From positions 1 through 30,751 of the IMG/VR virus record IMGVR_UViG_3300046616_000601: DNA of 30,751 nt; one strand, written 5' to 3'. Shown one piece after another: positions 1 through 30,751 of this stretch. The stretch comes from a virus. The position numbers and the translations under genes were made by a program. A model generated the notes under the pieces. That model saw only the letters and a list, made by a program, of their open reading frames with translations, made no database searches and was not told the DNA's origin. The stretch's first letter is position 1, and each line of letters starts with the position of its first letter.

Positions 1-453
1 TTAGGCGGCCGGGCCATTGCTCCATAAGCCCGCTACCGTCGGCGCTTCCTCTTCGAGCGCTTGCAATCGATTGTACCAAGGTTCGACGTCCTGCGCGGCG
101 GGCGAGAATCCTTCGGACCGCAAGCGTGCGGCGATCCAGCGCGCGCGCAGGCTTTCCAGCTCGGTCCAGCTCGCGCCGATGACGCCGCTGGCGCGCGGTT
201 CTCGCCGACAGACATTGATCCGCCCCGTCTCGACCGGTTCCCAAACGAGCACCCCGATTTCATCGGCGATCAGCCGATCGACGGAGGGACGCCGGGTACA
301 CAGGTCACGCAGCCTCTCCGCGATCGGGATCAAGGCGCGTGCGGACTCGATCAGCGCGGCAACCGCCGGATCACGGGTCCAGCAATCGGCCGCGAGCAGC
401 CGAACGCGTTCGGGATGGAGGTCGGGCGAGGGCTGAAGAGCGGCAGGCGGCAA
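1..453 (-). CDS. Unknown protein, operator-controlled
   Basis: I do not recognise the family. The protein is soluble, rich in Ala, Arg, Leu and Glu, and has no signal peptide or membrane segment. Two in-frame TTG codons could start it: 508-510 (169 aa) and 451-453 (150 aa). I prefer the second because GGGAG (460-464) lies 6 nt upstream, whereas the first has no Shine-Dalgarno and follows directly after an in-frame stop. The preferred start also leaves room for a promoter: TTGAAT (513-518), a 17-nt spacer and CATATT (490-495), with an operator-like palindrome (494-510) in the spacer. It lies downstream of, and in the same direction as, the XRE repressor gene, so it is probably part of the lysogeny region. 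The function is not inferred. Confidence 0.5.
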   Translation of the reverse strand: MPPAALQPSPDLHPERVRLLAADCWTRDPAVAALIESARALIPIAERLRDLCTRRPSVDRLIADEIGVLVWEPVETGRINVCRREPRASGVIGASWTELESLRARWIAARLRSEGFSPAAQDVEPWYNRLQALEEEAPTVAGLWSNGPAA

Positions 454-489
454 TGATTGCTCCCACGCCGGAAAAAGCGGCGAAAAGCA

Positions 490-518
490 AATATGGGACG
501 GATTGTCCAACTATTCAA
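490..518 (-). promoter_or_regulatory. Candidate promoter with operator in its spacer
   Basis: On the minus strand TTGAAT (513-518) and CATATT (490-495) are separated by 17 nt. The spacer holds most of a 17-bp palindrome, TGGGACG-GAT-TGTCCAA (494-510, plus-strand reading), which matches 12 of 14 arm positions of the perfect operator at 973-989. A repressor bound here would block RNA polymerase. The -10 is weak, so this is a prediction. Confidence 0.4.
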
Positions 519-579
519 TGTCGAAGACGGCAGCCAGCCCGATCCGGAATATAGCCTTCAGCGGGACGATCTGGCCAAA

Positions 580-915
580 TCAACCGGTTTTTCGCGAACG
601 CCTGGCGTCATTCGCGAGCTGTTCGGCACGCCATTGTTCGATCATGTGCGGACCGGGCACGTCGGGATAAGGCCCCTTCCCGGCCACGCGCCGTCCAGTG
701 AGGAGAAACTCGACGGACACTCCCGCGATCAGGGCAAACTGCTCCATCAGCGCATGCGGCATCGGGGTGCGCGATTCGTATTTGCGATAGCGCTCGGCCG
801 GCACGCCGAGCAGGGTCGACATCTGTTCTGCCGTCATCCCTCTGAGTTGGCGAAGCGCTTTCACCCTAGCGATGTAGAGCGCGTCGAATTCGTCGGGTGT
901 GATCGGATTGGTCAT
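580..915 (-). CDS. XRE-family HTH repressor (CI-like candidate)
   Basis: This is a 111-residue DNA-binding protein with one Cro/C1-type helix-turn-helix at about residues 15-72. The family pattern is visible: an RVKALRQLRGMTAEQMSTLL scanning helix, GVPAERYRKYE recognition helix, and a closing ALIAGVSVEFLLTG. It has no C-terminal peptidase (LexA-like) domain, so RecA-type self-cleavage is not expected. I chose ATG 913-915 over the TTG two codons upstream because a near-consensus promoter places the predicted transcription start exactly on that ATG (leaderless). An operator-like palindrome covers the -10 and start codon, implying autoregulation. Divergent from the HTH gene at 1208, the usual immunity-region layout. 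That it is the lysogeny repressor is inferred from context. Confidence 0.8.
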   Translation of the reverse strand: MTNPITPDEFDALYIARVKALRQLRGMTAEQMSTLLGVPAERYRKYESRTPMPHALMEQFALIAGVSVEFLLTGRRVAGKGPYPDVPGPHMIEQWRAEQLANDARRSRKTG

Positions 916-930
916 GGACAAATTGTACCA
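914..930. promoter_or_regulatory. Operator-like palindrome over repressor -10/start
   Basis: ATGGACA-AAT-TGTACCA matches 11 of 14 arm positions of the perfect palindrome at 973-989, with the same 7-3-7 geometry. It spans the -10 and the first codon of the repressor gene, so binding would shut off repressor synthesis. Confidence 0.5.
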
Positions 931-949
931 CGACCTCGGTCAGTGTCAA
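915..949 (-). promoter_or_regulatory. Leaderless promoter of the repressor gene
   Basis: On the minus strand TTGACA (944-949) matches the sigma-70 -35 consensus exactly, followed by a 16-nt spacer and TACAAT (922-927). Six bases separate the -10 from the ATG at 913-915, which puts +1 on the A of the start codon. No Shine-Dalgarno can exist on such a transcript. Lambda cI expressed from PRM is also leaderless. Confidence 0.7.
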
Positions 950-964
950 AGCGCGCAGTGACGA

Positions 965-995
965 TTTACATGTTGGACAATATGTCCAATATTAT
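965..995 (+). promoter_or_regulatory. Candidate rightward promoter
   Basis: TTTACA (965-970) could be a -35, with AATATT (988-993, 17-nt spacer) or TATTAT (990-995, 19-nt spacer) as -10. The perfect operator palindrome fills the spacer, the same arrangement as at the leftward promoter near 500. It would drive the HTH gene at 1208. The spacing is imperfect, so confidence is modest. Confidence 0.35.
973..989. promoter_or_regulatory. Perfect operator palindrome
   Basis: TTGGACA-ATA-TGTCCAA has perfect 7-bp arms around a 3-bp centre. It lies between the divergent repressor and HTH genes, and diverged copies occur at 914-930 and 494-510. The most likely ligand is the XRE repressor encoded next to it. 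Confidence 0.65.
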
Positions 996-1207
996 CGCCA
1001 ATGACTAATCCTGCTTGCTCCGAACGCGCCAGCGGATCGCCGATAGGCGAACCGGGAACGAGGTGCGCAGCTTGTGGACGCTCTCTCTGCGACCATCCCG
1101 ACCCGATTGTGCCCTCGCCTCTTCGATCCCCTTCAGAGGCCGACGCGCGAACCGGCTGAATCATCGCGGCAGCCAAACCAGACATCGCAATTACCAGGAG
1201 AAAAACG

Positions 1208-1939
1208 TTGGCGGATATCAATCCGAAGGTCCGGCAGGCGAGCACACGCGCCGGGAGTGGTGCGGAAGACCGGCTCGCGATGATCCGCGCCAGTGCCGCA
1301 CGCCGATTGGCGGCGCTTCCGCAACACGACAAGCGGCTCGATGCGACGGATCGCCTGGCCGCCGCGTTGCACCGGCGCGAGGAATCGGAGCGGCGGCAAG
1401 AGGCAATGATCGCGCGATGGCGGCACAAGAATGAGGGCACGCCCGAGACGCACGAAAAGGCGAATGCGCTTCCCGAGCGGCGGCGGCAACCGCCGCTCCA
1501 CCGGATGGAGCGACTGGGCAAGATCACCGCGGACGAGCGCGCCGCGGCCGAAGAGATTGCCGGCGTGGCGGAGCGTATCCGGCGCGCCGGATCGATACGG
1601 TCGGTGTCGCTGGAAACGCGCGTCGACTTCGCCAATTCCGGACGGGATCAATTGGTCGAGTCATTGAAACGAATACGGCTGGAAGTCGCCTATCGCGCGT
1701 GGTGCGAGGCGATCCCGCAGCCGAGGGCAATGGTGCTCGAGATGGTCCTGAGCGACCAGTCGTTCGTGCAACTGGCGCGTGCGCATGGGATGCAATGGCG
1801 GACGGCACGCAAACGGCTGATCACCGCATTGCGGAAGTGGCCCGAGATGGCGGCGGCAGCGCGACGGGATGTGGAGCGGGAAGATGTCGAGGCAGTGTAC
1901 GCGCGGCTGGGCGCGGGCGAGTTACTGGGATCGACCTGA
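1208..1939 (+). CDS. Phage HTH regulatory protein
   Basis: This 243-residue protein has an Arg-rich N-terminal half. Residues 100-125 (LGKITADERAAAEEIAG) resemble a segment common in alphaproteobacterial phage HTH regulators. Residues about 171-210 look like a sigma-70 region-4-type helix-turn-helix (MVLEMVLSDQSFVQLARAHG, then WRTARKRLITALRKW). Start TTG 1208-1210 is supported by AGGAG at 1196-1200, 7 nt upstream. It is divergent from the repressor and lies behind an operator, so it should be expressed when repression is lifted. A role as activator of the late genes that follow on the same strand is plausible but inferred only from position and the HTH. I cannot name the family with certainty. 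Confidence 0.6.
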   Translation: MADINPKVRQASTRAGSGAEDRLAMIRASAARRLAALPQHDKRLDATDRLAAALHRREESERRQEAMIARWRHKNEGTPETHEKANALPERRRQPPLHRMERLGKITADERAAAEEIAGVAERIRRAGSIRSVSLETRVDFANSGRDQLVESLKRIRLEVAYRAWCEAIPQPRAMVLEMVLSDQSFVQLARAHGMQWRTARKRLITALRKWPEMAAAARRDVEREDVEAVYARLGAGELLGST

Positions 1940-2069
1940 TGAGATTTTTGGGAGCGCGCGGCGAACAAATCTCCCTCGCACTTCTGAGATATAGTTCGCA
2001 AGGGCCTTGCTTCAAGACCCGCCCTTTGCCGTAAAGCCCCTGCCCCATCGATTCGCAGGGAGACGCGAT
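1940..2069. other. Intergenic leader of the monooxygenase gene
   Basis: The 130-bp gap contains the imperfect inverted repeat GAGATTT (1941-1947)/AAATCTC (1966-1972) and a TATAGT hexamer (1990-1995) without a good -35. I see no gene here. Confidence 0.3.
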
Positions 2070-3587
2070 ATGCGGGCAGAATCATCTACTTATGACTTGC
2101 GCGAGGCCGCCGACACGAAGGCGACCGATCACGCGATCGTGATTTGCGGCGGCGGGCCGACCGGGCTGATGCTGGCCGGCGAACTGGCACTGGCGGGCGC
2201 CGATGTCGCGATCGTCGAGCGGCGGGCCGATCAGCAGCTCGCCGGATCGCGCGCGGGCGGTCTGCATGCTCGATCGATTGAGTTGCTCGATCAGCGTGGC
2301 ATCGCCGACCGGTTCCTGGCCGCCGGAGAGACGATGCAGGTTACGGGCTTCGCGCTCAACCGGCTCGATATCAGCGACTTTCCCACGCGGCACAATTACG
2401 GGCTGGCTTTGTTGCAGAACCATATCGAGCGCATCCTTGCCGAATGGGTCGAGGAGTTGGGGGTGCCGACCTATCGCGCACGCGATGTGATCGGGTTTGT
2501 CGAGGATGAAGCAGGCGTCGACGTCGCATTGTCCGACGGGAGTTCGCTGCGAACCGGCTATCTAGTCGGGTGCGACGGCGGCCGCAGTTTGATCCGCAAG
2601 ACGGCGGGGATCGACTTTCCCGGCTGGGATCCCACGATCAGCAATTTGATCGCCGAGGTCGAGCTGGAAGAGGAGCCCGAATGGGGAATGCGGCGCGACG
2701 CGATCGGGCTGCACGGACTGAGCCAGATGGACGACGGCAAGACCGTGCGCGTCATGATCACCGAGCAGCGGGCAGGACGTACCGGCGATCCAAGGCTTAG
2801 CGACCTGAGCGAGGGCCTGATCGCGGTTTATGGCACCGATTACGGGGTGCACAATCCGAGCTGGATCTCGCGCTTCAGCGACACGACGCGGCAGGCGGCA
2901 ACGTATCGCAAGAGCCGGATATTGCTGGCAGGCGATGCCGCGCATGTTCATTCTCCCGACGGCGGCCAAGGCCTCAATATCGGGTTGCACGATGCGGTCA
3001 ACCTGGGGTGGAAGCTGGCACGCGTCGCCGCAGGGACGGCACCCGACAGCCTGCTCGACAGCTATCATGCCGAACGTCATCCGGTCGTCGCGCGCGTGCT
3101 GCGCAATACGATGGCGCAAGTTGCCTTGCGGCGCCCCGACGAGCGCTCCGGCGCGCTGCGCGAGATCGTCGCCGAATTGCTGGCCATGGACGAACCGCGT
3201 CGACGCGTCGCCGGAATGATGTCGGGGCTGGATGTGCAGTACGACCTTGGCGAGGGGCACGCGCTGCTCGGGAGGCGGATGCCCGACCTCGACCTGGTTG
3301 CCGCCGATGGCCCGGTGCGGGTGTTCGCATTGCTGCACGATGCGCGACCGGTGCTGATCAATCTGGGCGCGCCGGGCGCGATCAACATCTCGGCCTGGGC
3401 GGACCGGGTGAAGCTGATCGACGCTAGTTACGAAGCGGCCTGGGAGTTGCCGGTGATCGGCACAGTTCCCGCCCCGGCCGCGGTGCTGGTCCGGCCCGAC
3501 GGCCATGTCGCCTGGGTAGGAGGCGGCGGTGATAACGGGCTGGCGGAGGCGCTGACGACCTGGTTCGGGCCGGCGGCGATGGCCTAG
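2070..3587 (+). CDS. FAD-dependent aromatic monooxygenase (PheA/TfdB-like)
   Basis: A full-length (505 aa) class A flavoprotein monooxygenase, predicted to hydroxylate an aromatic or polyketide-like substrate using NAD(P)H, FAD and O2 in the cytoplasm. Visible motifs: Rossmann GxGxxG in CGGGPTG (26-32) with the ribose-binding Glu at E50; the DG motif in VGCDGGRSLIRKTAGI (about 166-181); and the GD motif in LLAGDAAHVHSPDGGQGLN (about 285-303). The C-terminal 130 residues form the thioredoxin-like domain typical of the phenol hydroxylase/rifampicin monooxygenase branch. ATG 2070 is chosen over an upstream TTG because of GGGAGA 6-8 nt before it. It sits between phage regulatory and packaging genes and ends at a strong hairpin, so it is either cargo or a host gene at a prophage border. 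The substrate is unknown. Confidence 0.85.
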   Translation: MRAESSTYDLREAADTKATDHAIVICGGGPTGLMLAGELALAGADVAIVERRADQQLAGSRAGGLHARSIELLDQRGIADRFLAAGETMQVTGFALNRLDISDFPTRHNYGLALLQNHIERILAEWVEELGVPTYRARDVIGFVEDEAGVDVALSDGSSLRTGYLVGCDGGRSLIRKTAGIDFPGWDPTISNLIAEVELEEEPEWGMRRDAIGLHGLSQMDDGKTVRVMITEQRAGRTGDPRLSDLSEGLIAVYGTDYGVHNPSWISRFSDTTRQAATYRKSRILLAGDAAHVHSPDGGQGLNIGLHDAVNLGWKLARVAAGTAPDSLLDSYHAERHPVVARVLRNTMAQVALRRPDERSGALREIVAELLAMDEPRRRVAGMMSGLDVQYDLGEGHALLGRRMPDLDLVAADGPVRVFALLHDARPVLINLGAPGAINISAWADRVKLIDASYEAAWELPVIGTVPAPAAVLVRPDGHVAWVGGGGDNGLAEALTTWFGPAAMA

Positions 3588-3589
3588 AC

Positions 3590-3636
3590 TATCGGGCGGA
3601 GGAGTGGCGTTAACCCGCTCCTCCGTTCGCCCGATA
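3590..3636 (+). terminator. Strong hairpin after monooxygenase gene
   Basis: A long inverted repeat begins TATCGGGCG (3590) and ends CGCCCGATA (3636), with an inner GGAG/CTCC stem and a small loop. No U-tract follows, so it may act as a Rho-independent terminator only weakly, or protect the 3' end. It starts three bases after the monooxygenase stop codon. Confidence 0.5.
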
Positions 3637-3662
3637 AAATGAGAACAAATCGTGAAAACTTC

Positions 3663-3690
3663 TTGACTACCACGAGAGAACGTGTATGTA
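3663..3690 (+). promoter_or_regulatory. Candidate late promoter upstream of terS
   Basis: TTGACT (3663-3668), a 16-nt spacer and TATGTA (3685-3690) lie between the hairpin that ends the monooxygenase unit and the first packaging gene. It is the best -35/-10 pair in this gap and would start the structural operon. Confidence 0.4.
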
Positions 3691-3844
3691 GCAATCATCC
3701 AAATTTGCGTTCGACCGAAACGACGTCGCGCAGTTTTCTCGCAGAAAATCGACCGGTCCCCGGACACCCATCCGGCAACGTCCGTACGTTGCTGGAGCGG
3801 GTTGCCGCGGCACGCTGGGCGGATGGCGATCGGGTGGAGTTCGG

Positions 3845-4306
3845 ATGGCGGAACGGAAGCGTACTCGGTCGGGACCGTCGGCCAAGAGCGCTGCGAGGTT
3901 AGCCGCTCCTGCGGCGGCGCTCGCTCCCAATGCTGCGCATAAGAGCCGGCGGGTAACGATCGAAATCACTGACGCGATGCGCGCGGACATACGACGCTTT
4001 GCAGAGATCGGGGCGCCGCATGCGATCATCGCGCGGATCATGGGCATGAGCGCGGCGACGTTGAAACGACGGTGCCGCGCCGAACTCGATGCGGGAGTCG
4101 AAGTGGCCAATGCGCGGATCGCGATGACCTTGTTCGAGACCGCGATGAACGGAAACACCACGGCGATGCTGTGGTGGGAAAAGACGCGCGCAGGACGGCG
4201 CGAGGGTTCGGCGCCCGATCCGCATGGCGCGCGCGCCGCGGAGCCAATCACGCGCGACATGTCGGCGCGTGAGGCAGCGGAGCGCTATCGGGAAGAATTG
4301 GGGTGA
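3845..4306 (+). CDS. Terminase small subunit-like protein (TerS)
   Basis: A 153-residue basic protein whose predicted job is to recognise phage DNA and hand it to the large terminase. After a positively charged, low-complexity N-terminus (1-37) comes a helix-turn-helix at about 55-82 (IGAPHAIIARIMGMSAATLK then RRCRAEL). A helical segment (88-118, with AMNGNTTAMLWWEKTRAGRRE-like residues) of the kind seen in phage small terminases and related DNA-packaging HTH proteins follows. GGAG (3836-3839) sits 5 nt before the ATG. The stop overlaps the next gene's GTG start (GTGA), so the two are translationally coupled. The call rests on this pattern plus position directly upstream of terL. Confidence 0.7.
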   Translation: MAERKRTRSGPSAKSAARLAAPAAALAPNAAHKSRRVTIEITDAMRADIRRFAEIGAPHAIIARIMGMSAATLKRRCRAELDAGVEVANARIAMTLFETAMNGNTTAMLWWEKTRAGRREGSAPDPHGARAAEPITRDMSAREAAERYREELG

Positions 4307-6003
4307 CTATGACCACCGCGCCGGTCCATTCGGCTTGGCCGCCCGACTATGTCGCCGAGTTGATCACGCGGCAGCATCGGGTACGACGGCTGAAGGCGGA
4401 TGCCGGGCTGCGCGCCGGGCTCGCCGGGCGGTATCGCGAGAGTCCGATCAGTTGGATTGCGCATTGGGCAGTGACGTACGACCCGCGGAAGGCGGCGAGC
4501 GATGCGCCGACCATAATGCCATTCGTGCCCTTTCCGCGCCAGGCCGAGATGATCGCCTTCCTGCATGCCTGCGTCGATGGGCAGCAGAGCGGATTGATCG
4601 AGAAGGCGCGCGACATGGGCGCGACATGGCTGGCTTGCGCGTTCTCGGTATGGTTGTGGCTATACCGTCCCGGCGCCGCCATAGGATGGGGCTCCCGCAA
4701 GGAGCAATTGGTCGACAAGATCGGTGACCCCGACAGCATTTTCGAAAAGATGCGGATCATCATCCGCCACTTGCCCCGGCTGATGCTGCCGGCGGGCTTC
4801 GACCCGCGCGACGACATGCCGAGCATGAAGATCGTCAACCGCGCAAATGGCGCCACCATCACCGGCGAGTCAGGGGACAATATCGGGCGCGGCGGGCGCA
4901 AACTGATCTATTTCAAGGACGAGAGCGCGCATTACGAGCGGCCCGAGAAGATCGAGGCAGCGTTGGCCGACACGACCAATGTCCAGATCGATATGAGTTC
5001 GGTCAACGGACCCGGCAACGTGTTCCATCGCCGGCGCGAAAACGGGGCTGAATGGGCGCCGGGCGCCACGCTTGCCACCGATCGGGTCAATGTGTTCGTG
5101 ATGGACTGGCGCGACCATCCGGCCAAGAATGCCGCTTGGTATGCCGGGCGGCGGGCCAAGGCGGCGGCGGACGGGCTGCTCCACGTCTTCGCGCAGGAAG
5201 TCGATCGCAATTACACTGCCGCGGTCGAGGGGATCATCATTCCCGGAGACTGGGTGGCGAGCGCGATCGATGCGCATGTCGCGCTCGGATTCGACGACGA
5301 AGGCGCGTGGCGTGCCGCGCTTGACCCGGCCGATGAAGGTGGCGACCGGCATGCGCTGGCCATCGCCAAGGGGTCCATCGTCCATTCGGTTGACGATTGG
5401 GGCGAAGGCGATGTCGGCAAGGCGACGCGGCTGGCGGTCGACCGGCTGCGTGGACGAACGGTCGCGCTGCAATATGACAGTATCGGCGTCGGCGCCGGAG
5501 TGAAGGCGGAAGCCAACCGGTTGCGCGACGAGGTGGGCGCGGAGGGGCGCGCGTTGCTGCCAGCAGGGATCACCTTCCGGCCGTGGAATGCCGGCGCCGC
5601 GCCGCTCCGGCCGCGCGAGCATGTCGTGCCGGGAGATAGTGAGACGCCGGTCAATGGCGATTTCTATGCGAACTTGAAGGCACAGGCCTGGTGGCAATTG
5701 CGGCTGCGCTTCGAGCGCACGCACAAGGCGGTGACGGCGGGCGAGGTTTACGACCCTGCCGACCTGATCAGCTTTCCGCGCGATATGCCGGGGCTGGCGT
5801 CGCTGCGGAAGGAATTGAGCCAGGCGACGCGCGCAGTGAATGGCGCGTTGAAACTGGTGGTGGACAAGAAACCGGAAGGCACGAGGTCGCCCAACAAAGC
5901 CGATGCGTTGGTGATGGCTTTCTGGCCGGCCGAGGACGCGGTAGCATCGGTGGGCTTCCTCGATCTGGTGCGCGCGGCAAATGCTACGGTGAAAGCGGAA
6001 TGA
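4303..6003 (+). CDS. terL: Terminase large subunit (TerL)
   Basis: The 566-residue packaging motor, an ATPase and nuclease that pumps DNA into the prohead and cuts concatemers. N-terminal ATPase: an atypical Walker A in EKARDMGATW (100-109); Walker B in KLIYFKDESAHY with D206 and E207; coupling motif SSVNGPGN (232-239). C-terminal RNase H-like nuclease: acidic residues in ALDPADEGGD (D341), YDSIGVGAG (D391) and NKADALVMAFW (D534). Start GTG 4303 overlaps the terS stop; ATG 4309 is an alternative that costs two residues. The Arg-Asp-Met-Gly-Ala Walker A (no classic GKT/GKS) is usual for terminases of this group. It is followed by oppositely oriented accessory genes rather than directly by the portal gene. 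Confidence 0.93.
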   Translation: MTMTTAPVHSAWPPDYVAELITRQHRVRRLKADAGLRAGLAGRYRESPISWIAHWAVTYDPRKAASDAPTIMPFVPFPRQAEMIAFLHACVDGQQSGLIEKARDMGATWLACAFSVWLWLYRPGAAIGWGSRKEQLVDKIGDPDSIFEKMRIIIRHLPRLMLPAGFDPRDDMPSMKIVNRANGATITGESGDNIGRGGRKLIYFKDESAHYERPEKIEAALADTTNVQIDMSSVNGPGNVFHRRRENGAEWAPGATLATDRVNVFVMDWRDHPAKNAAWYAGRRAKAAADGLLHVFAQEVDRNYTAAVEGIIIPGDWVASAIDAHVALGFDDEGAWRAALDPADEGGDRHALAIAKGSIVHSVDDWGEGDVGKATRLAVDRLRGRTVALQYDSIGVGAGVKAEANRLRDEVGAEGRALLPAGITFRPWNAGAAPLRPREHVVPGDSETPVNGDFYANLKAQAWWQLRLRFERTHKAVTAGEVYDPADLISFPRDMPGLASLRKELSQATRAVNGALKLVVDKKPEGTRSPNKADALVMAFWPAEDAVASVGFLDLVRAANATVKAE

Positions 6004-6025
6004 GCTCTGCAATCGCCTTTAGCGG

Positions 6026-6373
6026 TCAGGGTCGTACCAGATTGATGGATTGCTGCTCGCGTCGCAGAGGCGATCTGACGTCGGCGGCGAGGATATCCGC
6101 CATCCAGCGAAGCAGCGCTGGGACCGTTATGGTCTCCATTCGCTGACGCGCCTCTGCTGCCCGTTCGCTGGGGACCGACCCTGTGCGGATATAAAACCGT
6201 TCGTGCGGCACATTGGGATTTGGCGGCCAGAAAAAGACGTCGAATAGATTACCAGGCGATCGGGTCAGGCTCACGTCGATCGTTACTCCGGCGCGATCGA
6301 GCTCCGCTTCCAGGAACGACGGATGTAGCGGATAGCTTTGCCCTTTCGGCAATTTTGCGGTTTCAGATTTCAT
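6026..6373 (-). CDS. Unknown protein, second gene of minus-strand pair
   Basis: A 115-residue soluble protein I do not recognise. It contains an aromatic/proline patch in the middle (FDVFFWPPNPNVPHERFYIR) and a helical C-terminal half with Arg/Glu-rich sequence. Its ATG (6371-6373) overlaps the stop of the upstream minus-strand gene as ATGA, so the two are translationally coupled. The pair opposes the structural operon and sits between terL and portal, a place where temperate phages carry independently expressed accessory genes. Expression in the lysogen, or a role in defence, is only a possibility suggested by orientation. Confidence 0.6.
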   Translation of the reverse strand: MKSETAKLPKGQSYPLHPSFLEAELDRAGVTIDVSLTRSPGNLFDVFFWPPNPNVPHERFYIRTGSVPSERAAEARQRMETITVPALLRWMADILAADVRSPLRREQQSINLVRP

Positions 6374-6606
6374 CTACACAGCCTGAAATGATCATCGTCG
6401 CGTTCGATCAGTGCATCATCGCCGCGGTAGCGGATGTGGCGCTGCGCCATGCGGCAGCATTCAACGTCAGTGTTGATCTGGCGCTCGACCCAGCGACGCC
6501 AGGCAGGATCGGCGAGTGCGATCCGTTCGGCCTCGGCGATACCGCACCCGTGCACGGTCCTGATCTGCTTGAGGTGCAGCATCCATTGATTGTGTTCCGG
6601 CATCAT
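6370..6606 (-). CDS. Small unknown protein, first gene of minus-strand pair
   Basis: A 78-residue protein, predicted helical, containing HGCGIAEAERIALADPAWRR and then a Cys-Cys segment (VECCRMAQRH). The IAEAERIALADPAWRRWV stretch looks like a conserved helix-turn unit, but I cannot assign a family. Two consecutive ATG codons (6604-6606, 6601-6603) could serve as start; no strong Shine-Dalgarno is seen. It is the promoter-proximal member of the two-gene cassette and is coupled by ATGA to the 115-aa gene. The small size and coupling are compatible with toxin-antitoxin or regulator-effector pairs, but nothing in the sequence proves this. Confidence 0.6.
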   Translation of the reverse strand: MMPEHNQWMLHLKQIRTVHGCGIAEAERIALADPAWRRWVERQINTDVECCRMAQRHIRYRGDDALIERDDDHFRLCR

Positions 6607-6689
6607 CGCTCAGTCTAACCGACCGAAGCAGCGCTCGCCATGCGTCACTTTGCAAGGTCAGCGCAATTGCGCTCTCAAAGGAGAATTCG

Positions 6690-8021
6690 ATGCCGAAGTG
6701 CGGCGTGCAGACCAATATCACCTACAGCTGGGGCAACAGCAGCAACGAGAATGCTTGGGGTCCGTTTTCTCCCGGCTTTCCGCTCACGCCGGTCGTGCAG
6801 CAGCCGGTGCGCGGGTATGATTTCAAGCCGAACATCAACGCGACGTTGCAGCCGCGCGCCTATGAGCAAACCGGATTCCCGGCATTGCGAGCGTTCGCCA
6901 ATGTCGAGCTGGTGCGGCTGGCGATCGAGACGCGCAAGGATCAGGTCGAGCGGCTCGACTGGCAGATCAAGCCGGTCGACGGTGCCGCCAAGATCGCCGA
7001 TGATCCGCGCATCGCCGAGCTGACGCGGTTCTGGCGCAAACCCGACGGGGTCACGCCGTTCGCCACCTTCATGCGGTCGAGCCTGGAGGATTTGCTGACG
7101 CTCGATGCGCCGGCGTTCGAGAAACGGCGTAACCGCGGCGGCAAACTGATCGCGCTGGAGATCGTGCCCGGCGACACGATCCACCCGATGGTCGACGATA
7201 CCGGGCGGCGGCCGCGCGGGCCGACCGATATCGCCTATCAGCAAGTGATCAAGGGCGTGGTCTGGGCGAACCTGACCAATGCCGACCTGCTCTACGTGCC
7301 GCGTAATGTGCGGCCGCATCACCTCTATGGCTTCGGGCCGGTCGAGCAGATCGTCGTCACGATCAACACGATCCTGCGGCGCCAAGCGGCACAGTTGAGC
7401 TATTTCACCGAAGGCAATGTGCCGGCGGGGTTGCTCAACGCGCCCGAAGGATGGGACGCGGCGAAGATCCAGGAATTGCAGCAATGGTTCGATGACCGGA
7501 TCGCGGGCAATGCCGCAGAGCAGAACAAGCTGATCTGGGGGCCGCACGGATCGCAATTCACTGCGTTCAAGGCAGCGCCGATCAAGGACGAGTTCGACGA
7601 ATGGCTGGCGCGGATCGTCGCCTTCGCCTTCTCGCTGCCCCCTACCCCGTTCGTGCGCCAGATGAACCGCTCGACCGCGATGGAGGATCAGGAGCGCTCG
7701 CTCGAGGAAGGCCTCGAGCCGCTGCAGTTATGGATGAAGCGCTGGATCGACGACGTGATCCAGATCGAGTTCGGATACGCCGACTTGGAATTCGCTTTCG
7801 TCAAGGCAACGAGCATCGACCCGCTAATCCAGTCGGAGATCGACGATCGCGATCTGAGGAACGGATCGCGCACGATAGACGAAGTTCGGCATGCCCGTGG
7901 CGATGATCCGCTCATCGATGGACTGGGCGCCAAGCCGATGATTTACACGACCCAAGGGGCGGTGTTGCTCGACGGTGTTGTCGGCGCGGCCCCAATTGCA
8001 GCTGTGCCGCCAACGCCTTAG
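6690..8021 (+). CDS. Portal protein
   Basis: A 443-residue portal, the dodecameric ring at the unique capsid vertex through which DNA enters and leaves. The N-terminal region is mixed and glycine/asparagine rich. Residues about 65-290 carry the usual portal core: ALRAFANVELVRLAIETRKD followed by VERLDWQIK near the start, an LIALEIVPGDTIHPMVDDTG segment, YVPRNVRPHHLYGFGPVEQI, and a long stem helix. The C-terminal clip/wing region includes AFAFSLPPTPFVRQMNRSTA, typical of HK97-type portals (phage portal family). The ATG at 6690 follows AAAGGAG with 7-nt spacing. The C-terminus is Pro/Ala rich. It lies upstream of protease and capsid genes as in HK97-like head modules. Confidence 0.88.
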   Translation: MPKCGVQTNITYSWGNSSNENAWGPFSPGFPLTPVVQQPVRGYDFKPNINATLQPRAYEQTGFPALRAFANVELVRLAIETRKDQVERLDWQIKPVDGAAKIADDPRIAELTRFWRKPDGVTPFATFMRSSLEDLLTLDAPAFEKRRNRGGKLIALEIVPGDTIHPMVDDTGRRPRGPTDIAYQQVIKGVVWANLTNADLLYVPRNVRPHHLYGFGPVEQIVVTINTILRRQAAQLSYFTEGNVPAGLLNAPEGWDAAKIQELQQWFDDRIAGNAAEQNKLIWGPHGSQFTAFKAAPIKDEFDEWLARIVAFAFSLPPTPFVRQMNRSTAMEDQERSLEEGLEPLQLWMKRWIDDVIQIEFGYADLEFAFVKATSIDPLIQSEIDDRDLRNGSRTIDEVRHARGDDPLIDGLGAKPMIYTTQGAVLLDGVVGAAPIAAVPPTP

Positions 8022-8030
8022 ACTAGCGGT

Positions 8031-8486
8031 ATGTTCGACATGCTCTGGCATCTGCGTGGATCGGTACCATTGCGCCACGCGACGCCGGGGGAAGCGATGT
8101 ATCGGCTGGGGACGCTGTTGAAGAGCCAGCGTAAGCAGATCACCGCTCGCAGCTCCGATCAGTTGCACTTCGACGGGCATCGAGGCCCAGACTTCTTCGG
8201 CAATTGTCGTGCCTTGGCCAATTATGAACGCGGGCATTTCTGGGTTGAGGGCGGCAGGGTGCGGTACGACCTGCGGAGTCTGCACGGCTTCCTGTTCTGT
8301 ACGACCGCCGCGTCGCTGGTTGCTCTGGTCGTCGCGCTGTTCGGCGCCCCGCGGCAAGGTTTGATCTTCGGCTCGATTGCATGGGGCTGGTTGTACGGAA
8401 TGAATGTCCTGATCGCCGCAGCCCGCGTGCCGTTGCTGTTCAGACACATAGTCGGCGGGCGACAGGCAGCACCGCCGACCTACTGA
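8031..8486 (+). CDS. Two-TM membrane protein of unknown function
   Basis: A 151-residue protein with a soluble N-terminal part (1-82) and two hydrophobic segments at about 85-106 and 110-132, ending in a short hydrophilic tail. It begins nine bases after the portal stop, so it is in the structural operon, but a membrane protein is unexpected between portal and protease. I do not recognise the family. ATG 8031 gives the full protein; ATG 8040 is an alternative. A role in superinfection exclusion or in host-membrane association of assembly is possible but not shown. Confidence 0.6.
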   Translation: MFDMLWHLRGSVPLRHATPGEAMYRLGTLLKSQRKQITARSSDQLHFDGHRGPDFFGNCRALANYERGHFWVEGGRVRYDLRSLHGFLFCTTAASLVALVVALFGAPRQGLIFGSIAWGWLYGMNVLIAAARVPLLFRHIVGGRQAAPPTY

Positions 8487-8564
8487 AGCGGCGGCGCCCG
8501 CGCTCCCTAATTTGGACACTCTGAAACCGACACGTTCCGCTGCCCTGCTGCGGGCGCCCAGCCA

Positions 8565-8582
8565 CGCCTATCGAAAGGACAG
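8565..8582 (+). repeat. Repeated leader motif, copy 1
   Basis: CGCCTATCGAAAGGACAG precedes the protease/scaffold gene. The same motif with two changes occurs at 10141-10158 before the capsid gene. It includes the Shine-Dalgarno core AAAGGA. Confidence 0.5.
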
Positions 8583-8589
8583 TCATCGC

Positions 8590-10101
8590 ATGACGCGGTT
8601 TCGCCAATTCGGCGCGATTACCAAGATCCAGGATCAGGAAGACGGCACGATCAAGGTCTGGGGCATCGCCTCGTCCGAGACGCGTGACCAGCAGGGCGAA
8701 ACGATCACCGCTGAAGCGATGAAGGCGGCCTTGCCCGACTATGAGCGCTTCCCGGCGTTGCGCGAGATGCACGAGCCTAGTGCCGCCGGACGCGTGGTCG
8801 AGGCCGATGTCGATGACCATGGCATCACCCAGATCTGCGCGCATGTCGTCGATCCGCTGGCGATCACCAAGGTACGCGCGGGCGTCTACGCGGGCTTCTC
8901 GATCGGCGGAAAGGTGCTGAAGCGCGACACCGCCGACCGCAGCGTGATCACCGCATTGAAGCTGGTCGAGATCAGCCTGGTCGACAGCCCCTGCAACCCC
9001 GACGCCGTCATCAACATGTGGAAGGCCGATATGGATTATGTTCCGAGTGGCGACGAGGTGGTCGCGAAGGCCCGCGAACTGGCCGAGGATGCGGGATCGC
9101 GGCGGTACAAGGACTTCCTGTTCAAGGCGCGTGAACGGCTGATCGCCGCGGCGTTGGCGAGCGACCTGGCTGACGATGATCACGACGACCAGGACGATCG
9201 CGACTCTGATTCAAGAGCGGCTCAAGCCGACAGCGACGATGATGCTCCCGCGGCGGATTCGGACGGCGACGAGCCGGATGACCAGGACAAACAGCCGCCT
9301 GCCAAGCCCGGAGAGAAGCCGGTGTCCGGCGAGCAGCCCGCCGCCAAGCCACAACCGAAGCCCAAGCCGAAGTCAGCCAATCCCCAACCCGATGATGACG
9401 CGAACAGGGACAATTCCGACGCCCAGGGCGATCGCAATGCATCGCCCGATGTTGGCGACGACGCACCGCCGCCCAAGCCCAAGGCTAAGCCGACACCGGA
9501 CGGCAAGGATCGGATGAAGCGTGTCGCGACCGGCGGGGATGCCAATGAAGACGCCGACGACACCGGCGATGACGATGCCAGGACGGTCCAAGCCGATGCC
9601 GATCGCATCCAGGCGGCGCACGATCACCTCGTCGCGCTGGGCGCGCAATGCTCCACGGAGAATTGCGGTGCCGCGGACCAGCCCTCCGCTGATGCTGGCG
9701 GACGCCCTCGCCCGCAGGCTGCGCCGCCCGCTCCCGATCCCGACGAGGACACCGAGAAGCTGCGGCGCGGCGACGCGCTCGGCGACGCCATGATGGCCGA
9801 CTTGGCCAAGCGCTTCGGCGACACGATTACGATGCTGAACGCGACGATCGGCGATCTGACCAAGCGTCTGGAGCGGGTCGAGGCCGAGCCCGCCGCCCCC
9901 AGGACCGCTGCCGGGCCGCTGCGCGCGGTGAGCAAAGCCGAAGACGCCTCCCCCAATTCCGCCAACGGCGCGTCGGCGATCAGCGCCGATGACCTCAAGA
10001 AAGTGATCGACACTCTGCCCGAGCAGGAGCGCGGGCAGTTCCTGCTGCGCATCGCCTTGTCCAACCCGACCTTGGTTCACGCGGCCCGCGCAGCCGCCTG
10101 A
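8590..10101 (+). CDS. XkdF-type prohead protease fused to scaffold-like tail
   Basis: A 503-residue protein. Residues 1-145 match the XkdF/prohead-protease pattern: KVWGIASSETRDQQGE, a likely catalytic His in ALREMHEPSAAG (H61), VYAGFSIGGKV, and a likely Ser in LVEISLVDSPCNP (S129). Residues about 194-310 are an extremely Asp-rich, Pro/Lys-rich disordered linker with KPKPKPK repeats. Residues about 400-433 form a coiled coil (TITMLNATIGDLTKRLERVE), and the last 30 residues are helical. Protease followed by coiled coil suggests one gene supplies both the maturation protease and the internal scaffold of the prohead. ATG 8590 is chosen because the upstream extension is not domain-like and AAAGGAC lies about 8-12 nt before it. 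Confidence 0.82.
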   Translation: MTRFRQFGAITKIQDQEDGTIKVWGIASSETRDQQGETITAEAMKAALPDYERFPALREMHEPSAAGRVVEADVDDHGITQICAHVVDPLAITKVRAGVYAGFSIGGKVLKRDTADRSVITALKLVEISLVDSPCNPDAVINMWKADMDYVPSGDEVVAKARELAEDAGSRRYKDFLFKARERLIAAALASDLADDDHDDQDDRDSDSRAAQADSDDDAPAADSDGDEPDDQDKQPPAKPGEKPVSGEQPAAKPQPKPKPKSANPQPDDDANRDNSDAQGDRNASPDVGDDAPPPKPKAKPTPDGKDRMKRVATGGDANEDADDTGDDDARTVQADADRIQAAHDHLVALGAQCSTENCGAADQPSADAGGRPRPQAAPPAPDPDEDTEKLRRGDALGDAMMADLAKRFGDTITMLNATIGDLTKRLERVEAEPAAPRTAAGPLRAVSKAEDASPNSANGASAISADDLKKVIDTLPEQERGQFLLRIALSNPTLVHAARAAA

Positions 10102-10140
10102 CCCTGTCGCCCGCGCCATCGCGCCCGGGCTTCAATCCTG

Positions 10141-10158
10141 CGCCTATCCAAAGGACGG
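10141..10158 (+). repeat. Repeated leader motif, copy 2
   Basis: CGCCTATCCAAAGGACGG precedes the major capsid gene; compare 8565-8582. AAAGGA supplies the ribosome-binding site. Confidence 0.5.
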
Positions 10159-10164
10159 ATAGTT

Positions 10165-11694
10165 ATGACCAATTTGACTCCCGACGAGATCAAGAAATCG
10201 CTCGTCTCCAGCCTATCGAACCCCGACGAGAATATTTCGCGCGCCATCATGCTGATGGCGGGCGGACGCCCCGACATGGTCGAAAAGGCTATTTCCACCG
10301 GCACCGGTCTGGTTGCCTATGACCTGCAAGCGCCGGCCAAGAACCTGTATCCGGTCAACACGCCGATCATCAAATCGCTGCCGCGTGTCGGCGGCGGGGG
10401 CGGCACCGCGACCAACTGGAAGTCCGTGACCGCGCTGACCGGCTCGGGCTTCGACAACACGCCCTGGGTGCCCGAGGGCCAGCGCGCCGGGCAGATGGCC
10501 TATACCACCGCCGACCGCGCCGCGCCGTATCGTACCTTGGGCGAGGAAGACCAGGCGACGTTCGAAGCGATCTCCGCCGGCCGCACGTTCGAGGACATCA
10601 AGGCGTCGATGACGCAGCGCCTGCTGCAGAAGACGATGCTGAAGGAAGAAGCGGGCGTGATCTTCGGCAATGCCTCACTGGCATTGGGCACGCCGAGCGC
10701 GCCGACGTTGAGCGCGGGCGGCACCGGATCGACCTTGCCGGGGTCGGTGACCTATTCGGTGATCGTCGTCGCGCTGACGATGGAAGGCATGCGCAACAGC
10801 ACGCTGTCGAACGGTGTCGCGACGTCGAAGTCGGTGACCGGTGCCGACGGCAAGAGCTTCTCGATCAATGGCGGATCGTCGATGAAATCGTCGGCGGCGA
10901 GCCAGGCGACGACCGCCGGCCAGGCATTGTCGTGCAGCGTCCCGGCGATCCAGGGCGCGGCGGGCTATGCGTGGTTCGTCGGTACCGCGGGCAGCGAGAA
11001 GCTCGAGGCGATCAGTTCGACCAACAGCGTGGTGTTTGCCAAGCCCCTTGCCGGCACCGGTCAGGCGGCGAGTGCGGTCAGCGCGGACTGCTCGACCAAC
11101 TCGACCGCATTCGACGGCTTGCTGACCACCGCGCTGAAGCCGGGGTCGGGCGCGTACGTCAATTATCTCGCCACGGGCACGCCGGGTGCGGGTACCACCC
11201 TCACCTCTTCGGGTCAGGGATCGGTGACCGAGATCGATGTCATGATGCAGTCGATGTGGGACAATTATCAGTGCTCGGTCGACGTGCTGTACGTGAACAG
11301 TCAGGAGCAGCGGAACATCACCAAGAAGGTACTGGCGTCGGGCTCAGCCTCGCTGCTCAATTACTTCCAGGACCCCAAGGCAGGTGAGGTCGCGCTGACC
11401 GCCGGCGGCGTGGTCGAATATTATTACAACCCGTACCTCAACAAGAAGATTCCGATCCGCCTGCATCCCAATGTTTCGGCGGGGACGATCCTGGGCTGGG
11501 CGGGCGACTTACCGGTCCAATACCAGTCGAGCGAGGTGCCCAATGTCGCGGAGATGAAAGTACGCCGCGATTACTATCAGATCGACTGGCCGATCACCAC
11601 GCGTGCCGAGATGTCGGGCGTGTATGTCGAAGAGACGTTGGCGGTGTACGCGCCGTTCGCGATGGGCGTGATCGCCAATATCGCCAACGGCTGA
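10165..11694 (+). CDS. Major capsid protein (HK97 fold with insertion)
   Basis: A 509-residue major capsid protein that forms the icosahedral shell. The N-terminal arm and E-loop-like region (1-170) includes TATNWKSVTALTGSGFDNTP and VPEGQRAGQMAY, a pattern common in HK97-fold capsids. Residues about 172-320 are a Gly/Ser/Thr-rich beta insertion (TYSVIVVALTMEGMRNSTLS... GAAGYAWFVGTAGSEKLEAIS) resembling an Ig/FN3-like surface domain. The A/P-domain resumes at about 350 (SVTEIDVMMQSMWDNYQCSV... LYVNSQEQRNITKKVL) and ends with LAVYAPFAMGVIANI. The gene follows protease/scaffold and is preceded by AAAGGA. An intrinsic terminator sits downstream, separating it from the connector genes. No N-terminal delta domain is obvious, consistent with scaffold supplied by the preceding gene. 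Confidence 0.9.
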   Translation: MTNLTPDEIKKSLVSSLSNPDENISRAIMLMAGGRPDMVEKAISTGTGLVAYDLQAPAKNLYPVNTPIIKSLPRVGGGGGTATNWKSVTALTGSGFDNTPWVPEGQRAGQMAYTTADRAAPYRTLGEEDQATFEAISAGRTFEDIKASMTQRLLQKTMLKEEAGVIFGNASLALGTPSAPTLSAGGTGSTLPGSVTYSVIVVALTMEGMRNSTLSNGVATSKSVTGADGKSFSINGGSSMKSSAASQATTAGQALSCSVPAIQGAAGYAWFVGTAGSEKLEAISSTNSVVFAKPLAGTGQAASAVSADCSTNSTAFDGLLTTALKPGSGAYVNYLATGTPGAGTTLTSSGQGSVTEIDVMMQSMWDNYQCSVDVLYVNSQEQRNITKKVLASGSASLLNYFQDPKAGEVALTAGGVVEYYYNPYLNKKIPIRLHPNVSAGTILGWAGDLPVQYQSSEVPNVAEMKVRRDYYQIDWPITTRAEMSGVYVEETLAVYAPFAMGVIANIANG

Positions 11695-11703
11695 TCGGCG
11701 AAA

Positions 11704-11800
11704 CACTCCCCTCCCGTTCACGGGAGGGGTTGGGGGAGGGCTTGTCCGTCGTGATGGGTGACATGCCCTCCCCTAACCCCCTCCCGCAAAGCGGGAGGGG
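11704..11800. repeat. REP/MITE-like palindromic repeat
   Basis: Two hairpins, CCCTCCCGttcaCGGGAGGG and CCCTCCCGCaaaGCGGGAGGG, face each other with GGGGAGGGC (about 11732-11741) and GCCCTCCCC (about 11765-11773) arms between them, so the whole 97-bp unit is an imperfect palindrome. Such GGGAGGGG intergenic repeats occur in many copies in high-GC proteobacterial chromosomes. It fills the gap after the capsid gene and encodes nothing. Confidence 0.7.
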
Positions 11801-11821
11801 AATAGCGCCCACCCCTTTCCT

Positions 11822-11859
11822 GGCCCCGCCGCGATGACCGGCGGGGCCTTTTCTTTTTT
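11822..11859 (+). terminator. Intrinsic terminator downstream of capsid gene
   Basis: GGCCCCGCC (11822-11830), a 9-nt loop and GGCGGGGCC (11840-11848) are followed by TTTTCTTTTTT. This is a textbook Rho-independent terminator, placed only 17 bases before the next gene's ATG. Confidence 0.85.
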
Positions 11860-11875
11860 CGAGAGGAGACGCCGC

Positions 11876-12070
11876 ATGGCCGATAATCCTTCCCCGCGCC
11901 GTGTGCCCAAAGCGGCGTCCGCTGACATGGCCGCGATGCGTCATGCGGACCGCGCCGGATGCAGTTGGCGCGGACAGTCTTTCGTGCCCGATGGCGCGGG
12001 TGTCGTGACCGTACCGGTGGCGGCAGCGGCAGAGTTGCTCGCCCACGGCTTCAGCTTCGTGAGCCGATGA
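11876..12070 (+). CDS. Small head-tail region protein
   Basis: A 64-residue protein. It starts at ATG 11876 behind GAGGAG (11862-11868 region), just after the intrinsic terminator. The sequence has a basic N-terminus, a Cys-Trp segment (AGCSWRGQSFVPDGAG), then VVTVPVAAAAELLAHGFSFV, which resembles a small beta-hairpin plus helix. Proteins of this size and shape between capsid and gp6-like adaptor occur in many alphaproteobacterial siphophages, but I cannot name a family. A structural or assembly role is inferred from position only. Confidence 0.65.
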   Translation: MADNPSPRRVPKAASADMAAMRHADRAGCSWRGQSFVPDGAGVVTVPVAAAAELLAHGFSFVSR

Positions 12071-12074
12071 CGTC

Positions 12075-12635
12075 ATGGCGGCTGGCGACCTCACCAATCT
12101 GTCGGCGGTCAAACGCTGGCTCAACATTTCGAGCGACAATGACGATGCGCTGCTCACCGATCTGGTCACGCAGGTGTCGGCGTTCGTCGAAAGCGCCATC
12201 CAGCGGACCGTCCTCACGGCGACGCACGTCGAGACCTATCGCGGCACCGGCGGATCGCGGTTCCTGCTGAGGAATTGGCCGGTCCAGTCGGTGACGTCAG
12301 TCGAATGGGGCGAGACGCGGATCGACACTATGGTCGACGCGATCGGCAACGCATCGGGGGTTGCGACCGACGGGCGCAGCGTGATCCTGGTCGGATCGCG
12401 CATGCCGCACGATCGGCCAGTGCGGGTGACCTATGTCGCCGGATATGACGTGGTGCCTGCCGATTTGATGTTGGCGGTCACCGAGTTGGTCGGTGAGACC
12501 TATTCGGCGCGCACGCACATCGGCGAGACCAGCCATGCGAGCTCGGGAGCGACCACCGTCGCGTTCAGCCGCGAGGCGATGCACCAGGCGGTGCTGGCAC
12601 GGCTCAGTAACTACATGCTGGCGGCGCCATTATGA
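12075..12635 (+). CDS. Head-tail connector (gp6-like adaptor)
   Basis: A 186-residue adaptor predicted to form the ring docking under the portal. The N-terminal helices contain the diagnostic DLTNLSAVKRWLNISSDNDD then LLTDLVTQVSAFVESAIQR, followed by a beta region (ETYRGTGGSRFLLRNWPVQS then VTSVEWG) and VRVTYVAGYDVVPADLMLAV. This order is the HK97 gp6/phage QLRG-type DNA-packaging family. A Ser/Thr-rich segment (about 148-163) precedes the C-terminal helix. The ATG follows the previous stop by four bases, and its stop overlaps the next ATG (ATGA), so connector genes are coupled. Confidence 0.82.
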   Translation: MAAGDLTNLSAVKRWLNISSDNDDALLTDLVTQVSAFVESAIQRTVLTATHVETYRGTGGSRFLLRNWPVQSVTSVEWGETRIDTMVDAIGNASGVATDGRSVILVGSRMPHDRPVRVTYVAGYDVVPADLMLAVTELVGETYSARTHIGETSHASSGATTVAFSREAMHQAVLARLSNYMLAAPL

Positions 12636-13120
12636 GCGTGACGCTGGATGCGGAGGCGCTGAGCGCCGGGCTCGACCGCCTGTCGTCGCAAGTGTCGGCG
12701 GCGGTCGAGGCCAAGGTGACGGCGGCGACTGCCGAACTGCAGCGGCATGTGATCGACGACAAGCTTCACGGCCAGATACTGAATGCACGTACCGGTCGGC
12801 TGGCGAGCGCGGTCGATCGTCGGGTCGAAGCCAAAGGCGACAGCATCGTCGGCGAAGTATTCGTCAACGATAGCGTACCTTACGCAGAGATCCTGGAACA
12901 GGGTGGCAGTACGTCGCCGCATGACATCGTGCCCGACAAGGCCAAGGCACTCGCCTTCGCGGCGGGCGGCAAGCACGTCTTCGCGCGGGTGATCCATCAT
13001 CCGGGATCCCGCTTTCCGGCGCGGCCCTACCTGGCGAGCGCGCTGGGCGATGAGGCCGACGAGATCGCCGCGGCGCTGAAATTGGCGGCGATCACCGCCG
13101 CGCAGGAGGCGATCGGATGA
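12632..13120 (+). CDS. HK97 gp10-like head-tail/tail component
   Basis: A 162-residue protein of the HK97 gp10 type, a head-closure or neck-tail joining component. Helical N-terminus (1-50), then RTGRLASAVDRRVEAKGDSI, a beta segment SVPYAEILEQGGSTSPHDIVP, and the typical PGSRFPARPYLASALGDEAD C-terminal motif. These RTGxL, YAxxLExG and RPxL signatures mark the family. Both ends overlap neighbours by ATGA, so it is translated as part of a coupled connector block. No anomaly is seen. Confidence 0.8.
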   Translation: MSVTLDAEALSAGLDRLSSQVSAAVEAKVTAATAELQRHVIDDKLHGQILNARTGRLASAVDRRVEAKGDSIVGEVFVNDSVPYAEILEQGGSTSPHDIVPDKAKALAFAAGGKHVFARVIHHPGSRFPARPYLASALGDEADEIAAALKLAAITAAQEAIG

Positions 13121-13548
13121 CCATTCGCAATGAGGTGTTCGACGCACTCCTGGCGCTCGCGGACGTGCGTTGGGGCAATGACGAAGCGTTCGTCGAGCGC
13201 TGGCGCCGGCTCAAGATGTGGGACAAGGCGCCGGTACCCGGACTGTACCAGATCGAAGGCACCGAGACGATTGCCTCGTTAGACGGCCAGCTCGACAAGC
13301 ATAGCCTGCGTGCGAGCTGGGTCATCTATCACCGCGGCGGCAAGGACCAGGCGGCGACTCCCGCCGAAACCAGCAACTCCATCCTGGACGCGGTCGAGGC
13401 GGCGTTTCGCCCCGCGCTTCCCGGCGCGCGGCAGACGCTCGGCGGGCTCGCCTATCGCGCGTTCATCGACGGCACGATCCACAAGGACAATGGCGACCTG
13501 GACGGCCAGGCCATGCTGATCGTGCCGATCACCATCATCCTTCCCTGA
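13117..13548 (+). CDS. Tail terminator-like minor protein
   Basis: A 143-residue protein predicted to cap the tail tube or complete the head-tail interface. Features: N-terminal helix TIRNEVFDALLALADVRW, a GLYQIEGTETIASLDGQLDK strand pair, YHRGGKDQAATPAETSNSIL, and the closing IVPITIILP strand. A gene of this size between gp10-like and major tail protein genes is the usual place of the gpU/tail-terminator group, and the strand pattern fits. The family is inferred from position and general pattern, not from a catalytic motif. Confidence 0.65.
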   Translation: MTIRNEVFDALLALADVRWGNDEAFVERWRRLKMWDKAPVPGLYQIEGTETIASLDGQLDKHSLRASWVIYHRGGKDQAATPAETSNSILDAVEAAFRPALPGARQTLGGLAYRAFIDGTIHKDNGDLDGQAMLIVPITIILP

Positions 13549-13565
13549 TCACAATGGAGAAACCA

Positions 13566-13817
13566 ATGGCAAGATCGCAATCCGCCGCGGCTGACACCGA
13601 TCCTCCGACGCCGAAGGCGGACGGCGATACGGCGACGGCCGCGGGCCCAATAGCGCCGCCCCTGCCGCCGCGCTTCACGGCGCCCGATCATGTCAGCGCG
13701 ATTATCTTGTCGACCGGGCGCGAGATCGGTGTCGAAAATGGCGTGCTTACTGCGCCCTCCGATCTGAGCGACGACGAACGGCGCCAGATTGCACGCGCGG
13801 GCTGCACTCCGGTCTAA
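13566..13817 (+). CDS. Small proline-rich unknown protein
   Basis: An 83-residue protein. The first 45 residues are Pro/Ala/Asp rich and probably disordered. The second half (HVSAIILSTGREIGVENGVL then APSDLSDDERRQIARAGC) looks like a small fold with two strands and a helix. ATG 13566 is chosen over 13554 because GGAG (13556-13559) would be its ribosome-binding site. It sits between the tail-terminator-like gene and an intrinsic terminator. The function is unknown; structurally it resembles the 64-aa gene at 11876, with a similar strand-helix ending. Confidence 0.6.
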   Translation: MARSQSAAADTDPPTPKADGDTATAAGPIAPPLPPRFTAPDHVSAIILSTGREIGVENGVLTAPSDLSDDERRQIARAGCTPV

Positions 13818-13852
13818 GAAGCTACCAATCTCTTTCAACCACGAACGCCAAT

Positions 13853-13876
13853 GCCCGCTTCCTGCGGGCTTTTTTA
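13853..13876 (+). terminator. Intrinsic terminator before major tail gene
   Basis: GCCCGC (13853-13858), loop TTCCT and GCGGGC (13864-13869) precede TTTTTTATT. The following gene's Shine-Dalgarno (13879-13883) begins only a few bases later. Confidence 0.8.
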
Positions 13877-13889
13877 TTGGAGAAATGGC

Positions 13890-14651
13890 ATGGCCATGTA
13901 CAATTTCGGTGCCGGGGTGCTGTGGGGCACCCCGACCTTCGACGCGACGGGCGCGGCGATCGCCAATCCCACGCCGCTGATGCTGGCGGTGACGCAGGAA
14001 GTCTCGATCGACATCCAGGGCGACATCAAGGAGCTATATGGCTCCAACCAGTTCCCGGTCGCGGTCGGCCGCGGTAAGATGAAGATCACCGGCAAGGCCA
14101 AATACGGCCAGTTCAACGGCGCGGTGATGAACAGCCTGTTCTTTGGTCAGACGGTGACGTCGAGCCTGTATAGCATTGTCAACGACGTCACGGGCGCGAC
14201 GATTCCGTCGACACCGTTCACGATCACCCCGACCGTACCGGGCAGCGGCACCTGGGCAGGCGACCTGGGCGTACGAGACTCCAGCGGCAACCCGATGACG
14301 CGCGTCGCCTCCGCCCCCACCGCAGGTCAATATAGCGTCACCGCCGGCGCGTATCTGTTCGCTGCCGCCGATACCGGCAAACTGGTCTTCATCAACTACA
14401 GCTACACCGCGACGTCCACCGTCGCGAAGACCTCCATCGTACAGAACATCCAGATGGGTCAGGCGCCCACTTTCCGCGCCGATTTCTTCAACCAGCTTGG
14501 CGGCAACGGCCTGGCGCTGACCTTGTTCGCCTGTGTGTCGAACAAGCTCGCGCTGCAGACCAAGATCGATGACTTCATGATCCCGGAACTTGATTTCTCG
14601 GCGTTCGCCGATCCGTCGGGTAACGTGCTGAAATGGGGGTCGGCGCAGTAA
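13890..14651 (+). CDS. Major tail (tube) protein
   Basis: A 253-residue tube subunit of a long non-contractile tail. The N-terminal part has TPLMLAVTQEVSIDIQGDIK then ELYGSNQFPVAVGRGKMKI, a pattern typical of siphophage tube proteins, in which Lys/Gly-rich strands lead into TGKAKYGQFNGAVMNSLFFG. A central insert (about 90-165) is Thr/Ser/Pro rich and looks like a surface domain. The C-terminal third returns to tube-like strands (MGQAPTFRADFFNQLGGNGL) and ends in LALQTKIDDFMIPELDFSAF. Start ATG 13890 has GGAGA 6 nt upstream; a second ATG two codons later is also possible. The gene stands directly after a terminator and before the chaperone genes, as in lambda-like tail modules. Confidence 0.85.
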   Translation: MAMYNFGAGVLWGTPTFDATGAAIANPTPLMLAVTQEVSIDIQGDIKELYGSNQFPVAVGRGKMKITGKAKYGQFNGAVMNSLFFGQTVTSSLYSIVNDVTGATIPSTPFTITPTVPGSGTWAGDLGVRDSSGNPMTRVASAPTAGQYSVTAGAYLFAAADTGKLVFINYSYTATSTVAKTSIVQNIQMGQAPTFRADFFNQLGGNGLALTLFACVSNKLALQTKIDDFMIPELDFSAFADPSGNVLKWGSAQ

Positions 14652-14652
14652 T

Positions 14653-15027
14653 ATGGCTAAGATCCACATCCTTGGGCGCGATTTCGCGATCGCGCCCTAT
14701 AAGCTCGGCGAATTGCGCCGGGCCGCGCCATTCATCGACAACATTCAGCGGAAAACCGACGGCAGCGGGTCGCTGTCCGACCTGATGGACTCGGCAGTCG
14801 ACCTGCTCAACGTGCTGTCGATCGGGCTGGTCAAGGTCGATCCGATGCTGACGCCCGATTATCTGGAGGCGAATGTATCGATGGACGAGTTCGTCGGACT
14901 GCAGAAGGCCTTTGTGGAACTGAGCGAGGAATCGGGACTGCAGCGCAAGGGGGAAGCGACGGCTCCCCCGGCGGCAGTGCCGGAGGGAGCCTCGAGCGAG
15001 CACTTATCGACCTCGTCCACGATCTGA
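14653..15027 (+). CDS. Tail assembly chaperone (gpG-like)
   Basis: A 124-residue tail assembly chaperone, the short product of a G/GT-type gene. Positions 1-95 contain the conserved helical part (YKLGELRRAAPFIDNIQRK and SLSDLMDSAVDLLNVLSIG). The last 25 residues of this frame (ATAPPAAVPEGASSEHLSTS) look unstructured and end at TGA 15025-15027, as expected for the unshifted product. Start ATG 14653 lies immediately after the major tail stop. The gene contains a G-run and a strong stem-loop positioned as a -1 frameshift signal, and an open -1 frame follows, so most copies should be this protein and a minority the extended form. Confidence 0.82.
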   Translation: MAKIHILGRDFAIAPYKLGELRRAAPFIDNIQRKTDGSGSLSDLMDSAVDLLNVLSIGLVKVDPMLTPDYLEANVSMDEFVGLQKAFVELSEESGLQRKGEATAPPAAVPEGASSEHLSTSSTI

Positions 15028-15338
15028 TCGCCGCCGGGATCGAAGGCGGATCCAAGCGGGCGATCGAGGCGGAATGGGATCTGTTCGACGTCGAGGCGCA
15101 GTATCGCGTCTGGCGCCGAACCGGCCCGCCGCTCAACATCGCCGCGGTCGCGATCGCGCGATCACTGGGAGTCGACCTGACCCCCGCGGAGCGCTCGCGA
15201 GAAAGCGAACCGCGCGACATCGAGCCCGACCGCCCGACCCTGGCCGGACTGGCCGCGAATGTCGCGATGCCCGTCGCCGGCGGCGACACGCAAGCGGCAT
15301 CGCGCGCCATCCTGACGAAATTGAAGGAGATGACATGA
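14653..15338 (+). CDS. Tail assembly chaperone, -1 frameshift product (gpGT-like)
   Basis: Predicted extended chaperone of about 228 residues: 100 codons in the starting frame, then a -1 shift at about 14952 into a frame open to TGA 15336-15338. The extension begins with a Gly/Ser linker (GSDGSPGGSAGGS) and continues LERALIDLVHDLIAAGIEGG, WDLFDVEAQYRVWRRTGPP and a helical ending LTKLKEMT. This frame has no usable start codon early enough to be its own gene, and it ends overlapping the tape measure ATG. In lambda and relatives the GT form recruits the tape measure protein to tube subunits, and the same role is inferred here. The exact slip codon is a prediction. Confidence 0.75.
14949..14991 (+). 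promoter_or_regulatory. Programmed -1 frameshift signal
   Basis: Codons AAG GGG GAA (14947-14955) contain five G's, so a P-site GGG can re-pair after slipping back one base. Five bases later begins a stem, GGCTCCCCCGGC (14961-14972), loop GGCAGT, and GCCGGAGGGAGCC (14979-14991): 12 base pairs with one bulged A. The spacing is that of known stimulatory stem-loops. The heptamer is not the lambda GGGAAAG, and A-site re-pairing would be imperfect. Confidence 0.7.
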
Positions 15339-18274
15339 CCGACGCGGTGTTCATCCGGATCGTCGCCGACACATCCGGCGTGGGCGCCGCGTTGGAGGAG
15401 ATCAAGGACGGTCTGCGCGACCTGAAGAGCGTCGTTCGAGCCATGGCCGAAGGCTTTGCGCAAGGCTTCGACGGCATTCGCAATGCCGCGGCACTGGGCG
15501 AGCAGGCGATCGACGACTTCAACACCAGCCTGCGAGCTGCGAAGCCGGACGAATTTGCCTCATCCCTCAACAAGGCAACCCAATCCGCCACCGCGCATGC
15601 CAAGGCGATCAAGCAAACCGCTACCGAAGCGCGTACGGCCGCAAGCACCATCGCGGCGTTCGGCAGCGCGATCGGCGCGGCGTTCGCGATCGGCCAGCAA
15701 TTGTTCGGCGCCGGCCAGAAGGTCGCCGAGATCGCCGTCGAAATGGGCAAGGCGTCCGAGGAGACCAATAAGTTCGCCCAGCGCCTCGGTATGTCGACGC
15801 GGCAGGTACAATTGCTGCAGGCGATGTCTAAGGCGACCGGCGTCGATTTCGATAAATTGTCCAATGGCACCGCCACCTTGGCCAAGAATTTCGCCAAGAG
15901 CCCCGAAGCCTTCAAAAAGCTGGGTATCGACATCAAGGCCGGGTCGGACCAGATGACGATCCTGACCGCGGTCGCGGACAAGTTCGCCAAGACCGCCGAC
16001 GGGCCGCAAAAGACCGCGACGGCGTTCAAGCTGATGGGCAGCAGCGCGTCCGAGATGATCCCGTTCCTCAACCAGGGTGCGGACGGTCTCGCAAACCTTA
16101 CGCAAAAGGCGCAGGAATACGGCACCGTCAATGACGATGCCGTCCAGAAGGGATTGGCGCTCGCCGGTAGCGTCAACGAAGCCAAACTCGCATGGTCGGG
16201 TCTCAGCCAGACGTTGACGGCGGCTTTCGGCCCGGTGTTGAAGGAAGTGGTCGACGACTTCAATTCGATGGTGGCGGCCCTCACCAAGTCGTATGAATCC
16301 GGCGGGGCGGCTAAGATCATCTTCGATGGCCTCTCGGAAGCATTCTCGGCCCTCATCCAAATGGCGAGCGACCTGCTCGGCGGGCTGGAAGGCCTGTTTG
16401 AGGTCACCGGCGGCGACAGCGTCGACTGGAGCAAGGAGATCAAGGACACGATCGACGAGGCTGTGTCCGGCTTCAAGGAAATGATCGTCCAGATCGTCTG
16501 GTTCGTCGCGAAAACCGAGGAGCAATATTACCTTTCCCGCTACCACACCGAAACATGGTGGGCGGGCGTCAAGCAGACTTATGACGACTTCATGCTGGGC
16601 GTCGACCAGATCGTTGCCAAGGTCCAGGTGCTCGGTATGGTCGTGCAGCAAGCGCTCAACTTTCAGTGGGGGGACATTGCGGCGACCTGGGACAAGGGGA
16701 TGGCCCAGATCCAGGATGTCGTCGCGCGCCGTGGCGCAATGATCGCCGCCGAGGCCGCGAAGGCGAAGGCGGACGCTCAAAAGAACCTGCTCGATGCAGC
16801 TCTGGTCGGCATGAAATATACCGGCTGGTTCATGAATTTCATGAAACCGGGCGCGCCGGCTTCCAAGGGCATCCAGTCGAGAACCGGTGACGGTGGCGGC
16901 GGCGATAACAACGGCAAATCGTCCAAGGCCGGTCCTGCCGCAAGCAACAAGAAGAACGTGGTCGACGAGGATCGCGCCGAACTTCAGGATCGGCTGCTCG
17001 CCGAAAAGAATTGGGGCGCGAACGCGGCGCAGATCGAGTTCGATTTCTGGAAAGAGAAGCAGACCGCCGCCAATTTGGGCGCCGAGGACCTGAAGGCGAT
17101 CGACAAGGAAATCCTGAAGGCCCGGCAGGCCGCCATGAAGGAGGGCCAGCAACAGGAGATCGCCGGCATCAAGTCGACGCTTGCGATCGACATCGACGCC
17201 GCCAAAACCAAGATCGCTCTGGCCAAAGCCGGACTGCAGGACAGGCTCGACGCCATCGACGAAGAGGAGCGCGCCGGCCGGATCGGTACGGTCCAGGCGA
17301 TCACCACGCGCGCCAATCTCAACCAGCGGCTCCGGGAGCTGGATAACGATGCCGCGACGGCTGAGTATAAGGCGAAACTCGACGCGCTGGACCAAGAGCT
17401 CAAGATCGCCCATCTGAGCTATGACGTAGCCCTCGATCTCACGCGGCAGAAAACCGAGCTCGAGAAGGAATATCAGAATCGCATCCGCGTGTTGAACGCG
17501 CAGAACGCGACAGCGATGGCGAAGGATAACAACACCGCCACCGACGCGATCCGCGCCAAGTGGCAGAGCGTTTTTCAACCGGTCGTCCAAGCCTGGTCGC
17601 AGTCAATGCGGGGGATGCTCCAGGGAACCACTAACCTGCGTAAAGCCCTGCTGAGCATCGGCAGCGCGATCGAACAGGAAGCCTTCGAGTGGATCGCAAA
17701 AGTACTGACGCGGTTTTTGGTGGCAGAAGCCACTAAAACGGGCGCTGCCGAAGCAGGCGCCGCCGCGCGGAGCGGAATCGAGGAAGCGGCGTCGGTCAAG
17801 TCGATCGCCCTGAGCGCGATCACGGCGTTGAAACAGATCGTCCACCAGGCCGCGGTCGCCGCCGCCGGCGCCTATGCCGCGATCGCCCGCATTCCCTATG
17901 TCGGGCCGGTGCTGGCGCCCGCCGCGGCAGCCGCCGCGCTCTATGGGGTCTACGCGCTCGGCAAATCCGTCTTGAGCGCAGAAGGCGGCCTGGGCGAGGT
18001 ACCCTCAGACGGAACATTGATCAGCGCGCATGCCCGCGAGATGGTGCTTCCGGCCAATCTCGCCGTGCCGCTGCGGCAAATGTTGCTGTCGGGCGGCGCG
18101 GCGAACAACAATGCGCCGCGCGCGGCAAACGATGGCGGCACCGCCTTCCACTACCATGATCACGCGGGCACCCGCACGCCAGCGGACATCACGGCCAACC
18201 TCGACGCATTTGCCAGGACGATCAAGAAGGCCCACCGCGCCGGCAAGCTCGGCTTCGCGCTTCCAGCGAGTTAG
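15335..18274 (+). CDS. Tail tape measure protein
   Basis: A 979-residue tape measure protein, which sets tail length and is ejected ahead of DNA. It has helical N-terminal repeats (IRIVADTSGVGAALEEIKDG), a hydrophobic segment at about 102-128 (AAFGSAIGAAFAIGQQLFGA), and KLGIDIKAGSDQMTILTAVA and LMGSSASEMIPFLNQGADGL modules, which are the phage tape-measure core signatures. Long coiled coils at about 540-740 follow, then a second hydrophobic stretch at about 838-880 (AVAAAGAYAAIARIPYVGPV). ATG 15335 is chosen because AAGGAG (15324-15329) is 5 nt upstream and it overlaps the chaperone-extension stop. At about 0.15 nm per residue such a protein would correspond to a tail near 150 nm. The stop overlaps the opposing gene by four bases. 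Confidence 0.9.
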   Translation: MTDAVFIRIVADTSGVGAALEEIKDGLRDLKSVVRAMAEGFAQGFDGIRNAAALGEQAIDDFNTSLRAAKPDEFASSLNKATQSATAHAKAIKQTATEARTAASTIAAFGSAIGAAFAIGQQLFGAGQKVAEIAVEMGKASEETNKFAQRLGMSTRQVQLLQAMSKATGVDFDKLSNGTATLAKNFAKSPEAFKKLGIDIKAGSDQMTILTAVADKFAKTADGPQKTATAFKLMGSSASEMIPFLNQGADGLANLTQKAQEYGTVNDDAVQKGLALAGSVNEAKLAWSGLSQTLTAAFGPVLKEVVDDFNSMVAALTKSYESGGAAKIIFDGLSEAFSALIQMASDLLGGLEGLFEVTGGDSVDWSKEIKDTIDEAVSGFKEMIVQIVWFVAKTEEQYYLSRYHTETWWAGVKQTYDDFMLGVDQIVAKVQVLGMVVQQALNFQWGDIAATWDKGMAQIQDVVARRGAMIAAEAAKAKADAQKNLLDAALVGMKYTGWFMNFMKPGAPASKGIQSRTGDGGGGDNNGKSSKAGPAASNKKNVVDEDRAELQDRLLAEKNWGANAAQIEFDFWKEKQTAANLGAEDLKAIDKEILKARQAAMKEGQQQEIAGIKSTLAIDIDAAKTKIALAKAGLQDRLDAIDEEERAGRIGTVQAITTRANLNQRLRELDNDAATAEYKAKLDALDQELKIAHLSYDVALDLTRQKTELEKEYQNRIRVLNAQNATAMAKDNNTATDAIRAKWQSVFQPVVQAWSQSMRGMLQGTTNLRKALLSIGSAIEQEAFEWIAKVLTRFLVAEATKTGAAEAGAAARSGIEEAASVKSIALSAITALKQIVHQAAVAAAGAYAAIARIPYVGPVLAPAAAAAALYGVYALGKSVLSAEGGLGEVPSDGTLISAHAREMVLPANLAVPLRQMLLSGGAANNNAPRAANDGGTAFHYHDHAGTRTPADITANLDAFARTIKKAHRAGKLGFALPAS

Positions 18275-18900
18275 AGCGGAGTCCGCTTGGCGGATTGGGC
18301 CGCGTCACCTGCGTTCGCCAGGCGATCATATTCGTCGGTGGAAACAAGAAGTTCGCCCGCTCTGACACTGCTGGCGACGGACTGATAATCGACCGTGAAC
18401 CCGCTGCGTTTCCAGACGACGTGCTTGGCCAATACCGAAATCTTACCGACGATCCGGCGATCCTCGTCGGCCGAGGTCGGTTTGCCGAACTTGGCGGTTA
18501 GCTGAGCGATAATGTAAGCGGCGCCCTCGTAGCCGGGTGTCGCAGCTTCTATCGCGATGACCTTGTCGCTGCCCTTCGAAAAATACACCCCTATCATGTT
18601 GGCGGTGCTGAGCTCGGGAGTCTGCTCGCGAGTGAAGACCACAGCCCCCTTCCTGAGGGCCGCCCAGCCCAATTCGTACGGCTGTTGAACGCAAGTCACC
18701 GGTTGCTCCATCTCATAGGCGGGCACGCCGTCGGAACCGGCGGGCACACCCTCCATGTGTCGGCATTCCGGCAGCGTCACGGGCGCGCCCAATTGCAGGC
18801 CGAACACCGACGGGAGCGTTTGTGCGCTTGCCGCACCAGCCGACAGGCAAGCCGCGGGCAACAGTAACCATTTGATCTTGCGCTTTACTCTACCGACCAT
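18271..18900 (-). CDS. Exported protein of unknown function
   Basis: A 209-residue protein with a clear Sec signal peptide: basic VGRVKRKIK, hydrophobic WLLLPAACLSAGAA, and a likely cleavage after ASA before QTLPS. The mature part has paired Cys (PECRH and VTCVQQ, probably disulfide bonded) and LQLGAPVTLPEC, a motif I associate with small exported proteins of proteobacteria but cannot name. Later segments (GYEGAAYIIAQLTAKFGKPT) look like one alpha/beta domain. ATG 18898-18900 is preferred to the GTG two codons upstream. It is the only minus-strand gene between tape measure and tail-tip genes and overlaps the tape measure stop, so it is a likely accessory (moron) gene expressed from its own promoter. 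The function is unknown. Confidence 0.7.
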   Translation of the reverse strand: MVGRVKRKIKWLLLPAACLSAGAASAQTLPSVFGLQLGAPVTLPECRHMEGVPAGSDGVPAYEMEQPVTCVQQPYELGWAALRKGAVVFTREQTPELSTANMIGVYFSKGSDKVIAIEAATPGYEGAAYIIAQLTAKFGKPTSADEDRRIVGKISVLAKHVVWKRSGFTVDYQSVASSVRAGELLVSTDEYDRLANAGDAAQSAKRTPL

Positions 18901-19188
18901 AACCACCCCGCCATGCCTGTTCCGTGAAGTGCGACGCTACCATCCGGCCGGCGCATCGCAAGAGGGCCCGCGCGTCGATAGATCGAAAACGGAGCAAAAA
19001 GCTTCCCGCTTACCGTGACGGAGGCGACGGCTGCCACCGGCAAACCACGCCGCCAAGGACCCACCTGCCGTGCTGAAATCGCGAACCGGGACGCATTTGC
19101 GCGGACCGCGTCAGCGACGCTGCGACGGCAACGGCCTCGGCCCGATGGCACCCGACAACCAGCGCAGCCTATCCGATTGGAGACGAGA
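18901..19188. other. Intergenic region upstream of DUF2460 gene
   Basis: This 288-bp region should carry the promoter of the exported-protein gene and the leader of the DUF2460 gene. I see no confident -35/-10 pair on either strand. An extension of the DUF2460 frame upstream to GTG 19015 is possible, but its sequence is Arg-rich and not domain-like. Confidence 0.4.
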
Positions 19189-19845
19189 TTGCCCACGCTC
19201 TATCTGCCGACCCGCTGGCTCGTCACATCCGATCCGTCGATCGATGACCCCGACGTGTTCCCGACGCTGATCGGACAGTCGTTCCTGGTCGCGAAGACGC
19301 CGACTTGGGCGACGAAGATCGCGACGGCATCGTCGGGCCGCGAGCGCCGGCGCAAGACCTGGTCGTATCCGCGCTGGCAGTTCAAGGTATCGTATGAGGT
19401 GTTGCGCGATCTCCCCGCCACGCCAGACCTTGAGCGACTGGCGGCGTTCTTCCTGCTGCACGGTGGGCAATATCAGGAATTCTTCTTCTTCGACCCGGGC
19501 GACAACACCGTTGCGGCGCAGCGGTTCGGAGTCGGTGACGGCGTAACGACCAAGTTCCAGCTTGTTCGGAGCATGGCGTTCGGCAGCGCGACCTTTTCCG
19601 AGCCGATCGGCGGCGTGCTCGGAACGCCGACGGTGTTCGCGGATACCTCTCCGGTCGCCAGCTTCACGGTCGGTCAGCGCGGATCGATTACCTTCGCCAG
19701 CGCGCCCGCGGCGGGAAAAGTGCTGACCTGGACCGGACGCTTCATGTTCGTGTGCCGCTTCGACGAAGACGCGCTCGAGCTCAACCAGATGATGCAGAGC
19801 CTTTGGTCGCAGGACGGGCTCTCCTTCACCACGACCAAGGCCTGA
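19189..19845 (+). CDS. DUF2460 tail protein (GTA gp12-like)
   Basis: A 218-residue distal tail component of the DUF2460 family, present in the gene transfer agent tail-tip block. Diagnostic stretches: SFLVAKTPTWATKIATASSG, RERRRKTWSYPRWQFKVSYE and VLRDLPATPDLERLAAFFLL, then GGQYQEFFFFDPGDNTV. The last third (FMFVCRFDEDALELNQMMQS) is the usual ending with a Trp and a Thr/Lys tail. Start TTG 19189-19191 is preferred because GGAGA (19179-19183) lies 5 nt upstream and the length matches the family. It is followed by DUF2163, NlpC and tail-tip genes in the order seen in gene transfer agents and their phage relatives. Confidence 0.85.
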   Translation: MPTLYLPTRWLVTSDPSIDDPDVFPTLIGQSFLVAKTPTWATKIATASSGRERRRKTWSYPRWQFKVSYEVLRDLPATPDLERLAAFFLLHGGQYQEFFFFDPGDNTVAAQRFGVGDGVTTKFQLVRSMAFGSATFSEPIGGVLGTPTVFADTSPVASFTVGQRGSITFASAPAAGKVLTWTGRFMFVCRFDEDALELNQMMQSLWSQDGLSFTTTKA

Positions 19846-19847
19846 CC

Positions 19848-20714
19848 ATGAAAGCTGCATCGCCTGCACTGATCACCCTGCTCAACAGTGGGGCGGACTT
19901 TCAGATGGTCGACCTATGGACGATCACGCTGGTCGGCGGCGCCGTCATCCGGTGGTCGGGCAGCGACGTGCCGATCGTATCGGGCGGTCATACCTATGCG
20001 CTTGGCCCGATGATCGAGCGGCAGGATATCAGCGAGAAGATCGGGCTCGACGTCACAACCGTCGACATGACGATCACGGCAAACCCCGACGATTTGATCA
20101 ACGGCGTGCCGATCATCCCGTTCATCCGGGGACATGGGTTCGATGGCGCCAATGTCCGGCTGGATCGCGCGTTCCTGACCGATTGGAGCCTGCCGGTGGT
20201 CGGCACGGTGCTGAGATTTTCCGGGCGCGTCACCGCGATAAGCGCAATCACTGGCGACGGCGCAACGATTACGGTGTCGTCGTGGACCGTGTTGCTCAAC
20301 GCCAACATGCCGGCCAATCTGTATCAAGCGGCCTGCCTGCATGCGGTCTATGACAGGGGCTGCGCGCTCAATCCGGCGGCTTTCGCGGTGTCCGGGATTA
20401 TCGGCGCATCGCCGGCTCCAAAGCTCACGGTGTTCGACACCAGCCTGGCGCCACCGGCCAATGATTTCGCGCAGGGACGCATCGTGTTCACATCGGGACC
20501 GAACACCGGCATCTCAGCAACAGTGATGTCGAACGATGCGACGGGGCTGTTCCAACTCGTCTCTCCCCTCCCCGCACTGCCGGTCGCGGGGAATACCTTC
20601 ACCGCCTATCCGGGGTGCGACCTGACGCAGAGCCGGTGTTCGGTCCGTTTCAACAATCTTGGGCGGTTCAAGGCGACGCCGTACGTCCCGGTGCCGGAGA
20701 CGGCGTTCGGATGA
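19848..20714 (+). CDS. DUF2163/BR0599 tail protein (GTA gp13-like)
   Basis: A 288-residue baseplate/tail-tip hub-type protein. The N-terminal DUF2163 region includes LLNSGADFQMVDLWTITLVG and YALGPMIERQDISEKIGLDV with VDMTITANPDDL. The C-terminal BR0599-type region has LYQAACLHAVYDRGCALNPA and ends in the conserved cysteine cluster PGCDLTQSRCSVRFNNLGRF, where C and RFNN positions match gene transfer agent gp13-type proteins, some of which bind an Fe-S cluster there. ATG 19848 follows the previous stop by two bases, and the stop overlaps the NlpC ATG (ATGA). Confidence 0.85.
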   Translation: MKAASPALITLLNSGADFQMVDLWTITLVGGAVIRWSGSDVPIVSGGHTYALGPMIERQDISEKIGLDVTTVDMTITANPDDLINGVPIIPFIRGHGFDGANVRLDRAFLTDWSLPVVGTVLRFSGRVTAISAITGDGATITVSSWTVLLNANMPANLYQAACLHAVYDRGCALNPAAFAVSGIIGASPAPKLTVFDTSLAPPANDFAQGRIVFTSGPNTGISATVMSNDATGLFQLVSPLPALPVAGNTFTAYPGCDLTQSRCSVRFNNLGRFKATPYVPVPETAFG

Positions 20715-21139
20715 CGCGCGAGGATGTAGTGCGCGAGGCACTCGGCTGGGAAGGAACGCCGTACCATCATCGGGCGCGGTTGCGCGGCGTCGGGGTCGAC
20801 TGCGCGATGCTGCCGGCGGCGGTCTATGAAGCGGTCGGGCTGATCCCGCGGGTCGAGCCCGATTACTCGCCGCAATGGATGCTGCATCGGGACGAGGAGC
20901 AGTTCCTGGGCTGGGTCACGCGGTTCGCGCGCGAGATTCCGCGCGAGGCTGTCGGGCCCGGCGACCTGGCGATCTGGAAATACGGTCGCTGTTATTCGCA
21001 CGCGGCGATCGTCATCGACCTGCCCGAAGTGCTGCACGCCGTGATCCGCGGCGGCGGCGTGGTGCGCGGGAATGCCGATCGCGACGAGGAGTTGTGTTCC
21101 CGGCCGGTCAAATTCTTCACCCTGTTCGAGGATCAATGA
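20711..21139 (+). CDS. NlpC/P60 tail peptidase (GTA gp14-like)
   Basis: A 142-residue cysteine peptidase of the NlpC/P60 group, likely cutting peptidoglycan stems during DNA injection. The catalytic Cys is in GVGVDCAMLPAAV (C31) and the His in YGRCYSHAAIVIDL (H97). Family members usually have a small residue plus Gly after the Cys; here Ala-Met replaces it, which is unusual. The protein also carries a WEGTPYHHRARL start typical of phage forms. Start ATG 20711 overlaps the upstream stop and its own stop overlaps the next ATG, a fully coupled cluster. Confidence 0.85.
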   Translation: MTREDVVREALGWEGTPYHHRARLRGVGVDCAMLPAAVYEAVGLIPRVEPDYSPQWMLHRDEEQFLGWVTRFAREIPREAVGPGDLAIWKYGRCYSHAAIVIDLPEVLHAVIRGGGVVRGNADRDEELCSRPVKFFTLFEDQ

Positions 21140-24135
21140 TGGGCGGCAAGTCTACCTCGACCACATCGCCGAAGCTCAACGGGCTGCAGGTCCAATCGTC
21201 CACCCTAGGTCTACCCATATCTCTGGGTTGGGGCCGCGGGCGGATGAGGTGCAATCTGATGTGGTACGGCGCCTTCACGGCGATCGCGCACACCACCAAG
21301 ACCAGCGGCGGCAAGGGTCTGGGTGGTGGGTCGAAGAACACGACCTATACCTACACCGCGTCGATCATGATGGGCATTTGCGAGGGCGGAGCCGGCGGCA
21401 TCCGGGGCATTCGCACGATCTACAAGGACACGGCCGTGCTGACCTCGCTGTCGGCCGCCGGGTTGAGCCTGGCGACCGGCACGCCGACGCAGCCCGTGTG
21501 GAGCTACCTGACCTCCAAAGTTCCGGCGCAGGCGATCCCCTATAGCGGCATCGCTTACGTCTATGCCCAGGATTACGACCTCGCCGACAGCGCGACGCTG
21601 TCGAATCACAGTTTCGAAATCGACTTCGGCGTGCAGCTGAGCGGTGTCGCGAACGGCGATGCCGATCCGAAGGACATCATCACCGATTTCCTGATCAACC
21701 CCGCTTACGGCGTGCCGATGTGGGGATCGGGCCTGATCGGCGATCTGTCCGATTATTCGCTCTATTGCCGCGCCAACAACTTGCTCTTGTCGCCGGTGCT
21801 CGAATCGCAGTCGGGCGCAGCGTCGATCCTGGAGGAGTGGCTGATCGCGACGAACTCGGCCGCCTTCTGGTCCGAGGGCATGCTCAAGATCCGGCCCTAT
21901 GGCGACGCACCGGCATCCGGCAACGGCGTCACCTGGAATCCGAACCTCACGCCCGCTTATGACCTGACCGAGGACGATCTGATCGTCGACGACAACGGCA
22001 ATGCCGTGTCGATCGAGATCGTCGACCAATCGGACGCCTATAATATCGTCCAGTTCGAATTCCTGGACCGCAGCCAGCAATATAATGTCGGCATCGCGAC
22101 CGCTCAGGACCTGGACAACATCGTCACATTCGGGCGGCGCAAACAGGATCCGACGACCGTCCATTGCATCTGCGACGCCGACATCGCGCGCAAGGCGGTG
22201 CAGCTTTATGCCCAGCGCGTTCTCTACACGCGCGAGAAATATACGTTCAAGCTACCGTGGAACTTCGCGCTGCTCGAGCCGACCGATCTCGTCACGCTGA
22301 CGACGACGACCGATTCACTGCTGCTCGATCGCGTGCTGGTCCGGATCACTGAGATTGGCGAGGACGTCGACGGGTTGCTGGCGATCACGGCGGAAGGCGT
22401 CCCCATCGGCATTGCCTCGGCCGCGCTCTATGCCTCGCACTCCGGTTCTAACGGATACAAGTCGAACACCGATATCGCGCCTGGACCGGTGTCGGCGCCC
22501 TGGCTGTTCATTGCGCCACCGAACCTTGCCGGGCTCGATGCCGAGATGTGGGTGGCTACCGCGTCGACGTCGCCGACCTGGGGCGGCTGTCAGGTTTGGG
22601 TCAGCACCGACGGGGCCAATTATTCGATGGTCGGTACGATCAACGGCCCGGCGCGCTATGGCACGCTCACCTCGGCGCTGGCGGCGGGCGCCGATTCGGA
22701 TACGACGAACACGCTGGCTGTCGATCTGTCGGCCAGCTTGGGGCAACTCGACAGCGTCAGCACATCGGATCGTGACGCCGGGGTCACCTTGTGCATGGTC
22801 GGCGACGAAGTGGTGTCCTATCGGACGGCAACCCTGACGGCAGCCAACCGCTATAACCTGACCCAGCTGCGCCGCGGCCAGCGCGGTACGATCTCTGGCG
22901 CGCATGCCAGTGGGACCAACTTCGCGCGGATCGACGATGCGATCTTCAAGTTCGGCTATGACGCCAGCAATGTCGGCGACACGATTTACGTCAAGCTTCC
23001 CTCGTTCAACATCTACGGCCGTGGACTCGAGGATCTTGCCGCGGCCACCGCTTATTCGATCGCGATCAGCTCGGCGCCGGCGCGCGCTGGCTATCGCGAC
23101 ATCAAGTTCATGCGTTCCTATGCGCAGCCACCGACACCCAACGGCGATAATCCGTCGGGTTGGTATGACGGGATACCGGCGGGCACGGCGACGATCTGGT
23201 CGAGCACGGCGCTCAAGACGGCGAACGGAACATTGTTGGGCATCTGGACTGCGCCTCAATCGCTGTCCGGCCTGACGCCCCGCGGCGATTACAGCAGCGG
23301 CGCGACCTATTTCCTGAATAACAGCGTCGCTTATGGCGGCGGCAGCTATGTCGCGACGCAGGACAATTTCAGCGGCCATGCACCGACCGGCACCGGCCAG
23401 GCCAATGCATATTGGGACGTGCTGGCCGCACCCGGCAGCGCCGGGGCGCCGGCCGTGCCGCCCGGGGCATTTACCGCAACGATCAGCGTTCCGTCAGGAT
23501 CGGCGGTCAACCTGCGATCCTTGGCCGATACCGCCGGCTATACCGGCAATTCGGACGCGACGGTGACGTTCAACGTCCCCAATGGCGTCAACGTCACCGG
23601 GCTGGCGAGCGGCGGCATCGGCATCGACACGGGTAGCTGGCCGACCACATCCCATACGATCGCGCTGACACTGGTCGTCCAGAACGGCGGATCGGTTAGC
23701 GGCGGCGGGGGTGACGGCGGGAGCGGCGGCGGTGCAGGTTTGCCAGGCGGCGACGCTATCTATGTCCGGGTACCGATGTCGGGCGGGATCACGATCAACG
23801 CCGGCGGCGCGGTGCGCGGCGGCGGCGGTGGTGGTGGCTCGAACGCGATGACTTCGCCGTACAAGATCGGAACCGGCGGCGGCGGCGGCGGTGCGCCGAA
23901 CGGCCAAGGCGGCGCCGGCAGCGAGGGCTACATCACGACCGGCACCGACGGCCGGGACTGGTCAGCGGGCGGCGCCGGCGGCTCGCCAGGCGGCGGCGCG
24001 GGCGGCGGCTATGCGACGGCGGGCAGCGCATCAGGCAGCGGAACGCCCGGCGGCGGTGCCGGCTTCGCGATCCGCAAGAACGGCAACGCGGTTACCGTCA
24101 CTAACAACGGCACGATGACCGGATCCGCCGCGTAA
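21136..24135 (+). CDS. Tail tip/host-recognition protein (GTA gp15 relative)
   Basis: A 999-residue central tail-tip protein. The N-terminal 500 residues contain the Phage-tail_3-like core (SDAYNIVQFEFLDRSQQYNV, IARKAVQLYAQRVLYTREKY then TFKLPWNFALLEPTDLVTL). Middle beta modules follow (LAGLDAEMWVATAS, YNLTQLRRGQRGT). At about 712-768, RGDYSSGATYFLNNSVAYGG then YVATQDNFSGHAP, NAYWDVLA resembles a CBM5/12-like carbohydrate-binding module. Residues about 850-975 are a polyglycine domain with GGGGGGG runs like the polyglycine II loops of some phage adhesins. It lacks the TIM-barrel seen in the larger GTA gp15. Start ATG 21136 overlaps the NlpC stop. The C-terminus probably forms the receptor-binding tip. 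Confidence 0.82.
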   Translation: MMGGKSTSTTSPKLNGLQVQSSTLGLPISLGWGRGRMRCNLMWYGAFTAIAHTTKTSGGKGLGGGSKNTTYTYTASIMMGICEGGAGGIRGIRTIYKDTAVLTSLSAAGLSLATGTPTQPVWSYLTSKVPAQAIPYSGIAYVYAQDYDLADSATLSNHSFEIDFGVQLSGVANGDADPKDIITDFLINPAYGVPMWGSGLIGDLSDYSLYCRANNLLLSPVLESQSGAASILEEWLIATNSAAFWSEGMLKIRPYGDAPASGNGVTWNPNLTPAYDLTEDDLIVDDNGNAVSIEIVDQSDAYNIVQFEFLDRSQQYNVGIATAQDLDNIVTFGRRKQDPTTVHCICDADIARKAVQLYAQRVLYTREKYTFKLPWNFALLEPTDLVTLTTTTDSLLLDRVLVRITEIGEDVDGLLAITAEGVPIGIASAALYASHSGSNGYKSNTDIAPGPVSAPWLFIAPPNLAGLDAEMWVATASTSPTWGGCQVWVSTDGANYSMVGTINGPARYGTLTSALAAGADSDTTNTLAVDLSASLGQLDSVSTSDRDAGVTLCMVGDEVVSYRTATLTAANRYNLTQLRRGQRGTISGAHASGTNFARIDDAIFKFGYDASNVGDTIYVKLPSFNIYGRGLEDLAAATAYSIAISSAPARAGYRDIKFMRSYAQPPTPNGDNPSGWYDGIPAGTATIWSSTALKTANGTLLGIWTAPQSLSGLTPRGDYSSGATYFLNNSVAYGGGSYVATQDNFSGHAPTGTGQANAYWDVLAAPGSAGAPAVPPGAFTATISVPSGSAVNLRSLADTAGYTGNSDATVTFNVPNGVNVTGLASGGIGIDTGSWPTTSHTIALTLVVQNGGSVSGGGGDGGSGGGAGLPGGDAIYVRVPMSGGITINAGGAVRGGGGGGGSNAMTSPYKIGTGGGGGGAPNGQGGAGSEGYITTGTDGRDWSAGGAGGSPGGGAGGGYATAGSASGSGTPGGGAGFAIRKNGNAVTVTNNGTMTGSAA

Positions 24136-24169
24136 CCACACCACGTCTTCCCAAAGGACTGGCCTCAAC

Positions 24170-26299
24170 ATGCAATATTACGAGTTCATCGCCTCCCGCG
24201 GCGACACGGGAGCCGTGTTGCCGCTCGCCAAGGTCACCGTGTTTCTGGCAGGCACGACGACGCTGGCAGCGGCCTATGATAGTACGGGTGCCGGCCTGGC
24301 GAATCCGATGACGGCGGCGCCTTCCGGCCTGGTTGGGTTTGCGGCGGCCAATGGCGCCTATGACGTTCAGATTGCGTCGGCGGACGGGTCGTATCTCGCG
24401 CCGAAGGTCCACGATCTCCAGCTGTATGACCTGACCCAGTTGGACGCGAAGGTGGCATCGGTCACGGCGGCGACAACCGCTCCAGGGTTCGTCGCGGTCG
24501 TCGCCGACCTGGCGCTCGGCGCAGCGAGTAAGATCGGGACGGTGGCGGCGGACTTGTTGAGCGGCGCCAGCAACATAGCGTTGGTGGCGGCCGACCTGGC
24601 GCTAGGCGGCGCATCGCTGATCAGGCAGGCGATATCGAGCGCATCGGCTGCGGCAGCTTCTGCCGCTGCTGCGGCGGCGAGTGCTGCCTCGATCGGGTGG
24701 TTCTCCCGTGGGCCTGCCGGTTTCGCGCTCACTGATGTGGCGGGCTATCGCTGGCTCAACATCACACTCACGGACATCAAGCACTTCGCAATCGACCTGA
24801 TCAAATCGCGATTGGCGGCCCTAGAAGCCTATACTGCCAAGCTGCCGTTGATCGGCACGCCCGGCGGCGCCACCTTTTCGCTGGTCGATAGCAACGGCTA
24901 CAATTGGCTGAAGGCGACCCCGACCACTTTGCAGCACAAGGTCATCGAGGCGATGTCGAGTCGGATTGTGGCGGCTCTTCGTGGACCGGCCGATCCGTCG
25001 ATCGCGAACATGCGCATTATTGCTGAGCGCATCGGCCTGCATATGTCTGGCGAATCACTGTCGCTGGGGCATGGCTCGCCGGTCGTAACCGTGGGCACAA
25101 GTACGATATCAGATATGTTTGGCAATGCCTCGCTCACGAAAGCCAGCATCGTCCCGGATGACATCAGTGACATCTCGATCGCGTCAGATCCCGACCTAAT
25201 CTCGAACCGCGCCGCGCTCACGCCGACCGTTGAAACCAGCTACGGAGCCGACGCCGACGACTGGACGAGCCACGGCGAAACACCACTGACCGGCTGCGCG
25301 CAGATGATTGTGCAGCTTCTCAAGGATGAGGACGGTATCGACTTCACGGAGGCCGGAATGCGCTTCCTGCTCGCCGACGATGGCCGAAATGGCGGCAGCA
25401 TCACGACCGAAGACGAAACACTGACCGGGCTGACGGCGCAACGCGTCTACGCGAGCTTCGGACAGGCGCAGGCACTCTACAGCGCACTCGGCAAGTCGTA
25501 TGCCCCGGCGGCGCAGATGATCATCACTGGCACGAACGACAATGCTTCAGACAGCGCCAACTACCCCGGCGGCGCCGACACCAAGTGGTTCTACACCCGC
25601 GCGCAGACCGTCCAGGCTCAGCGCCAAGCGAAGGCCATTGCCCTAAAACTCATCAGCCCGAATGGGCGGCTGCCGCTCCTGATCGGCCAAACGGCGACGC
25701 ACACAAACCCGTCCTATCTCGCGCCGATCCCACACGTCGCGCTCGATCAGCTACAACTCGCGATCGATCACCCCGAATTCATTCTCGCCTGCATTCAGTA
25801 CGCGGTGCAGAACGGGATCAATAACGATGTTCACATGACCGGCGCCGGCAGCAAGCAAATGGGTGCCTATTTCGGCTGGCACCTCAAGCGTCTGATGTTT
25901 GACGGTCTGCGCATCGCGCCGATGATCCCAACGTTCACGGCGCAAAATTCGCAGATCATCGCGACGTTCCCAATCCGTCCGGGCCACACAATTACGGGCG
26001 GCCTGACCATCGCCGACACTACGATTCTTTCGAATTGGGGCGTTGCTGCGGTCGATTCCGGCGGCGTCGCGAAATCGCTGAGCAACCCTCGCGTCGTCGC
26101 TCGCGATCGTATCGTCTGGGACGCGCCCGCAGCCCCTGCCAATACTTGGAAATTTCGCTGCGGCTATACAGGCAACAGCACAAAGGGGTGGACCAACATC
26201 GCCGAAACCCGCGCCGATTCCGCACTCATCTTCGATCCCTATGCCCTGCGCCTGCCGATGTATCGCTGGCTGCCTATTTGTGAGGTGCCCCTGACATGA
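24170..26299 (+). CDS. Tail fibre with SGNH-type esterase domain
   Basis: A 709-residue tail fibre/spike. Residues 1-75 (PLAKVTVFLAGTTTLAAAYD then NPMTAAPSGLVGFAAANGAY) match the N-terminal virion-attachment domain of many fibres, followed by an Ala-rich coiled coil (about 155-175). The C-terminal half carries SGNH/GDSL-type blocks: GESLSLG with S296 as nucleophile, GTND at 454-457, and DVHMTG with D553 and H555, plus LPLLIGQTATH. This pattern is that of sialate O-acetylesterase-like, glycan-deacetylating fibre domains. The predicted role is removing acyl groups from a host surface polysaccharide. The start follows AAAGGACTGG. The stop overlaps the next gene by ATGA. Confidence 0.78.
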   Translation: MQYYEFIASRGDTGAVLPLAKVTVFLAGTTTLAAAYDSTGAGLANPMTAAPSGLVGFAAANGAYDVQIASADGSYLAPKVHDLQLYDLTQLDAKVASVTAATTAPGFVAVVADLALGAASKIGTVAADLLSGASNIALVAADLALGGASLIRQAISSASAAAASAAAAAASAASIGWFSRGPAGFALTDVAGYRWLNITLTDIKHFAIDLIKSRLAALEAYTAKLPLIGTPGGATFSLVDSNGYNWLKATPTTLQHKVIEAMSSRIVAALRGPADPSIANMRIIAERIGLHMSGESLSLGHGSPVVTVGTSTISDMFGNASLTKASIVPDDISDISIASDPDLISNRAALTPTVETSYGADADDWTSHGETPLTGCAQMIVQLLKDEDGIDFTEAGMRFLLADDGRNGGSITTEDETLTGLTAQRVYASFGQAQALYSALGKSYAPAAQMIITGTNDNASDSANYPGGADTKWFYTRAQTVQAQRQAKAIALKLISPNGRLPLLIGQTATHTNPSYLAPIPHVALDQLQLAIDHPEFILACIQYAVQNGINNDVHMTGAGSKQMGAYFGWHLKRLMFDGLRIAPMIPTFTAQNSQIIATFPIRPGHTITGGLTIADTTILSNWGVAAVDSGGVAKSLSNPRVVARDRIVWDAPAAPANTWKFRCGYTGNSTKGWTNIAETRADSALIFDPYALRLPMYRWLPICEVPLT

Positions 26300-27243
26300 G
26301 AGTCGCCATCCCCTTCACCGGCATCGACGCTTCCGCGTTTGGCTATGGGCGCACGCGCTCATGCCCGACTTTCGGCGCAGGCTACGCGGCCTACATGTTC
26401 GGCACGGCTATTAACGACGCGCCGACGGTCAACCTGTTCACGGGCGCTAACGATGGCCGGCTGATCGGCGCGCCTGCGGCGATAGGCCTGGTTGGCGGCG
26501 CAATGGCGATCGCGTTCAGCGGCGCCATCACCGGCGGCAATCTCCTGACAGTCACCGGCACGGTATCCGGCGACCCTCTTGCGGTCGGTCAAACGATCGA
26601 ATTGGCGACTGGCGCAGGAGGAAGTCTCGGGGTCATTTCGTCGCTCGGCACCGGTACCGGTGGCGCGGGAACTTACAACTTGACCGGAGGCGTTAATACA
26701 ACCTCGTCGTCGATGCGCGCCTTCACTCGATTTTTTGAGGTGCCTGGCTTCTCGCGTGACATATTTAATATCGGCAGTGCCCTAACACTCCTGGCCATCT
26801 ACAAATCGCCGATCTCGCAGGGCATTTTGATGGACGACTTCAACGGCGGCAATCTTGGCATGCTGGTTCCGTCGTCGTTCGATGTGCAGACCTTCGGCCG
26901 CGATAGCGCGAGCGTCGTCGTCAATGTCAGTACGGCTTCGAGCTTCAGCAACGGGGGGACGACGTGGAGCATGGGTGTCTCGCAATTTGACACCACCACT
27001 GGGCAAGGCTTCATCCAGCGGTCGGGACCGGCCCGCAATGCGTCCGCTGTTGCCGGTCCGCGCGCCGCGAACCCGATGGGCCAAACTACCCGGAAGCTGC
27101 GCACGCACCTCTACACAGCTACGACGCCTGCGGCAACAATCGCGGGCATCGCGATTTATACCAAGAAGTTGTCGAGCGGCGAAATGGACGACGCCTTCAG
27201 TTACTGGCGCGATGTTCTGTCCGATGTGGGAGAAGTACTGTAG
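26296..27243 (+). CDS. Second tail fibre-like protein
   Basis: A 315-residue protein, mostly beta-rich with Gly/Thr/Ser repeats (GAITGGNLLTVTGTVSG, SSLGTGTGGAGTYNLTGGV). It opens with an AIPFTGIDASAFGYGR segment and ends AIYTKKLSSGEMDDAFSYW, similar to LamG/concanavalin-like carbohydrate-binding domains. Coupled to the esterase fibre by ATGA overlap, it may bind the same glycan or act as a chaperone/adaptor. The domain is only suggested. The last 43 bp overlap, on the opposite strand, the FkbM gene. Confidence 0.65.
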   Translation: MRVAIPFTGIDASAFGYGRTRSCPTFGAGYAAYMFGTAINDAPTVNLFTGANDGRLIGAPAAIGLVGGAMAIAFSGAITGGNLLTVTGTVSGDPLAVGQTIELATGAGGSLGVISSLGTGTGGAGTYNLTGGVNTTSSSMRAFTRFFEVPGFSRDIFNIGSALTLLAIYKSPISQGILMDDFNGGNLGMLVPSSFDVQTFGRDSASVVVNVSTASSFSNGGTTWSMGVSQFDTTTGQGFIQRSGPARNASAVAGPRAANPMGQTTRKLRTHLYTATTPAATIAGIAIYTKKLSSGEMDDAFSYWRDVLSDVGEVL

Positions 27244-28058
27244 CCCTCAGGGATGACGAGATAGTCCCCAATAGGTAAGATCTCGGCATTATGCTCGACT
27301 AGCACCGTCTTATTGAGGAACGCGCCCTTGCGGCTCGTATACAGCATTAACCGGAATGGGACCGGAACTAGCTCGGAGAGGGCCGACCTGGTCGGCGTAT
27401 GGAGAGTAGTCTCGCTGATCTCCAGCCAGATCAGCGGGCGGTTGGCAATGATCGTCTCGCGGAGACCGCGGAGCACGTTCGGTTCGTATCCCTGTACGTC
27501 TATCTTGATTGCATCAACGGCGATGCCGCGCAATTCTTCGTCCCCAATAGCAATGCGCGCGCTAAGGCGATGAGCGTTGTCCAGTTCTCCGTCGAGAAAC
27601 GTGGATAGGCCATGGTTGTCGTTGACGAAGATCGGCAAGTCGGCAACCGCGACCCCCAATCCAACTTTGCGCAATTCGACCTTCGCCCAAGGGTTGATCG
27701 CGATATTCCGCTCGATCAGAGGCCAAACCTGCGGATTTGGCTCGAAGGAGATCACACGATTGAAATGACGAGCGAACGCTAGCGCGTGGTTCCCGATGTT
27801 CGCGCCGACGTCGGCGATCGTACCGCGCCGAGTTGCCTGGGCCAGGAACGGCGTGATTTGTTGCCAGTCGTATGATCCGTAGAGATAAGCTTCGCGGTCG
27901 ATGGCCGACTTCAGGTTGCCGGCGAAGCGAACCTCGCCCCGCTGGGATTCGAAATCGACGTCGTACTTCGCGAGTTTGGTGGCGATAGCAGACCAGCCAC
28001 GAACGTGGCGCATGAAGCCGAGAGACTTGGCGAGTTTGGCAGAAAGCGGCACCGTCAT
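27201..28058 (-). CDS. FkbM-family methyltransferase
   Basis: A 285-residue SAM-dependent methyltransferase of the FkbM type, which O-methylates sugars of surface polysaccharides. The SAM motif I is IADVGANIGNHALAFARHF and the diagnostic FkbM motif is IKIDVQGYEPNVLRGL, with AINPWAKVELRKVGLG and VISFEPNPQVW between them. ATG 28058 is used; GTG 28082 would add 8 residues, and neither has a strong Shine-Dalgarno. It is transcribed opposite to the phage structural genes, immediately behind the acyltransferase gene (about 51 bp), so the two form a small operon. Its last 14 or so codons lie inside the fibre gene, giving an extra non-domain tail. Base composition is visibly more A/T rich than the head genes, a sign of later acquisition. 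Confidence 0.85.
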   Translation of the reverse strand: MTVPLSAKLAKSLGFMRHVRGWSAIATKLAKYDVDFESQRGEVRFAGNLKSAIDREAYLYGSYDWQQITPFLAQATRRGTIADVGANIGNHALAFARHFNRVISFEPNPQVWPLIERNIAINPWAKVELRKVGLGVAVADLPIFVNDNHGLSTFLDGELDNAHRLSARIAIGDEELRGIAVDAIKIDVQGYEPNVLRGLRETIIANRPLIWLEISETTLHTPTRSALSELVPVPFRLMLYTSRKGAFLNKTVLVEHNAEILPIGDYLVIPEGYSTSPTSDRTSRQ

Positions 28059-28109
28059 GAGGTGACAGCCTATCAGCGACACTGCGTTCGGCCAATGAAA
28101 ATTGCACCC

Positions 28110-29174
28110 TTAGAATGTGCGGTCGGCGACTTCTTTGATGGCAGATGGTGTCATGCGTACACGCGACCGAATCCACTCGCGCATAGGTTCCTCGTATCCG
28201 AGGAACATCACGACTGATAGCGCGAGTAGCGCCGGGTATTGGATCGCGACAATCGCCTTATCGGCGCCGATCCATGTCTTGATGGCGAAGTGAACTGGCT
28301 GGTGGAGCAGATAAAGAGAGTAACTCGCACCACCCATGATGACGAGCCACCGCAGGGAAAGCACTCGCGCAAACCGGCTCTCGCGGTTCGCCGAAACTGA
28401 GGCAATCAAGAGCCCCGACATAACGGTGACGAAAGGTCCAACATGCGAGTCGCCGGTCTGACACAGCACGAGGACGAGGGTCGAAGCAACGAGCCACGCC
28501 GGTAGCCGGACCATAGCACCACGCATGTGCAATTCCGCGACGCAAATCCCGATGATGAATTCCGGTAAGCGCAGGATCGGCGCCGGCACCCATTTCATCC
28601 ACGCGAACGGACCCAGGTCGCCGCTAATGAAGGTTGAGCTTTCGGTAATTGCCGCAAACGCGACCAAGCAGATCGCGCAGGCTGTGACGGCCTTCGTCGG
28701 CATATGCTCGACGCAGCGCGAGAGCAGCGGGAAACACAGGTAGAAGAAGAACTCCACCGAGAGTGTCCAGCTCGGCATATTCCAGCATGTGATGCCAAGC
28801 GAGCTATCCTGCACCCACCAATGCAATAGAAAAAACTGCGGTAGGTCGCCCCAGCCGGAGATAGTCACGAAAGGCAGCATTAGGGCGATGGTGAGGAAAT
28901 AGACCGGGTAAACTCGAGCCAATCTCGCAACCGCAAATTTCTTCACCTGCGCGCCTGAGCAGACCCGACCGCGATGCGTGTAATGCAGTATGAAGCCAGA
29001 CAGCACGAAAAAGAACGTCACGCCTGAATAGCCGTTCATAAGCAACGTTTTGAGGAACGATGGGAAGTGCGCAGACTTCGAGGCGAAGGATGCGCCTGAA
29101 TGATACAAAACGACGGCGAAAGCTGCAAAAAAACGGATGCTGGTCAGCGGCTCAATAAGGTTGCGATCGGACAT
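28110..29174 (-). CDS. Acyltransferase-3 family membrane protein (OafA-like)
   Basis: A 354-residue integral membrane acyltransferase of the acyltransferase-3 group, which O-acylates LPS or exopolysaccharide sugars. Diagnostic motifs: SIRFFAAFAVVLYHSG at the N-terminus with the catalytic His, GYSGVTFFFVLSGFILHY, RLARVYPVYFL, and WNMPSWTLSVEFFFYLCFPL, with about ten hydrophobic segments. It lacks the extra C-terminal SGNH domain of longer OafA forms. It is first in the minus-strand operon with the FkbM gene, downstream of the tail fibres. Such genes in prophages commonly change O-antigen (serotype conversion) and block further infection, which is the inferred role here. ATG 29172-29174 is used. 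The substrate sugar is unknown. Confidence 0.87.
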   Translation of the reverse strand: MSDRNLIEPLTSIRFFAAFAVVLYHSGASFASKSAHFPSFLKTLLMNGYSGVTFFFVLSGFILHYTHRGRVCSGAQVKKFAVARLARVYPVYFLTIALMLPFVTISGWGDLPQFFLLHWWVQDSSLGITCWNMPSWTLSVEFFFYLCFPLLSRCVEHMPTKAVTACAICLVAFAAITESSTFISGDLGPFAWMKWVPAPILRLPEFIIGICVAELHMRGAMVRLPAWLVASTLVLVLCQTGDSHVGPFVTVMSGLLIASVSANRESRFARVLSLRWLVIMGGASYSLYLLHQPVHFAIKTWIGADKAIVAIQYPALLALSVVMFLGYEEPMREWIRSRVRMTPSAIKEVADRTF

Positions 29175-29260
29175 CGCCCGTGCCCCTAGCCGCTACAAGC
29201 CGCCTACGAAAGTCGCAACAACATCCGCCTCTCAGTCCCACCGATCGTGAGTACCCACCA

Positions 29261-29527
29261 ATGACCACGCCTGCCAAAGCCCCGCCCACTTGGCTGGCGT
29301 GGCTTCCCGTCATCACGACGGTGTTCCTGATCGCCGGCTTTCTGCTGTCGACCGGCGGCAAGATCAACGAGCTGACAGATCACGAACGCCGCCTGACCGC
29401 TCTGGAAACGCGCCGCGATACCGACGCGGACAAGCTCGACAAGATCAATGAACGGACGGCGCGCATAGAGGCGAAGCTGGAGGTGATCCTGCCCAGCGGC
29501 ACCGCCGCAAAGGAGGTGGCGAGATGA
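29261..29527 (+). CDS. Membrane-anchored coiled-coil protein
   Basis: An 88-residue protein with one N-terminal membrane helix (about 11-31, WLAWLPVITTVFLIAGFLLS) followed by a charged coiled coil (about 35-75, INELTDHERRLTALETRRDT). This topology fits an inner-membrane spanin-like or holin-associated protein, but no lipobox partner gene is seen, so it may simply be a lysis accessory. Start ATG 29261 is used rather than the longer upstream frame because it begins the clean anchor. It is first in the lysis block. Confidence 0.65.
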   Translation: MTTPAKAPPTWLAWLPVITTVFLIAGFLLSTGGKINELTDHERRLTALETRRDTDADKLDKINERTARIEAKLEVILPSGTAAKEVAR

Positions 29528-29775
29528 TGGAGGGCGCAGGACTGCTCCTGATGACGCTGGCGTTCGGCCTGATGCTGGTCCCGCCGCTTCACATCACGAT
29601 CGCCGGCCCCCGCATCGGCGCCGTTCATGTCGCGGCCGAATTACCTGAATCGCACCAATTGACGCCACCTCGCGCCGACATGGACGCCCTTATCCGCGAG
29701 GCCGACAAAGTGCTCGCCAACGACCTGCTGATCCGCGCGATCGCCGCGATCGCCGAGACCTACAACCAAGCCTGA
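29524..29775 (+). CDS. Small one-TM protein in lysis block
   Basis: An 83-residue protein with one hydrophobic N-terminal segment (about 4-28, GAGLLLMTLAFGLMLVPPLH) and a soluble helical C-terminus (ADMDALIREADKVLANDLLI). The start ATG overlaps the previous stop (ATGATG at 29524; the second ATG is an alternative), so it is coupled to the coiled-coil gene. It could act as an antiholin- or spanin-like accessory, but no motif proves this. Confidence 0.6.
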   Translation: MMEGAGLLLMTLAFGLMLVPPLHITIAGPRIGAVHVAAELPESHQLTPPRADMDALIREADKVLANDLLIRAIAAIAETYNQA

Positions 29776-29808
29776 TCCCGCGGCGTCCGGCCACAAGTGG
29801 AGGAAAGC

Positions 29809-30093
29809 ATGACCCTGCTATGCAAATGGTGGGCGCCGCTCCGCGCCCGCCTGATCGATGATGCACGCTTGTGGTGGCGCTTCTGGACCATGCGCCTGGC
29901 GGCGTTCGGGGCCATCGTCACCGCGTTGGCACAGTGGTTCCCCGACGCGCTCTCTGCCGCATGGAATGCCATGCCGTACGACATGCGGGCGTATCTTCCC
30001 GCACCCATGCTCCACTCGATCCCCGTGATCCTGTTCGTCGCCATCATGGTGGCGCGCATCGTGGCGCAGAAGAAGGCGGCGCCCAATGACTGA
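29809..30093 (+). CDS. Holin
   Basis: A 94-residue holin-like protein, forming the timed holes that trigger lysis. Hydrophobic segments lie at about 29-48 (AAFGAIVTALAQWFPDAL) and 66-88 (MLHSIPVILFVAIMVARIVA), with an aromatic amphipathic stretch before the first (WWRFWTM) and a short charged tail (KKAAPND). This layout and the position directly upstream of the endolysin fit alphaproteobacterial phage holins. ATG 29809 follows GGAGGA by 4 nt. Overlaps the endolysin start by 8 bp. Confidence 0.78.
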   Translation: MTLLCKWWAPLRARLIDDARLWWRFWTMRLAAFGAIVTALAQWFPDALSAAWNAMPYDMRAYLPAPMLHSIPVILFVAIMVARIVAQKKAAPND

Positions 30094-30751
30094 AGGCGTC
30101 GACAACTTCATTGAAAGCTACGCGGCGGGGCGTCCCGGATGGGCCAGCAAGGGCGCCATCGCCGCGGCCGTCGCGGTCATTCTTGCCGGCGTCTATGCCG
30201 TCGAGGGCGGCTATGTGAACGACGCCCGCGATCCCGGCGGCGCAACGAGCTACGGCGTCACCGAGCAAGTCGCTCGCGACTATGGGTACCGCGGCGACAT
30301 GCGCCGGTTCCCGCAGCATTGCGACGGCCCCGCGACGATTTGCGCCGATGCCGTCTATGTGCGGAGCTACATCGCCGCGCCTGGCTATATGCCGCTGGTG
30401 GAGATCGAACCCGCCGTTGCGGGTGAGTTGATCGATACTGCGGTCAATATGGGGCCGCGGCGACCCAATCGCTGGTACCGGCTGACAATGAAGGCGCTGG
30501 GTGACGCGCGCCTGCCGGACAGCGCGGCGCCATTGGGCCCTATCGACGTGGCGGCATATCGGATGCTCCAGGCAAAGCTCGGCGTCATCCCCGCTTGCAC
30601 CGCGACGCTCGACGCGCTCGATGCGCGGCAAGCGGCGGAATATCGTCGGCTTGCCACCGCCAATCCCAAGCTTCGGGCCTTTCTCAAAGGATGGCTCCGG
30701 AACCGGATCGGCAATGCCGATCGCCGATCCTGCGGCAAGGGAGACGGCTGA
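30086..30751 (+). CDS. GH108 endolysin, signal-anchor (SAR) type candidate
   Basis: A 221-residue muramidase of glycosyl hydrolase family 108. The catalytic motif AVEGGYVNDARDPGGATSYG has E40 followed after eight residues by D49 and then T54, like the lysozyme Glu-Asp-Thr triad. The C-terminal half has the PG-binding-3 pattern (LIDTAVNMGPRRPNRWYRLT, LQAKLGVIPACT). A weakly hydrophobic Ala/Gly-rich helix (about 22-39) sits immediately before the catalytic Glu, the arrangement of signal-anchor-release endolysins, in which the enzyme is tethered inactive and later released. Two Cys pairs (C79/C86 and two near the C-terminus) may form disulfides. Start ATG 30086 overlaps the holin. The stop is the last codon of the window. 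Confidence 0.85.
   Translation: MTEGVDNFIESYAAGRPGWASKGAIAAAVAVILAGVYAVEGGYVNDARDPGGATSYGVTEQVARDYGYRGDMRRFPQHCDGPATICADAVYVRSYIAAPGYMPLVEIEPAVAGELIDTAVNMGPRRPNRWYRLTMKALGDARLPDSAAPLGPIDVAAYRMLQAKLGVIPACTATLDALDARQAAEYRRLATANPKLRAFLKGWLRNRIGNADRRSCGKGDG

Follow-up and report, generated by a model that had tools for sequence, protein, structure and literature searches.

Organization of the locus

The window considered here, that is, the whole stretch of DNA that was analysed, is a viral record in full and measures 30,751 bases. Read from the left, it encodes a repressor-like protein, a FAD mono-oxygenase, the terminase, portal, capsid and tail proteins, a large tail protein, and a tail fibre. 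Behind the fibre lie ORF315 and, on the opposite strand, the genes for an FkbM-family methyltransferase and an acyltransferase-3 (AT3) protein, after which two small genes, a holin and an endolysin run rightward again. The features of interest are the following:

583-921, minus strand: repressor-like gene of the XRE type, at the left edge of the window (phrog_2328, 6.6e-7)
2007-3587, plus strand: FAD mono-oxygenase (FAD-dependent aromatic-ring hydroxylase) gene, adjoining the terminase genes
18271-18906, minus strand: gene with a signal-peptide-like start, between the tape measure and tail genes
20875-24135, plus strand: large tail protein ahead of the fibre, belonging to the constant backbone (phrog_1101, 1e-108; PF13550, PF23666)
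24170-26299, plus strand: tail fibre, 709 amino acids
26296-27243, plus strand: ORF315, between the fibre and the AT3/FkbM pair, its ATG overlapping the fibre stop codon
27201-28082, minus strand: FkbM-family SAM-dependent methyltransferase, 293 amino acids, second in the leftward pair (PF05050, 2.8e-11, 44 vs 22.7 bits)
28110-29174, minus strand: AT3 (OafA-like) membrane acyltransferase, 354 amino acids, leading the leftward pair (PF01757, 5.9e-31, 108.2 bits vs a cut-off of 31)
29258-29775, plus strand: two small genes with which the rightward late block resumes, the right border of the exchanged cassette
29812-30751, plus strand: holin and GH108-type endolysin (phrog_1356, PF05838)

The preliminary description of this DNA had the reading frames and coordinates of the fibre, AT3, and FkbM genes right, but placed the opposite-strand pair directly behind the fibre, a position taken in fact by ORF315. 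This gene is 65-99% identical in other cassettes of the same type, and a short gene of similar size is also found behind SASA-type fibres in the Vibrio phage VvAW1 and in several Sphingomonadaceae prophages. ORF315 has no match in Pfam or NCBIfam, and its assignment as a LamG/ConA domain was rejected for want of Pfam support; it is a probable second adhesin.

Two further genes of the window lie outside this region. The hydroxylase at 2007-3587 is found in the same place, with 89-93% identity, in five long viral records and in the prophage of a Sphingomonas metagenome-assembled genome (MAG), and is apparently a metabolic gene borne by these phages. The gene at 18271-18906, with a 61% identical counterpart in the MAG prophage (L118), is probably a further surface or secreted moron.

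The tail fibre

The first 180 residues of the fibre form its conserved attachment part, and residues ~272-709 hold a predicted SASA-like SGNH esterase domain followed by a C-terminal domain. The protein matches the tail fiber family phrog_4201 of PHROGs (1e-24, residues 259-703), has no direct match in Pfam or NCBIfam, and does not reach the gathering score of PF03629 (SASA), the sialic-acid acetylesterase family of the SGNH superfamily, also known as CE6. Among named phage proteins, the tail fibre of VvAW1 (YP_007518382.1) comes closest (BLASTP 4e-22; 28% identity over 426 columns), and it clears the Pfam SASA cut-off itself (28.7 vs 24.8 bits). When a profile of the fibre class was compared with a profile of eight other phage fibres, six of which match SASA, hhalign returned an E value of 2.2e-29 over 381 columns, against 0.24-0.59 for nine column-shuffled or reversed profile controls. 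Judged by these comparisons, the SGNH-type homology of the fibre is firm, and its predicted membership in the superfamily is transitive, passing through the SASA-type phage fibres.

The putative active-site residues lie in three blocks, located where the preliminary description had put them:

25055-25057, plus strand: Ser296 codon in block I (GESLS); the Ser is invariant and falls opposite the catalytic Ser of GQS when aligned to SASA-type fibres
25529-25540, plus strand: codons of G454-T455-N456-D457 in block III (GTND), in place of the QGExD of the SASA relatives; invariant in the fibre class
25826-25834, plus strand: codons of D553-V554-H555 in block V; the His is invariant and the Asp stands at -2 instead of -3

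The four residues that give the SGNH superfamily its name, S296, G405, N456, and H555, are all invariant in this fibre class, over 76-98% identity. S296, G405, and H555 align with conserved residues of the relatives, whereas N456, which sits within GTND, does not. The relatives keep GQS, (x)GE, and DxxH in the alignment, but here the Gln before the catalytic Ser is replaced by Glu (GES for GQS) and (H)QGE by TGT(ND). The signature residues of SASA proteins (the Gln next to the Ser, QGE, and the Asp of DxxH) have been set out before (PMC9487903), and it is because GES and TGTND replace them that the fibre is filed as a divergent relative of the family, as far as its residues tell, and not as a member of it. 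The SGNH-type fibre of the preliminary description thus stands as far as homology is concerned, but its block V departs from the expected pattern: D553 precedes the His by two positions, is Asn in one relative (L013), and the residue at -3 is N, T or L throughout the class. The missing Asp at -3 does not bar the fibre from the superfamily, since SGNH enzymes without a block V Asp, such as those with Ser-His dyads and NanS, are reported (PMC9487903). The GESL and GTND pair resembles the classical GDSL/GxND pattern, and a changed oxyanion arrangement with retained activity is a reasonable guess from the motifs. Since the SASA hallmarks are replaced and D553 is both displaced and variable, catalysis is rated as likely and no higher.

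Structure prediction added little to this picture. AlphaFold models of the domain, built on 11 and 14 sequences, were of low confidence (pLDDT 35 and 42, pTM 0.33 and 0.51), and fold searches with them gave no significant match in two libraries, the top, non-significant entries being 8zbc, which we take to be an SGNH/GDSL-type structure, and a GDSL-like lipase of phage nickie. A PDB sequence search with the fibre profile returned chance matches only, and few or no distant relatives were obtained from viral contigs for a deeper alignment.

The acyltransferase and methyltransferase pair

The identification of the two opposite-strand genes as an AT3 acyltransferase and an FkbM methyltransferase was confirmed. 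Besides its Pfam match, the AT3 protein matches the O-acetyltransferase family phrog_3333 (5e-45) and carries the R-x10-H motif of acyltransferase-3 proteins (PMC9558356) as R14 to H25 in the first membrane helix, kept in all full-length relatives. A simple hydropathy scan gives roughly 8-10 membrane segments, the family having about ten helices. The FkbM protein matches TIGR01444 (7e-25, 88 bits vs a cut-off of 37.7), and its SAM-binding motif DVGANIG, at residue 91, is intact. AT3 comes first in the pair, 27 bases ahead of FkbM, which in turn overlaps ORF315 by 43 bases at their 3' ends. The GC content of both genes is 56-58%, compared with 61-66% in the neighbouring genes. In the pairs of sequences compared, dN/dS is 0.06-0.16 for AT3 and 0.07-0.22 for FkbM; neither gene is disrupted, and purifying selection acts on both. 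Scanning the leftward pair for promoters and terminators gave results at chance level, with no good promoter, and a DNA-level search of phages for the conversion region gave no match.

Relatives and host

The fibre search yielded 26 viral loci, and the scan of bacterial genomes pointed to two hosts, Sphingomonas asaccharolytica NBRC 15499 and the Sphingomonas MAG, where the copy lies inside a 1.26-Mb contig. The viral locus L007 agrees with the NBRC 15499 locus (L110) in its cassette values, and the two were counted once. The cassette is rare, being present in 2 of 295 Sphingomonas genomes. The neighbours to the right of the lysin differ between the two host genomes, which fits integration at different places; a second AT3 gene is found just beyond the right end of the prophage in the MAG (L118 2280-3437). 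The best explanation for the window is a temperate siphophage of Sphingomonas: its relatives reside in the chromosome, as the temperate context assumed from the outset would have it, and the window itself holds a repressor-like gene, with no integrase recognised among the genes scanned in its 30.7 kb.

Exchange of the cassette and replacement of AT3 alleles

Every viral locus with a fibre of this type that reaches far enough downstream carries AT3 (11 of 11), and eight of the 11 carry FkbM. With the MAG locus added, the counts are 12/12 for AT3 and 9/12 for FkbM among traceable loci, although L003, L004, L005, and L014 are near-identical, so that the independent cases are fewer than 12. Three other loci (L019-L021) match this type in the first ~153 residues of the fibre and in the tail protein (87-93% identical), but have another fibre end and another type of AT3. 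A third fibre end occurs with the AT3 type of L019-L021 in L026, and without AT3 in L022, L024, and L025. The tail protein of the backbone is up to 93% identical between phages of this and the other types even though the cassette differs, and the two small genes at 29258-29775 are conserved across loci with differing fibre cassettes. The fibre end, ORF315, and AT3/FkbM are moving between near-identical phage backbones as one cassette. The link between fibre and AT3 is strong for this fibre type and looser beyond it: among Sphingomonas prophages of the same group, G179, with a plain fibre, shows no AT3 in the genes seen at that place, and G049, with a SASA-type fibre, also lacks one.

The alternative fibre ends of L019 (8001-11033) and L026 (3846-6938) are homologous to each other (E 7e-11) and contain GxSH and DxTH motifs, a hint of another SGNH-like group. 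Profile comparison of the L019-L021 and L022-L026 fibre classes with the class of the window and with SASA fibres found no homology, and they are not claimed as SGNH enzymes, GxSH and DxTH being motif-like only.

The AT3 proteins behind the fibres of this type fall into three groups. The first consists of L003, L005, L008, L010, L011, L013, L014, and L109, mutually 69-99% identical; the second of L006 and L009 (80%); and the third of the window and L007 (57%). FkbM accompanies the first group and the window. Between groups, AT3 identity is 48-62%, compared with 76-93% for the fibre ends of the same phages. Fast evolution of AT3 as the source of this low identity was rejected in favour of allele replacement, because synonymous divergence between groups ranges from 2.3 to saturation in AT3, far above the values for the fibre (about 1) and the lysin (about 0.2-0.4), and is ordinary within groups. 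This replacement, which puts alleles of ~50% identity behind fibres of ~90% identity, argues against a strict one-to-one tuning of AT3 to the fibre. In phages with a synonymous divergence of only about 0.2 in the lysin (30086-30751), the fibre end (24950-26299) has diverged to near 1, which implies that the history of the cassette is older than, or separate from, that of the backbone.

Outside this family the association recurs less regularly. In Sphingomonadaceae genomes, AT3 lies within 5 kb of 4 of the 16 genes for phrog_4201-type fibres, with 0.39 expected (p 0.0004); the value becomes 0.004 if the two prophages of the window's type are counted once and about 0.04 if they are left out, and none of these p values takes account of morons being common in prophages generally. 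L152, a separate Sphingomonadaceae prophage, has a SASA fibre with a convergent AT3 gene directly behind it and an integrase beside. SASA-type fibres without AT3 are found in G049, VvAW1, Klebsiella phi5.2, and most Sphingomonadaceae cases.

A proposed host-surface cassette and its alternatives

The explanation favoured here, to which we give slightly better than an even chance, is that of a host-surface cassette, in which a glycan-binding and probably de-esterifying fibre is coupled to a lysogenic-conversion pair acting at some site that is not the target of the esterase. The fibre of the virion would bind, and probably de-esterify, a surface glycan. In the lysogen, the leftward unit, with the AT3 O-acyltransferase followed by the FkbM O-methyltransferase, would alter the glycan from inside, and the altered glycan would exclude phages that use it. 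The activity of the enzymes, the expression of the pair in the lysogen, the glycan, and the exclusion are inferred. Acylation would most likely take place at a position other than the one that the esterase clears, since remaking the substrate of the esterase would restore the receptor and not hide it. The acetylases of Sf6 (Oac; PMC9558356) and PhiV10 (oac; PMC11854483) block their own phages, and conversion by phage acetylases has precedents in Sf6, BTP1, and PhiV10 (PMC9558356, PMC11854483). Coliphage G7C, with its esterase spike gp63.1, requires the O-acetyl group, and unacetylated mutants are fully resistant to it (PMC10743462). Acylation, together with methylation, at another site of the glycan is the reading that would fit both sets of facts. 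The preliminary description had the lysogen acylate the same glycan to mask the receptor; so worded, the proposal does not agree with the requirement of G7C, nor with AT3 alleles that vary behind a near-constant fibre; the target of AT3 would need to be a different position or a different sugar.

The main rival regards AT3 and FkbM as a generic moron that occupies a recombination hotspot where tail and lysis genes meet and that changes the host surface for its own benefit, against competitor phages or stress, with no functional tie to the chemistry of the fibre. Physical linkage by itself would make neighbours travel together, AT3 alleles have been swapped independently of the near-constant fibre, and FkbM comes and goes. 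The same phages carry other morons elsewhere, such as the FAD mono-oxygenase; an AT3 gene stands beside a beta-helix tailspike in TL-2011b; and beyond this family AT3 is only weakly enriched near SASA fibres (p about 0.04). Yet AT3 has been retained in all 12 cassettes of this type despite the replacement of its alleles, the other fibre class (L019-L021) brings its own AT3, and the convergent layout appears again in L152 and in Arthrobacter phage Hum25, all of which counts against the generic moron, a reading that we rate as rather unlikely.

A tie of another kind, in which AT3 adds the very acyl group that the fibre removes, would make the two a write-erase pair that sets and clears a single glycan mark, is passed on as a block, and is re-tuned when AT3 alleles are exchanged; lysogens would make the receptor, and released virions, in the manner of receptor-destroying enzymes, would strip it from sister cells and debris. 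Opposite chemistries are encoded side by side and recur in unrelated phages, and G7C needs the acetyl group that it removes (PMC10743462), but one fibre type is followed by AT3 alleles of ~50% identity, which would need to share a product, and the surface of the lysogens would stay open to superinfection, so that we consider this improbable. Either view of the pair is compatible with the fibre domain having evolved from a SASA esterase into a lectin without catalytic activity. With GQS changed to GES, QGE to GTN, and the block V Asp displaced and variable, all in positions conserved in the relatives, the fibre could be binding-only. All four naming residues are nevertheless retained, their invariance over 76-98% identity suggests use, and SGNH enzymes lacking the block V Asp are reported (PMC9487903); we hold the loss of activity to be rather unlikely.

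Comparison with known systems

Prophages with SGNH esterase fibres and prophages with acetyltransferases have each been described. A limited literature search found no description of a tight cassette in Sphingomonas phages that joins a SASA-like fibre with changed active-site residues to ORF315, FkbM, and an AT3 gene whose alleles are exchanged. A study of Klebsiella prophages proposed that acetylation and deacetylation interact when phages compete, but showed no linked genes (PMC13123978); a linked pair in one exchanged block, in the named type strain S. asaccharolytica NBRC 15499, offers a direct test bed for that idea. The fibre may also be a naturally occurring SGNH esterase in which the SASA signature residues have shifted together toward the classical GDSL/GxND arrangement.

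The fibre resembles G7C gp63.1, the SGNH fibres of Klebsiella prophages (PMC13123978), and those of the Pectobacterium phages PP99 and Possum, which are SGNH-type esterase fibres or spikes acting, or predicted to act, on an O-acetylated surface glycan. It differs from SASA-type relatives in lacking GQS, QGE, and DxxH, in that its esterase is putative, and in the Sphingomonas host. VvAW1 is similar in having a related fibre domain followed by a short ORF, but the 12 features annotated around its fibre include neither AT3 nor FkbM. The combination of a receptor-acting virion protein and an AT3 enzyme in one phage is shared with the seroconverting temperate phages Sf6 (Oac), PhiV10 (oac), and TL-2011b (gp48-gp49), the last a coliphage. 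The latter has the same order of spike, AT3 O-acetyltransferase, holin, and endolysin, but its spike looks like a beta-helix glycanase and not an esterase, and the AT3 gene of the window runs on the opposite strand and is accompanied by FkbM and ORF315. A parallel in an unrelated host is found in the temperate actinobacteriophage Hum25 (L192 3989-7228), where the gene for a GDSL esterase converges with that for an AT3 O-acetyltransferase (gp26-gp27) beside the holin and endolysin. The esterase there belongs to another SGNH family, the AT3 is fused to an SGNH domain, and the host is Gram-positive.
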